Notes under the pieces: generated by a model
What the model saw: only the letters and a program-made list of their open reading frames with translations
Told to the model about the DNA's origin: nothing
Databases searched by the model: none
Part shown: one piece after another, positions 1 to 64,000 of the stretch
Layout: every line of letters starts with the position of its first letter
Position numbering within the stretch: the first letter of the stretch is position 1
Source of the DNA: Microthyrium microscopicum
Taxonomy: Eukaryota > Ascomycota > Dothideomycetes > Microthyriales > Microthyriaceae
Direction of reading: 5' to 3'
Length of the DNA stretch: 64,000 nucleotides
NCBI GenBank assembly: GCA_010405405.1
Contig: MU004238.1
Location: 259,530 to 323,529 of the forward strand
Translations under genes and position numbers: made by a program

Positions 1-1
1 C

Positions 2-233
2 TACAAGGTACATAAAGTAAGTACTTCCAAGGAATGCAACTTAGATCTCCCATGGATGCTCTCGGCCGACCAAAGTGAAGTGGATAACTTTTTATGCCGA
101 AGATGCCATGAAAATTGAAGAAGTCTGGATGATCTGGGTCAATAAGCTTTTGGTCGTGGATCTTTCCGGCTGGGAAGTCCCGAGAGCTTTTGAATTCCTG
201 AATGCTATCCCAAGATGAGGCTTTGCACTTAAT
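2..233 (-). CDS. partial unrecognised gene, exon running off the left edge
   Basis: An open frame on the minus strand runs from a possible splice acceptor (CTAACTCTAG, with a branch-like CTAAC) at about 234 to the window edge without a stop. It is rich in Phe, His, Pro and Gly (for example FFNFHGIFGIKSYPLHFG) and looks coding by composition. I do not recognise the family. The upstream exon could not be joined in frame with confidence: a GTGAG donor near 300 exists but its phase does not fit. The whole call is an inference from one open exon. Confidence 0.3.
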   Translation of the reverse strand, partial: MKCKASSWDSIQEFKSSRDFPAGKIHDQKLIDPDHPDFFNFHGIFGIKSYPLHFGRPRASMGDLSCIPWKYLLYVPC

Positions 234-606
234 CTAGAGTTAGCGCCTAAAGGGGCAGGTACCAATAAGTAGACAAAGTTCTGCCAGGAACCGCGTCTCA
301 CCTTCTACAGTTGCTCGCTCGTTGTGCTGATGGGGTTACCATCTGAGCCGCAGCATGTGCTTTTGAATTTTAACTTTCTTGGGAGGCAGAGGCTCATGTA
401 TAAACTATGAACCTTTGTCCTAAAAGGTCTATGCTCCAAGACCAACAGACGTCATTGTTTTCCAATTTATATTGTTCACAGACTGGCGTTGAATCAGTCG
501 AAGCATGTGATAGAGTTCACGATAGCAGTATATACTACGGCTTTGGCATAACCTGAAGTATGGAATTCTCACACCTAATCTCCTCTGTGTTGGCGTTATC
601 GACGAC
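234..606. other. intergenic, no clear gene
   Basis: This stretch lies between the left-edge exon and the esterase. A possible GTGAG donor for the left-edge gene lies near 300. The rest should hold the esterase promoter. I see no clear TATA box or other gene. Confidence 0.4.
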
Positions 607-3149
607 ATGTCGTTCCTATTCCGCTCGTTTCTTGCTGTTTCAGTGGTATCTTCATTCGTGACTGCGATTCCCCTCAATCGTTCCACGTCGGACGCAAGCT
701 CCAAGATCTTTACTCCAGTCCCCGAGTATCTTCAGCAATACTTGGATCAACTTCATGATTCGGAACAGCCAGTACTTGCTAGAAATGCCTTGCCGCAGGC
801 TGACCTGCCAGTTGTCGACCTTCCATATGGACGATATCGAGCAAACAGATATGTGAAAGAGAATGATGTATGTATTTACTGGGTCTCTAACCCGTGCGAT
901 AAACGTAGAATGCTTGCTGACAAAATTGTTTCCTAGGTCTACGTCTTCAAGAATATTCGCTTCGCAGCTCCACCAGTAGGGCCACTACGATTTGTGAAGC
1001 CCCAACGACCTGGCCTCAATCGGGTAATACTTGCCCTTAACAGTCGCTTTGTAGCCTAAAAATCAAGATGAAAGGATCAAGTGGTTCTCTATGTACAGAA
1101 GAATGCCGAGGACAATAGTCACTTCTCCTTTTGTTTGGTTGAAGAGCTCAAAAATCCGACATGAGATTATTCACACTTTTACTAACGAAAAACAGACCGT
1201 TTCCGATGGAAGCTATGGGCCTCAATGTATGCAGTCGTTTCAGGTACAGCAGATACCAGCCATTGACCTGGCGGGTCTATTGAATCTTGGCGACTCATTC
1301 AGTATTCTGCTTCCAATTCTCAACGCCATTGCGCCGTATATTCCAGACCTTGGAAAAACTGGTTCAGTTGATAGCTTGGTCGACACTCTTCGTCCTTATC
1401 TTGCGCCAGGTGGTCCATTATCCGGATATCATGGCACTATTGGAGATCTGATAGAAGCCCTAGCAGGTGTTTTAGGTGCTGGCCAAGCTGAAGACTGTAT
1501 GTGACTGCTGTGTATCCCTGCGATGTTTAGTATTATTCATGATTTTTGGATGGAGCCGAATGCTAACTCTCGCCCCTACAGGTCTCTTCTTAGATGTTTA
1601 CGTTCCAGGAAGGGTCATTCGAAGGGAGAACCAACGTCCTGTGCCCGTCATGCACTGGATATATGGGTAAATATATTTTCTCAGTTCAGTAAAGGATTTC
1701 ACTAAATTTTCAACAGCGGTGCTTACATTCTCGGCTCTAAAGATGGTCTTTACGATGGGTATGGCATGATCGAAGCCAGTAAAGGCGAACTCATTTTTGT
1801 AGCAGGAAACTACAGGGTAAGTTCAACATTCCACGAGACGAATTTGTGTCTAAAATTTTCTAGATGGGAGCATATGGCTTTCTTGCCGGACGCTCGGCTG
1901 AGAAAGAAAAGGCTACGAACCTGGCGTTCTACGATCAGCGGGCTTCCCTCGAGTGGACACAAGCTTTCATCGGGAAATTTGGCGGCGATCCAGGCCAAGT
2001 GACTGTCGCTGGAGAATCTGCTGGAGGTGGTTCTATCATGCATCATATGTAAGTAACTGGTCATCTTGCTTACTACTCATAGGTTGTTTTCTGACGTATC
2101 TCTACAGTACAGCATTTGGCGGAAAGCAAGATCCTCTGTTCCGCAAAGCCATAATACAAAGCCCTGCATTCGTCCCATCTTTCGACAGAGACGGCACACA
2201 AGAAGAGACATTCAAGTTGTTTGAGCGGAACGCTGGATGTACCGGTCGTGGCTTCCAATGCCTCAGATACGCTAATAACACTATCATCAAGCTGGCAAAC
2301 GATGCCACCATTGCCGCAGCACCTGCTGGATCTTTCGCCTTTGGACCGGCGGCTGATGGAGTTTGGGTTCGACAATTGCCTAACCTCGAACTATACACTG
2401 GAAACTATTGGAAGGGACTGGAAAGCATGATTCTCAGTCACACCTCCAATGAGTCTTCCATGTTTGTGGACCCCAACATCAAGACGCAACAGGAACTGGA
2501 TATCTGGCAAAAGAAGCTTCTACCAACAGATCCACGGATACAAACTAAACTTCAGGCACATTTCTCCCTGTTTCCGACAGTACCAAAACGGCTCGCCGAC
2601 CTGGTTCTAGGTGCTGCTTTCACTTGCAATGTTCGGTATTTGACACAAAGCTTTGCTGGAAAAACCTGGAACATGCAGTACTCCAAAGGCAAAGGAACTC
2701 ATGGATCTGACATCTTGAGTACCTTCTACAGCAAACAGAGCCCTCTGACAGATCTTGTGGGTGCCATCAACAGCGATATTCCTCCGATTGCAAAAGTGCT
2801 GCAAGCTTATTTTGTATCCTTCATTGTGAAAGGAGATCCCAATGAAGGAACTCAACAGAGCCTTTTGCAGCAACTGAACCCATTTTCTACCAAACTCCTA
2901 CCCATGCCAAGGCCTCCAAATGCAATGGCTAGCTCTGTTGACGTATTGGACATCTCTAGTTCTGAGAAGTATACTCTTGATGCTGCTACATCTTCACAAC
3001 AGTGTGATTTCTGGAATGATGGCCTCGGTATCATAACAAATATTTTGGGATATGCCGTACCAGGGGCGGCACGAGGATCCTCTGTCTATGTGGCGAATCC
3101 AAGTGCATTCTACAATACACCGAGAAAGCCTGGGCAAACTGCAAGATAG
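607..3149 (+). CDS. secreted type-B carboxylesterase/lipase (alpha/beta hydrolase)
   Basis: Seven exons read as 607-867, 937-1023, 1196-1496, 1582-1666, 1717-1816, 1864-2048 and 2108-3149, joining in frame to 686 residues. The N terminus has a hydrophobic signal peptide (about residues 1-21, MSFLFRSFLAVSVVSSFVTA). Type-B carboxylesterase marks appear in order: EDCLFLDVYVPG, HWIYGGAYILG (oxyanion region), NYRMGAYGFLAG and GESAGG with the nucleophilic Ser. An SNESSMF segment probably holds the acid residue and a GTHGSDI segment the catalytic His. The family hydrolyses carboxyl esters outside the cell; the substrate is unknown. The FAD monooxygenase follows about 575 bp downstream on the same strand. 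All introns are GT..AG, and the first ATG with a signal peptide was taken as start. Family assignment is firm; substrate is open. Confidence 0.9.
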
Positions 3150-3724
3150 ACCTAGTTCTTGATAGGTTCTACCACTGGGTTAGGCATTGGAATTTGCGGA
3201 GCGGGACTTGCAAATTCCGATTTTGCTTTGTATCTTTTACATCCTTAATTGTATCACCGAGTAACGAATATCATATAGCATACTACCAAACATATTTGTA
3301 ATTGATTGAACCAACACACCAGATGTGTAACTTCAAGTTCCGCTTCATAAGTCTTTTGTGCGATTGGTTGTCATGGTGCCATGATGATCTAAAAAATCGA
3401 CCAGTATAACGTTCGCCAAAACAACACACCGGCAAAGACAGCGGCAAAGACAGCGGCAACAGCCTTATGACCTGATTCATGCGAACTCTGGGCCTGCCGC
3501 CACATTGGAAAAATCTTTTCCCGAAGAACAGGAGAATGGGAAGGATAGGTGGGACTACAGGAATTTCGCGTGGGCCGGGAGGTGGCGCGGGTGGGGATCA
3601 TTTTGACGATGACCAGGGCGATTGTTCCGAGGTCGCATATAAGAGTCGCCTCAAGGGGAGAATATAAACTCCCCACCAGGAGTCCCCATATAGCTTATAA
3701 TTGCATCAGAAAACAACGACTATC

Positions 3725-5177
3725 ATGGCTTCGGAGATTCACAGTCTAAAGATTGCCATCATCGGCGCAGGTAAGTGATCAGTCTTTGACTGCGCCACTA
3801 TTGGATGCAATTGCTAACATAACATCTAGGCATGGGTGGTTTAACGACTGCTTTAGCTCTTGCGAAAGCTGGATTCCAGAACATTGAAGTCTATGAGGCG
3901 GCTTCTAATCTGGGATTTGTCGGTGCTGGAATACAGATGGCGCCGAATATGGCGAAAGTGTTGGATCACTTGGGAGTATGGCAAGATATAGTCAAAGATG
4001 GCGTGGTTATCAAGGAAACGAGTATAAGAAGTAAGAGCAAAAGTTACCCCTTTTCACTTCGGACCTTGTACTGATCAGGATCGCAATTACAGAAGGCTCA
4101 ACAAATGAGGAGCTAGGCCATGTCAGCCTGGAACATATAGAATCGGCATTCAACTATCCACACATGGTCGGCCACAGAACACATCTTGCAAATGGAATAT
4201 ACAATGGTTGCAAGAATGAGAAAGCTATCAAAGTCTTCTTTTCTACAGCGCTAGATAGCGTACAGTCATTCGGGCCCAAACCAAGCTTCATAGTTATTCC
4301 AAGAGACACTAAAGTCCCAGTCAAAGTCGAAGCCGACATCTTGCTAGCAGCTGACGGTATCAAGAGTAATGTGCGACTTGACATGCTTCACGAACTCAAA
4401 GCGGACGCCGAGGTGGAAGATTCAGGCCAAGCAGCTTACCGCGTGCTTCTCAAACGTGAGGACCTTCAGAAGGACCCAGAATTACTCGAACTTCTCGACA
4501 GCAACCAGGTTACTCGCTGGATTGGATCCAGACGGCATATCATTGCATATCCTGTGGCTGGCAAGACCATCTACAACATCTCCACTGCTCAACCTGATGA
4601 CAATTTCGCCGCGGCACCTTCAGCTACGTACACCACCAAAGGCTCCAAGCCAGCCATGTTGTCGGTTTTCGAAGACTTTTGCCCACTCGCTCAACGAATG
4701 CTCAATCTCGTTCCCGATGGGGAGGTCTGTGAATGGAAACTGCGAGTCCACGCGCCACTACCTACATGGATTCATGGATCTGTGGCTTTATTGGGTGACG
4801 CATGTCATCCCACACTACCACATCTGAACCAGGGCGCTGCTCAAGCTATCGAAGATGCAGCAGTGCTAGGAGTAGTACTGGCACGCTTACCAGACGCAAA
4901 GCCAGAGTCCATCAACAAGGCCCTCCGAGTGTACGAGGGTGTCCGCAAAGAACGCGCAGAGAAACTGGTAGCTATGGCCGCAGCGAATGGAAAGGCCATG
5001 CAGCTTAGCAGTGGAGCCGAGCAGGAAGAGCGTGATAAGCAATTTGCTGCTTTGAAGGCCGGGAAAGGACCAGTTCCTGATAAATGGGCAGACGGAGACG
5101 TGCAAAAGATGATTTTTGGGTTCGATTGCGTGAAGGTTGCAGAGGATACATTTCAGCAGAGTTTCGATGCCATGTAA
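3725..5177 (+). CDS. FAD-dependent monooxygenase, salicylate hydroxylase-like
   Basis: Exons 3725-3770, 3830-4030 and 4093-5177 join in frame. The N terminus carries the FAD-binding Rossmann motif IIGAGMGGLTTALALA, split by the first intron inside GAG. A class A flavin monooxygenase mark follows (GFVGAGIQMAPN), and near residue 300 the second FAD motif GDACHPTLPHLNQGAAQA. Such enzymes hydroxylate, or decarboxylate and hydroxylate, small aromatic compounds with NAD(P)H and O2. Family members include salicylate hydroxylases and pathway tailoring enzymes; the substrate cannot be read from sequence. It ends 25 bp from the convergent stop of the C2H2 regulator, which suggests but does not prove a functional group with the esterase. 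The start is the first ATG before the Rossmann fold. Confidence 0.88.
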
Positions 5178-5201
5178 AGTAATGAGGTTGATTTAGCGGA
5201 C

Positions 5202-7634
5202 TTATCGACAGACCTTGATCCATTGATCGACGACGGCTTCCATGTCGAATGCAATACCCCATTGAGAATACAAACATCTGAAAAGTTTTTGTATCGAATT
5301 GAGCTCGTAGAAGAGGTTTTTGTTTGTTCCAACTCTTAACAGCGCCTCTCCGCGTATAAAGCGGACAGTGTCAGATCCAAGTGCCGGGTTGGACATTTCT
5401 GCCAGCGTAAAGTAGGGCTGATCCACGTCTAACAGCGAGTCTTGCCATACGATAGAGACAGGGACTTTGATAGTTCGGATGGCTGCTGAAGAGAAGGCTG
5501 CATATATGGTAGTAGCTGAGAACAAGGCACTTGGCATATGGATCGCATGTGCCCTCCCACGAGGAAGCTGTTCTATGATATCTTGAATGGCTGCAGCATG
5601 TAGCAACGCCTTACGTGCATTATTTGTGGCAGCCCATTGACGTACATCAATGTTAGAAAGCTTCTCGGTACCAGCTGTACCGGTCTTCCAGACATGTTGT
5701 TCTACATTTAGGCGATGACACAGGTGTCTGCACAACAAAGCAGAGTTGATGATTGTGTCTAGACATAGAGTGTGCCAGCGTAGAAGCGTTTCGAGGCGAT
5801 CTGCGCTAGATAGATGTGAATTGCCCATAATATTATGATAGAGCTGACCGAGAGCTCTTTGGATCTCTGTCCTGCTGGGAACTCCAACTGCAGAGGAGTC
5901 ACCATCAGAGTCCGAAATGAGTGATTGAATTGCTTCCAAGAGGACTTTGAATGACAAGGCAGTGAATGTGTGGTCAGTATAGGGAGACCCACTGGCATTT
6001 TCGAAGAGCTGGTGGAGTAGGCGTCGAAAAGTTGGCTTTTCCGAAGACTGAGTTTGTATATGCGCGATCCATTCGTCTGCTGTAGACGCCTCGAAGGCAC
6101 ACTCACAGCTTGGGATAACAAGATGGCTTGTTGCATGTCGAGTTGATGTTGGTTCGCCCGTCATCTGAGAAATCAGCCCGTCCAACACAAAGTTTGCGAG
6201 GCAAGCACGTTGTTGAATCTCTCTCGCTGCCCAGATCCGCCATTGTTGATCTTTTTCGACAGCAGGCGCATCAAGAGAGGGTATGCCCTCATTGTTATAG
6301 ACAGCACCATCAATCATACCACAATGCCTGGCCCAAAAGAAGCTCAGAGATTGAAAAGCCTGGCTTGTGGTTCGAATTGATCTGTTCTATTATATTATTA
6401 GAGAATATGCAATATGACGAAGATAAGTTTACCCTAGATAGTGCTCCATATATCTGGCTTAGCAAAGCACTTGTGACTAGCTGTACTCCCGGGGAAGCAT
6501 CGTGGGGTCCACGGTGATTTATGAGTGACTGCCACTGTTTTGCTGTCAGTAAAAAGCCTCTTTCAATCAAAACGACATGTCATACCGAAGTTGCAATTGC
6601 AGTGTGAGCTAGATGCCATAGTGCTTCTCCCTAAGCTCATCAGAAAAAGAATCAACTTTTGGGCCCTTTGCGTACCTTCACAATTGCATCCTTTGGGCCA
6701 AGATACAGTGATCCAATAGCAATAGCGTTCAACAGAAGCTGCTGCGTACAATCTTTGAAGACAAATGTAGCTCTATGAAGTATAGGCAGAATTGGAATGA
6801 AGCGAACGAAGAACATGTGTAGGCATTCGTCAAGAAAGACGGAAGATATAGAGGTTGACTCTGCCGCCGCTGTCACACTGGATGACTGAATCTCGTCAGA
6901 TTGTGGAATTGCTGGTTGGATTCAAACACGATCTTACCAGATTAGCTATCATTTTGCTCACATCCTGCACAGCTCTCCGATTGCCACCTGTGGGTATAGC
7001 ATCAATTGACTCTGCCGGATCTGAGGATGTGGCAGGTGGCAAAGGGTCTATCAAAAGCTGTGTTTCAATTGGCAGTGTACCAAATGATAATAACTGCTGC
7101 GGAATGACATCTCCGAGCATGATATCGTTGAAAAGATCCTCCGAGTCTGGCCATACAAGTTCGGAGGGCATGTCGGGTGGGAGAATCATCTCATACTCCG
7201 GACCGTCAGGTTGCAGTCCACCTCCCAGAGGCTCAGGACACGTTCTTTCATTATCAGCCTCGTCTAACCGGTTCAAGGACTCTGGAGTAATAGGCTGAGA
7301 TGTAATTGAGGGAGAGGCTGAAGCTGATGGAGCCTTGGATTGACGCGCATGCAGTCGTTCATGACGCAGTAGTGAGTCCTGCCTGGCAAAAGGCCGGTTG
7401 CATAATCTGCATAGAAATGGTTTCGATCCAGTATCTATTGAGTTCCCAGGCTTGTAAGTTTATGCCAGATGGCACTTTGTCTCGTGCGCAGTTGTCAGGT
7501 TTAGACTCACGGGTACGCTCATGTCTCTAGTATGAAGGTGAGTGCTGCGTACCGAGTCGCGAACTGTAGCAATGCAAACTTACTCTCAGATGTTCTCCTT
7601 TTGTAAAGGACGTACTACAGTAGCGACACTGCAT
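5202..7634 (-). CDS. C2H2 zinc-finger transcription factor with fungal_trans domain
   Basis: A multi-exon minus-strand gene. The N terminus holds two adjacent C2H2 fingers. The first (C-x2-C-x12-H-x3-H) is spread over exon 7634-7584, a 16-nt exon 7526-7511, and the start of exon 3 at 7434. The linker RTHTGSKPF and the second finger (CRLCNRPF to HERLH) follow at once. An acidic, Pro-rich middle comes next, then the fungal-specific transcription factor domain with HMFFVRFIPILPILHR, a GEALWHLAHTAIATS exon and FQSLSFFWARHCGM. The later splice sites near 6880-6938 and 6570-6740 are approximate. The fold is typical of nuclear regulators of metabolic genes. It converges on the monooxygenase, so local control of that pair is possible but inferred. 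No Met lies upstream in frame before a stop, which fixes the start unless a 5' exon was missed. Confidence 0.82.
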
Positions 7635-7882
7635 TGCTGCAGTCTCAGGCTGCCTATCAAGTTCACCGGCGATGATGCTAAGATTGGAAAAAGGAGAACT
7701 CTAGTGGGGACGTGGGGATGGAGTGAGCTGCATGTGGGGCCTGCTTTGGGGCAAGATTGGCATGCCTGTTCTACAAGTACTACTCAAAGATTTAGGGGTG
7801 ATATGGGATTCGATGAAAAGGCAAGGTAGTGAGACCATCAAAGCAGTATTTACACAAACGCTGTCAAACTCTTTTAAGAAAT

Positions 7883-9620
<1,738 letters not shown>

Positions 9621-11117
9621 ATGGAATGGTCAATCTCCCCCTCAAAGAGCTCACTCGCAGCTTCACACACCTACGACAGCAATGGCTTCCCTTCAGACCT
9701 CAAAGATGAGAAGATACTGCTTGCTAGCGAGTCGTTGGGACCCATCAACGGTGTCAGTCGAACAACCACCAACCTCATACTCTCTCTTCAGGCGCAGAAT
9801 GTACCGTTGAAGCTAGTCGCGCCGCAATATGTCCACTCTAGTACACGACCTCCCTTACCTTACGGCACAGTTAGAAGACTAGGAGGCATGTCTCTGCCAT
9901 ATACACCAGAACTATCAGTGGCCTACCCCTTCAGACTCGATCGACTAAGCTACAAGTTCAAACCCGACCTCGTGTATCTCGCCAGTCCCGCAAGTGTTGG
10001 TTTCCAGATCCTTCTTCAAATACGATGTATGATCAATCCCCCGGTAGTCATGGCCAACTTTCAAACCGACCTGAGCGCTTACGCAGCAATAATATTTCCC
10101 TCGCCAATGGACAAGTACGCTATGTGGATGCTTCAGCGTGTTCAAGGCTGGCTCTACAATCACTACAGCGTACACACTATATTCTACCCTTCCACACCTG
10201 TCAAGGACTATTTAATAGAATGTGGTGTCCCGGAGGAGAAACTCGTTCACCTCGGCCGTGGTGTTGACACTACACTCTTTCATCCTGCCGCCCGAGACCA
10301 GATCTGGCGCAGTCAAATCGCTCCTCACAACGAGATCATCCTCGTTGTTGTAGGTCGTCTCGCACCAGAAAAGGGATTTCCGTTTCTCGCTACTGCACTA
10401 CGGAAGCTCGCCTCGCAAAATGTACCCTTTAAACTGCTCATTGTTGGTGGAAATCGCAACGCTGCAGTCGAAGCTGAAGTACGAGCAGCCTTTGCTCCGC
10501 TCGGCGAGCGTGTGCTTTTCACAGGCTTCCTTGAGGGCGCGGCCTTAGCACGTGCATATGCCTCAGCAGATGTATTCGTACACTGCTCCGTCACCGAAAC
10601 ATTCGGCCTCGTCGTTCTCGAAGCCATGGCCGCCGGCCTTCCAGTCATAGCTCGTGCCGCCGGTGGCCCTGCAGAGATTGTCCGCGATGGCCAATCTGGG
10701 TATCTCACTCCGCCAGACGATATGGACGCCTTCGTCTCGCGCATCGCCTATCTAGCCGCTGAACCACAACTACGCCTGACCATGTCAACTGCAGCACGAA
10801 CACAGGCAGAGGGTGAGACATGGGACGCGATCAATGGTCGAGTGGCTCAACGTATGGCGCAAGCACTAGCTGAAAGACGAGAACAACCGGCCAGGAGACG
10901 ACCCCTAGATCTGGGGAATACCATTCTAAACTGGATAGCAGCGTTGTTGAGTGCCGTATGGACGGAGATGTGGTATACGGGGGCGATGCTGATTGTGACT
11001 TTCTTCTGGATCGTCGCAGTATTACCGATCATGATCCACGGGAATATTGTGTTCGCCCAGCAGGCGAGGAGACAACATACATCTACAAGTACGACGAAGA
11101 TGACTGTCGCAGCATAA
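9621..11117 (+). CDS. family GT4 glycosyltransferase with C-terminal membrane segment
   Basis: A single exon of 498 codons starts at a strong context (GCCGCCATGG). The N domain opens with ILLASESLGPINGVSRTT, the usual G-rich first loop of GT-B enzymes. The C domain shows HLGRGVDTTLF, VVVGRLAPEKGFPFL, and the nucleotide-sugar site TETFGLVVLEAMAAGLPVIA with the E-x7-E spacing of family GT4. Residues about 455-478 form one hydrophobic segment (TGAMLIVTFFWIVAVLPIMI), so the enzyme is probably tail-anchored with a short polar end. GT4 enzymes are retaining transferases using activated sugars; the donor and acceptor here are unknown. It resembles fungal relatives of bacterial and plant glycolipid transferases more than ALG-pathway enzymes, which is an inference. 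Confidence 0.88.
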   Translation: MEWSISPSKSSLAASHTYDSNGFPSDLKDEKILLASESLGPINGVSRTTTNLILSLQAQNVPLKLVAPQYVHSSTRPPLPYGTVRRLGGMSLPYTPELSVAYPFRLDRLSYKFKPDLVYLASPASVGFQILLQIRCMINPPVVMANFQTDLSAYAAIIFPSPMDKYAMWMLQRVQGWLYNHYSVHTIFYPSTPVKDYLIECGVPEEKLVHLGRGVDTTLFHPAARDQIWRSQIAPHNEIILVVVGRLAPEKGFPFLATALRKLASQNVPFKLLIVGGNRNAAVEAEVRAAFAPLGERVLFTGFLEGAALARAYASADVFVHCSVTETFGLVVLEAMAAGLPVIARAAGGPAEIVRDGQSGYLTPPDDMDAFVSRIAYLAAEPQLRLTMSTAARTQAEGETWDAINGRVAQRMAQALAERREQPARRRPLDLGNTILNWIAALLSAVWTEMWYTGAMLIVTFFWIVAVLPIMIHGNIVFAQQARRQHTSTSTTKMTVAA

Positions 11118-11516
11118 GTTGAAGTGGTTTGATACATTAATGATACCCGTAATATGGCGTTATGGACGTTTTAGTCTGGTAATACAAGCTTTCTTTGAAG
11201 TGCATATGCTGTGAGCCACCTAGTTGTCAGATCAATCAACGCACAATAGCTTAATCGACATGCATCGGGATGCTTTTAGAATCACCATGAGCGGATCTGA
11301 TTGATTGAAGTTATTTAGTACACCCCAAACGCGCTTCGGTATCTATCTGACTAGACCCTAACACAAAAAGACTTTCTTTTAATGATTAACTGGTATCTAC
11401 GAGAGATTACTATCCACAAGTTACTTCAACCGCCTCCTATAAATCCAGCATGTTCTCCCTCTACTTTTACTCCAGTCCAAGTTCCATTTCTCAAAACTGT
11501 ATAAATCAGCACGAAG
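11118..11516. other. intergenic leading into array 1
   Basis: This gap holds the GT4 3' end and the promoter of the first array copy. A TATA box (TATAAAT) lies at 11438-11444, 79 bp before that ATG. Confidence 0.5.
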
Positions 11517-11711
11517 ATGTGCTGGGTCTATCAAATTACATACACAGGGTGTGGATGTACCGGCGAAGAGTTCAAGATATGCGATATTGCCAGACTAGAA
11601 GGAACAGAAGCGAAGCGTTGCTGGCGAGAGTATCCAGAGGTCGCTAGAGCGGGTAATTGTCCGTGGCGCCAATGTCCCCGAAGCTCAAGAGATGATGATA
11701 GGGATAGATGA
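11517..11711 (+). CDS. array 1 copy 1, small MC-type cysteine-rich protein
   Basis: It encodes 64 residues in one exon, starting MCWVYQITYTGCGCTG. Cysteines sit at positions 2, 12, 14, 22, 35, 48 and 53. Compared with the array consensus the usual His14 is Cys, and the C-terminal pair is spaced C-x4-C rather than C-x2-C. The segment REYPEVARAGNCP matches copies 46603 (REYPEVAKA) and 45276. The tail is Arg/Asp-rich. No signal peptide is visible. The function is unknown; membership rests on start, Cys spacing and neighbouring copies. Confidence 0.7.
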   Translation: MCWVYQITYTGCGCTGEEFKICDIARLEGTEAKRCWREYPEVARAGNCPWRQCPRSSRDDDRDR

Positions 11712-11989
11712 GCACTGCTATAGCCTGTAGCTTTGGGAGAAGAGTCTAAATTCACTGTGGAGTAGATCATTTGAGCATAAGTGCCTGAGAATTGAAAGCG
11801 TCGATCACATCTTCGACTTTCACATCATTGCTTAACTGCCACTTTGGACTTTGTATATTATATAAGGCCAATCTTACTCCTATATTTCTCAAACATTATA
11901 GCGCCATAGACTATCATACAAGATATTCGGGACTCAGCATACTGATAATATAACACAAGAAATACCATAAGCCACGTATAAGCAACAAC

Positions 11990-12148
11990 ATGTGCTCCAA
12001 ACCCATGGTAACACACATGCTGTGTGGACATAAGACGGAGGAATTCATGCCATGTCAGCGGGCCAAAGACACCGGGCAACTATGTGGCTACACCGAGCGT
12101 GGGGAGATTGCGACTGTGAGTCGTTGCCGTATATGCCGAACGATGTAG
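11990..12148 (+). CDS. array 1 copy 2, small MC-type cysteine-rich protein
   Basis: A 52-residue open frame starts MCSKPMVTHMLCGHKTEEF. It shows the clearest array frame: C2, C12-G-H14, C22, C32, then C46-R-I-C49. It ends three residues after the last Cys. A TATATAAGG element lies about 130 bp upstream. It is intact and intronless. Its spacing from copy 1 is 473 bp, close to the roughly 450-bp unit. It is short enough to be missed by a 60-codon cutoff. The six Cys and one His suggest metal binding, which is inferred. Confidence 0.72.
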   Translation: MCSKPMVTHMLCGHKTEEFMPCQRAKDTGQLCGYTERGEIATVSRCRICRTM

Positions 12149-12916
12149 TAGAGAGGCTTTGTAGGGAAGGATAGTTGCTGGACTCTTTGTGGAGGCTGGA
12201 CAGCTCAGATATGTCAAATCTAGGAACGTAGTGAATCGAAACTTTGATCATATTCTTGGATCTAAAAATGCGGCTGGCGATGTGATGAAAGCAAATGAAC
12301 TGAGGACCCTCACTGTTGATAGGTAGCACGACTCTAATTTGGAGACCACATGATGCAATAGAGAGTTCCCAAGAGAAGCAACAAAATGTAATACGCTGAG
12401 CTGCTCAATTCACTATCAATTTCAGTTGCTAGGCATCAGAATAGACTGTGTTTATCACTGTCGGAAAAACAAGAATATGGTCGTCCGTTACAACATCTAG
12501 TGTCTGACAATATATCGCGTTCACAGAATCAAAAGTCCCAGGTTGCGACCATTTGTTCTAAGAGACAATGTCTCAAATCTCAAACTGTGATCTGTGTCTA
12601 GCATCTGAAACATTATATTTCCGCGCGGCTCACTGAGCGAGAGACTCACGACATCGTGATACATGGATTGAGCGATAGCTTAACGCTTCGCCATAAGATA
12701 AACTAGCAGATCTAGTGGAGAACCTCTGTCTCTACTCTCAGACCTCCCGATAAAGGTACCTTGACAGTGTCAAAAGGTGAGAATGATTGAGAAGTAAAGC
12801 AGGAAAAAAAAGATATAAATACCGTGATTAAATTTACCTTTTAAAATCTTTATCAAACCTTCAGCATACCGGATTATTACCTCCAAAGCCAGCAATAAAC
12901 AGAAGCAACGTCATTC
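12149..12916. other. gap of about two array units, no intact copy
   Basis: Copies 2 and 3 are 927 bp apart, about twice the local unit, so a copy may have been lost near 12450. I looked for a decayed frame and found no convincing relic. The TATA box of copy 3 (TATAAAT) is at 12814-12820. Confidence 0.4.
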
Positions 12917-13072
12917 ATGTGTTTCAAGGAGAAGATCTATTCCTTGATTTGTGGTCATTATTGGTTTGAGTGGAGAGAGTGTGATATTGTGAAAATAGAG
13001 CGCAGGCAATGTGGATGGACTGAACGTCCAGCTGTAGTCGCGCGGATGGTTTATTGTCCGGACTGCCCATAA
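12917..13072 (+). CDS. array 1 copy 3, small MC-type cysteine-rich protein
   Basis: It encodes 51 residues from MCFKEKIYSLICGHYWFEW. Cysteines are at 2, 12, 22, 32, 47 and 50, with His14. The CGWTE segment after Cys32 is shared with the array 2 member at 45696. It ends in CPDCP. The TATA box lies 103 bp upstream. It is intact, intronless and lacks a signal peptide. Other frames overlap it on the opposite strand, but only this frame has the family pattern. Confidence 0.72.
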   Translation: MCFKEKIYSLICGHYWFEWRECDIVKIERRQCGWTERPAVVARMVYCPDCP

Positions 13073-13368
13073 GGACTGTATCATAGGAGTTTTAGGTCTG
13101 GACGATATTTGGAGAGAATGAGACGATGTTGGATTCCATCTTGGTATAGTTCGACAATTACCAATCCCGCCTTGCTCAAGATTCAAAGATCTTCACGACC
13201 TTGTAACTAATTTTTGATCGCTTGGATCGGAACGCACTTTCTCTGACCATGAAGTGAAAAAAGGCGACGCTTATAAAAACGCTCATTGAACGCCCATTTG
13301 ATATCTCTTTTGTGTAAAACCCAATACCAGGCTACCGGAATCAAAGAACAGTGAGATAAACCTTAAAA

Positions 13369-13482
13369 ATGTGCTATCGAATACAGGTTTTCTCCATAGA
13401 TTGTACCCATAGATGGGAGGACTTTGAACCTTGCAACATTGCTAAATCAGGCAGAGCATGTGGTTGGATGGAGATGCCGTAA
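13369..13482 (+). CDS. array 1 copy 4, shortened MC-type protein
   Basis: The frame starts MCYRIQVFSIDCTHRWEDF and keeps C2, C12-T-H14, C22, C31 and GWMEMP, then stops after 37 residues. Downstream DNA still encodes, in another frame, a GICPIC-like terminal pair, so the C-terminal half is lost by a premature stop and a frame change. The stop overlaps GTAAGT at 13478, a perfect donor, so an intron rescuing the end is possible, but I see no convincing acceptor nearby. TATAAAA at 13272-13278 lies 97 bp before the ATG. Confidence 0.5.
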   Translation: MCYRIQVFSIDCTHRWEDFEPCNIAKSGRACGWMEMP

Positions 13483-13814
13483 GTTGCAAGAGTGGATATG
13501 CCCGATCTGTGTTACTGCCCGACGATTGATTGATGGACTGAAAGGGTCTCTGTAGGCCAAATTGATGATGATCTTTCATGATGCAAGTTATAGCACTGAA
13601 TAAGTGAGGCTATCAAGTAAATGCCGCTCATAAGTAGGTTCATCGTCGTAGGCATTTATACGCACCGCTGTGTTTTAGTTTCAGGAGACAGTCAACTGTA
13701 ATTAATGAATTCAAGGCTGCTGGGTATAAATATGTCCTCCGCACAGATATTGAGGTAGTCATCAAAAGCTCAACTACCAAGATATCAAAATCGACAACTT
13801 GATCAAACTCCGCC
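13483..13814. other. spacer with TATA box of copy 5
   Basis: The spacer starts with the decayed tail of copy 4. It contains TATAAAT at 13725-13731, 90 bp before the next ATG, and no other feature I can support. Confidence 0.4.
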
Positions 13815-13988
13815 ATGTGTTTTGAGACAAAGAGACATGCTATCGGGTGTGGCCATTCCTGGACTGAGCGGGAACCCTGCGACATTGCTGAAGCAGGCAA
13901 CGATTGTGAAAATATTGATTTTTGGGAAACAGCAAGAAGCGGCATATGCCCAAAGTGTGTAGAGCGTGGTGGGAACTTTTTCATATAG
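13815..13988 (+). CDS. array 1 copy 5, small MC-type cysteine-rich protein
   Basis: The 57-residue frame starts MCFETKRHAIGCGHSWTER. It has C2, C12-G-H14, C22, C31 and a terminal SGICPKC pair at 45 and 48, followed by a nine-residue tail. A DIAEAG segment after Cys22 matches NIAKSG of copy 4 and QVARAG of copy 8. It is intact. The distance from copy 4 is 446 bp, which fits the 450-bp unit. Confidence 0.72.
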   Translation: MCFETKRHAIGCGHSWTEREPCDIAEAGNDCENIDFWETARSGICPKCVERGGNFFI

Positions 13989-14261
13989 AGTGTGGATGTG
14001 ATACCCATAGATGCTTGTGATCAAGAGTTCTATCTTGAAACTTACAGATACGGGAAACGAGCTGAAACACTATTAATTTCAATTCTACCTAATGCAGTTT
14101 TTGCCTCCGTTCAAATCCAAATCACTTGAATGGTAGAGAGACTTGTATTTACGGTGCCATTGAATAATTAGCCAGATATAAATGCGGCTGTTCAGGCCTT
14201 GTTCTAAACTCTGCTTGCATTTCTCAACTTCAAAGAACCCAATACTCACCTAGGGACAATA

Positions 14262-14429
14262 ATGAGTTGCCAAAGAACTGTAGTATCGACAACCTGCCAC
14301 CATGGGTGAATTAAGAAGGCGCCATGTCAGATTGTGAAAGTTGAAGGCAGATCCGGCAGATGGGAAGCATTTCCAGAATCAGCCAGAATTGAGCTCTGTC
14401 CGCAGTGTATGACAAAGCCCCAGGTCTGA
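14262..14429 (+). pseudogene. array 1 copy 6, decayed MC-type gene
   Basis: The frame begins MSCQRTVVSTTCHHG and aligns without gaps to copy 5. It keeps Cys12, His14, Cys22 and the terminal LCPQC, but one in-frame TGA falls two codons after His14 and the third internal Cys is lost. TATAAAT at 14177-14183 lies 85 bp upstream, so the promoter may still fire. Unit spacing is 447 bp from copy 5 and 459 bp to copy 7. This is a recently inactivated array member. Confidence 0.65.
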
Positions 14430-14623
14430 ACAGATATTTTCTGCCTCATAGGCTAGTCATAACCCGTGTCATCGTAGATGTCAGTTTAATACTCAGTGTA
14501 GTCAAGCAATTGCAGTATCTCATCTATTGATAGTGACATGCTTGAAAGTGCACGGAAGAAAAGAAGACCGAACGGCAGCAGCATACTATAAGAAGAAACA
14601 GTGAAGTCGACGTCTCAAAGAGA

Positions 14624-14630
14624 TATAAAT
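14624..14630 (+). promoter_or_regulatory. TATA box of array 1 copy 7
   Basis: TATAAAT occurs 97 bp before the ATG at 14721. Equivalent boxes precede copies 3, 4, 5, 6 and 8 by 85-103 bp, so this is a conserved core-promoter position in the duplicated unit. Confidence 0.65.
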
Positions 14631-14720
14631 AAAGCCGTTGGGAGCACAGTTCTCATGATTAGTTCGTGCTTAACCTGAACATTGAAAATATAAACCCAGA
14701 ATCTAGACAAACATACGAAT

Positions 14721-14876
14721 ATGTGTTGGAGAGTAACAGTTTATTCCATAGAATGCGGACATCGTTGGGTCAAAAAGGAGCTAGAACCTTGCCGCCCATC
14801 GGCACAGACAACTTATCCCTGTGCTTTGGCTGAATTCAAAGAAGTAGCCAGAGGGGGTTTATGTCCAGACTGCTAG
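14721..14876 (+). CDS. array 1 copy 7, small MC-type cysteine-rich protein
   Basis: The 51-residue frame starts MCWRVTVYSIECGHRWVKK. Cysteines lie at 2, 12, 24, 34, 48 and 51, with His14. Two residues are inserted between His14 and the next Cys. It ends ARGGLCPDC, the array's typical terminal pair. It is intact and intronless, with no visible signal peptide. Confidence 0.72.
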   Translation: MCWRVTVYSIECGHRWVKKELEPCRPSAQTTYPCALAEFKEVARGGLCPDC

Positions 14877-15296
14877 TAGGCGGCTCAATACTTGCATAGG
14901 TAGAGAGAGCATAAGAGATCGGAGCGAGGCCAAACACTAGTTCTTTACGTATATAGGAGCAATTCAATCATAAGAGGCTTTTGAGCCGTTTGAGTTTCAG
15001 GGACGGTGCCAGATGTGATGCTCTAGGTGAAAAGGAGGTCTAGAAGCAACAATTTGTTCTAGAGGTCGTAGGACAATAGATGCCAATCTGACAGTTAAAA
15101 TCATGGAACAACTATAGCGTCTCATTTGGTGATAGCTAACAATTACAAATCCGTATGAAGAAAAGAGAATTGAATATTAATAACTCCTCATGTGGACAGA
15201 GATATAAAGACAAACCATTGGGACCACGTATCTTATGATGTGGCGTGTCAAATCTCACAATTAAAATTATCCCCAACATTCATAACAAATTGAACC
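14877..15296. other. spacer with TATA box of copy 8
   Basis: TATAAAG lies at 15203-15209, 94 bp before the next ATG. The flanking ATATAAAGACAAACCATTGG resembles the copy 7 region (ATATAAATAAAGCCGTTGG), showing that promoter DNA was duplicated. No other gene is seen. Confidence 0.5.
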
Positions 15297-15494
15297 ATGT
15301 GCTGGTACGTATTCGCATTGTTCATAGGGTGCCATCATCGCTATGAGCTGGAGGAACCTTGTCAAGTGGCAAGAGCAGGCCGACGATGTGGTTGGAAGGA
15401 CACCAAAGACGCAGCTAGAGGTGGGATATGTCCTATATGCCAGACGCTATTCAATAATGGAATGGATTGGGAGAGTATGAGCCGCTTTGGCTGA
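15297..15494 (+). CDS. array 1 copy 8, small MC-type cysteine-rich protein
   Basis: The 65-residue frame begins MCWYVFALFIGCHHRYELE. It has C2, C12-H-H14, C22, C31-G-W and the terminal RGGICPIC. A 16-residue extension follows (QTLFNNGMDWESMSRFG). It is the last member of the roughly 450-bp subarray. No signal peptide or intron is evident. Function is unknown. Confidence 0.73.
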   Translation: MCWYVFALFIGCHHRYELEEPCQVARAGRRCGWKDTKDAARGGICPICQTLFNNGMDWESMSRFG

Positions 15495-16394
15495 ATATCA
15501 CATCTGCTCTTACATAGGAGGTTTCCAATCAAATTGGGCCTTTCCAATTGTTCCCAGCACCCAGTCATTGTTCCAGGCCTGAAGGTTCTCCAGAAGAGGA
15601 GAATGAGTAGGAGCCAAAAGCTTTCTTACAGACGTGACTAACCAGGCGACAAGAAGAGAGAGAGAGGCGGGATTATAGTGTTGAAGACGCTATGTGGATT
15701 TAGATTATATTTCAAGTTTCACAGACTACTGAACTGTTATTCAATTAATGTTTCGGCTTTGAAGAGGATTCTCTGGGAGGAAGTAGTCAGATGGTCACTG
15801 CTACACTCGTAGAGGAAATATGGTCTAACACATGACAAATGAAAGGTAATCGTACAAGACCCCTTAATTTATTGCTGCGCTAAGCGCTATCGATATTCGG
15901 TTATATAATTTAAGTTGAGAGGGAACAGAAATACGAGGAATACCGCGTATTCATTTTACTGCGCACTCGAACAGTGGATCATTATCTAGTCCCACGAGTG
16001 ACTAGAAAATGTCATAATAAATATAGTTATCAATCACAAAATACTAAGATATCAAAATGTACCGGAGCTTCTGATCGCTTTCTCGCTAATGATCAGAATC
16101 AACACTACCAACCAAAAGTTCCAGCTGTTCTGATATCGCTCAGTGTCATTGTATAGTGTCCATTTTCTCACCGCCCACTGCTGAACGACAGTCCCAGTTG
16201 TGTGTCAGATGAACATCATCCTGCGCGACCTCTTTACTCATAAAGAGCGTCATTACTGGAACGTTGCTTCACTTCAGTCAAACAACATCATCGGAGCAAT
16301 GTCCCCCAAATCGGTATAAAAAGAGCTGCTTCCACACTTATCGCTGCCTTCATCTCATTATAGACTCAGATCAAGCGCCTCTTCATCAATCAAG
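15495..16394. other. boundary between the two halves of array 1
   Basis: This 900-bp stretch lacks an intact array gene. A TATATAA sequence lies near 15902 with no member behind it. TATAAAA at 16315-16321 serves copy 9, 80 bp downstream. Here the unit length and the subfamily both change. Confidence 0.45.
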
Positions 16395-16547
16395 ATGTGT
16401 AAAGTAACGACCGTCACATTCCTAGACTGCAAACATATTACGATAATCAATGACTATTGCAATGACTGGTATATCGCCCATCGCCTGTGCGATCGCACCA
16501 TCTATGAAGGTGATACCAAACCTGGCAGCTGTGTGAACTGTCCTTAA
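16395..16547 (+). CDS. array 1 copy 9, MCK-subtype cysteine-rich protein
   Basis: The 50-residue frame starts MCKVTTVTFLDCKHITI. Cysteines are at 2, 12, 22, 32, 46 and 49, with His14. It introduces the second subfamily, marked by an MCK start and an LCDRT segment around Cys32 in place of CGW. It ends CVNCP. The frame is intact, and an opposite-strand frame covers it. Its LCDRTI block is nearly identical to copy 18, showing recent duplication within the subfamily. Confidence 0.72.
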   Translation: MCKVTTVTFLDCKHITIINDYCNDWYIAHRLCDRTIYEGDTKPGSCVNCP

Positions 16548-16730
16548 GAGCGGGAGGTGAAGACTTTGAAAGTCACGATAGAAGTATAACTCAAAACGGG
16601 CAGATGTAACAGAAAGCCTTTCAAAGTTGAGTATAAATATGAGCCTAAGGTCTAATCCCACGTTTATCTTTTTCCTGTTTGTCTCACTCCAGAACCCCCT
16701 ATCCAACTTCTAAAGCTCTTTCTAAGTAAG

Positions 16731-16934
16731 ATGTGCAAAGTTCTCTGGGTCATAGGCTACGACTGTGGACACTCAACCACTGAAAGTCAATACTGTAATA
16801 ACGACTTGTTCGGTAATTGCTTATGTGACAGAGTAGTTACCTTCCAAAAAGTTTCCCGCACTGGGAGATGTACTAGCACTTGTACAGGGAAAGGTTGGTT
16901 AGCAGATACGAAATACGAGCCAGTGTGGAAGTGA
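16731..16934 (+). CDS. array 1 copy 10, MCK-subtype cysteine-rich protein
   Basis: The 67-residue frame starts MCKVLWVIGYDCGHSTTES. It has C2, C12-G-H14, C22, a Cys at 30, C32-D-R, and C47 and C51 near the end (RCTSTC). An 18-residue basic tail follows. Copies 10, 11 and 12 are mutually closest. Spacing is 336 bp from copy 9. TATAAAT is at 16632-16638. Confidence 0.72.
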   Translation: MCKVLWVIGYDCGHSTTESQYCNNDLFGNCLCDRVVTFQKVSRTGRCTSTCTGKGWLADTKYEPVWK

Positions 16935-17076
16935 ACTCGTGGGAAGCAAATGCATTTATGTAACATAGCAATACTCAAAGCAGGTATAAAGGTAGCCTAG
17001 TCTATACCTTCCTATCCTCCTCCTCTTCGTTTCGCTGAATACTTCCAACCAACTCTCAAAAATCGCTCTAACCAAG

Positions 17077-17256
17077 ATGTGCAAAATTCTCTATGTCACG
17101 ATTTACAGCTGTGGACACTCAATTTCTGAAAGTAAATACTGCAATGATAAGCTCACGGGAAATTGTTTATGCGAAAATGTTCTTACCATCAAAGAAATTT
17201 ACCGTTTTAATAGGTGTGCTAGTACTTGTACTACCTCTTGGGCGGCAGGTACATGA
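17077..17256 (+). CDS. array 1 copy 11, MCK-subtype cysteine-rich protein
   Basis: The 59-residue frame starts MCKILYVTIYSCGHSISES. It is a near twin of copy 10 (shared GHS, YCN, GNCLC and RCASTC). The Cys at 30, 32, 47 and 51 are conserved in the pair. A short TTSWAAGT tail ends it. TATAAAG lies 92 bp before the ATG. It is intact and intronless, and just under 60 codons. Confidence 0.72.
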   Translation: MCKILYVTIYSCGHSISESKYCNDKLTGNCLCENVLTIKEIYRFNRCASTCTTSWAAGT

Positions 17257-17342
17257 AACCCCTTGGTAATTCGCGACAGCGTGATATGCAACTCCTGGAG
17301 ATTATATGTAATTATGTAGCATAGCAAATACCGAAGATTGGG

Positions 17343-17349
17343 TATAAAA
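17343..17349 (+). promoter_or_regulatory. TATA box of array 1 copy 12
   Basis: GGTATAAAAGAAAGCC lies 91 bp before the ATG at 17434. The same core followed by a GCC/ATCC stretch precedes copies 11, 13, 16 and 18 at 91-94 bp. Confidence 0.65.
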
Positions 17350-17433
17350 GAAAGCCTATTTTATGACTCCCTATCCTCTTTACCTTTGCCTCAGCCAATA
17401 TTTCCATCTGAGCTTTCTGAAAATCGCTCTGAA

Positions 17434-17607
17434 ATGTGCAAAGTTCTCTACGTTACGTTCTACTGCTGTGGACACTCTAGTACTCACACAAAATACTTTA
17501 AGGACGAGTTCGTCGCAGACTGCTTATGCAATAATGTTATCATATTCCAAGAACTCTACAGCCACGACAATTGTATCACTTGTGTTACTGAGCACCTACC
17601 TAGGTAG
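17434..17607 (+). CDS. array 1 copy 12, MCK-subtype cysteine-rich protein
   Basis: The 57-residue frame starts MCKVLYVTFYCCGHSSTHT. It keeps C2, C12-G-H14, C30, C32 and a terminal CITC, but residue 22 is Phe instead of Cys, a missing key position. An in-frame ATG upstream at 17338 translates the TATA region and was not chosen, because all siblings start at MCK. The unit after this copy is stretched to 570 bp. Confidence 0.68.
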   Translation: MCKVLYVTFYCCGHSSTHTKYFKDEFVADCLCNNVIIFQELYSHDNCITCVTEHLPR

Positions 17608-17679
17608 CCAAGGGAAGAAACTTGGGTTTTCGCAGGAACATGGTGTTTAATAAGTCTCTATTGCATATATCGTTCTCAG

Positions 17680-17823
17680 CAAGATGGCAAGTTCCATGAC
17701 GAGAACAGCAAGTTGCGTAACGAAATCATCCGCTTGAAGGACAAGGAAATCAAGCGACTTAAGGAGGAGAATGATCAACCGAAGAAAGAGTCGGCTTTCT
17801 TGTCATTTCTATTTTCCGAGTAG
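17680..17823 (+). other. orphan coiled-coil coding fragment inside array 1
   Basis: After a good acceptor-like TTCTCAG, an open frame of 47 codons ends in TAG. It contains alternating Leu/Ile and charged residues (KLRNEIIRLKDKEIKRLKEE), a short coiled coil, and ends SFLFSE. It does not resemble the array proteins. It sits where the spacing between copies 12 and 13 jumps from about 340 to 570 bp. It could be a 3' exon of copy 12, although the phase from copy 12 does not fit, or a captured exon fragment. Confidence 0.35.
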
Positions 17824-18003
17824 GGCAGTCACAGACTTTACTCACTACTATAGTCTATCACAAGACAATATCAATACATTGGGCACCAAAAGTGTCCTAC
17901 CACCATGGGCATAAAAGCGATCCTATTTTGCCCATGGCTTTTCAATGTTCGTCTCACTCTATACATCGAATCAAGCGTCCTAAAAACTGTCTTATCAAAC
18001 GAT

Positions 18004-18159
18004 ATGTGCAAGACTCTCTACACCACACACTGGTTCTGCGGACACATCAGTACTGAAATGAGGCACTGCGAGGGGACGCATAATGCGACCTGTTTCCATG
18101 ATTATACCTATTATGAAGAAATCTTCCATCTAGTTTTCAAGTGTCCGGGTTGTTCTTAG
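18004..18159 (+). CDS. array 1 copy 13, MCK-subtype cysteine-rich protein
   Basis: The 51-residue frame starts MCKTLYTTHWFCGHISTEM. Cysteines are at 2, 12, 22, 30, 47 and 50, with His14. It ends KCPGCS. A longer in-frame start at 17905 would add 33 residues translated from the CATAAAA promoter element, and is judged spurious because other copies have stops there. The frame is intact. Confidence 0.7.
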   Translation: MCKTLYTTHWFCGHISTEMRHCEGTHNATCFHDYTYYEEIFHLVFKCPGCS

Positions 18160-18346
18160 ATGTCGGAAGATGGAAACGTAGTAGCTTGTCACAATTGAAC
18201 ATTTGGTTTGAAAAGGAACCAAGGTGATGAAGTCATATTCCCATAATCAATTGCAAAAGGAACTCTGATTCACATCTCTCTTCTTTGCGGCCGGACCGGT
18301 TTCTACATTCAGTCAAAAGGCTCAAAGATGTATCACGGTAATAAAG

Positions 18347-18502
18347 ATGTGCAAAGTCGTTTGGACAACGTTGGCGTCTGGATATGTTTCATGTTCTCAC
18401 CAATATTATAAAAATTGGGATATTGAGCGCCATTCATGTGCCAACACCATTTAGGAAGAAACTAGGATCTGTGGCTCCTGCGAAGCCTGTGGTCCGAAAT
18501 AA
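18347..18502 (+). pseudogene. array 1 copy 14, decayed MCK-subtype gene
   Basis: The frame starts MCKVVWTTLASGYVSCSH. It keeps a C-x-H pair and a downstream CANTI, then has one in-frame stop (codon 36), after which the same frame continues to a CGSCEAC terminal cluster and a stop. The usual promoter TATA box is not recognisable 90 bp upstream. One inactivating stop plus a lost promoter indicates a dead copy. Confidence 0.6.
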
Positions 18503-18658
18503 GTAGGGAAAGGCATTATCACACTTGGGCTGTTTGTAGCGATTAGAAATGGTACATCGCTGTAAACGTGACCGATATATATCCAAAAGTTAGGTGTAAA
18601 GATAAACATGACTTGCTCTTGAACTTTTCACATTCGTCTTGCTCATAACAATTTTTCA

Positions 18659-18772
18659 ATGTGATGTATCTACTGTACTACCACCAAGTTTCTAGGCTCC
18701 GAACATGTGTCAATCGACAGGTCATATTGTCAATGCCACATCGTACGTAGCTTGAGTGTCCGCATAAAATAG
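18659..18772 (+). pseudogene. array 1 copy 15, heavily decayed relic
   Basis: The frame from 18659 reads ATG then a stop, then Cys and TTTKFLGSEHVSIDRSYC, which aligns with TTVTFLDCKHITIINDYC of copy 9 without gaps. Cys12 is replaced by Ser. The C-terminal half is lost. The upstream element is GTGTAAAG instead of GTATAAAG. It sits 312 bp after copy 14, matching the period. Confidence 0.55.
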
Positions 18773-18999
18773 AATTCCATCACAAGCGCTGGAAGCTATA
18801 CATCTTGTCCTGTTTTGCCATGGAAAGCTCATGAGAAGCCATAACAGTGATCTGCTTGAAGAAAAAAGAAACTTTGGAAGGCATGGGCTCTGATATCACC
18901 TGAGAATTCCTAATTTTCAGGCCTAAACATCACCCTATGTACATGGGCTTGTGCTGAATCACTTGCATACGTGGTGAAGCAATTATCCCCAAAATCAGG

Positions 19000-19006
19000 T
19001 ATAAAA
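19000..19006 (+). promoter_or_regulatory. TATA box of array 1 copy 16
   Basis: AAAATCAGGTATAAAA precedes the ATG of copy 16 by 91 bp. The same string recurs before copy 19, and AAATCGGTATAAAA before copy 9. A CCCTTCGTCTCA motif in the leader is shared with copies 17 and 18. Confidence 0.7.
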
Positions 19007-19090
19007 GCAAGCCCAATCCACACCTTCTTGCTGGCCCTTCGTCTCACACCCAAAAACCTATCATACAACCTAAAGATTGCCTTACTCAAC

Positions 19091-19243
19091 ATGTGTAAAG
19101 TCACTGATGTCTCATGGATGGAATGTCCCCATACCAGGCGTGACTATGATTACTGCGATGAAGGAAAAGCCAATGACGCCCTGTGCGATCAGACGACAAT
19201 TCATAAAGTGAAATGCAACGGTGCCTGTATCTTATGTGCTTAA
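19091..19243 (+). CDS. array 1 copy 16, MCK-subtype cysteine-rich protein
   Basis: The 50-residue frame starts MCKVTDVSWMECPHTRRDY. It has C2, C12-P-H14, C22, C32-D-Q, then C42, C46 and C49 near the end (CNGACILCA). It is closest to copies 17 and 18, sharing YCDEGK or its variants after Cys22. Upstream in-frame codons translate promoter sequence and were excluded. The frame is intact. Confidence 0.73.
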   Translation: MCKVTDVSWMECPHTRRDYDYCDEGKANDALCDQTTIHKVKCNGACILCA

Positions 19244-19424
19244 GGCAAGGGAACAATTGGGTTCGTAAGAGCTGAAAATCACCTGAGGTCGTAAGTGATG
19301 AAGTAGTATGGTATTTAGGTACAAGAATGAACTCAGTCCACATCTGTTGTTTTTGACCCTTCGTCTCACGATCAACATTCTATCATACATACCTACTTAC
19401 TTCTAAAGAAATGCCTAAATCAAT

Positions 19425-19577
19425 ATGTGTAAAGTCGTTAGGATCACATGGATGTACTGCACCCAAACCGTAGAGGAGTGTACATTTTGCGACGAAGGAA
19501 AAATTCTGGAAGTTCTATGCTCTGTAACCATCGTCCAAGAAGTCATCCGTCCGGCCTTCTGTAAGTGTTGTTGGTAA
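19425..19577 (+). CDS. array 1 copy 17, MCK-subtype protein lacking the His
   Basis: The 50-residue frame starts MCKVVRITWMYCTQTVEEC. It keeps C2, C12, C22 and C32, but the conserved His14 is Gln, and an extra Cys appears at 19. It ends FCKCCW. The upstream element reads TTAGGTACAAGAATG, a damaged TATA box, so expression may be weak. The coding frame is still open. Confidence 0.6.
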   Translation: MCKVVRITWMYCTQTVEECTFCDEGKILEVLCSVTIVQEVIRPAFCKCCW

Positions 19578-19659
19578 GAGAGTGAAATATCTGAGCTTGT
19601 AGTAATTGAAGATATTAACTTGAAAACAAAAGTGATGAAGTAATATGTCCAAAATTAAG

Positions 19660-19666
19660 TATAAAA
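19660..19666 (+). promoter_or_regulatory. TATA box of array 1 copy 18
   Basis: AAGTATAAAAGCCAGCC lies 92 bp before the ATG at 19752, the standard array position. CCCTTCGTCTCA follows in the leader. Confidence 0.65.
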
Positions 19667-19751
19667 GCCAGCCTAGTCCACGTCTTTCTTCTGCCCCTTC
19701 GTCTCAACATCAATATTCTATTCTACATCTTCAAAGGTCGCCTTATTCAAC

Positions 19752-19934
19752 ATGTGTAAAGTAATTACCTCCAAATTCATGAACTGCCCACATGTCATAG
19801 TTGACACTACGTATTGCGATGTTGGTAAACTCATTGCCCACCTGTGCGATCGCACCATCTTCGAAGATGAGACCCGTCTAAACTGTTGTCAGTACTGGGA
19901 CGGCTGTTGTTCATCCTGTAGAGCTAAAAAATGA
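19752..19934 (+). CDS. array 1 copy 18, MCK-subtype cysteine-rich protein
   Basis: The 60-residue frame starts MCKVITSKFMNCPHVIVDT. It has C2, C12-P-H14, C22 and C32-D-R-T-I. The C terminus is enriched in Cys (NCCQYW, then CCSSC) with a basic RAKK tail, so it has several more Cys than its siblings. It is intact and intronless, 327 bp after copy 17. Confidence 0.73.
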   Translation: MCKVITSKFMNCPHVIVDTTYCDVGKLIAHLCDRTIFEDETRLNCCQYWDGCCSSCRAKK

Positions 19935-20117
19935 GAGAAGAGACCATAATAGTTCTTAATAATTGAGATTTCAGCCTGGAAGCAAACGTAGCAAAGTAAT
20001 CTCCCCAAAATCAGGTATAAAAATGAACTCAATCAACGTCTTTGTCCTGCTGCTTCGCCTTACCCCAAAAAATTTCTCAAATATCCAAAAGATCGCCTGA
20101 CTGGTTTGTGTTTGAAC

Positions 20118-20290
20118 ATGTGTTCTTATCTACCGATATAAAGACTGCTCACATGTCACAGTTGACCATGGATATTGCGATGATTGGTATGTGGTTCGCC
20201 GTCTATGTGAAAAAAAAAACCCTTCCAACAACACACCAAGGCAAGCCACTGTGTGTCCATTCGGTGTCCATGTGCCGTCATCCCATTATC
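20118..20290 (+). pseudogene. array 1 copy 19, decayed terminal relic
   Basis: An ATGTGT start is followed by a frame change. A second frame then reads DCSHVTVDHGYCDDWYVV and RRLCEKK, which aligns to copies 9 and 18. An A-run near 20212 follows the Cys32 equivalent and the terminal pair is not in frame. TATAAAA at 20016-20022 is intact. This is the last recognisable unit, abutting the next gene's 3' end. Confidence 0.55.
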
Positions 20291-20348
20291 AAATCCCTGC
20301 TGCAATGGCAAACTCGCTAAGAATTCAAATTATATTCCAAAGACAACA

Positions 20349-21521
20349 CTACCGTCTTTGCCCCTGACCATACTCATTTGCCCATTCCCTCACCTTACTC
20401 TTCCCCTCCCATCCAACACCCATCGCCCACTCGATATGGTCCTCCAAAGTCAACCAGCCTCTCTTCCTGTCCAGCACAGCCGCATGCAAAACATCCTTCC
20501 ACTCAGCCCAAAACTGCATCTCACTCTTCACCGCCCACTGATTCGAAGAACCGTGTGCTTCCTCCGGCGCCAAGGCCGCATACGGCCACACCGCTGTCAT
20601 GACCTCAAACCTCCTCGTCTGATTCGGCTGAAAGACAGCTGCTAGCGCCTGATACCACGGCCTCGCAGGCACACTCTCCACCACAAGCTTTGAATGCGTG
20701 ACCGGAAACGTGATGGAAAGATCACCTTTGTACCCTGTGGAGGCAATGAGATTACGTATCTGGCCTTCTAAATAGGTCGTGTTCCAATTGGTAACCGTCT
20801 TAGTAAGCGTAAAACTGCGTGGGTCAGATCGCATTCGAGCAGCGTCCATTTTCGCATCCACACGGCTCTTAACTGACCTCTTTTCTTTAATCGGTTCGCC
20901 TACGTAGCGGGCCACCCATTCTTCTAGGCCGCCTTTTACAATCGGCACAGTACTAGGCTCTCGGCCACCGCGCCAGCCGGGCGCGGAGTCGTTGAGGAGC
21001 GTAACGAAGTTCCAGGCGCTGTCGCCTGAGTCGGGTGGATGGACGAAGTAGCGCAGCATGCTGATCCGGATGTCAAAGTCTGTGCTGTTGGGATTGTAGG
21101 ACAGGGCGCCCTTGCCGGTGATGCGAATTTGCGGGTGGGGAGGGAGTTTCGCATGCCGCCGGAGGAGTTTTAAGAGTGCTGGTGCGGAGATTGAGTAGGC
21201 TGGGTCCGTAATTGTGAGGGTGTCGAGATCTTTGGAGAGAGTGGCGCCGGGAATGCGGTATAGACTAAAGTCAATGGGAATGCTGCCAGGGATACTGGAT
21301 GGTGGTGGAGGAGGCCTTGAATTTATTGGGGTTGCTGATGGAGTCGGGCCGGTATAGCTTGGTGGAAGGTCATCCGGGGGATCCTCGTCTTGGTATGGTC
21401 CTGGATCCAATGGGTCTCTACTTCTTGTAGTTGATGTTGGTGATGTTGGCGGCAGGGAATGTGATGATGCGCCTGGAGTTGACAATTCTCCAACTGGGCG
21501 TCGGGTGGGTTTTCGATCCAT
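20349..21521 (-). CDS. conserved fungal protein of unknown function
   Basis: A single-exon frame of about 390 residues starts MDRKPTRRPVGEL; an in-frame ATG 45 bp upstream is less likely. The first 90 residues are Pro/Ser-rich with a PPSY motif, often a WW-domain or Nedd4-type ligase contact. A compact region follows, with IPGATLSKDLDTLTITDP, LLKLLRRHAKLPP, RITGKG, DFDIRISMLRY and WNFVTLL. The C-terminal half is Trp-rich (FWAEWKDVL, WLTLEDHIEWAMGVGW). The layout looks like conserved Pezizomycotina proteins of unknown role, which is a memory-based inference. No membrane segment is visible. Confidence 0.75.
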   Translation of the reverse strand: MDRKPTRRPVGELSTPGASSHSLPPTSPTSTTRSRDPLDPGPYQDEDPPDDLPPSYTGPTPSATPINSRPPPPPSSIPGSIPIDFSLYRIPGATLSKDLDTLTITDPAYSISAPALLKLLRRHAKLPPHPQIRITGKGALSYNPNSTDFDIRISMLRYFVHPPDSGDSAWNFVTLLNDSAPGWRGGREPSTVPIVKGGLEEWVARYVGEPIKEKRSVKSRVDAKMDAARMRSDPRSFTLTKTVTNWNTTYLEGQIRNLIASTGYKGDLSITFPVTHSKLVVESVPARPWYQALAAVFQPNQTRRFEVMTAVWPYAALAPEEAHGSSNQWAVKSEMQFWAEWKDVLHAAVLDRKRGWLTLEDHIEWAMGVGWEGKSKVREWANEYGQGQRR

Positions 21522-23072
21522 TGTGCATCTGTGTCTGGGAGGATAATATGGGTTAATAAACCACAAACAAAATAGAAAATATTCAAGAGTAGGAAGTGGG
21601 CCAGGAGCTCAAAATGGGATGAAATAGTGAGTCCATAAGTTGTAGCCTTGCGATGATTGCATAAAAGTGTGGCTGTGCAACATCAACCACAACCTGGGGC
21701 TTATCCAATGGGAGCACTTTGCGATAGAGAATTCGCGGATTGCTTCCTCAATCGATTTAGTGACTTACAATACGATGTGGCGTTTGTGATCATCGGCGTC
21801 AGGAAACGTGGTTGTCCAACTTCAGTTCAAGATCTAGGATTGATTTCGTACACGAAGTTGGAGAGCTACTTTACATCTATCAAATTGGTACCTAGAGGTC
21901 ATGGTCCTCATCAGTAGTACCAGAGACTTCGAAATATACATCAGTTGAAGGATAGCAGCATCCAGCCCTTATACAGTGATCAAGATGAAATATCGAGGCA
22001 AGTGAGGCATTACTAGAACTACATCAAGTGCATGCAAGCTGCTCCTAGAAATGCCAACGAGTTATAACTGCAGTGACGCTGCCTTCTTACCGGTTTGTAG
22101 AGATATGATTTTGTGCGTTTCAAGAATTTTGCCAATAAGTCTGATGATTCCTCCATCGCCAATCTTAACGGTGCTGTCTGAATTCACAATGAATGGTATT
22201 CTTTCCATGAGAAGTCGATAGTCTGCACAGTTTCGCTAGTTGGTTTCGCTGGGACATGCTCATTCATTACAATATCTGGATTATACCTTGCACTCGGAGA
22301 AGTCTGTACTGGTCTCGACAGCTAGAAAAATATTGAAATCTCTAATATTGGTAAAATGAATGGTGCAAGGCAATCCACTGTTATGTTGGTTGTTGAGGCG
22401 GAGAAATGGATGCGGCATTAATATGTGGACGAGCCTCAAGTAGCCGAGAGGATTTCCGCGTCCCGAAAGTTATCAAGCGCCATAACTCGTGACAGACAAT
22501 GCGGTAAAGTCGCGGTGAGAACTAGATGATGGGATTCGGTTGCTGAACTTCAGATGCACATGCACGCATAGAAGAGCTGATCTAAGTCTTCAAATTATTG
22601 TACTTAGAGTTGAAGACTTCAGAGATCCGAGGCTGGCCAAAGTCTGAACCCCTTTATCAATCGACTTTTGCCGATGGGATCGACCAATGACAAGGCAGGG
22701 TTGAGCTCCCCAGCTCTTGCACATCGTTCGTTGAGGCTCATGTTGGCACTAATGAGTCAGATGAAGGTGCTGAATGCTCGCGATTGTAATATTTGATTTT
22801 ATAGAAAGGTAGAGAGAAAAGATTTAGAGATGTATAAAACGGTTGCCATGAAAACGGGCTCGGAAAGAGGATCCGGATTTGTCCGAGTATCGCACAGTAA
22901 GCATCGCGGGCCGTGCTTGCCAAGACTGTCTGCAAAGTTTTTGTCGGCGCATCTCTCTCTCAGTTCCTCAACTCCGTACAAAACATCCTTTCTGTCCTCT
23001 CCATCTTCCCATCTACTTCACATCTCCCTCTCCACTCTCTACTCTTTGTTCAGTGCTTAAAAGTCCTTCGCA
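21522..23072. other. gene-poor interval
   Basis: This 1.55-kb stretch lies upstream of both the unknown gene and the ADP/ATP carrier. The last 250 bp before the carrier ATG are CT-rich, as expected of a highly expressed fungal gene's leader. Short open frames at 21657-21917 and 22738-23060 have no recognisable domain and were not called. Confidence 0.45.
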
Positions 23073-24518
23073 ATGGCCACTCAACAAGACAAGTCCCTCT
23101 GGGGCATGCCCGTAAGTTATCCGCCTTATCTACCAACGATGGAGCTCAACCAGTTGCCAACACTTGCGCTTCTCAATCTTGCCTTGGACCATGTCTAGAC
23201 ATTGCAACAGCTTTAGATATGGTTCGGCAAGCTGTTGGCAACTGCTTTGAATCTCTAAAGATGCGCAACTGTCGCATTGAGATGGTACCGAAGCTTTTTC
23301 TGGAAAAACATACGCTAACGAGACATTTCTTTAGCCCTTCATGGTCGACTTCCTCAGTACGTTCCCATCTCAATTGGATCTATTCCTTTGAACAATTCGC
23401 TCTCCAGCTCGATACGACTGGCGATTTTATAATGTGCATAAAATTCTGACTATATGTGTAGTGGGTGGTGTCGCCGCTGCTGTCTCCAAGACCGCCGCTG
23501 CTCCCATTGAGCGTGTCAAGCTTCTCATCCAGAACCAGGTAAGCTAATGAGCGATGCATCCGATGCATCATGCCGATTGCAAAATCTGATTGCTAACGAA
23601 TCATTAGGATGAAATGATCAAGGCCGGTCGTCTTGACCGAAAGTACGGTGGTATCGCAGACTGCTTCCGTCGTACTACTGCCGATGAGGGTGTTGTAGCC
23701 TTGTGGCGTGGAAACACTGCCAACGTTATCCGTTACTTCCCTACCCAGGCGCTCAACTTCGCTTTCCGCGATACCTACAAGGCAATGTTCGCCTTCAAGA
23801 AGGAGCGTGATGGATACTGGTGGTGGATGGCTGGTAACCTTGCCTCCGGTGGTGTAAGTACTTTTGAATCAGCTGCATTGCTTTGTCTAATGTTGTTGAT
23901 AGATGGCTGGTGCCACCTCTCTCCTCTTCGTCTACTCTCTGGATTATGCCCGTACTCGTCTTGCCAACGATGCCAAGTCTGCCAAGAAGGGTGGTGAGCG
24001 TCAATTCAACGGTCTCGTAGATGTTTACAAGAAGACCCTCGCATCTGATGGTGTTGCTGGTCTTTACCGTGGTTTCGGTCCATCTGTCGCCGGTATCATT
24101 GTCTATCGTGGTCTCTACTTTGGAATGTACGATTCCATCAAGCCTGTCGTCCTTGTCGGTTCCCTCGAAGGTAACTTCTTGGCCTCTTTCGCTCTTGGTT
24201 GGTTAGTCACCACTGGTGCCGGTATTGCTTCTTATCCTCTTGATACCGTCCGTCGTCGCATGATGATGACTTCTGGTGAAGTAAGTTTATGCCAAAATCC
24301 CGCTCAAGTAGACCCTTCTAACCCCTTTTTAGGCCGTCAAGTACAAGTCCTCCCTCGATGCATTCAACAAGATTGTCGCCGCTGAAGGTGTCAAGTCATT
24401 GTTCAAGGGTGCTGGTGCCAACATTCTCCGTGGTGTCGCCGGTGCCGGTGTGTTGTCCATCTATGATCAAGTCCAACTTATCCTCTTCGGAAAGAAGTTC
24501 AAGGGTGGTTCAGGATAA
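23073..24518 (+). CDS. AAC: mitochondrial ADP/ATP carrier
   Basis: Six exons read 23073-23111, 23335-23356, 23462-23538, 23608-23853, 23903-24280 and 24333-24518 and join in frame to about 315 residues. It is a member of the mitochondrial carrier family, with three repeats each holding P-x-[DE]-x-x-[RK]: [14 protein letters not shown] (variant) and PLDTVR. The nucleotide-carrier signature RRRMMM is intact. The protein exchanges cytosolic ADP for matrix ATP across the inner membrane. Exon 2 is only 22 nt. The short N terminus and [21 protein letters not shown] entry are typical. Confidence 0.95.
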
Positions 24519-25137
24519 ACGCTTCACCAAATCGGTACTGGGCGAAGCAACAAAACTGGGGTCTTAAGATGTTGAAAGATAGAAGGTGTTGGTGGGCTTA
24601 ATGCTGATCAACATGAGAGGCAGACAGTTTTGTGAAGGGGCTTAGAAGTTGTTGATGGGTGTCATGGGGTGGTTCAAACAATCGGATAGATGCAATTATG
24701 CGTTCCGGGTACAAAACGGCGTGTTGTCAATTGTTTCTTGTCCTGGCTCCATTGTGTATTTTAGGCACTTTTGTATCACCTTTTTGCGGGTTTCTCTCTA
24801 CTTCGTTCTCATTGATGCGACTTCTCTCGTTCTCTTGGCCCTACATTCCGAAGCTTTCCTTTTGATCCTAGCACTTAGTAGGTAGACTGACATAGATGGA
24901 TTTCTTTAGTTCTCTCAGTCTTGCAACCATGTCATGACATACTACCTACTAGTAGGTAGCAGCTGCCGTCCTGGCTTTACAGCACATCGTCCAACAATCA
25001 CCCGCATTATCGCGTACCTGATAGAGTATATAAAATTACCCTCCAGAGTCTGCGCTTTGAACCTTTAGAGACTTTGTAAAGTCAATGCTATCATCTTCAT
25101 CAACCCTCATACATACTTCCAACTACAACCTGTCCCA
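24519..25137. other. 3' region between convergent genes
   Basis: This 619-bp stretch lies between the carrier stop and the convergent kinase stop and probably holds both 3' UTRs. It contains a CTAGTAGGTAG motif repeated near 24880 and 24950. No gene is seen. Confidence 0.4.
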
Positions 25138-25752
25138 TCATCCACTCCACTTTCCAATCTCACTCATCACATATGCACAACACTCCTCCGGCGTCAACGC
25201 CCCACCAGTCTCAACCACCACTGTCCTTCTCTCATCCTCCGGTCTACAGGGCTCCTCAATCCACCTTCGAAACAACTCTTTCCCTTCTTCCTCCCCAATA
25301 CTATCCCTCTCAGCGTCAACTGGCGGCTCCCACACACCTCGTCTCTGGCTTCTCATCCCATCTCTCTGCTTAATCCTCTCATCCAACAACTCCAAATCGT
25401 CAAGGCTCACACGACACTCGACGTACACGTATAAAGCATCATGCTCTGCTGCGAGGGCAATGCCTGTATCACGGACGCGTGGATAGTTACACGTGCTGTC
25501 CATTATTACGCTGTGATTTTGAGTGAGGAAGTCGCGCGCGAGGACCCATTGGAGCTCGTACGTCAGTTGAGTTGCGTTTGTCCAGTCGTGGGATGTGGAG
25601 AGGAAGAAGGTCTTGAGGGTGTCGTGGTTGACGATTATGGCAGGCAGAGCACGAGATAGGTGGGTGGCGAGGGTGGATTTACCGGAGCCTGGTGGGCCTG
25701 ATAGTTGGATTAGGAGCTTTCGTGTTGGCGTGCATTGGGGTTGCTGGGACAT
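25138..25752 (-). CDS. small P-loop kinase/ATPase (AAA_33-like)
   Basis: A single exon of 204 residues. Near the N terminus it has LLIQLSGPPGSGKSTLATHL, a Walker A motif. IIVNHDTLKTFF gives the following acidic strand, VIMDSTCNY is the Walker B-like strand, and YVYVECRVSLDDL resembles the lid region of zeta/uridine-type nucleotide kinases. The family includes bacterial-like kinases of unknown substrate. No membrane or targeting segment is visible. Substrate is unknown. Confidence 0.75.
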   Translation of the reverse strand: MSQQPQCTPTRKLLIQLSGPPGSGKSTLATHLSRALPAIIVNHDTLKTFFLSTSHDWTNATQLTYELQWVLARDFLTQNHSVIMDSTCNYPRVRDTGIALAAEHDALYVYVECRVSLDDLELLDERIKQRDGMRSQRRGVWEPPVDAERDSIGEEEGKELFRRWIEEPCRPEDERRTVVVETGGALTPEECCAYVMSEIGKWSG

Positions 25753-26424
25753 GGTGCTTCGTCATGAGGATGGTGGGTGGGTTGCTCGGCAGCTCGTCTA
25801 CTTTTCTGTTGGAGTGTGGAGCTACCTCTTGCTTGGAAGTGTCTTATACTTGGAGAGCTACTACTCTTATGTTGTCTTTACATCTTTTTATAGATCATGG
25901 GATTTGCACTTGGTGCGTGCTTGTACTTTACTTCATGGGCAGGAGAATTCGACGAATGTGTGCTGGACTTTCATCTTACTTCTAGAGAGTTTTCTACTCG
26001 ATCTTTCCAGTGAGAAAGCTTCCTTTAGCATCGTCTCGGATCTGATCTTGTATGGACCTGCTCTGTGAAAATATCAGAGAGTTGTAACGACTTCAAAATT
26101 CAAATTGATATCGAAAGAATAAATAGAGGTCGGCATTTCGGCATTTCAGTGGCGGGCCGATCAGGGCAAGAGATGACGACCAACAACTTCCAGCTCAGGG
26201 CTCGAACAACCTCCATCGCAACAGGCATCAATTCAATCTCTTGACCTTCTCACTTTATCACCTGTGACTATCTTCTTTTCACCTGCTTCAGTTGAATCTT
26301 TGCCTGTCGTCTGCTCGCTTGTGAAAGACTCCACCATCTCCACCTTCTGCGACTGCAGCTCTTACCGCCACCACCAACACATAGCCCATAAACCCCCATA
26401 CCTTTCGAACGAAACAGCTTCACG
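25753..26424. promoter_or_regulatory. divergent promoter region, P-loop kinase and Rab5
   Basis: This 672-bp gap separates two divergent starts. The portion next to the Rab gene is pyrimidine-rich (26220-26400). No recognisable TATA box was found, as is usual for housekeeping genes. Confidence 0.4.
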
Positions 26425-27247
26425 ATGGCCGATGCATCCCAAGGTTCGGCTCCCAAGCCGAGCAGCAGCGTAAAGCTAGTTCTACTAGGAGAAGCCGCCG
26501 TCGGCAAGGTACATACGGTTAGATCTTCAAGAAGATAAGGTACTGACTGCCAACGCAGTCATCGCTTGTCATGCGCTTCGTAAACAACGACTTTCAAGAA
26601 AACAAGGAACCCACCATAGGCGGCACGATATAACCCTCCATTCCACTCGCAAAGCTCAAAACTAATCATACTCGTCTGTAGCCGCCTTCCTAACGCAAAA
26701 ATGTCCCCTCCCAACCCGCACCATCAAATTTGAAATCTGGGATACCGCCGGCCAAGAGCGCTTCGCCAGCCTCGCACCCATGTACTACCGCAACGCCTCA
26801 GCCGCCCTCGTCGTTTACGATATCACCAAACCCTCATCACTCACCAAGGCACAGCACTGGGTCGCCGAGCTACAACGTCAAGCAAGCCCCGGTATCGTCA
26901 TTGCGCTAGTTGGCAATAAACTCGATCTGGCTACACCATCGACTAGTCCCGAGGGAGCGGATGAGGCAGCTGAGGACGAGAACGATGATGATGAGGCAGA
27001 TGCAAGAAAAGTACCGACCAAGACAGCAAAGGCCTACGCAGATGAAGATGGTCTACTTTTTTTCGAGACGAGTGCAAAGACGGGTGAGAATGTAGCGGAG
27101 GTCTTTACGGCGATTGCAAATGCTATCCCGGAGACGCAGTTGAAGGGCACACGCGGCTCTGCTGCTGCTAGGGCGCAGGAGGAGAGCCGGGTGAATCTCA
27201 GCGCTGGTCGGGATACGATGGGTGCCAAGGAAGGATGTGCTTGTTAG
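26425..27247 (+). CDS. ypt5: Rab5-type small GTPase (Ypt5/Vps21)
   Basis: Exons 26425-26508, 26559-26622 and 26682-27247 encode a Rab. The G motifs are [11 protein letters not shown] (G1, split by intron 1), EPTIGAAFLTQ (switch I), WDTAGQERF (G3), GNKLDL (G4) and ETSAKTG (G5). The C terminus CAC is a geranylgeranylation site. An acidic insert of about 25 residues ([11 protein letters not shown]) lies after G4, known from Rab5 of filamentous fungi. The protein controls endosome fusion and transport. Intron 2 begins GC, not GT (ATAGGCG then GCACGA), and ends TAG. The reading frame demands this junction. Confidence 0.92.
26623..26681 (+). other. GC-AG intron in the Rab5 gene
   Basis: The exon ends ACC ATA GGC G and resumes CC GCC TTC, giving the invariant IGAAFLT. 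The 59-nt intron starts GCACGATA and ends CTGTAG. No GT donor gives the conserved sequence. Confidence 0.7.
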
Positions 27248-27479
27248 TGCTCGTACACAAGATTGAGCAAGAATAATATCGAGATAAGATGTCACACTGT
27301 TTATGGGAAGGTTGATCTGCTGAGAAGGCGCCTGGAGTTTGAACTCTTGGATTGTGTCTGTTAATTTTTTCTGTTGTTACAATTATCTAGAGCGGCGACA
27401 GTATACCTTTGGGTATTCTACCACATGCATTTGTCTAACCTCCATATCTTCCCATCCCCCCGTTCATTACTTGCGTACA

Positions 27480-28493
27480 TTACAACCCTGGCATACCCAA
27501 TATTTGACGTACAGCCGGCACGCCCCTAGGCAAAAAGTAGATCGCCCATACACCAGTAAACGCGACGATCAGGCCCATTAGCTTCTCACTCCACGTATGG
27601 AAGAAAGCAGCTGTCATCAGTAACATCCACCACATGAGAGCAACCACGCCGACCACAAACTTCACGCCCCATCCAGAAACTTCCACCTCAGCCTTTTCAC
27701 GCTCTGCCTGACCTTCAGGAACAGCGTGTATCACAGTACCATCATCGTCTCTAACGGTCCTATCTTCCCTCAAGCCACGCGCACGTAGAACAACAGGCAG
27801 GACTTCCAGCCATAACAATGCGCTGGCCAGCACCAACAAAAACACATGTCCACTGATATCTATACCCCCACTCCACGTGCCGCCCGCAATTTTACACTGC
27901 ACTGCCGAACTCGCGCTCTTGATCTTGGATATCTCGATATCACCCCTCTTATCCGCTGCCCTGAGCGCACATGCGCCGCCACTGAGCACGAATGAGCGAT
28001 CGATGAGTGCTGGTCCGAAACACCATTGTGTCGTGAGATACCATAAGCCCGTCGCGGCTGTCCATCGCGCCAATGCTCGTAACCGTTGCGCCGTCGGTGC
28101 TAAGCTTAATGGTCGCCCATGTGCCGGATGTGTAAATAAAAAGACGAGGAGTGCGAAGGTGGTCCATAGCCAGCCGAGTTTGACAAAGTAGACGTTGAAG
28201 ATGTTGCGTTTTTGAGCGAAGTAAGACGGCGCAAAGGCGGCGGGTTGGTAGGATTGGTGGGTGGGACTGTATGTGCTGTTGGAGAGTGGTGGAGAGAGTG
28301 TCGTAAATAGGGAGCCGAGGATGAGGGTCGCTGGGTAGAGGGAGAGGAGTATGGCTTCCGTCTGTGTGGGTAGAAGAGGATGGGCGAATATGGAGTCGTT
28401 GGGTGTTTGTATGTCCATTGTTGATTTTATTGTTGTCTCTGTTGCAGAGACTGTTTTTGCATTTCGGGGAGGTTGTTTTCGTCGGGCGGACAT
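27480..28493 (-). CDS. SCS3: FIT family lipid-droplet protein (Scs3/Yft2-like)
   Basis: A 337-residue single exon with several hydrophobic segments (about residues 45-70, 100-120, 135-160, 215-240, 275-300 and 305-325). The family signature GGTWSGGIDISGHVFLL holds the first conserved His, and a second (FFHTWSEKLMG) lies in a later membrane segment. FIT proteins are ER membrane acyl-CoA diphosphatase-like proteins needed for lipid-droplet budding; yeast Scs3 is also linked to inositol. The Arg/Lys-rich N terminus faces the cytosol in known members. No introns. Confidence 0.88.
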   Translation of the reverse strand: MSARRKQPPRNAKTVSATETTIKSTMDIQTPNDSIFAHPLLPTQTEAILLSLYPATLILGSLFTTLSPPLSNSTYSPTHQSYQPAAFAPSYFAQKRNIFNVYFVKLGWLWTTFALLVFLFTHPAHGRPLSLAPTAQRLRALARWTAATGLWYLTTQWCFGPALIDRSFVLSGGACALRAADKRGDIEISKIKSASSAVQCKIAGGTWSGGIDISGHVFLLVLASALLWLEVLPVVLRARGLREDRTVRDDDGTVIHAVPEGQAEREKAEVEVSGWGVKFVVGVVALMWWMLLMTAAFFHTWSEKLMGLIVAFTGVWAIYFLPRGVPAVRQILGMPGL

Positions 28494-29684
28494 TTGGAGA
28501 GTTTTCTTGGAAAGCGAAGCTTTAGGTGAAGGACACTAGGATCTTGGGAAGTGAATTGAGGGTTTGAGATAGGAAGTTTGTTGGCTTTTAGGAGGAATGG
28601 CGAGAGTTTTTCGTGGAGGAAAGCTGGAGACAGAGCTGGAGCTGGAGGCAGAGTTGAGGTGACGTCGATTGTTGACTTGGTTGATTGATCTCGCCTCGGC
28701 TTGCCAAGCCTTTCCAACAACTTCCAACGCGGTCGCCGACGCCACAAGACTTCTTCTCCTGCTGTGGCCAAATCACAACTCCAACGCTGGAGCCTGAATA
28801 CCTTCAAGAAAGGTGTCAACTTGAACAGCTACTAGTCCAGTGGATGGACTGTATGACTTGTTGATACGCAGTGCCGAAGTCGCTCGGTCGATTACATGGG
28901 CCATGCGAGCTCCAACAACCTACATTCGCAAACTATTTTAGGAATTTCAACGATAACGAGACAAATTATTGCTAAGAAATTTCATTGCTTTCGAAAAATC
29001 AAAGAATCGAATCCATCGAAATAGAATTTCGTCAAGCTCATCCTGAAATCAAGATCTTGGCCAAGTTTTGAGCTACATAGTAGGGATTGACCCTCAACTT
29101 CACCATTCCGCCTTCGAACCATCCACCAACAGGAATCTCCGCCAAAGTTGTAATTCTAAATCCATGGCGGGGCCCACCTTCCTCCGGATATGGATTTTTT
29201 GATATCTTTGCCTTCGTTATGGTGACAGGTGTAAGATCTTCAAGGTCGTTGCTGCTGACAACTCTAAGATACCTCTCGAATCCACCTTTTGAATTAGCGC
29301 ATGATCATACAATAAGAGATACCGATAATTACGATTGTTCAAATTATTTCTGGTTAATTTTGGCTCTGTTTTAAGCTAAGCATATCGTTTCTCGACAAAT
29401 CTGTTCCAGCAGACTAAGTTTCTAGGTCGTGGTTGGGTTGCAACTTCCGAGTCCTTCTAAGTTCTATGCTGTGAATCTTGATTCCAATATCTGTTGTGCC
29501 AGTCCCCAACTGATATAGAACAGTTTACTGACAGGAAAGTTTGGAGTTCAAATTTTATGGCCAACGAAATTTTATTTTAAATAATGCAAGACTTGCGTCT
29601 TGTTCGAGAGAACGGGTCTCATCCTCTCAAGAAAGATATAAAGCTTCAAAAGAACCACTTTTGACAAACCATCACTATAGATGC
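28494..29684. other. intergenic, no gene recognised
   Basis: This 1.19-kb region carries the FIT promoter and the 3' side of the glycine-rich gene. Several short overlapping frames at 28427-28820 run antisense to the FIT 5' end and show no domain. Confidence 0.4.
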
Positions 29685-30271
29685 CTAGTAATGACGGCCG
29701 CCGTTGTTACCTCCCCGTCCATATCCACCGTTGCCACGTCCTCCATCATGTCCCCCGTATCCACCGTTTCGGCCTCCTCGGCCTCCATCATGGTTGTATC
29801 CCCGGCCGCCATCACGTCCTCCGTTGCTTGAATATAGTCAGTATGAGTCTGAAGATATGGTCTTGTGTTTGTGATGGGTGGGCCTTGTGGCAGTGTGATC
29901 GGGATGATAATGTAGAATGTAATGGAAGAGGTATGGAGTCAAACGCACTATCCACGGTTGTTTCCGCCGTATCCTCGGTTTCCACCATTGCCGTTGCTAG
30001 TAAATGTTAGTATGATGGTCTTGAGAATATGGTGTTGTGCTTTTGCTTGGGTGGGCTCATTTCATATCATATCTGACCCCATCTTGGTAGAGTGGTATCA
30101 GGATAGTCATGCAATTGATAGTGGATTGTTGTAGGGGAGAAATGCGTACTATCCACGGTTATAGCCTCCATTGCCATGGTTGTCTTGGACAGCCTCGGTG
30201 GATGCTGGGGTGGCTTCAGCAGCCATGGCGACAGCCATGAGGGAGAAGAAGATGGTCTTGACGAAAAGCAT
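29685..30271 (-). CDS. secreted glycine/asparagine/tyrosine-rich small protein
   Basis: Three exons (30271-30150, 29996-29949 and 29826-29685) join to 103 residues. A signal peptide (MLFVKTIFFSLMAVAMAAEA) is followed by a short Thr/Glu region and then a low-complexity domain of NGG, RGY, GGN and DGGRG units ending NNGGRHY. Each splice splits a Tyr codon (TA then C), and the first two exons end with the same NRGY unit, so exons can be repeated without shifting frame. The two introns look alike. TATAAAT at 30377-30371 lies about 106 bp before the ATG. Such proteins may be antimicrobial peptides, wall proteins or effectors; function is unproven. Confidence 0.75.
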
Positions 30272-33059
30272 GTTGATTGATGTATAAAGAGTGTTTGTTT
30301 GAAGGAGTGATTGTTGGATTAGAAGATGTTGTTGATGATAGAACACTAACGACCGTCCGATCAACTCGGTATTTATACATCATGAACTTCAGGAATACTT
30401 TGTACAACATCCAAATTTAGTCCGCTCCCCAATGCGCGTACCTTCTTCCATTGCTAGGAATAGAACACGGAGGCAACGCTTAATTCGAGGAACTTCTTGT
30501 CTCCATGTTACTGTTAGATTGTGCATATAACATGCTGTGAGAAGAAGTATTAATTCCAAAATGGAATTACGTACGCCCTCTCGGGTATAAACTTCATCAG
30601 TAGTTCTCTCTTAGTCACGTTTAAATCTGATGGTTCAGTTTGAAAGAGAATGAGCAATTGAACCTGGGGAAAATCATATCTCGGAGTCTCGGGATCGGCC
30701 TATTAAGCTCAGCGATTGGTCTGGATATATTGGATCTACAAACCCGCTTTAGAGTGTTGATGAAGTTTATGCTTCTTTACACCTCATCTCAGGAGTATCA
30801 AGTGAACAGTCTAACAGAGATATTCATACATACAGGTACCACAACTTGTAAACCGACAGCCGAGGATTGGCTACTCTAGTGGAAAGCGTAAACAATTATT
30901 AGCACAAGCCGAAATCCGGGTATCACACGCATGTTTGAAGGTCTATAAGCAGCGCGAACTTGTGGGTCAACATGCCCTACACCGACTTAACCGACCCTAA
31001 CACAAATTTGCAAGGTCAAGACTTGGAATACTCCTATTTCCTTCAATCGGACTAGAACTTGCTCTTGTCGAGATGACGCACTCGTGTTTTGTTCGTGTGA
31101 GAAATAACGTGATTTCCTTCAACAGGTGATTGTTGCTCACGCCCTACTATAGATACTTCGTCTACTTTCATAACAAGTATCTATCGTTGTTTTAATACTA
31201 TTTATTGCCTATTGGACTATACAGCCTATTTGACGAGACTAACCTTGCCAATGCATGCGGACGAACGTTCACTCATATTGTCCAAACTTGTAAAATAGAC
31301 TCTGTGCTTGACCACAGCACGACAACTAGTGTACCTATTTCGAGCTTGCAAATACAAGACATTATATTCCCGGTTTGAGTAGCTTTATACCTCGGAGAGC
31401 TACCTTTGAGCCGAGAAACCTGCTCTTCAGGGTCTTTTAGCATAGTATGTACTAAATATGACCTGTAAAGCCTGTAGCCAAGCCTTCGAACTCACAGTCA
31501 CTGCACACTTCTGAGACCATTCGTCAGTATTTGCGAATTTCTCATCTTTCATCGCTTTCCAATACTTAGTTCAATTCATATTTGACAGATTGCAAGATAT
31601 AATAATAGGCTGTGGTGGCTTCTAACCTCGAGCGGCTGAAGTGCCATCGCCATGAACCTTACAGATGGCGAAATAGTCACAACGTATAGATAAAATAGAG
31701 CCAGGAACCACTGTTCAATGGGAATCATAAGCACGCCGATTATCCGAAATCGGGCACTAAACCTTGAACAAGGGGTTGGTGATTTTCACAGCCCTTCCCC
31801 AGACTGATCGCTACTCTAAAGTAGAGCCGCGTCCTTTTATAGTGTAGTAAGAATCTTCAGAGTTTCAAACAACCACAAGCGTAGAACTTTCTAGAAAGTG
31901 ACGAACTGGCGAGTTCTTTAGCATTGACGACGTCACTTGGAAAACATCACGGTCTTGTATGTTAAGTCAATCATACACAATTCCAGTCGCAAGACGAGAA
32001 GTACCTCCGCAACCATTGGAGGACGCTTCCAACCACGAGCGAGGTTATTTTCGTCTCTACATAGGTGAAACGCACCGCAAATGGAGGACTTGCAAGAAAG
32101 ACGAATTCGGCGCAGGTTCCTGATCCGTCAGTTCAGTGAGCACGTTTTCCAGGACCTAAAATTCATTCGCTATTGAGGGCTCGGAATAAGTTGGCACAGA
32201 TTAATTTCAGGAATATGCAAGTGGTTGGATACCAATTAAGGTCGCATACTAAGCTTTTTAGATTGAACTTTATCCTGTACCTTTGAGCTTATTTCCATGA
32301 ACTGATTCAAGCACTACCTATGGCTCTAAAATTTCTTTAACATCAGATTCGTGGGATTTTTTGTGAAACCTGAGACAACGAACAGATGAAATTATGATAG
32401 TCAGCATGTCTACTTACATCCATAGAAGATGCCGAGTGAATGCAATTAGTCTCGTGATGGCGACATACGATGTAAATGATGACCATAAGCGTTGTTAATC
32501 TAATTCGGGTAGAACGCATGAGCTGCTGGCCAGTATCCATGAAGTGATCCTCTCCACAGGGCTATGGAACGTGCCGTCTGCATTTAATGCCAGAGCATTA
32601 TTTCCGAGGATTGAAATTGAATCTTATGCTGCAGTACGTAGGTCGTGGCAATAAAATACAATCTACAAGCAGATTTTGATCATTTCGGCTTGTATTGCCG
32701 CAATCCAGTCACGTTCTCTGCTTGTTGCTATATCCCCATTTCATGGATGATGATGGAATTCAAACGTAGTGCTGAAAGCATCGTAATTTCTGAGCCGTTT
32801 TGATGACCGTTGATGTCCTGCTCTATCAAGTTTTCTGCCCGGAATGCGAATTGTTTTGGCTGATGGCTTCCAAATGGGGTTTTTTGGAGCTGCGCCGTGA
32901 CAAGATTTCTTTTTCCAATAATGCGGCATGTCTTGAGTTCGACGATCTAATCATGTTGGTGAAAGGATGCTGGTTAATGCCGCGAATGGAAAGGTCGATG
33001 TTCTAAGCAATGATAATCCAAGGTCGACATTGCGAAGCAAATTCCGAATAGATTTGGCC
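30272..33059. other. large gene-free interval
   Basis: About 2.8 kb with no convincing coding sequence. TATAAAC lies near 30586 and TATAAAT-like elements occur elsewhere, but no array member or spliced gene follows. The frame at 30640-30879 has no family and no array pattern. The region is moderately AT-rich and may hold noncoding RNA or decayed DNA, which cannot be judged here. Confidence 0.4.
30371..30377 (-). promoter_or_regulatory. TATA box of the glycine-rich secreted protein gene
   Basis: TATAAAT read on the minus strand lies 106 bp before the start codon at 30271, a normal spacing for this window's small genes. Confidence 0.5.
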
Positions 33060-33609
33060 TCAAGTTTTCCCCATGGTGTTCCCCAAATGCTTCCTCAACG
33101 CAGCCCAGCGTTGGTCTTTCACAGGAACAGACCCTGCTGTCGCGTCATTCGCATCAGCAGGAGCAGCTTGACTAAGAATGGCCAGATTTTTTCCAAAGCG
33201 CTCTCTTTCCTCACTAATGACTTTGGCCTGCCGCTTGCGAAGGCCTCTGGTGCTCTTCAAACTCTTCATTGGAGCCATCTTGGTAGTAATTTTGGAGCTT
33301 TGGCTGGGAAGTGCGGCTTCTAGGTCTTCATCGGGCAGGGCGTCCACAAGTGATGTCATGGTTGTGGAGAGCGTCTTGTTGGGACGCCGTCGCTTCTTGA
33401 TTCCAGTAGGCCGATCACTTGATGCGCGAGCTTTCGAGAGTAGGAGGGAGTGCTTCATTGTGCGCTTGTCGCGTTTTGTGGATGAAAAGGTTGCGGATGG
33501 TGATTTGAAGGACGTAGGGACGCGCTTAGCGGCTGATCTGGGTTTTATTGGAGCCTGCCGATCTATTAGCAGACGTTCGTTGAAAATCTGGTTTTTCTTT
33601 TCATACCAT
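33060..33609 (-). CDS. SLX9: ribosome biogenesis protein SLX9
   Basis: The second exon, 33554-33060, continues from a first exon that is only the ATG (33609-33607) followed by GTATGA. The joined start MAPIKPRSAAKR is usual for the fungal family. A basic stretch KRDKRTMKHSLLLSK is followed by GIKKRRRPNKTL, a short acidic LVDALPDED, then RKRQAKVISEERERFGKNLAIL and a C-terminal RWAALRKHLGNTMGKT. In yeast the protein acts in pre-rRNA processing and small-subunit export in the nucleolus. It is divergent from the next gene, 315 bp away. Confidence 0.82.
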
Positions 33610-33924
33610 GGCGAGAGAGGAGAACGCTGGGTTGAAATGTGTTTTCTGCAAGAGTTTTTGAGAAAAAGTGACGATGCAAAGTGTGGGTTAGCGCAGAGCC
33701 TCATGTTGAATCTGATGATCCCTGTTGGGTGGGGCTCACCATGGAGATCATGTCACTCAACCACATTCCTTCCCTGTATCCATATATCGTGTCAACAAAA
33801 ACTTCTCTTTGAAATTGACATGCCATAAAGGACGTTGCCCTCTAATCACCAGTCCATTTTTTAGCCGTGAGCCTTTGCTACCACCTCATCCATATTGGAC
33901 GCGACTCTATCACGCCTTGGTACC

Positions 33925-34774
33925 ATGAGTGACGATCAACAGCGGCCTGGTGGCTTTATTCGAGATAATCATGGCATCCTTTCTCCTCCGCCTTCTTCTG
34001 TTTCCTCGACTACAAACGCATCCCTTCCTAATCCGCGCTCAAAACCATTGGTTCCAGGATCCGCCAAAGAGTCAAGCTTCATTCGATATTTGGACGAACA
34101 ACTCTTGCGAATACAGCGACGTCATGCAAACAGACACGGCAATACAGCAACAAAGACCGATATTGGATACAGTTCTTTCAAGGAAGCAATAGCTGATATC
34201 GAAACACTAGTGGAGCTAATATGGGTTTCTGGTACTCGTATGTGATGCCAATCATCTCTATGGAGCTAGCTAACAATGTCTAGCTTCACTTCAGGTGCCA
34301 TATCTGTTGTCAATCGCACTTCTCACTGTAGACTTCCTGCCCTCCTTTCCACCTTCTCCTACCGCAACCTTCCGACTTCTCAATCGACTAGACGTAGCAT
34401 TTGCCTCCCTCATACAAGGCCAGAACGTTGAGACTGGTGAAAGACTACCAGGCTTTGAACGTGGACCAGCAGTTTCCACAACACAGAAGATTCGAATAAA
34501 GAGCTTAGTGGAACGAACCAGAATGACGGCAATCCGTGTTCTTGGCCCTAGTGGTGGCACTGATATTAGTGTTCAGGAAGAGTCCATGGACGTTGACACG
34601 GAGACTGATTATGCCGACTTTGGATTCGAATCTGATGACGAAGACGAAGACGACGAATTGGACGATCATGACATTGGCCGAAGAGAGATGGGAATTGCTC
34701 GAATATATGATCGAACTGTGGTTGAGCTTGGCGAAGTATTGGGACAAACACCCATTGGAATAATCACGGAATGA
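33925..34774 (+). CDS. conserved fungal protein of unknown function
   Basis: Exons 33925-34237 and 34284-34774 join to 267 residues. Order of parts: GFIRDNHGILSPPPSS at the start, a helical region ESSFIRYLDEQLLRIQRRH, then WVSGTPSLQVPYLLSIALL spanning the junction, FRLLNRLDVAFASL and an acidic tail (DEDEDDELDD) before GIARIYDRTVVELGEV. Members of this family are often named only as hypothetical or loosely as recombination proteins; I see no RecA fold, so I do not adopt that name. The upstream gene is SLX9. Confidence 0.72.
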
Positions 34775-35495
34775 CAGTACACAAACCGAAACCTAGCCGC
34801 TCAAGGCGTGGGCTCTTACTTCGACATAACAACAATTGGCGAGGCTTGTGTATACATTGCATACCAAGAAGAAGTTCGAAAACGTAATTGTTAGTTTCAC
34901 TAGGCCGAGAAGGCATGTGAGTTTGTCATCAGTGACTTTATCGATTTCAGTCCTTCCAGAAAGTCTGAGGCCCAGGCAGTTTTCTTTAGTGCCCCTTGGC
35001 TATGGAAAGCTATGGAGATCAGGATGTCACAAAAGCCAAGGTTCTCCCTGATGAATGGACTTCTTTTAGACCTGTACAGCAAATCTGGATTCGGGAAATA
35101 CGTTTATAATACAATGTATCTTACTTCCCGCAGCTTCAAATGTTGTGTGTAAGAGTCACGAAACTGAAGCTCCTGGATAGCTCTTGCCTGAAGCTGCCGG
35201 TTTGTGGGCAACGCACCTGCTGCAAGAGTTCAAATACCAGGAATGCTCCTGCCATGGACCAGGAACGCTCCTTCTTCATCTTGGGCGGCTGCCTTGATAG
35301 CGCCCATGGCTACATTTGATGGCACCAGAAAACCATCACCAAAACAATAACACCTCTACATCTTTTCATCCATATCACAGTTTGCACTTTGACTACATCC
35401 TTACGAAAACATATATTCAAAGCGGGAACAGACTTATCCCATCGCTTCGAAATCGTCCCTCCAACTCTCGAGCTCATAGCTATACCGACTTCAAA
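34775..35495. other. intergenic with possible 5' leader
   Basis: This 720-bp gap leads to the unknown gene at 35496. An in-frame upstream ATG at 35316 would add 60 mostly polar residues. No other gene. Confidence 0.4.
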
Positions 35496-36992
35496 ATGCC
35501 AACGCTCTTTCTCCGCGATATTCGCATCAGTCTCATCGCCTCTGACCTGGCATCCTCCACGAAGCAAGAAATATCTGTCAGGTCCAAAGAAGAAACGAAG
35601 ACCCAGTACAAGAAAAAGATCGATAAGACAGAGGTGAACCGAATTGACAAAATTCTACGTGGTGGCGTCATTTTGAGTGAGAAAATACTTCCGGGCAGCG
35701 GTAACAATGCTCCCTCTGCTGGCCGACCCCCGGGCTGCCAACTCATTGGTAAAGATCGAAATGTGCCATTCTACATGATCCGGGCTGGTCAGAATATTCT
35801 TCATCCTGATGCTTACGTCGCTTCCAAAAAGACGGCTCAATTTGCGACCACTTCTAATGGCGTTGAGCATACTCCACCTCCTCCAACGACAAGAACAAGA
35901 AGTCGCGTACCTTCCCCTGCCAACGGGGCATATGGTGGCATCGCTAACTCATCAAAAACCGATAAATCCAATTCCAGTATGTCTCAACTGGCCAAACTTG
36001 ACGCGCTGTTGGATGGCCCAACCCCTTACGCTCTCGCAATGAAGATCGATATCTCAAGAAAAACGGTTCAGCCTTTAATCAACCCAATATCCAAAAATAG
36101 TGTCGAACGCCAAGGCAGTGTCGGGCATGAAGATTCTGACGAAAACAAAGACGATGTCGAATCTAACGACAGTCGCGATGGCAAACACAGTGTCGAGCAT
36201 AACGATAGTGTTGAACGTAACGGCAACCTTCAACGTAAAGACGGCGTTGATCCCAACGACAGTCCTAAACGAAACGACAGTCTCAAACCAAAAGGCCCTT
36301 CCAGGACCTTAATCGTTTATTGCGATCTTCGATTCGACGTGTTCTACAATGGTAACGTCGTCCATAGCAACTACATCAGCGGCGCATTAAAATGGGGAAA
36401 GGGCAAATCCCAGTTATTTTCCGGCACAAAGATCCAAAACGCTCTTGAACGGCCGTGGATACTCGTTCCAGCAGGTCAAAATAACCGTGGCGAATTGCTT
36501 GAAAATGGAAGCGGAAGGAAGGTCAGCGCCCGAGAGCGTTGGGCTCAGGTCAGCAATTCCTTGCTAGGCCATGCTGACTCCATTCGACGCCCCGATGATC
36601 CCAAGCATCCCGACCATGAAGCTCATAGAGCTCATCAGGCTGCTCATGAGGTTTTACTTGATGGGATTACTTCCATTGCGGGTCTAGACATGCCCAGTGA
36701 GCTGGATGTGGAGCCTAAGATTCAGAAACTGGGTATCATTGATGTTTTGGTTACTGCCGGAAAGGGAACCAACAAGGGACTCGACGGAAGGAAGACTGTG
36801 TGGAATCCTACGCTGATGGGAGCGGTGCTTCCTCAAGCAAATGACAATCTCACGCTACCACACACCTCTGAGAGTAGCAACTTAAGCCACCTGTCATACG
36901 CGATTGGTAGTGAACGCCCAGTTCCGGTTCGTACAATCTTGACTCTTTTATCAATAACATCAATGCTAACTTGACATAGTGGCAGCTGGCTA
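35496..36992 (+). CDS. unrecognised protein with decayed hexapeptide repeats
   Basis: The frame starts MPTLFLRDIRISLIASDL in a good context (CAAAATG). A final intron (GTACAATC at about 36930 to CATAG at about 36980) gives a short last exon ending near 36992. Residues about 190-280 form an acidic and basic low-complexity region with NDSVE-like units. After it lies TLIVYCDLRFDVFYNG, KWGKGKSQLFSGTKIQNALE, a His-rich segment and LGIIDVLVTAGKGTNKGL. I do not recognise the family. It may be a fungal paralogous gene. Confidence 0.55.
36090..36290 (+). repeat. decayed coding minisatellite
   Basis: Units of about 12-24 bp (GTCGAAC..AACGACAGT) repeat imperfectly inside the gene. They encode SVEHND, SVERNG, NDSPKR and similar units. 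The frame is preserved throughout, so the repeat evolves under coding constraint. Confidence 0.55.
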
Positions 36993-38414
36993 GAGGCTTT
37001 GTAGCGGAAAGGATGTTGTTTGCGGTGCGATACGTGGTTATGTAGACTGAACCTGAGTCAGCCTCAAACAACTCTAGTGAGGGCTGAGTTGTGTACAATT
37101 ACTGCTTTGGAAATCATTGTTGATAACTAATTAGTTCGATAATGTTACTTTCGCTCTTGCAGCTGTACTGGGACCGACTACTGTCGCAATGACTTTCCCT
37201 TGGAACCACACGTGTGACTATGGGAGAGCTCTGGTAAACTATCGCAGTAGACTGGAGAGATACCGTCCACTCGGGATCTGTACAACTACAACCTCATAAG
37301 ATGCCGGTAGAAGTTGCTGAGACGAATGTTGAAGAATGCCTATAATTTCTGTTCAGGGCATACTGTAGATGGCCATGCTTCCCCCAGATCCCAGATCAAA
37401 CCCTCATTCGTTAAGAGAACGTGTCAAACCGATTTTCAACACCTTCCTGATTTTCTGCGATATTTTCGATACTGCAAGCACTTCAACAAAAAGTCAAGTT
37501 GAAGCTTTTTGGTCACATAATCCTAAAGTTCTTTTCGTGACTTTATTTCTCTGCAGCCTTCCAGTCGCTTCCCCTCCATTCTGTGCATCTTCACTCTTGC
37601 CTATATCATCCATATCATATCGTCTTGGTAACATCACGAACACCAAAACTGACACGAAATATCTTTCTGCTGACTTCCTTATCGAAAGCGAGCAATTGGT
37701 AGCAAAATTGCGTGCTTGAGAGTTGCGAGCACCAGCAACACCAAGACTTTGTTCCATCTTCGAGTCCCGAGTATCGCCACCTTCAAATTTCACCTAAAAC
37801 TGGGGAAACCCTTACAATCACCTCCAATTTCACAGCAGGAAATTCCACCATTTAAATCGTCATCTTCAATCATTGCACGGTCCAAGGGCATATCTCTGGT
37901 TACTCAATATCCGATTACAACGCGACCAAAGCCCTTGCAGTCGCACGACGCCCACCTCCGTGTTGGCCAGTCGGCGCGTACCGCGTAATTGCCATTGCAC
38001 TTCCCCGAGCTTGCCATCAGTTGTACAGCCGTTTAGAGATCCAAGCGGACTGCTATTCTTTGCATCTCTTCTCCAAAAAGTCATCCAAATCACCTGGTGT
38101 CCGTGTAACAGCCTAACAGGCCCGTTGGCAGTATATTAACAAACCGAACCTGTCCCTGCCTGCCCTCTACATTGCCACCAACCACCGCCTGTTCCCCCAC
38201 CAGCTTTTGCCTGAGCGGAACAATTTAACGGGTTTCTGGCTACAGTTATTAAAAGAACTAATAGGCCAAGCTTTTCTGACAAGTCTTGGTTTCCCACAAG
38301 TCCTCTCCAGCTACCGAATTTCGAAAACAGTGCCTTGGTTTGCCTGTATTCATCGAGATCGAGCCAGGACTTTCCCGCCTACCTTGAAAGCCATCAGCTG
38401 TCGTTTGTGCGGCC
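36993..38414. other. intergenic, no gene recognised
   Basis: This 1.4-kb region leads to the zinc transporter. It has several short open frames without known domains and no array member. The last few hundred bp are the expected promoter and 5' leader. Confidence 0.4.
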
Positions 38415-39961
38415 ATGGCGATCAAGATTGCGCGGTCTACGAGATTATCTATTGCCATCGGAATCTCCTTCTCTTTCTTCCTTGTAGAAATTGCTAGTAA
38501 GTTTGAACTTTTCTCAACCCAGGCTTGTCGCGCCAAGCACACAATGTTCTTCACTGTTTTGAAAGCTTGAAAGGAAAAAAAGTTCTGCATGAGCAAGGTT
38601 CTTCGATGTACCTGCAGAAGATTAGACTTTTCTAGGACATGTGCATTATCGTAATCTTTGACATTCACTGTATTCCTTATATCCACTCGCTGCTGTTCTT
38701 GATCTATCTTTCAGGGTCTTCATACTAACGACATCTAGTTGGCTTCAAAACCCATTCGATCGCATTGATCGCCGATGCATTTCACTACCTCAATGATCTA
38801 ATAGGCTTCATTGTTGCTTTGGTTGCTGTCCTCATATCGGAAAATGGCAGAGCTCACAAGGATCTTACCTATGGTTGGCAGCGAGCTCAATTGCTCGGCG
38901 CTTTCTTCAATGGTGTCTTCTTACTCGCGCTTGGAGTCAGTATCTTCCTTCAATCAATTGAACGATTCATCACTCTCCAAGTGATCGACAACCCCAAACT
39001 GGTCGTTATTGTCGGCTCCATTGGCTTATTCTTGAACATCATCAGTATGATGTTTCTTCATGAGCATGATCATGGAGACGGCCACTCTCATGGCCATAGC
39101 CATGGGGACGAAGAGCATTCGCATGGACACTCACATAGCCATGACCACGATGTTGAGCATAGTCATGGCCATAGCCACAGCCATAGCCATACCCCTGGTC
39201 ATAAACATCGTCATTCTCAGCCAGGGGATATCCCGCTCACGATTCCATCAACTGTGGATGTTAACCATATCGACACGGACATCATGTCAGAAACCTCTGT
39301 GCTACCAGATAAGGAAAAGGATCACAAGGAACATCGTCACAAGCTATTCGCCAAGTCTCAAAAAGGCCACTCCCATCACGACTATGGCATGGCCGGCGTT
39401 CTCCTCCATCTTGCCGGCGACGCATTCAACAACATAGGGGTCATTATCGCCGGTATCATCATCTGGAAGACAAGCTCACCTCACCGCTACTACGCAGATC
39501 CAGCAGTCAGCATGGCAATCGCCATCATGATTCTCCTCTCCTCCCTTCCACTCGTCAAAAAAACAGGGCACATCCTCCTACAAAGCCCTCCGACTGGTCT
39601 AGACGTAGACGACATCAAGCACGACCTCGAGGCGATTCCTGGCATTAAGAGTGTCCACGAACTCCACGTCTGGCGCCTAAACCAACAAAAGAGTCTCGCA
39701 TCAGCACATGTCATTCTCGAAGATCCATCATTACATAACTTCCAGGAAGGCCAAGCCAAGACTATGGCGGAATGCCTACATGCCTATGGAATCCATTCTG
39801 TAACCATCCAGCCAGAGCTAAGAGCTAGACGGCCAGTCATTGCTACACATCCCAGCACTGAAGCTGGTGCTCAAACGACGGCGACTGATCCAGATCAACC
39901 GCCTAGTCCATGCCAACTGAACTGCGGCACGAATTGCGAGAAGATGACTTGTTGTGGTTAG
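38415..39961 (+). CDS. ZRC1: vacuolar zinc/cation diffusion facilitator (Zrc1/Cot1-like)
   Basis: Exon 1 (38415-38496) and exon 2 (38739-39961) join to 434 residues. Six membrane segments fit the CDF family. Metal-site residues are H and D in ADAFHYLNDLIGF (segment 2) and in HLAGDAFNNIGV (segment 5). Between segments 4 and 5 lies a loop with a long His-rich tract (GHSHGHSHGDEEHSHGHSH and more). The cytosolic C-terminal domain follows (SVHELHVWRLNQQKSLASAHV). It ends in CGTNCEKMTCCG, a Cys-rich tail. Known members move Zn2+ out of the cytosol into the vacuole in exchange for protons. Confidence 0.92.
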
Positions 39962-41808
39962 TATGAATGACGCATGATTGAAGAAGTATTCATAGCATTA
40001 TATTAGTATAGCATGGCGCTTGGGGGTAAAAATGCATTGGATAATCATTTAACCTAGGTATCAAAACATGAATTTAACAAACTCAACCTCATATCTATAT
40101 CCACCTACCTGTATTGACATTGGATCATCTACCCAACATTACCATCCAACAAATCACTCTTCACGATGCTCCAATTGTCCCTCATACGCTGGCAATATCT
40201 CCGCCGCTGATCATTCTCCTTTTCTGGTCTCAGACCAGGACCAGCGTCTTCAGTCCCTCAAACTCCATCAACACCTTTGCGCCATCTTTCTTATTGGCTG
40301 CCACGTCGGTGAGGCCTAGACTGCCAGCGGACAGTTCTTTTGGGTCTGCGAGGAACATATGGAAAGTGAAGAGACGGTCGAGGTCGCTGGGCTTGGGGCA
40401 GACATCGGCCGTGTTGGCGAAATTGGGTATTGCATTGGTGATTAAACAGTTGAATGAGAAGGAAAAGGTGGTAGAGCCGTCTGCTGTGAATTTGCAGAAC
40501 ATTTGGCGGGCTTATGGCCCAAGTCTGAAGCTCAAGAATGGTTATAATGGGCTTGATGTTCTGCTAGAGAGGGATGTCATGGGCGAGTTAGTAAGTATGA
40601 CGAGCTTGTACAATCGTGTAATTCCATAGTCGCAAGAATGAGAACTCTTGAGAGCGAAAGTGGCCTGCTGTCGGTCTGACAATTGAGGTCCTTTTACATA
40701 TATTCTGTAGTAGTATCTAAGTTAGCCATTTTGAGCACGTTTCGCAATTTGGGCTTATGGTTGGCCGGAAGAACCTTGACAAATACAAGTTGATTGAAGA
40801 GGACTTCGAATTTGGGACGAGGATGACGACTAAGATACGGAGTTTTATTCAGTGAATTCTGGCGAGGCTGAGCGCAAGCCTTATTTTAATCTGGAATCAA
40901 TATGATATGAATTTGATGGTGAATCAAAGATTCCCAGAGTTCTTTCTCCGATTTTGGATCTTTAGATTAATTAAATTCAGCTATCAACGAATAACATAAT
41001 CTTGAAATGGCATAATTAACTATATCTTGCATTTCTTGGGTAAAGGCTGTGGTGGAGCGAAGCATTATTAGACAATATTCAAAAGTTGATATGTTATATA
41101 TATACACATTTACCGCAAATTACTGCTAACTAACAAACATCTAGGTGGCCCCGTTTGTCTAAAAATGTCATGTCGTTGAACTCGAATTCCTTCTGCATAT
41201 TAGTCATTCAGCGGGCCAAAAAGTCCTAACAGGTAGCCGGCGCGCTAACCATAGACGGGCACTCGCATACGATCGGAAGTAAAATTAGTAAGACTGTATT
41301 GGCCAGCATAATTTTCGTACCTGCCTACCTCACAACTCGATTGTGGGCTAGGCAGGGAGCTTTTGCCTGTTCGAATTTCAGTTTTCACTTTTTTATTTTG
41401 CTTTTTTTCGTGTTGCTGGGCTATGTAATGGATAAAACATGGCTCACTGGTGTCGGATTTATTTTTGGACTAGTAATAGAGGTGTGGGAGGGAAGTGATG
41501 GATTTTGTGGCAGAGGAGAAGTTGGGCACCACATCGTCATAAGGCTGAGCGCAAGGCTGAACTACCAAAAATAAACAGTGATCAATTTTTGTACAAATTG
41601 ACATGATTAGATATTTATTGTGATCGTTTTGGAGTCCTTATAGAATCAAAAGTCTTTGATATGTCAATATAACTGAAAATTTCTACTTGCTAATATCGGA
41701 CAGGTATCTTCGTCTTCGAAGTAATTCAACCCGCGAACGGTGAAGATGCAAAACATTTATACATTATAAGCGAACGTGAACATTTCTCCTGGACCCTGTG
41801 GTCTAGGT
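39962..41808. other. intergenic interval with one uncertain frame
   Basis: About 1.85 kb, AT-rich beyond 40.8 kb. Apart from the uncertain minus-strand frame at 40230-40502 I see no gene. TATATATATA lies near 41095. Confidence 0.4.
40230..40502 (-). CDS. possible unrecognised small protein or exon
   Basis: A 90-codon frame with coding-like composition (NAIPNFANTADVCPKPSDLD, then LTDVAANKKDGAKVLMEF). It ends in a stop. A competing plus-strand frame covers the same DNA, so strand and reality are unsure. No family recognised. Confidence 0.25.
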   Translation of the reverse strand: MFCKFTADGSTTFSFSFNCLITNAIPNFANTADVCPKPSDLDRLFTFHMFLADPKELSAGSLGLTDVAANKKDGAKVLMEFEGLKTLVLV

Positions 41809-44190
41809 TTACTCAACATCCTCGTCATATGTCTCCCGCTCATACAAAACTTCCGGTTTGACATCGCGCCTCAACAAATAACGATTGAAGAAATAAGGAA
41901 TCTGTCTCAATCCGTACGCAGCATGTACTCTAGTTGGCACACTGAACACTTGATCCAGCTCTTCCAGTGTTTTCCCCTTTGTCTCCGGCATAAACAACAG
42001 CACAAGCCACCAACCGACAATGTTCCACGCCGCGTACCAGCCAAATGCGCCGGTTGGTGTGAATGCCGTCTGCAGGGAGGGCCAAGTGATTGAAAGAACT
42101 GCGTTGAAGAACCAAGTTGTTGCGGTGGCTAAACTCATGCCAATGGAGCGGATGTAAAGTGGATACGCTTCGGCGGAGTAGGTGAAGGGGACTGGTCCTT
42201 CACCGGGACTGTAGACCATGCCAAAGAGATAGATCCCAATGGCGATGTTGGCGACGTGGGCGACGCGGGCAGTTTCGATGTTTATCAGGAATGATAGGCC
42301 GGTGTAAAGTAGTGTCGCACTGGATTTTGGTTAGTCACTGAATAAGAGAGGGACCATGGGACATACGCCATGAGCGGGAATGTTGTCAGGAGGAGATTTC
42401 GTCGTCCAAAGGTATCAATCGTATAGATGGCTGTAAGTAAGTTAGTCCAATTATTGCGGCTAACTGGATATTTCATCGCTACATACCTGGAATAGCGAAA
42501 AGGAAGTTAATAATTCCAAATCCAAGAGACGCCGCTAGCGCTGACTGATCACTAAATCCAGCATCTGAAAAGACGGAGGACGAGTAGTAGGCTATTCGGC
42601 ATTAGCATTTGATATGTGAACTTAGATCCTGGAGCATTTACCAATAACGTTGACACCGCAGAACTAATCATTTATTAGCGAATGCATAGAAGGAAATTTC
42701 CTGAAGTACGAACCTGCTGCATGAACATGACAATTTCCGAGGCGTACATAGCTCTACGGTTTCGTGGAACTTTGACCAATTCCTTGATCTTGTTCTTTCC
42801 CAGAGAGGAAGCTTCTTCGACCTTGAGTAGTTCTGCCATGTAGAAGATATCACGAGCAGCTTGAATCTTGTTGTGGCGAAGTCGAACCATTGAGTCATAG
42901 GCGTCATGATGTCGTCCTTTTGACATGAACCTATATTACCAACTTAGCAAATTAAGACGTATATGCTGGCGGAATTGCTTACCAGCGGGGAGACTCGGGG
43001 CACATATAGACAAAGCAGCATACGATTACAGCAGGCAGCATAGCAGACGCCATCATAATGCGCCAATTGAGGCCAGTGATGTTGTGCTTGTCTGGTACAG
43101 CATAGAAGATTAGATCGGCAACATATCCCAGCATGATACCAAATGCAGTCCCTAATGAAAAGTCAGTCGGAGATAGATCCTGCAGAGTGTACAGAACATA
43201 CACATCTGTCCTACTGTTAGTGAAATCGATCTCATTTATGACATTTATGATAGAGCAAAACTTACCTGCCACTGCATCACCAAAGCACCACGAATCGCCG
43301 GTGGAGTTGACTCAGCAGCATAAATAGGAACAGTAGCTGACTTTGGTCCAATGCCGAACCCAAGAAAGAATCTTGCCACAAACATGCTACTCAAGTCAGT
43401 CGGCCGTCACTTCTTCTTTAAAGCGAGGAATCTCACCTCCACCAGCTATTAGTAAAGGCCTGCCAAAAGCACGCAGCTGCAGAGAAGAAACAAGTCAAGA
43501 AGATTGTCCCTCTCCTCCCAAACCAATTATTGAAAGGCGTCGTCAACCAGCATCCAAGAAATGCACAGCAAATGTAAGGCGCACTGTTGACAAGTCCAAT
43601 AAGCCAAGTACTTCTTGGGTCTTTTCCGCCGATTCCAAATTGCGGGCCATAGAATAGCTGGGCTCCATTGACAACTGTCTCGTCCTGTATCACTTCTGTC
43701 AGCGCTCCTTCAGTAAACCCGTGGGTGCTATCGAGATACATACCATGCCTTGCACTGCAGCACAGGTCGAACACAACACAATAACTAAATACAGCAACGG
43801 TGGCTGACTCCAACGATTCGTATACTCTTTGTGCAGCACGGCCATCTCTTCTTCCTCAATCAGTCCTTGCAAGCGACTGTATTTCTCTGGCCGCTGTGCT
43901 AAGATTGCGCCCATTTCAAAAGCGCGGATGTCGCTTTCTTCCATGATGCCGTGCTCTTTGCAGTAGTCGCGACCAGCTTCGCGCAGGTCAGCGATAGCTA
44001 AGCCCGCGAGCGGATTTGCCAACTTGGCGTTGATGTTGTTGGTGGCATAATCCACGATAGAGCGACGCTGGCTGCGCGAGCCGGAGGTGGCTACTGAAGC
44101 ATTACGTGCTGGATCATTGGGGCGAACTGGAGGTTGTTCAGTGAGCTTTTCGCTGGGTTTCTCGTTGTAGTCAGTTCCTGTCGAGGCCAT
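41809..44190 (-). CDS. MFS sugar transporter-family protein
   Basis: A minus-strand gene of about eight to ten exons. The start MASTGTDYNEKPSE precedes a long cytosolic N terminus. Segment 1 lies near LLYLVIVLCSTCAAVQGM, followed by DETVVNGAQLFYG. The sugar-transporter marks follow: FGRRGTIFLTCFFSAA, FLGFGIGPKSATVPIYAAES, PESPRW, DTFGRRNLLL, and near the end PFTYSAEAYPLYIR and PETKGKTLEELDQVF. These are the usual motifs of the sugar-porter subfamily. The substrate is unknown; several fungal relatives carry polyols or oligosaccharides. The exact splice sites between 42.2 and 43.8 kb are approximate, but each exon is recognisable. Confidence 0.88.
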
Positions 44191-45129
44191 GGTGTGAATT
44201 GCTTTGGTGGTTGGTTCTTAGTAGTTGTTTGACGCTACAACGGCCTGCTCTCATTATAGCTAGAAATATTAGTTGGAAACAAGTCTTAGATTCGAAAAAT
44301 TGAAGTCATGAAAGGATTAGAGAAGATTCCGTGTTGCGGACATGGGCGGAATATGAACCAACATATCGGGGAGACTTTTGCGGTGATCCTTGTGCCATTG
44401 AGATAGTGAGCACGAGGTACATGACGTTGAATTCTGTTCTTGGTGATTCTATCTACGAATACCAGGCCGTTATTTGCGTTCAGCGTTGAGGATCGACAGC
44501 GGAGAAGTCTGGGGATCATTCACTAGCTGGGGTTGTTGGTCCTTTTGTCGCGGTAAGCTTTTTCCAAAAGAGTGCCCACGCACGCCACGTTGCTCAGACA
44601 TATCTTAACAAAATGTCTCTTGGCTAGCAGTCCTAAATTCAAAAATTTACACTCTGCTTTATCAATTTCCAAATCTCAGTCTCCTGTAGGCAGAAGAGAA
44701 ACGCCAACAGAAGATTTCTTCAAAGTTCAGTTGGAGCAAGGCTCCTTATAGGGAACGCACGGTGACGTCAATGTCAGCCTTGCGTGGATCTGAGGTTTGA
44801 CTGAACGAGGGTCACGACAGGCAAAAAGGACCCTAGATTGTCCAAACCATGCGGCATAAGCATAGAGATTCCTTGGCTGTATTAACCAGCCGGCAAGATG
44901 AGGACCCTTTTCCAACACTTTTGGGGGTAATCGACGGTAAGATTTGCGCATCGCTGATTGGTCAGCCTTGCTCGCCATCGTTCAGCCTTGTCCGCTAAAG
45001 GATGCTTGATATGTGGCAGTTTTCAGTTTTTTCCATTGATTGGCCTAATGGTCATCAAATTGAGAGCTATTGATGGAGTGTAATGAACTTTGAGTCCGAA
45101 GACTTAACATTGTACATTCGCGATATATT
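44191..45129. other. intergenic between the transporter and array 2
   Basis: No array member was found here by start and Cys spacing, although a TGTTGCGGACAT string at 44332 superficially resembles the C-G-H core. The transporter promoter lies at its left end. Confidence 0.4.
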
Positions 45130-45276
45130 CTAACCTTTTGCCACAGACCCACAAATCCCAGGTCGAGCTATATTGGGATATTCCCGTCAGTCACAATAAC
45201 CCGTATCGATGCAAGGTCTAGGCTCAACATCTGTATGGCCGCACTCAGTGTATTCAGCATCGTATTTCCAAAACAA
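45130..45276 (-). pseudogene. array 2 copy 1, decayed MC-type relic
   Basis: The minus-strand frame reads LFWKYDAEYTECGHTDVE from a TTG in place of ATG, with Phe for Cys2. Cys12, His14, Cys22 and GYCD follow. A stop replaces the Trp of the CGW motif, then REYPNIARPGICGS shows the terminal pair broken to Cys and Ser. It aligns without gaps to copy 2 of this array, 420 bp away. Confidence 0.6.
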
Positions 45277-45540
45277 CTACTTCGGTGAGCAATTTTTGGT
45301 AGTAGGGGTAAGTGATCATGACAGAAGCTTTAAATCTGCGAAGAGGCAGCCAATCCATGTTTTTCGAATCTGCATTACTAGAGACTTTTACAAATTATTG
45401 AACATCTTTACATAGCCCAGAGGTGAAGGGATAAAAAGACTGGTCTTTATGTTAATAGGTTGCAGTCAGATCATGTGAATGTTCGATTCTGTGATGCATG
45501 TCCCCTTTCTTCTATGCACCAGATTATGCAGAAATGTATT

Positions 45541-45696
45541 TCAACAGCCGAATATTGCATCTCCGCATGGACGGCAGTATCCCACTTTCGATATCTGAGG
45601 ATATTCCGTCCATCCGCAAGGCCCTCCAGGACATGGCTTGTCCTCAACGATGGTGTGGAAGCAGTCAGTGTAATAGATATGATATTTGTAGCACAT
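45541..45696 (-). CDS. array 2 copy 2, small MC-type cysteine-rich protein
   Basis: The 51-residue frame starts MCYKYHIYYTDCFHTIVED. It has C2, C12-F-H14, C22, C27-G-W, C41 and C44, and ends in C51. The CGWTEYP segment matches array 1 copy 3 (CGWTERP). An upstream in-frame Met 99 bp earlier would add a hydrophobic stretch, but siblings start at MC. It is intact. Confidence 0.7.
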   Translation of the reverse strand: MCYKYHIYYTDCFHTIVEDKPCPGGPCGWTEYPQISKVGYCRPCGDAIFGC

Positions 45697-45992
45697 TTTG
45701 TCCTGATTCAAGCAATATTTGGTGTTCTTGAACGGTGAGAATGACAACAATAGGCAGAAAGCAGCCCAGAAATCAGTCCAGAAAGAAGGTTTCATATGCT
45801 ACCAACACCTGGCAGTGATGTTAGCTCGATGACGTCTCTCCCATCCATATTGACCTCAGCGGGTTATATAAATCGCCCCTAAACATGTACTTCAGGTACT
45901 ATCACTATCACCGCTCAGAATTCCTAGACAGATCCCTCATCAGCTAATGTTAATTTATCATGAGGGGGGTACGAATTGGTTAAAGCTCTTAC

Positions 45993-46151
45993 CTACTGTC
46001 CCTGAACCATCTTGTCGAAACATGGCCTGCAAATTCCTGGCTTTGCTATTTGTGGTTCATCTTGATAGCCACAAGGTGACTTCTCGCATGGTCTCTTTTC
46101 AATGAGGGTATGCCGGCAATCGATGTAATAAACGTGATATCTTTTGCACAT
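45993..46151 (-). CDS. array 2 copy 3, small MC-type cysteine-rich protein
   Basis: The 52-residue frame starts MCKRYHVYYIDCRHTLIEK and ends FDKMVQGQ. It shows C2, C12-R-H14, C22, C27-G-Y and a terminal CRPC at 41 and 44, and is the closest relative of copy 2. It is intact and intronless. It is easily missed because it is below 60 codons. Spacing to copies 2 and 4 is 455 and 452 bp. Confidence 0.72.
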   Translation of the reverse strand: MCKRYHVYYIDCRHTLIEKRPCEKSPCGYQDEPQIAKPGICRPCFDKMVQGQ

Positions 46152-46435
46152 CTTGATTTCAATTCTGGTTGGATGTTGTATGTACGGGGCGTAGGTCTTT
46201 AAAGATGCATCTCGGATTTTCAGGGGCTTGGAAAAGCCGTCTTTATTGTTGGTTTCGACGAGTGAACATGTCGAATCACTTCACGTTTAGTATCTGGGTA
46301 TTGCTAGTTACTGTAGTAGCCATTCTCCTTGCGTTGCTATGAGCTTTGAATGAGTTTTCATGTCACTAAATAATCCATCTTATACTCAAAGTAAATTAGA
46401 GAATTCTTCATGATTGCTCACTAAGCCATATCCTG

Positions 46436-46603
46436 TCACAGCCCAAGTTGTCTGCAAATTCTACAACGTTTGGCTTTAGCCACTTCTGGATATTCACGAA
46501 CATCGCAAGCATTCCTCCCATATTGTCGGGCGCGATCGCATAGTCTAAACTTTCTCTTGGTATGACCACAACTTGTATAGTAGATGGTCTTATTCGTACA
46601 CAT
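46436..46603 (-). CDS. array 2 copy 4, small MC-type cysteine-rich protein
   Basis: The 55-residue frame starts MCTNKTIYYTSCGHTKRKF. It has C2, C12-G-H14, C22, C33, C47 and C50 (CRIC). The REYPEVAKA block matches array 1 copy 1 (REYPEVARA), linking the two arrays. A longer frame in another phase overlaps it but lacks any family mark. TATAAAA lies 92 bp upstream. Confidence 0.73.
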   Translation of the reverse strand: MCTNKTIYYTSCGHTKRKFRLCDRARQYGRNACDVREYPEVAKAKRCRICRQLGL

Positions 46604-46688
46604 ATTTCGTTACTTTTATGATGATAGTCTTGATTGAAATTCTGTGTTGGCTCTAGAAAGAAAAGCTTAGAAACGCAGCATAGTAGGC

Positions 46689-46695
46689 TTTTATA
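46689..46695 (-). promoter_or_regulatory. TATA box of array 2 copy 4
   Basis: GCGGGTATAAAAGCC on the minus strand lies 92 bp before the ATG at 46603. The position and GGTATAAAAGC context match array 1 copies 12 and 16. Confidence 0.65.
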
Positions 46696-46843
46696 CCCGC
46701 TCAATCAAGAAGACAAAATATTGTACGGTGATGTCGCAGTAGAGAGTTATACCTCTCAATAATCAGAGCAAGAAGATTTCCTCAGACCCAGTTTGAAAGT
46801 AATCGCCGTGGTGGTGGTCAACTGGCTAACATGGAATCACTGC

Positions 46844-47038
46844 TTATGCTTCAGCATCCGATTCTTCATTTTCATCCTCCATTTCACAGTATGGGCATAA
46901 AGAATCGCTCGTGACCTCCTCCTCCAGGTGCTGGAAATAGATGCAATCCGCAGCTAGATCCCCAGCATAGTCACATATATCGTAACTTGGACACATATGG
47001 CTGCATTGCGTGTACAATACTTCAGCGAATGTACACAT
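46844..47038 (-). CDS. array 2 copy 5, small MC-type protein with acidic tail
   Basis: The 64-residue frame starts MCTFAEVLYTQCSHMCPSY. Cysteines lie at 2, 12, 16, 22, 32, 47 and 50, with His14. The terminal CPYC is followed by an acidic tail (EMEDENEESDAEA). An in-frame Met at 47275 would add 79 residues that translate the leader and a TATATATATA tract; I reject that start. It is intact. Confidence 0.7.
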   Translation of the reverse strand: MCTFAEVLYTQCSHMCPSYDICDYAGDLAADCIYFQHLEEEVTSDSLCPYCEMEDENEESDAEA

Positions 47039-47398
47039 GGTAGCTTCGTTACTGTACGAGGATAAGCAGTGTTGCTGGGAGTTAGTGGGATAAGAATTCC
47101 AAAGATGATAGTGGTAAATCGGAATGTTTGAAGGATAGTAATCAGAAGATGGGTGGACCGGGAGGTATATATATATGGGAGTAATATGGCAGTGAAGTTT
47201 GTCATCAGAGACCAGGAAGATGCGGTTGTTGTTACATTTGGAAAGACGCATTGTGACAACCTTTTTTTCCGGCATGTATTTATTGATTACCTAGTCTTCT
47301 ATTTGCATCATTGTTTACTTCTGCGCGATCTATAATAACTTCACGGGTCAAATTCATCCAGTCTCCGAAATCTTTTCGTGATTAAGTGCCTGAAGAGA

Positions 47399-47596
47399 TT
47401 AATTCCATGAGTTATTCACATCGTCCATCCATCTTTCGACCCGAGTGACACATCCTGAACAAATGCCCGTCTTAACTTGAGGATCATAGTCTAGAGTAGG
47501 ACAATGCTGACCGAGAATGTTGGCAACAGGACACGGTCTGATCTCTTGCGTCTTGTGTTTGCAGTCGTGGTAAGTTGTCACAACGTTCCAGCACAT
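47399..47596 (-). CDS. array 2 copy 6, small MC-type cysteine-rich protein
   Basis: The 65-residue frame starts MCWNVVTTYHDCKHKTQEI. It has C2, C12-K-H14, C22, C32 and the terminal TGICSGC pair at 46 and 49, then a 16-residue polar tail. It is nearest to array 1 copy 8 in start and layout. TATATAAA lies 89 bp upstream. It is intact. Confidence 0.73.
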   Translation of the reverse strand: MCWNVVTTYHDCKHKTQEIRPCPVANILGQHCPTLDYDPQVKTGICSGCVTRVERWMDDVNNSWN

Positions 47597-47677
47597 TCTG
47601 AGCAGATTAGGTCAATATTATTAGGAGAAGGATTCTTTTCTGTATTCTAAAAGCCTTTCCTATGAACATACGTTTGC

Positions 47678-47685
47678 TTTATATA
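47678..47685 (-). promoter_or_regulatory. TATA box of array 2 copy 6
   Basis: TATATAAA on the minus strand lies 89 bp before the start at 47596, the standard array spacing. Confidence 0.6.
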
Positions 47686-48003
47686 GAATTAGCAATTGAG
47701 AGCTCAGTGACGCAGCTATAATGTAAGACTGCGCTCGACATAACATTCCCAGACTGTAGGTATAACAGCAAATCAGGATTTAATAAAGTATGAAAGAAGC
47801 TAATCCTGTACGCTCGGAATGATTACCGGGTGTCTTTCAGACAATCCAAAGGGCCATTCCATTTCAACTTGTGACCCCGGAAACACATAGGAGCCGTCAT
47901 TTCTCATCACCAACACAGGCCGGAGGAATATGCATGAACAATTGTCTCCCGCTCTTGAGATTTAAAATAAAGACATCTCAGGTCCTTTTGGTAATCCCAA
48001 GAG

Positions 48004-48213
48004 TCATGCTTCTTTTGCTTCTGGCACAATATCATCTCCTCTAGGCACCGGACACTTGGTACACCAGCCATCCACAGAGGTTGGATTTCCGCTCCAAGCT
48101 CGTAGGGGCGTACATATCTTTCTGGTTTTCCAATAGAGCAGACAGCCAAAGAAGTTAACTCGATCTTGAATATGCGAGCATCTGAGGTAGCGCACGGCTT
48201 CTCGGCGACACAT
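48004..48213 (-). CDS. array 2 copy 7, divergent MC-type protein
   Basis: The 69-residue frame starts MCRREAVRYLRCSHIQDRV. It has C2, C12-S-H14, C24, C34 and a terminal CTKC at 51 and 54, then a 15-residue acidic tail. Insertions between Cys positions make it less typical. An upstream Met adds 20 unrelated residues and was not used. It is intact. Confidence 0.65.
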   Translation of the reverse strand: MCRREAVRYLRCSHIQDRVNFFGCLLYWKTRKICTPLRAWSGNPTSVDGWCTKCPVPRGDDIVPEAKEA

Positions 48214-48963
48214 TCTGAAGCTGGAATGTTGCGGTGTTAGACGCGGAGAGTGCAGACGTGCGATGGAGTCCAAGACAGCTGTAGTTGGGAGGGCTGGTTG
48301 CAGAAGACGTAAACATTAATGCTCCTACTGTCTAAATTTGTGCATGAGATCATAGATGGTATAAGGCGGGTTCAAATGGTGACTACTTTATGATTAAAGA
48401 TACGAAACACTGAAGTCACCGACTGAGGCGGGTGCCTTAGTTTGCTTTAATTCTTTATTTCGCTGCTCTTCATTCACCAATAAACCAGTCTTTTCTAAAT
48501 AGCTGATATCGCTATGTCACTAAGTAAGTACCTCCTTAGGTACCTAACTATAACATGTCTTTTTCATGCTAGACCGTCCATTTAGGTGCTTGATATATGG
48601 GCAGATAGTCCAGTGACACGCTGTACCTAGATATAGCTGACGGGCCAACCGTCAACTTCACCATAACGTGAAATTGCTGCGAATGATAAGGTGACGATTT
48701 TGAGGTGTTCACATTCTGCAAATCCGCCCGGACAAGTGATCTCTACTTACTACCGCGACACTCTCTACAGTTACTGGAGAAGTGCCAATAACACGCTATA
48801 ACCCAATCTGGTAAAGATTTGACTGGCTTGGTTGCTATTTCAGGGTCGAACCTATCTACTGTCATCTCCATCCCCCATCCCCCATCAGCCATCAGCCATC
48901 AGCCAACAAGACCATCTCTCTTCATTATACCCCAAATACCAAAGATCCCCTCAAAACGGCAGC
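48214..48963. other. divergent spacer between array 2 copies 7 and 8
   Basis: This 750-bp gap separates minus- and plus-strand members. It contains the tandem CCATCCCCCATC and CAGCCATCAGCCATCAGCC microrepeats at 48866-48905. No gene is seen. Confidence 0.4.
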
Positions 48964-49233
48964 ATGTGCCGTGTTATTCGACGCGTCTGCCCTAGCGGCC
49001 ACCACTGGTACGTGCCAACCGAACCGGTGTGCAAGCAAAAGGAGGCCACTGGCAAGTTTGGCAAAGAATGTCCCTGGGAGGAAGTTCTAGTGCTCACTAC
49101 AGAACTACATAATGCGGAAAGTTGCCCACAATGTCACCCGACTCGTGGCGTCTTACGAGAAGGAGTACGAAAGATTCTCACGCGCTCCTCACACGCCCAA
49201 AACTCGAATGCCATTCAGCAGATGATCTTATGA
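48964..49233 (+). CDS. array 2 copy 8, divergent plus-strand MC-type protein
   Basis: The 89-residue frame starts MCRVIRRVCPSGHHWYVPT. Cysteines are at 2, 9, 23, 36, 53 and 56, with His13 and His14. The CPWEE segment corresponds to CGWxE and the terminal CPQC to the usual pair. A C-terminal extension of 33 residues is basic and Ser-rich. It is the only plus-strand member here and the most divergent. An earlier in-frame Met at 48832 translates low-complexity leader and was not chosen. Confidence 0.62.
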   Translation: MCRVIRRVCPSGHHWYVPTEPVCKQKEATGKFGKECPWEEVLVLTTELHNAESCPQCHPTRGVLREGVRKILTRSSHAQNSNAIQQMIL

Positions 49234-50650
49234 TCCAAACTGCTTCTTGAAGGATCTGGAAATCAGGACCGAAGGCAACTTTCAGCAACAATGACTACTC
49301 TAAGCTTCATGGGGACTTTTTCTAATCCACCAACTGAATCAATGATATGATTACTCACACGAACGGAGCATGTTGTTCTCGGCCATGGAATATATATATA
49401 TACAGTACTAGGACAAAGGTTTGAGCTAGCTGTGCTTACACCACTAAAACTGACCTTTTTGCTAGCCTATTTATAAGAAATTTAGTTAAGTAAGTATAGT
49501 TGAAAATCATTATAATAGTAATTTATAACCTAAGGAACAATATATATAAGTTATATAGTTAAAGAAAAATAATTTAATAGTGAGTAACTACTTAAAGTTT
49601 GCTAATTTCTAAAAAGTTGATTTTCTCTAATAAAAGTACAAAAAAATAGTGCTTACTAATTTTCTTAGTCTTTATATCTTATTATTTTAGCTAATATTAT
49701 ACCTATACCTTTAAAACTTATATATAATAAGAATAAGAATATAAAGAATATATAGTAAAGTTTTTAGATATAGTTACTTAACTAACTTTTTTAGAATCTT
49801 TATTCTAAAAAGAGGTAGGTATTTTACTTATATTCTTAATTACTTAGCGAACTATGGCTATTTTTCTTTTAGAACTTAACATAAGGTAGAGAAGTGTATA
49901 ACTTGAATATATAATTACGAAAACCTAATTAAATAGGTACTGTTGTGGAATAATAGGCTTTATTATATTGATTGAGATATAACTAGCTTAAACCTTTGTC
50001 CCGTAACTGTACGTCCTGAACTCGTGGTTGGCAAATATCCAGGAATTTTGTCCATCCCAATCACATTTTGTATTCTATTGAACAATCTATACCAGTGATT
50101 CTCTTGATGAGGTTTCCTTCTAGGTTAACTGACCATCTGACTACATGTTTTACAGTCTGCACTTGCTCCGATACAAAGAACAGGAAAGGACCTTCGTATT
50201 TCTTTCCACCAAGGAGCAGATAGTACTGAGAAATCGGGGTCCGGTTTCCTGATCTTCACCAGCAGATTATCGCTCTATACCTTTTTTTAGAGAGCCATTG
50301 ACAGGAGAAAAGTAGGATTGCTGCCTCAAAACAAGATACAAGAGGACGAGAAAGTGGCTTATTTTCTAGCATACTCGATGGAAAATAAAACGCTCGATTC
50401 AAACGTAATAGATGACAGCCAGCGAAGTCCATGGGAGCATAGCTCTTTTGCTGTTGCAACACTTTGAAGACAAGCGCACGACAAGGCTGAAAATCCAAGC
50501 AGTTGATTGGCTATTACCCCCACCATACTACCTGCCAGTACCTCTAATTCCAAAAATTGTCGACATCAACTCTTCCCCAAGCCTTCTACACTGCCCAAGA
50601 ATCGATTCTCCCAAACGCTTCGCCACCTAGCAGTGTTCGCTCGATCCACA
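49234..50650. other. gene-free interval including the AT-rich block
   Basis: It holds the array 2 end, the AT-rich block (49430-49970) and the RRM gene promoter. No gene was recognised. Confidence 0.45.
49430..49970. repeat. extremely AT-rich block, probably decayed repeat
   Basis: About 540 bp are dominated by TATA, TTAA and AATA runs with few G or C, in sharp contrast to both sides, and all frames are closed. It looks like the outcome of repeat-induced C-to-T mutation or an AT island. No element ends or coding parts can be recognised, so no family is named. Confidence 0.5.
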
Positions 50651-51804
50651 ATGTCCGCCCTACATAAAGACTTTTGTGTCGACCACGATGAAGCCAAACG
50701 GCACAAGAAAGTCATCTATGTTACCAACGTCGACCCAGCAAGTACTCAGGAAGATCTCGAAACAGAGTTTCTTAACAGGCAGCTTCATCCAACGTGCTTC
50801 TACTGGGCTCCGAAAAAGCATCCTTACCAGTATTGCCACGTGGAATTCGACAATCCAAATACAGCGGAGACAGCAATGATTACCATCAACGGCGTAATTT
50901 TCAGAGAGAGACCACTTTGTACAGGTCCTACCTACCCCAATGTCAGGGTTAGTACACCACGCGAATTATATCACCCGGTGGCCGCTACACCTACTGACAC
51001 GGGTGAAGAAAGCTGATCGTGACGAACAAATTCGACGGGCAAACAAGAGTTACCGCAATGCGGTGGCTGCTGCATCTGGACCAGCACAAACGAAGCCAGG
51101 AAAGAGAGATCTCGCAGCTTTTGTGAGCGAGAGCGAAGATGATCATTGCCAACCATCCAGTACAAAGAAGAGATCGCGAAAAGGGGCCAACTTTTCGTCA
51201 ATTCCGGTCCATTTACCTGTTCAACATCACACTGCTTCTCGTCATACTGCCATGCCAAGGGTAAGATACTACCAGTTTCAGCACTTTCTCCAGTGGTCAC
51301 AAATACTCATCTACTCCCATCGGATCTACTGTCTACCATCGTACTTCTTGAGCGAGAATCGCTTTTATTTCCCATGGAAATCGTTAATTTCTCTGAATTT
51401 CAACGCAGTCGATGAGAAAGAAAGGCGTTACTCGTGATAAGGAGTGGATGAGAAATAGAAGATCTGATGGGAATGGGCTAGTAACACGTCCGATGATTTT
51501 GACAGCTGAAATCCACATTTTCCAGGGAGAATATAGACTGACATAAGCCTATCTATAGACCAAGGAGCAAGAAGTCGCGATGGCGATTCGAGAGCAAGCA
51601 AGAACGGCGATGGTGCAGCTTAATAATGTGAGCAGCGAAGTCGCAGTACTAGACATCGCCATCAAATACGATGCACACCTTGCCACAGCAAGGACAAGAG
51701 CGGCAGAGACTGAGAGGATACATCGGAGAGTAGCTCGAGTGTGGGAAGCCGCTGCTGAAGCAGCTGAAGCAGAGATTATGCGACAGGAGGCAGAGATGGA
51801 TTAA
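50651..51804 (+). CDS. RRM-domain protein, Pab2-like, with coiled-coil tail
   Basis: The start MSALHKDFCVDHDEAKR leads into an RNA-recognition motif: KVIYVTNVDPASTQEDLE, then YQYCHVEFDNPNTAETAMI and RERPLCTGPTYPNVR. After an intron beginning GTTAGT near 50950, a Lys/Arg-rich exon follows (KKADRDEQIRRANKSYR). Further proposed junctions at about 51260, 51411 and 51480-51562 join to the coiled coil TKEQEVAMAIREQARTAMVQ, ending at 51804. The layout recalls Pab2-type poly(A)-binding proteins. The exon joins are inferred; the last exon could be separate. Its stop is 10 bp from the NPR2 stop. Confidence 0.45.
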
Positions 51805-51814
51805 TACGCTACAA

Positions 51815-53293
51815 TCATCTATGTATTATTACAATGTTACTCTTATGCTTCATTTTCAACTTCTCCAAAACTTTCTTCTCACTCAACTGCAATTCCGTAC
51901 AAATCTCATCGAAACAATGCATCCCATCCAGATATCGGCCCAGCGACAAATCTGCTGTATCACTGCTATCTGAGCCGCGTCTCTTTAGATCGCGCCAATT
52001 CACGACCTTTGATGTGATGTCTTTAGGTCGCGCATTCTCTATTGAGGCACTCCCATCCAAGACCACATATTTATGCACTCGGTATAGAAAGCCCTTGATA
52101 ACACCAAATGTGATAAACCGTCTGACATCTAGGCCTAGTAACATGGCCGTATTTCTCAAACACCAACTCTTCAGCGTGAGGCCCTGCTGTAGACCTGCAT
52201 ATAGCTCTACCAAGCGCGCTCGATCAAGTCCACTCTCGTTGGAGCGCCATGCCCAACGCTCACCACTTGTTGCGCCGCCGCCAATCTCAGAGTCGGTAAG
52301 GCGTCGATATTGACCAACACAAACGTATCGTAACGCCTCGTCTTGCGCAGCCGAGTCGTCAACAAAGACACCAAAGTCGGCAGTGGGCGCGTATATTGCG
52401 GCGTACTGGAATATGTCGAGCAGAATAACACAGTTATAGTAGAGAAGGTGGGCGATGGCTTTGCGGGTTAAGTGGAGGTCTGTGTCCGCGAGCTGGGCGA
52501 TCTGCGCGACGGAGGCGATGCCGTCGATATGCGGGATGATCCGGGATAATGTCAAGTCAGAAGAATTGGCCAAATGAGCGAGCTGGACTGTTGAGAGAGG
52601 GACGTGCCAGGCATAGATGGGCGGAGGGGGAGGCCGGGTGGGGAAAATCTTGAGATTTATTGTATTGGAGTCGTCGATGGGGATCATGCATTCGCAGTAG
52701 TTGTTCAGGTCCTCAAATATCATTTCGCGCAGTGCATAAATCTTGCCGCCAAGAACGAAATGGGGGCTTTTCTGGGAGACCTTGGTGTCTTCGGATATTG
52801 AGTCATCGATGGCAGTGTCGTTGGATGTGACCGCTTCCCACAGCTCGTCGTTCTCCTCTTTGGAAAGGAACATACTCTGCTCTTCTAGATTTCGGAATAA
52901 AGTGGCTAGCTTGCGGACTATGGTAACATAGCCACTAAATTCGGCATCATCCTCCAATACCAGACAGAAGTTGAAGATGAACTGATTACGGAAATATCTG
53001 GAATGCTCGACACAGACTGGAAAGCCAATGATTCGATAGTGATTGGTGCATACTGTTATCAGGCGGTCACAAAATTCTTGGCCGGGGATGATGAGTGGAG
53101 AGACTGATGAGAAGTCGAACAAAGTTGATTGCTCATCGGATATGTCATGTCCAGGGACTATAGCTCCTTCTGGAACTTGATGCAGGACTCGAGGACCTGA
53201 TATGTGTCAGTGACGGCTAATGGCACATTTTCAGTAGAGGAGACCTTTTTCAGGGTGAAATCGAGCGAAGAAGATGGCTTTTATCATCGACAT
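51815..53293 (-). CDS. NPR2: nitrogen permease regulator 2 (SEACIT/GATOR1 subunit)
   Basis: Exon 1 (53293-53245) encodes MSMIKAIFFARFHPEKG and exon 2 (53196-51815) continues PRVLHQVPEGAIVPG. The joined N terminus is the NPR2 longin-like hallmark. About 476 residues follow, ending in a winged-helix-like C-terminal half with RYLDGMHCFDEIC. NPR2 with NPR3 and IML1 acts as a GAP for Gtr1 and inhibits TORC1 when amino acids are scarce. The second Met (53287) may be the true start, since family members begin MIKAIF. Its 3' end converges with the RRM gene. Confidence 0.9.
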
Positions 53294-54689
53294 GATGACG
53301 GCGATACATCACGGCTACCAGAATGTCTAGGCAACTACCTTCCTAAGCCAATGCTCGAGATAGCGCAGTGGATGGGCTGAGAGGTGTTCATGTCGTTGTG
53401 TCGTTGTGTTGAAATGGCAGGGGAACCGCGATTGATGGCAAGGCGGGCCGAGCCGGGCCCGTCAACGAATCAACGACCACCAGTCGATTACCGCTTTGGG
53501 TTCTGGTGGCGCTCAGTTGGATTATTGGGGTTGGAACTTGGCGGTTGGGCAGCAGTTTTGAAGGAAGCACAAGAGAAGAAAGCAACCACTCAAAAATTGC
53601 CACTCCATTTCCTATCATTTTCGCTTCAATCTGTTGGAACGGTTTGCAGTTCCCAGCTCTTTGCACCAAATCCCCATGCATTTGCATATTCCTCCATACT
53701 ACTAGACTTACTTCCCTGTACCTGGTTCTTGCTGCCAGTTGTGACCTCTGTACACTCTTGTCTCAACCTCACCTCCTGGAGACCTACATCTATCAACAAA
53801 CTGCCTTGTATCTGTAGCCTGTATGTGCCCCTCGCTGTCCATCATACCCCGTACTTTTAATGTAGAACGAACCTCGCCTTGCTGCTTTACAATGGGTGGT
53901 TCGTTGATTGCTGCCATGCACTCTGCTCGTTGGCATCAAACCGGGCGACTGCTGATTCCCAGAGTCGACTGTTGGAGGTACACGTGTAGTTGCATTGCAT
54001 ATTCACACTGACTCTTGCTCTAGTTTGTCACCCAGTCTACTTTGGCGTCTTCCGCGGCTCTCTCGTCAATTCAACTGCTGTAAGTCCTCTGTTCCATCAA
54101 TTATCTTTTTCTCTCCAGTTTCTTTTACTTGCCCTGAGCTTGTCGTACCTACGTATTGTTCATGCTGCCCGTGGGCCGTGGCCTATCTGTTCTGCCAACG
54201 CATCACCTACGCCCCCGGGCGATTTTCGCTGCAATTCTACCGTGGCCGACTGCTTTGCTCAATCTTCGCCCTGTCTGGCACCATGGCGTCTCCATCTTAA
54301 CTTGAAGAGTCCCTGCTGTCCCTCTCGTAAGTATTAGTGAAGCTGTTTTACCGACCCTCCAAGTCTGTACAAGTCTGTCCCAGACTCTTCCCAGTCCGTC
54401 CAAGGGAAGGATCACAATTCCCACACACCCATCAGCTTATACCTAGTACCTCCCTCGGAATATCTGCACTTCTCCCGTCGCTATCACATCGTCATCACAA
54501 CCTTTCCCCAGACCGTGGCTTTTGTTGGCATGACTTTATCCATCCTACTTTACCATTTCCGGACCTTGGGCTGTTTTTCTTGAGGCTCAGCTTGTCCTTG
54601 TTGTCGTTTTAGCGAGCTTTGTTTTTGCATTTGCTGTCATTTTTCGCTCACGCTTATAACCCCGTTGTGTCCTCGTCTAAATCTTTGAA
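53294..54689. other. long divergent interval between NPR2 and the pseudokinase
   Basis: About 1.4 kb with no recognised gene. It is pyrimidine-rich in its last 700 bp, fitting a long 5' leader for the downstream gene. Short open frames there have no domain. Confidence 0.4.
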
Positions 54690-56651
54690 ATGCAGGCCAC
54701 TTCATACTGGGGCTCCGGGGTGATGCCCAATTCCCATGGTTCAACTCTGAATAGAAATCCTTTCCGGGTAGCTTCCATAATGGATTTACATAGTTCTTAT
54801 GGATATCCCGGCAGAGCTTCAAGCACTTCATCATCATCATCGTCTTCCTACGATCCCGGGATCTACACACCAACAGCTGGGCCATATCCTGACGAGAGTC
54901 GAACAAGGACTCCCACGCCAACTGCCCCAAAAATGTCTGCTCCATTTACCATACCCTCTTACCAAGGAGTAAACACTCATACTAGTCCTACAAATCCATG
55001 GGCAAAAATAATAGCTGCAGCTAAGGATACTCCGCCTGTCCCTGTATCGCCTGGTAGCAGTGGCTCAGCATCCAGATCTCCTGAGGATTTGAGCCGTTCC
55101 AGCACACCCACTCCATTTGCACCCCAGCCGTTGAAGCCATTTAAGGCGGATCCCCAACTTCTATCACCAAGGGATGATTATGCTTCTCCACCTCCATATC
55201 TGTTTGCCACTTTTCCTACATATGTACAACAGCATACAAGCGGCATTCCATATACAGTAGGATTTGACGAGAAACTCCTAGTTCAGCTCATTACACCTGA
55301 ATTGATCACACAACATAATAGGAGAATACCTCAGATAGCACTTCGACAGGGCTGGAAATCCCCTCAACATGTATATCAATGGGCCATCAGACACTATAAA
55401 ACAGCCTTCCTCCTTTGGATGGCTGAAGACCTACAAGCATGGCCGAAAGCATTCGTAATGGGTCTGGAAGACAAAGATATTCCCTACGCGGAAGAAGCTC
55501 TCAAAGGCATCGCCACCAATCCCTCCAAAGTCGCCGATCTTCAATGGAAAGTCGCCATCAAACAACTCCCCCGAGATGGCCATCACACCGAGTTCACCAC
55601 AAGTCAAGTGGTTCCGCTCGATACGCAACCCAACATCCGCATGGAAGTCCCTGACGCTTCTAAGAAAAAGCGCCTCGACTGCGTAAAGTTCTGCGACAAG
55701 ACCACAGACGTAATATTCGTCCGCAAACGCCTCGACGTAAAAAACGGCCCTGAAAAAGAAGCCATCCTCGCCCAAATCCGTGATTTCCATACCATTTCGC
55801 ACGCAAATATCGCCGCCATAGCAGGCTCCTACGCCCGCGGTCAAACCGTCGCAATCCTCTCCGAGCGCACGGAAGCAAATCTCGTAGACTATCTCGACAC
55901 CTTCGCCGGTGGTGCCGAACAACTTCTCTCCTGGATGCTCGACCTAACATCCGCCCTCAAATATCTCCACGACTCCCGCATCGTCCACAAGTCCATAAGA
56001 CCGCACAAAATCCTCGTCGATCCACGCCGAAAGCGTATCTCCTACGCCATCTTCGGCATAACGCAGCCCGCACGCGCATCGGCCACAGCCCTTTGGACAC
56101 CGTACTCCACCGAGCCAGCATATATATACGCCGCGCCCGAAACGGTCTCACGACGCGAAGCTTCCTTCCCCGCCGACATCTTCTCACTAGGCTGCGTATT
56201 GCTAGAAATGGCTACATGCGCCAAAGGACTCGACGTATCCTCCCTCGAAGCCTACCGGTCCACTATATCCCACGATTCATCTTATCATATGAACCTAGAA
56301 CGCGTCGATGCCTGGACCCAACAACTCCGCGTCTCAAAACCACAAGCTCCCAGCTCGCGAATACGACGAGACCGCCATGGCGCACAGATAGAACACGTCC
56401 TCAACGCCGTCCGCACAATGGTTTCCGCCGAGCCAGAATCCCGCCCCAGCGCAAAACGCGTAGTTTCCTACCTTGAAAAAGGCGCTGCGGCCCAACAAGT
56501 TAGAAGACCGCGAAGGAGAAGCGATGTAGGGGCGGAGATTGGAAGGGCTGTTAATGAGAGGGAGAAGAGTGAGCAGGGGGGTTTGTGGGGGGAGTTGGAG
56601 AGTTTGAATGGGTATTATAACCATCAAGGATATGGGGGAAGTGGCTACTAA
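54690..56651 (+). CDS. predicted pseudokinase with long N-terminal region
   Basis: A single exon of 653 codons. The first 180 residues are Ser/Pro-rich and disordered. Residues about 190-280 are a helical domain. The kinase-like domain begins near 325 with LDCVKFCDKTTDVIFVRKRL, then LKYLHDSRIVHKSIRPHKILV in place of HRDxKPxN, IFG in place of DFG, and APETVSRREASFPADIFSLG matching the APE and D-x-W-S-x-G regions. Both the catalytic Asp and the Mg-binding Asp are absent, so it should lack ordinary kinase activity. It may act as a scaffold or allosteric regulator. The C terminus is Gly/Tyr-rich. Confidence 0.85.
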   Translation: MQATSYWGSGVMPNSHGSTLNRNPFRVASIMDLHSSYGYPGRASSTSSSSSSSYDPGIYTPTAGPYPDESRTRTPTPTAPKMSAPFTIPSYQGVNTHTSPTNPWAKIIAAAKDTPPVPVSPGSSGSASRSPEDLSRSSTPTPFAPQPLKPFKADPQLLSPRDDYASPPPYLFATFPTYVQQHTSGIPYTVGFDEKLLVQLITPELITQHNRRIPQIALRQGWKSPQHVYQWAIRHYKTAFLLWMAEDLQAWPKAFVMGLEDKDIPYAEEALKGIATNPSKVADLQWKVAIKQLPRDGHHTEFTTSQVVPLDTQPNIRMEVPDASKKKRLDCVKFCDKTTDVIFVRKRLDVKNGPEKEAILAQIRDFHTISHANIAAIAGSYARGQTVAILSERTEANLVDYLDTFAGGAEQLLSWMLDLTSALKYLHDSRIVHKSIRPHKILVDPRRKRISYAIFGITQPARASATALWTPYSTEPAYIYAAPETVSRREASFPADIFSLGCVLLEMATCAKGLDVSSLEAYRSTISHDSSYHMNLERVDAWTQQLRVSKPQAPSSRIRRDRHGAQIEHVLNAVRTMVSAEPESRPSAKRVVSYLEKGAAAQQVRRPRRRSDVGAEIGRAVNEREKSEQGGLWGELESLNGYYNHQGYGGSGY

Positions 56652-57231
56652 AGAAGTGGTTCGATATGGGGGAGAAGCATTGCATGCTGAAGCGTTTTTG
56701 TTGATTTTTCCTTACTTCTAGATTTGCGGCTTTTGTTGGTTTTGGGGGCAAAGTGATACCCTTCTCGCGAAGCATCTTGTCCTTGTTATTTTGAGCGATT
56801 TTGGCGCTGGTTGGGAGCAAGACTTGTTGTCGGTAATTTCATGCTGCATGCTAGTCTCTTGATTTCTTCGTTTTGATTTGGAATGATATGGACTGGAAAC
56901 GAAGGACACGAATGCATGTAATGAACTGAACATATGGGGATTGGACACGAAAAGCATCCATGAATGGTGACTAGACTGATAATAACCGCATGATAAGGCG
57001 CTGGAATGGTGGTAATAGTAGTATATGCATAACAAATTCCTCTTCTATCATACAATATATGTTCATCTACTTCTCTATACAATACATCTGCTTCTGGGTA
57101 TGCTGGTAGTGGAGAAATGAAGTCAGACAACTTCAGTTGTGGAACGCCAAATGCCATGACACTTCTATTTGTTCCAATCGCCCTGTCAATGCTAATGATC
57201 CAAACGCTCCTTGTTCGCCATATATGTGCAT
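56652..57231. other. 3' region between convergent genes
   Basis: This 580-bp stretch lies between the pseudokinase and mL44 stops. No gene is seen; it probably holds both 3' UTRs. Confidence 0.45.
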
Positions 57232-58512
57232 TCAATAGACTACCACCTCGCCGGGATCCACCATATTGGGTTTGAATGTCTTTTTACTGTCGGTCTTGCG
57301 GGCCTCACTGGGTAGTGTCACGTCCAGTGGGCTATACAGATACCAGCCCTTCAGGGCGGCAACTGCGGCGCGAGTTTTGGCCTCTAGTAATGATGCGCCA
57401 ACTCCTTCGCCTAGTTTGTCGTGGCCGGAGAATACACCGACGATGAAAACGGGGTGTGCACTGCGACGACCAGTTTCGGAGATTAGTCGAGCGACTGGGG
57501 GCTCGAAGTTTTCGCGGAGGCAGAGGAGGAGAAGATCGCGATTTGGATGATCGAAGGCAAAGAGTTTTGAGAGATCTAATGCTCGTGATGAAAAGTGGTT
57601 TCGGAAAAACTGCTTGGAAACATCCTGTCCGCCATGGAGATGTATGATAGCAAACAATGCGCGGACAAAGTTTGACGATGCCTCTTGAAGTGTCGTATGC
57701 TTCGGAACATGATCTGCTTTTGATGGTTGCATGCCAAACTGATCGCCATTCATGACGCGATAGGTTATGGTTGTCCGTTGTGGTCTGCCAGCCTCATTGA
57801 ACCGTAGTTGCCAATTGCCTGGTGTATAATCGTCATTGGGATTCTCTTTGCGCATTCTGGGCGGCAGTGATGCTTCCAACTCTTCCGCTCGCTTCTTCTT
57901 GAAATAGCCTGGCTCGTAGTGAAGCTCGTTAATCATCTCTTGCCTGAACTGAAGTAGACCCGGGTCAACCTCTCCACCCGGCGCCCGCACTGCGTCGACA
58001 CCCCATTCGCGAGCTATTGTACCCAACGCATCAGGCCCGATGAATGCGCGTTGAGCAGCCCAGAGAACTTCTAGTGGTAATCGGGGGTAGTGACACATGA
58101 GATGCTCTGAGCAGTAGTATCCCAGCACATCGCCACCGAGTATTGCTAATGATGCATTGTTGTGTCCTCTATCAGGATCCGCCGTTGCATCTACTAATGC
58201 TCGCGCTAGGGTTTGGAGAGGAATCTTGGGCGAGAGGTCGAGTCGAGCGTGGAGGGCGGCGAGCTTTGCAGATTGTAGAGCGCGAAAGGGTGGCGGAGAT
58301 GGGAATCGTTCGAGATTCGAGGAGAATTGCGCATCTAATACGAGTGGTTTGATTGCAGGGGAAGGAAAAGGAGAGGGTATAGAGGCAGCTGCCTGTGAGG
58401 AATTATGTCGCGTGCTTTTGCATCTCGAACAAGAGGCAATTGGGTTGCGAATAGGAGAGAATGGAGTGAATTGTGAGGTGGACAGCTGTCCTCGTATCCG
58501 TATCCGTTTCAT
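57232..58512 (-). CDS. MRPL3: mitochondrial ribosomal protein mL44 (MRPL3)
   Basis: A 426-residue single exon starts MKRIRIRGQLSTSQF, a basic, Ser-rich mitochondrial presequence; an in-frame ATG 81 bp upstream is possible. The N half is an RNase III-like fold (LGGDVLGYYCSEHLMCHYPR) in which the catalytic acidic motif is absent. The C-terminal dsRNA-binding region contains VGVFSGHDKLGEGVGASLLE and TRAAVAALKGWYLYSP. In yeast, Mrpl3 is a large mitoribosomal subunit component. It is divergent from the small genes at 58757. Confidence 0.85.
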   Translation of the reverse strand: MKRIRIRGQLSTSQFTPFSPIRNPIASCSRCKSTRHNSSQAAASIPSPFPSPAIKPLVLDAQFSSNLERFPSPPPFRALQSAKLAALHARLDLSPKIPLQTLARALVDATADPDRGHNNASLAILGGDVLGYYCSEHLMCHYPRLPLEVLWAAQRAFIGPDALGTIAREWGVDAVRAPGGEVDPGLLQFRQEMINELHYEPGYFKKKRAEELEASLPPRMRKENPNDDYTPGNWQLRFNEAGRPQRTTITYRVMNGDQFGMQPSKADHVPKHTTLQEASSNFVRALFAIIHLHGGQDVSKQFFRNHFSSRALDLSKLFAFDHPNRDLLLLCLRENFEPPVARLISETGRRSAHPVFIVGVFSGHDKLGEGVGASLLEAKTRAAVAALKGWYLYSPLDVTLPSEARKTDSKKTFKPNMVDPGEVVVY

Positions 58513-58756
58513 TGATGTGAATATAAAGACATTAGCCCCAGGAGCAAGGTAACTGTCGAGAATAGAGGAGAGAGGTACTTGGTGTTGAATCATGATCTCC
58601 TTGAAGTTTGTCGTGGAGAAATTTTGGGAATGGCTGTTTTATTTCAATCAACCTGGACTAGCGCATAGTGTTTTCAAAATCAATGCATTACTCAGCCAAG
58701 CTCCTCAACTCCATCACATTGTCAAGACCATCTCTATCTGCACAAGACACATCACA

Positions 58757-58954
58757 ATGGCCGATATCGACGAGATAAATCTCAAAAAGAATCTTGAGAA
58801 GCACCCATTGAAGGGAGAGCATCTTAGGACAGGCCGTGTTCCGTATGTTGAAGCTCGAGGAGGTGCTGGTGAAGCTAACATCACGATAGATATCCGAAGC
58901 ATGTCTGGTCACCCGCTGGTGGTTGGTATGCCCAGCCAGCGAATTGGAGGATGA
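58757..58954 (+). CDS. tiny unrecognised protein overlapping the next start
   Basis: A 65-residue frame starts MADIDEINLKKNLEKHPLK. It is charged in its first half and Gly/Ser-rich in the second (RGGAGEANITIDIRSMSG). Its stop TGA overlaps the ATG of the next frame as ATGA. No family was recognised. The context ACAATGG is good for initiation. Confidence 0.5.
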   Translation: MADIDEINLKKNLEKHPLKGEHLRTGRVPYVEARGGAGEANITIDIRSMSGHPLVVGMPSQRIGG

Positions 58955-59179
58955 ACACTGCGATTGCCGGTCTCTTCATATTCGGTCTCGGTGTAGTGGT
59001 ATTCAACATAAGTGCTCGACTCGAGAACCGGCCGCGTATGCCTGAACCAGACGCCTTTTATCCAAGCCGACAGTACGTCCTTCAATACACTTCTGCACAA
59101 CACTCTAACCGTTACTAGCTGGGCAAAACAAATCATAGAACATGAGCGGAAACAAAAGGAACTCAAGGGCGAGTCGTGA
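58951..59179 (+). CDS. tiny single-pass membrane protein
   Basis: Exons 58951-59072 and 59119-59179 encode 60 residues. A hydrophobic segment AIAGLFIFGLGVVVF is followed by SARLENRPRMPEPDAFYPSR and a basic helix ending KQKELKGES. The intron is 46 nt with CTAAC-like branch sequence and TAG. The layout fits a small mitochondrial or ER tail-type protein. The family is not recognised. Its ATG overlaps the stop of the preceding frame (ATGA), suggesting one dicistronic message. Confidence 0.55.
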
Positions 59180-59282
59180 GGGAGGGAAAGGAGACGAAAA
59201 GAGAAAGATAATACCAAATGCAGCATTGAAAGAGGCATAAGAATCATTAGATCCAGACGGAGTCGCGGATATTGTATATATA

Positions 59283-60416
59283 TTACAACAATCGGTTCAT
59301 GAACACATCCAATCGGCCTTGAACACTTTCACCATTCCAAACCTCCCCGTCTTCTCGTTCCTCCAATATTGGCATACCAATCTGCTCAATCGCAAAACTC
59401 GCAGCAACTGAGCCCCAGACCGATGCAGTCTTGATATCATGACCGCGCGCTAACGCGACTCCCAAAGCTCCTAGAAAAGTGTTCCCACCGCCTGTTGGAT
59501 CAACGACCTTGTCAGGACTGTTATCGTGGACCGCAGGAATCCAAGTTCCCATACCCCTATTGGCGAGAAAGCAACCCTGCTTGCCACATCGGATCACCAC
59601 GCTTCCTCCACCGTTTTTTCCAATTCCCGATTGCAGCCAGTTGTGAGCGTATAGCTCCATTGACTCGCAGTCAACAGAATCGCCTCGTTGACCAGTGCCG
59701 CCAAAGTAGGCCGCTATCTCAGCATGATTTGGACTAACTATATCTACTAGTTTCAATGCACTCCGGCAGTTCTCGAGTTCTTCGGGTGTACATATATCAG
59801 GAACTGGCTCCCAGAGAAAGATAGGTTTCGGTAGATTTGGACATTCATGACTTCGTCGAGCCAGGACTCCGTTGACTTGGTCGATGCAGCGCTCTGGGGA
59901 GCATATGAGATGGAATGATTTGGCCTGAATGAGTTGAGGAGAACAGGAATCAGCGGTAAGTCTTAGCTTTTCAGTCTTGTACTTGAAAGCTTTTGAAAAA
60001 TGAGAAATGGTGCAACTATAATGAGAGAGCAGGACAAACCTCGATGGTCATTATCACCATATTCGTTCCAGCCGCGAGTCGTTAGTCGCTCAGGAGTCTC
60101 TCTTAGGAGACAACTTGTTTTCCATGAGTCGATAGTGTCGCGGATGTTCTTTGGAAAGTCGGAACCACAGTCTACGATCCATCCTACTGATTTTGACAGA
60201 GGTGGTGGTGAAAATAGTCTGGCCCCTAGCGCAGAATATGAACCAGCACCACCCAGTACATCGTAGACTGAAGGCCTTGGTGCTGGAAAGTGTATTTCAT
60301 CTAGTAAGGTCAGCCAAGACATTTGAATTGGCATAGTGTTATATTAGCAAACCGATGATGAACATTCCTAGAGTTACAAAGTCTACATCCTCTGAATCTA
60401 TGATGGTGGACGCCAT
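59283..60416 (-). CDS. MAK32: pfkB-family protein, MAK32-like
   Basis: Exon 1 (60416-60353) ends MFII and joins exon 2 (from 60300) DEIHFPAPRPSVYDVLGGAG. A third exon begins about 59995 (AFKYKTEKLRLTADSC) and runs to 59283. The protein resembles ribokinases: a GGAGSYSALGARL substrate region and a C-terminal signature DPTGGGNTFLGALGVALARG. In true kinases that signature is DTxGAGD; here the catalytic Asp position is Asn, as in MAK32-type proteins, so activity is doubtful. Yeast Mak32 is known from maintenance of a dsRNA element; its cellular job is unclear. Confidence 0.82.
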
Positions 60417-60926
60417 GATGTCTATTTCTAGGAAGTAGAAGATACACTAGAGTATGATAGAAGCGCTAGGGCAGTGTGATTCATGGTATATTGCTGTAAA
60501 TCCCAAGATGTCGGAAAGAATGGCGTGCGCTTTTGGTGGAGGATTGAAATGCATGTGTCTTAAGCTTGGCCTGTGGAGCTCTCCCTGTCATTTCTGGGAG
60601 ACTGGGATCCCCTTGCGCTAAACCCTAAGCAGGCAACCTCTACATCGACCAGTGCATGTTTACAGCTGCGAGACCATCTTGGCTTCAACACATACACTCT
60701 CTCGACTCTTCTATCTTATATCACGTTGCCTGCTCATCGCAACTCATTTCGTATATCTGTGCCTAATCGCACATTTTCAGTCTCAGCTTCCTCTCTATAT
60801 ACTCCCGCCTCCCGCATCCGCCGTGTCATCCATACGATCGCTATCCGATTCCATTCCGCCTTCGTGTAACATCTCCAAAGCACCGCAGTCTATCCCTTGC
60901 ATCCGGCAAACGCCCACACCGGAACC
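60417..60926. promoter_or_regulatory. divergent promoter, MAK32-like and cyclase-associated genes
   Basis: This 510-bp gap lies between two divergent starts. The 250 bp before the cyclase-associated gene are CT-rich. No TATA box is evident. Confidence 0.4.
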
Positions 60927-62840
60927 ATGGCCACCAGCAACATGCATAATCTGACTACTCTGATAAAGCGGTAAGCTGTGCTCTCCCATCAAACTTGGAC
61001 CTGTTGTCTACCGCAGCATGGCTCAGGCAATCATCTTGGACGAGGCTGCATCTAGGCGCCATTCTACCATTCAAGTCAATCACAATCTCGCTCCATCGCT
61101 AACTACGTTGCTTCTTAGGCTCGAAGCTGCCACATCACGTCTCGAGGACATCGCTACTACTGTTGACGCTCCTGAACATGGTACACCCATAGCAAATGGA
61201 GCTCCAGAGGCGTCTAGCATTGCTCGTTCGCTACCAGCTCATCAATACTCCAACGACACCCCAAGATCCTCCACTGTTACGGCCATACCCCCTCCTACAC
61301 CCGTCAAAGAAGAGTTGCCCACGATAGTGGAAGATTTTGACAAACTGCTGGACAATGAGCTCGCAACTTTCATCACAAAGAGTGGAAGTTTGAATCCAGT
61401 ACTGGGGGAACAGGTACGTAGGCTCTGATACTCATAGGGATATTTCATCTGACTGCTCTAGGCCAAAGAATTTCGCGGAGCATTTGAAGCCCAACGACAA
61501 TTTCTGCTTGTTACAACAAAAGCAAAGAAGCCAGACCAGATGTCCATTGACTATATGGATCTTTTGAAAGATACACAAATGAAGATGATGGCTGTAGACG
61601 AAGTGCGGCAAAAGAATCGGGACACTGGAGACCTCAAAGAACATCTCTCCATGGTCGCTGATGGTGTTGCTGCACTTAGTTGGATTACTATGGAGAGCAA
61701 ACCGGCTGATATGGCTGCGGAACTGTTTGGTGGCGCTCAGATGTATGGCAATAAGATATTGAAACGTTATAAAGACAAGTAAGTGTTTGTCTGACTGTTT
61801 GTGTCAACTGGAAGCTTACAATCGACAGGGATCAAAAACAAGTCGAATGGGTCCAGTCATTCTACATCCTGATGCGCGCCCTCATTTCCTACGTCAAGCA
61901 AGACCATCCTCGCGGGATCCAATGGAATCCACAAGGAGTCGCTGCCTCCGAAGCCATGCGACAAGTAGCCAGCTCATCGCCCACTACCGCAACGCCGCCT
62001 GCGCCTACACCCAAAACTGGTGGTGGTCCTCCTCCACCACCTCCACCGCCGCCGCCAAGCGCACTCATGCCGAATGCACCTGGACCTGCGAAAGCTGGAG
62101 ATGCGTCCATGGGAGCTGTTTTCCAGCAATTGAACCAGGGCGAAACCATCACGAGCGGCCTTAAGAAAGTTGACCCGTCGCAACAAACCCACAAGAACCC
62201 CAATCTCCGCGCTGCCGCACCCGTCCCCGCTCGAAGCAACAGTAACGGCTCATCTAAGAGTATTCCGCCGCATACCAAGCCAAAGCCCCAGAGCATGCGG
62301 ACTAAGAAACCGCCGCGCAAGGAACTGGATGGCAATAAATGGATCGTGGTAAGTCCCTTCTTCCCTACAAAGCACGCGGTATCTAATTGCGCATTGTAGG
62401 AAAACTTCGACAACGCCAGCACACCCGTCGAAATCGCAGCAGAAATGAACCACTCAATCCTAATTTCAGGTTGCAAGTCAACAACAATCCGCATCACCGG
62501 CAAAGGCAACGCCATCACCATTGACAACTCCTCCAAAACGTCACTGATCATCGATTCGCTTGTTTCGTCCGTCGATGTGATTAAGTGTCCCAGCTTCGCC
62601 CTCCAGGTCATAGACACACTCCCTACCATCTTGCTTGACCAGGTCGATGGTGCCACAATCTACCTTAGCAAGAACAGTCTTGCGACTGAAGTCTTTACCA
62701 GTAAATGCTCTAACATCAACGTGTATCTACCGCCTGTCAAGGAGGAGGATGACTTTGCGGAGTGTAATGTGCCTGAGCAGTTCAGGAGCTTTGTCAAGGA
62801 TGGGAAGTTGGTCACTGAGATTGTTGAGCACAAAGGCTAG
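60927..62840 (+). CDS. SRV2: adenylyl cyclase-associated protein (CAP/Srv2)
   Basis: Exons 60927-60970, 61119-61413, 61462-61778, 61829-62348 and 62400-62840 join to 538 residues. The N-terminal helical domain starts MATSNMHNLTTLIKRLEAAT and continues RLEDIATT; a helical-folded domain follows. A Pro-rich tract (GGPPPPPPPPPPSAL) precedes a WH2-like TSGLKKVD. The C-terminal CARP beta-helix contains MNHSILISGCKSTTIRITGKG and ends EIVEHKG. CAP recycles actin monomers with cofilin and, in fungi, links to cyclase signalling. All five exons are in frame. Confidence 0.94.
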
Positions 62841-64000
62841 AAAAGGGCGAATATGTGGGGGTTGTTCTGTTTACTAGCGCGGTGACTGGAGGATTTGGCG
62901 CGTGTGTAAAGCTAGGCGAGTTTGTTTTTCATCTGTTGTATTCTACCATATCAGTTTGTTGATTGTATTGTGCGCTGGCCAAAAGGTGTTTAGAACATCG
63001 TATGGTGTAGTCGGTATGAAAATGGTGTTCAGCTGAATATGCCATGTTCATTTTGCTCAATTCCTTACTATATCTCTTCGTGTATTCTGACATGATATTC
63101 GCATCAGGTGGGTTGACTTGGCTGACCAGCTACCAAAGTATAATGCCCACCGTATAATCGCCATGGAGAGCTTCGAGCGGCTGGAGACGCCGAATCGAAC
63201 TCGCCCGATACTTGAAAGTTATTATCACCCATGATAATGTCATCGAACGTCTCGTGTACTACGACAGCTTCCAAGTGGTAAGATGGGAATCCGAGGTTAG
63301 GTTGCAGTCAACCAGCCAAATCTGCTAGTTTAAACTCCATTCGATATCTTCAAGTTCCCCTCTCGTGAGCTTGTGATAGGGCGGGTACGGTACGCAATTG
63401 TGCACTACCAAATTTCCCGTATATAAGCATCCAGTGGCTAACTAGCTTAGCTTGGTGTGCCATATGATATGTCCTGGAGCTGTATGTACTGATCTCATTA
63501 GGCTGAGTTTTGAATTAGAGCGACCAATTACATGAACCAATGGTGTTGGCGGATAGGCGACTCAGATAATAGCTTCTGCTCTCATTTTGGCAGGAATCTG
63601 AGTGATGTCTACTGCTTGATTGTGAGATGAAAGTAAATTTTCCATACCGAACTGTATGACTATGTCTTCTTCTTCCAGGTGTGAGTGCATAACCCCCGGT
63701 TTTTGGTAACAGCCAAGTTCAGCTCATATCCATATTTAAGACCAGGTTCCCGTAAGTCTTACTATGTCTCTTTGTTTTCCCTGGTTGTTGAAGAGTCGAT
63801 GCGAGATGGATGTCCATGAGAGGATGGGCACGGGGAACAATACCATGCAAACATACTTAAAGTAATGTTGTCAATGAATTACAGCAAATCTTGTCTTGCC
63901 CTCTGCAGAGTCGCTACATTTGCTACAGTTCAGATGAGGACCACTATGAGCAAGATTATCGGCTATCGTGAACTGATAGCGATAAGGCTGAGCGAGCAGT
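62841..64000. other. right-edge interval, no gene recognised
   Basis: It follows the CAP stop and runs to the window end. There are no tRNA-like structures, array members or long coding frames that I can support. A TATATAAG at 63419 could belong to a gene beyond the edge. Confidence 0.4.

What the first reader, a model, noticed from the sequence alone, without database searches (positions are those of the whole stretch)
11517..20290. Array 1: nineteen tandem copies of a tiny MC-x-C-x-H cysteine-rich gene family
Seen: nineteen plus-strand units share an ATG-TGY start (Met-Cys), Cys12-x-His14, Cys22, another Cys near 31-32 and a terminal Cys-x2-Cys in about 50-65 residues. Fourteen are open over the family frame, one is shortened (13369) and four are decayed. 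I know no named family with exactly this frame, though short uncharacterised fungal proteins of similar look exist. Inferred: a rapidly duplicating, possibly metal-binding intracellular family with lineage-specific expansion.
Basis: partly seen in the sequence, partly recalled or inferred. Interest (0 to 1): 0.9.

Follow-up and report, generated by a model that had tools for sequence, protein, structure and literature searches.

The report
Tandem family of tiny cysteine-histidine proteins
A fungus-like chromosome segment carries nineteen side-by-side copies, plus eight more elsewhere in the window, of a tiny gene that evolution keeps intact mainly at its cysteines and one histidine, which suggests small metal-binding proteins that work inside the cell and belong to no catalogued family I could search.

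Summary
Array 1 (11517-20290, + strand) holds 19 units: 14 intact, one truncated (13369), four decayed (14262, 18347, 18659, 20118). Seven relatives lie on the - strand at 45.1-48.2 kb (six intact, one decayed) and one on the + strand at 48964. A profile from array 1 alone finds the main array-2 members (E 3e-13 to 4e-9), and the reverse search works.

The genes are under selection. Codon-model omega is 0.33, or 0.44 without the Cys/His/Met columns; omega = 1 is rejected. Cys/His codons show 37 synonymous against 6 nonsynonymous changes. Fifteen of 19 copies have a TATA box 79-103 nt upstream.

Array 1 is really two subarrays with different unit lengths (about 450 and 340 bp).

No Pfam, NCBIfam or PDB family is hit convincingly. 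No fungal collection was available, so wider distribution is untested.

Best reading: short intracellular proteins folded around zinc bound by C12-x-H14 and the terminal Cx2C, kept by birth-and-death duplication. Selection and promoters are shown; metal binding is inferred. A secreted effector and a CUP1-like dosage array fit worse. Expression and function are untested.

The parts
11517..11711 (+). intact copy 1 (64 aa; H14 replaced by C)
   Evidence: ORF; HMM 61.8 bits
11990..12148 (+). intact copy 2 (52 aa)
12917..13072 (+). intact copy 3 (51 aa)
13369..13482 (+). truncated copy 4 (37 aa; C-terminal WICPICV continues in another frame)
13815..13988 (+). intact copy 5 (57 aa), protein used for the fold prediction
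14262..14429 (+). decayed copy 6 (in-frame TGA; second codon is not Cys)
14721..14876 (+). intact copy 7 (51 aa)
15297..15494 (+). intact copy 8 (65 aa), last unit of the left subarray
16395..16547 (+). intact copy 9 (50 aa), first unit of the MCK right subarray
16731..16934 (+). intact copy 10 (67 aa)
17077..17256 (+). intact copy 11 (59 aa)
17434..17607 (+). intact copy 12 (57 aa; C22 replaced by F)
18004..18159 (+). intact copy 13 (51 aa; C32 replaced by H)
18347..18502 (+). decayed copy 14 (in-frame stop)
18659..18820 (+). decayed copy 15 (TGA at codon 2, further stops; end approximate)
19091..19243 (+). intact copy 16 (50 aa)
19425..19577 (+). intact copy 17 (50 aa; H14 replaced by Q)
19752..19934 (+). 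intact copy 18 (60 aa, 9 Cys)
20118..20290 (+). decayed copy 19 (frameshift; end approximate)
48004..48213 (-). array 2 copy (69 aa), divergent
47399..47596 (-). array 2 copy (65 aa)
46844..47038 (-). array 2 copy (64 aa)
46436..46603 (-). array 2 copy (55 aa), E 3e-13 to the array-1 profile
45993..46151 (-). array 2 copy (52 aa)
45541..45696 (-). array 2 copy (51 aa)
45130..45278 (-). array 2 decayed copy (start lost, stop, last Cys lost; limits approximate)
48964..49233 (+). lone divergent family member (89 aa) on the opposite strand to array 2
11438..11443 (+). TATA box of copy 1, an example; others start at about 12814, 13272, 13725, 14177, 14624, 15203, 16315, 16632, 16985, 17343, 18576, 19000, 19660, 20016
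   Evidence: 15 of 19 copies, 79-103 nt before ATG, against 13% of random positions

Best explanation
The finding is a family of real protein-coding genes, each an intronless unit with its own TATA promoter and a short 5' leader. Each encodes a 50-69 residue intracellular protein (89 in the lone copy at 48964) that probably folds as a small beta-rich module around structural zinc. C12-x-H14, in the turn of a beta hairpin, and the terminal C-x2-C, at the start of a short helix, would form one site; C2 (the N-terminal residue once Met is removed), C22 and C31/32 would add a second site or metal-sensitive thiols. Unequal crossing-over makes tandem copies, ligands are held by purifying selection while the surface drifts, and some copies die (birth and death). 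The diversified surfaces most likely serve as protein- or nucleic-acid-binding adaptors. Shown: coding-type selection, TATA boxes at a fixed distance, lack of a signal peptide in the sequence, copy birth and death. Inferred: zinc binding, fold, the adaptor role, expression.
For: Reciprocal profile detection between the two arrays. Omega 0.325, or 0.444 without Cys/His/Met columns; twice the log-likelihood gain over omega = 1 is 108-114 and 39-40. Cys/His columns have 37 synonymous against 6 nonsynonymous changes; other columns 84 against 576; every conserved Cys uses both TGT and TGC. Third codon positions differ most in all groups. TATA in 15 of 19 copies at -79 to -103 against a 13% background (binomial for 14 of 19 is 3e-9), which leaves little room for an upstream signal-peptide exon and intron. 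Hydropathy of the first 30 residues is low in most copies. Of five departures at the Cys/His columns, two are Cys/His swaps, each needing two base changes. Model: strands 2-9, 15-20 and 34-41, helices 23-26 and 46-51, mean pLDDT 78.
Against: pTM is only 0.49, and the single-sequence fold of array-2 copy 46603 gives a different, low-confidence result. No PDB chain matches well: best Foldseek E 0.45, best VIA Z 3.4. The modal six cysteines also suit three disulfides. No transcript or peptide evidence. Intact copies were chosen for openness, so omega is somewhat biased downward. The adaptor role has no direct evidence.
Confidence: 0.55

Rival explanations
1. Metallothionein-like metal buffer: the tandem copies provide dosage, as with the CUP1 array of Saccharomyces cerevisiae, and the proteins chelate excess Cu, Cd or Zn.
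For: Small, Cys-bearing, tandem, no signal peptide. A cation-efflux (zinc transporter) gene lies at 38.7-40.0 kb, about 5.6 kb from the intact part of array 2. CUP1 amplification gives copper resistance (PMC11631397).
Against: Only 6-9 Cys per 50-69 residues, 2-9 aromatic residues per copy, a conserved His, no Pfam metallothionein model hit. Copies share only 21-41% identity with the reference copy, unlike a dosage array kept alike. Selection also acts outside the Cys columns.
Confidence: 0.15
2. Secreted disulfide-rich peptides (effectors or antimicrobial peptides) released without a classical signal peptide.
For: Small, modal six Cys, diverse surfaces, clustered; such families are typical of small secreted proteins (general knowledge).
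Against: No signal peptide and, given the TATA position, little room for an exon that supplies one. His14 conserved and Cys/His swaps tolerated, which disulfides do not explain. Seven copies have seven Cys and one has nine.
Confidence: 0.12
3. A conflict or self/non-self recognition system inside the cell, in which diversified copies bind varied partners such as alleles, viral or transposon products.
For: Birth and death, strong divergence between paralogues, nonsynonymous change concentrated outside the ligands.
Against: No linked executor gene was recognised among the ten neighbouring ORFs scanned; average omega outside ligands is below 1; no population data.
Confidence: 0.12
4. Non-coding or dead repeat: a decayed minisatellite or transposon whose ORFs are accidental.
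For: Five of 19 units are broken; no expression data.
Against: Omega far below 1, mostly synonymous change at Cys codons, TATA at a fixed distance; no RIP signature over the arrays (composite index -0.48 and -0.65).
Confidence: 0.03

Closest known systems
One-domain zinc finger micro-proteins (under 70 aa) as studied in Haloferax volcanii (PMC6562870)
   Same: Free-standing proteins of one tiny putative zinc module, with no larger host protein
   Different: Sequence homology was not tested; here there is C-x-H plus one Cx2C, and tandem arrays of units with their own TATA boxes
Treble-clef zinc fingers (core described in PMC4999995)
   Same: Two ligands in a knuckle-like turn and two at the N-terminus of a helix
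   Different: Knuckle is C-x-H, not CPxCG; the model has a single strand, not a hairpin, between the CxH-bearing hairpin and the helix; no solved structure matches
CUP1-type fungal metallothionein arrays
   Same: Tandem array of a short Cys-bearing intracellular protein
   Different: Fewer Cys, aromatic residues, conserved His, highly divergent copies, no Pfam match
Short fungal proteins beginning MC with a CGH motif, deposited as hypothetical proteins (own recollection, a lead only)
   Same: Similar look: MC start, C-x-H, terminal Cx2C
   Different: Could not be compared: no fungal proteome was searchable here

Membership tests
Treble-clef zinc finger | knuckle with two ligands, then beta hairpin, then helix with two ligands at its N-terminus | tested here: inconclusive
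   Ligand placement fits (CxH at 12-14 in a turn, Cx2C at helix 46-51) but only one strand lies between the CxH hairpin and the helix, pTM 0.49, and no structural match
Treble-clef zinc finger | zinc bound tetrahedrally | not testable with these tools
   No metal can be modelled and no assay run
Metallothionein (Pfam models) | match to a Pfam metallothionein profile | tested here: not met
   21 members against Pfam-A at E up to 1: none
Metallothionein | very high Cys content in CxC/CxxC clusters, few or no aromatics | tested here: not met
   6-9 Cys, 2-9 aromatic residues per copy
Secreted small cysteine-rich protein | N-terminal signal peptide | tested here: not met
   No hydrophobic leader in most copies by a hydropathy scan; TATA box 79-103 nt upstream leaves little room for another exon; no dedicated predictor was run
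Any Pfam-A or NCBIfam family | score above the curated cut-off | tested here: not met
   Pfam: best E 0.009 for one member (DUF508), zf-AD 0.029 for one member, all 21 scanned; NCBIfam: none for the ten scanned
Wider fungal MC-CxH family | homologues in other fungal genomes | not testable with these tools
   No fungal collection; viral and bacterial contigs gave no credible relative

The most novel reading that the evidence does not exclude
An undescribed, expanding family of intracellular one-module metal proteins in which the N-terminal Cys exposed after Met removal is itself an invariant metal ligand or sensor, and whose diversified copies act as an intracellular recognition repertoire.
Probability: 0.12. 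Interest if true: 0.8.

Novelty: new variant of a known kind. Interest (0 to 1): 0.5.

Why it matters
Genes this short are easily missed by annotation, and this window alone holds 21 intact ones outside every profile library searched. If they are zinc micro-proteins, they give a ready test set for how a metal site fixes a fold while everything else drifts, and for why an intracellular protein family needs so many divergent copies.

Tried and rejected
Whole-genome search: no genome is held for this window. Viral contigs: pattern hits only, no relative. Bacterial genomes: two hits (L001, L002), judged chance on reading the DNA, as neither shows the family's ATG-TGY start and full Cys/His pattern. 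Plasmids: none. PDB by profile: best E 0.11, Spp1 PHD finger, chance level. Foldseek PDB and BFVD: nothing at E up to 0.001; weak rows include the Zn(Cys)4 domain of PerR/Fur and short ribosomal proteins. PHROGs: one member only, E 4e-5 to an unnamed family, not followed. Papers: nine searches found no description of the family; the one candidate paper concerns clusters of secreted proteins. RIP as the cause of decay: index negative over the arrays. tRNA and Rfam: none. Extra copies in the gaps of the arrays: none by tblastn. Pairwise dN/dS was saturated for most pairs, so codon-model likelihood was used; three scripts on the way failed or lacked values.

Full report
Observation. The nineteen units are real. 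Fourteen open ATG-TGY ORFs, one shortened and four decayed ones lie between 11517 and 20290 on the + strand. A profile made only from the fourteen intact ones picks out array-2 members in the six-frame translation of the whole window (46603 at E 3e-13, 47596 at 2e-11, 46151 and 45696 near 1e-9); a profile of five array-2 members picks out array-1 copies in return (11990 at 1.6e-14, 15297 at 1.6e-12). Ten shuffles of the array regions reach at most 11 bits, against 42-67 bits for the intact copies with the all-copy profile. With array 2 (six intact, one decayed) and the lone + strand member at 48964, the window holds 27 copies, 21 of them intact.

Anatomy. The shared frame is M-C-x9-C-x-H-x7-C-x8/9-C-x13-C-x2-C. 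In 21 intact copies M1, C2, C45 and C48 never vary and C12, H14, C22 and C31 are kept in at least 90%. Array 1 consists of two subarrays: spacings of mostly 446-473 bp on the left (one gap of 927, about two units) and mostly 312-366 bp on the right, with 1098 bp between. The left half resembles array 2 more than it resembles the right half: the array-2 profile scores left intact copies at 31-51 bits and right ones at 9-26 bits or not at all. The right half is thus a divergent subfamily, not just younger copies.

Genes, not debris. A codon model gives omega 0.325 over all columns and 0.444 with Met, Cys and His columns removed. Fixing omega at 1 costs 54-57 log units in the first case and 19-20 in the second. 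The two subfamilies show the same separately (0.449 right, 0.270 left). On the protein tree the Cys/His columns need 37 synonymous and 6 nonsynonymous changes, other columns 84 and 576. The columns were picked because they are conserved, so the contrast with other columns is partly circular; the number of synonymous changes is not, as it shows that enough time has passed for change. Intact copies were selected for openness, which lowers omega somewhat. Third positions differ most in each group.

Promoters and location. Fifteen of 19 array-1 copies have TATAWA (14 TATAAA) 79-103 nt before the ATG; 13% of random positions in the same region have one at that range. With a start about 30 nt after the TATA box (general knowledge), 50-70 nt remain before the ATG, too little for a signal-peptide exon and an intron. 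The upstream 100 nt of right-hand copies are about 56% identical, similar to the coding part, so whole transcription units were duplicated. No copy has a convincing hydrophobic leader (copy 15297 comes nearest). The products should therefore be intracellular.

Fold and metal. AlphaFold2 with the 21-member alignment gives strands 2-9, 15-20 and 34-41 and helices 23-26 and 46-51 at mean pLDDT 78 but pTM 0.49. In this model C12-x-H14 sits in the turn between two strands and C45-x2-C48 at the start of the last helix, the places where small zinc folds carry ligands (treble-clef definition in PMC4999995). It does not meet the treble-clef order fully. An array-2 copy folded without an alignment gives a poor, different model, and no solved or viral structure matches convincingly. 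Support for metal over disulfides comes from His14 and from two Cys/His swaps (H14C in 11517, C32H in 18004), each a two-base change. Zinc binding therefore stays an inference.

Known families. Pfam, NCBIfam and PDB by sequence give nothing above chance or cut-off. I recall short fungal hypothetical proteins of the same look, but no fungal collection could be searched, so neither 'lineage-specific' nor 'widespread' is tested. Nine literature searches found no description.

Verdict. An authentic, selected, uncharacterised family of tiny, probably intracellular Cys/His proteins in birth-and-death arrays. The most likely mechanism is a one-module zinc-stabilised adaptor; buffer, secreted and recognition readings remain open with lower weight.

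Noticed in passing
window 45130-48213 (-) and 48964-49233 (+): Second array and a lone member of the same family; the lone one faces the other way and is the longest (89 aa).
   Followed up: yes
window 17656-17823 (+): Frame without ATG reading QQDGKFHDENSKLRNEIIRLKDKEIKRLKEENDQPKKESAFLSFLFSE-stop, coiled-coil-like, between copies 17434 and 18004, where the spacing is about 215 bp longer than usual; perhaps a gene relic.
   Followed up: partly
window 49000-50000: AT-rich stretch (33% GC) with RIP-like dinucleotide index (+0.4 to +0.5) directly beside array 2, likely a RIP-mutated transposon remnant.
   Followed up: partly
window 38729-39961 (+): Cation-efflux family (zinc transporter) gene about 5.6 kb from the intact part of array 2.
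   Followed up: partly
window 11517-11711 and 18004-18159 (+): Cys/His swaps at conserved positions (H14 to C; C32 to H), as expected of metal ligands.
   Followed up: partly
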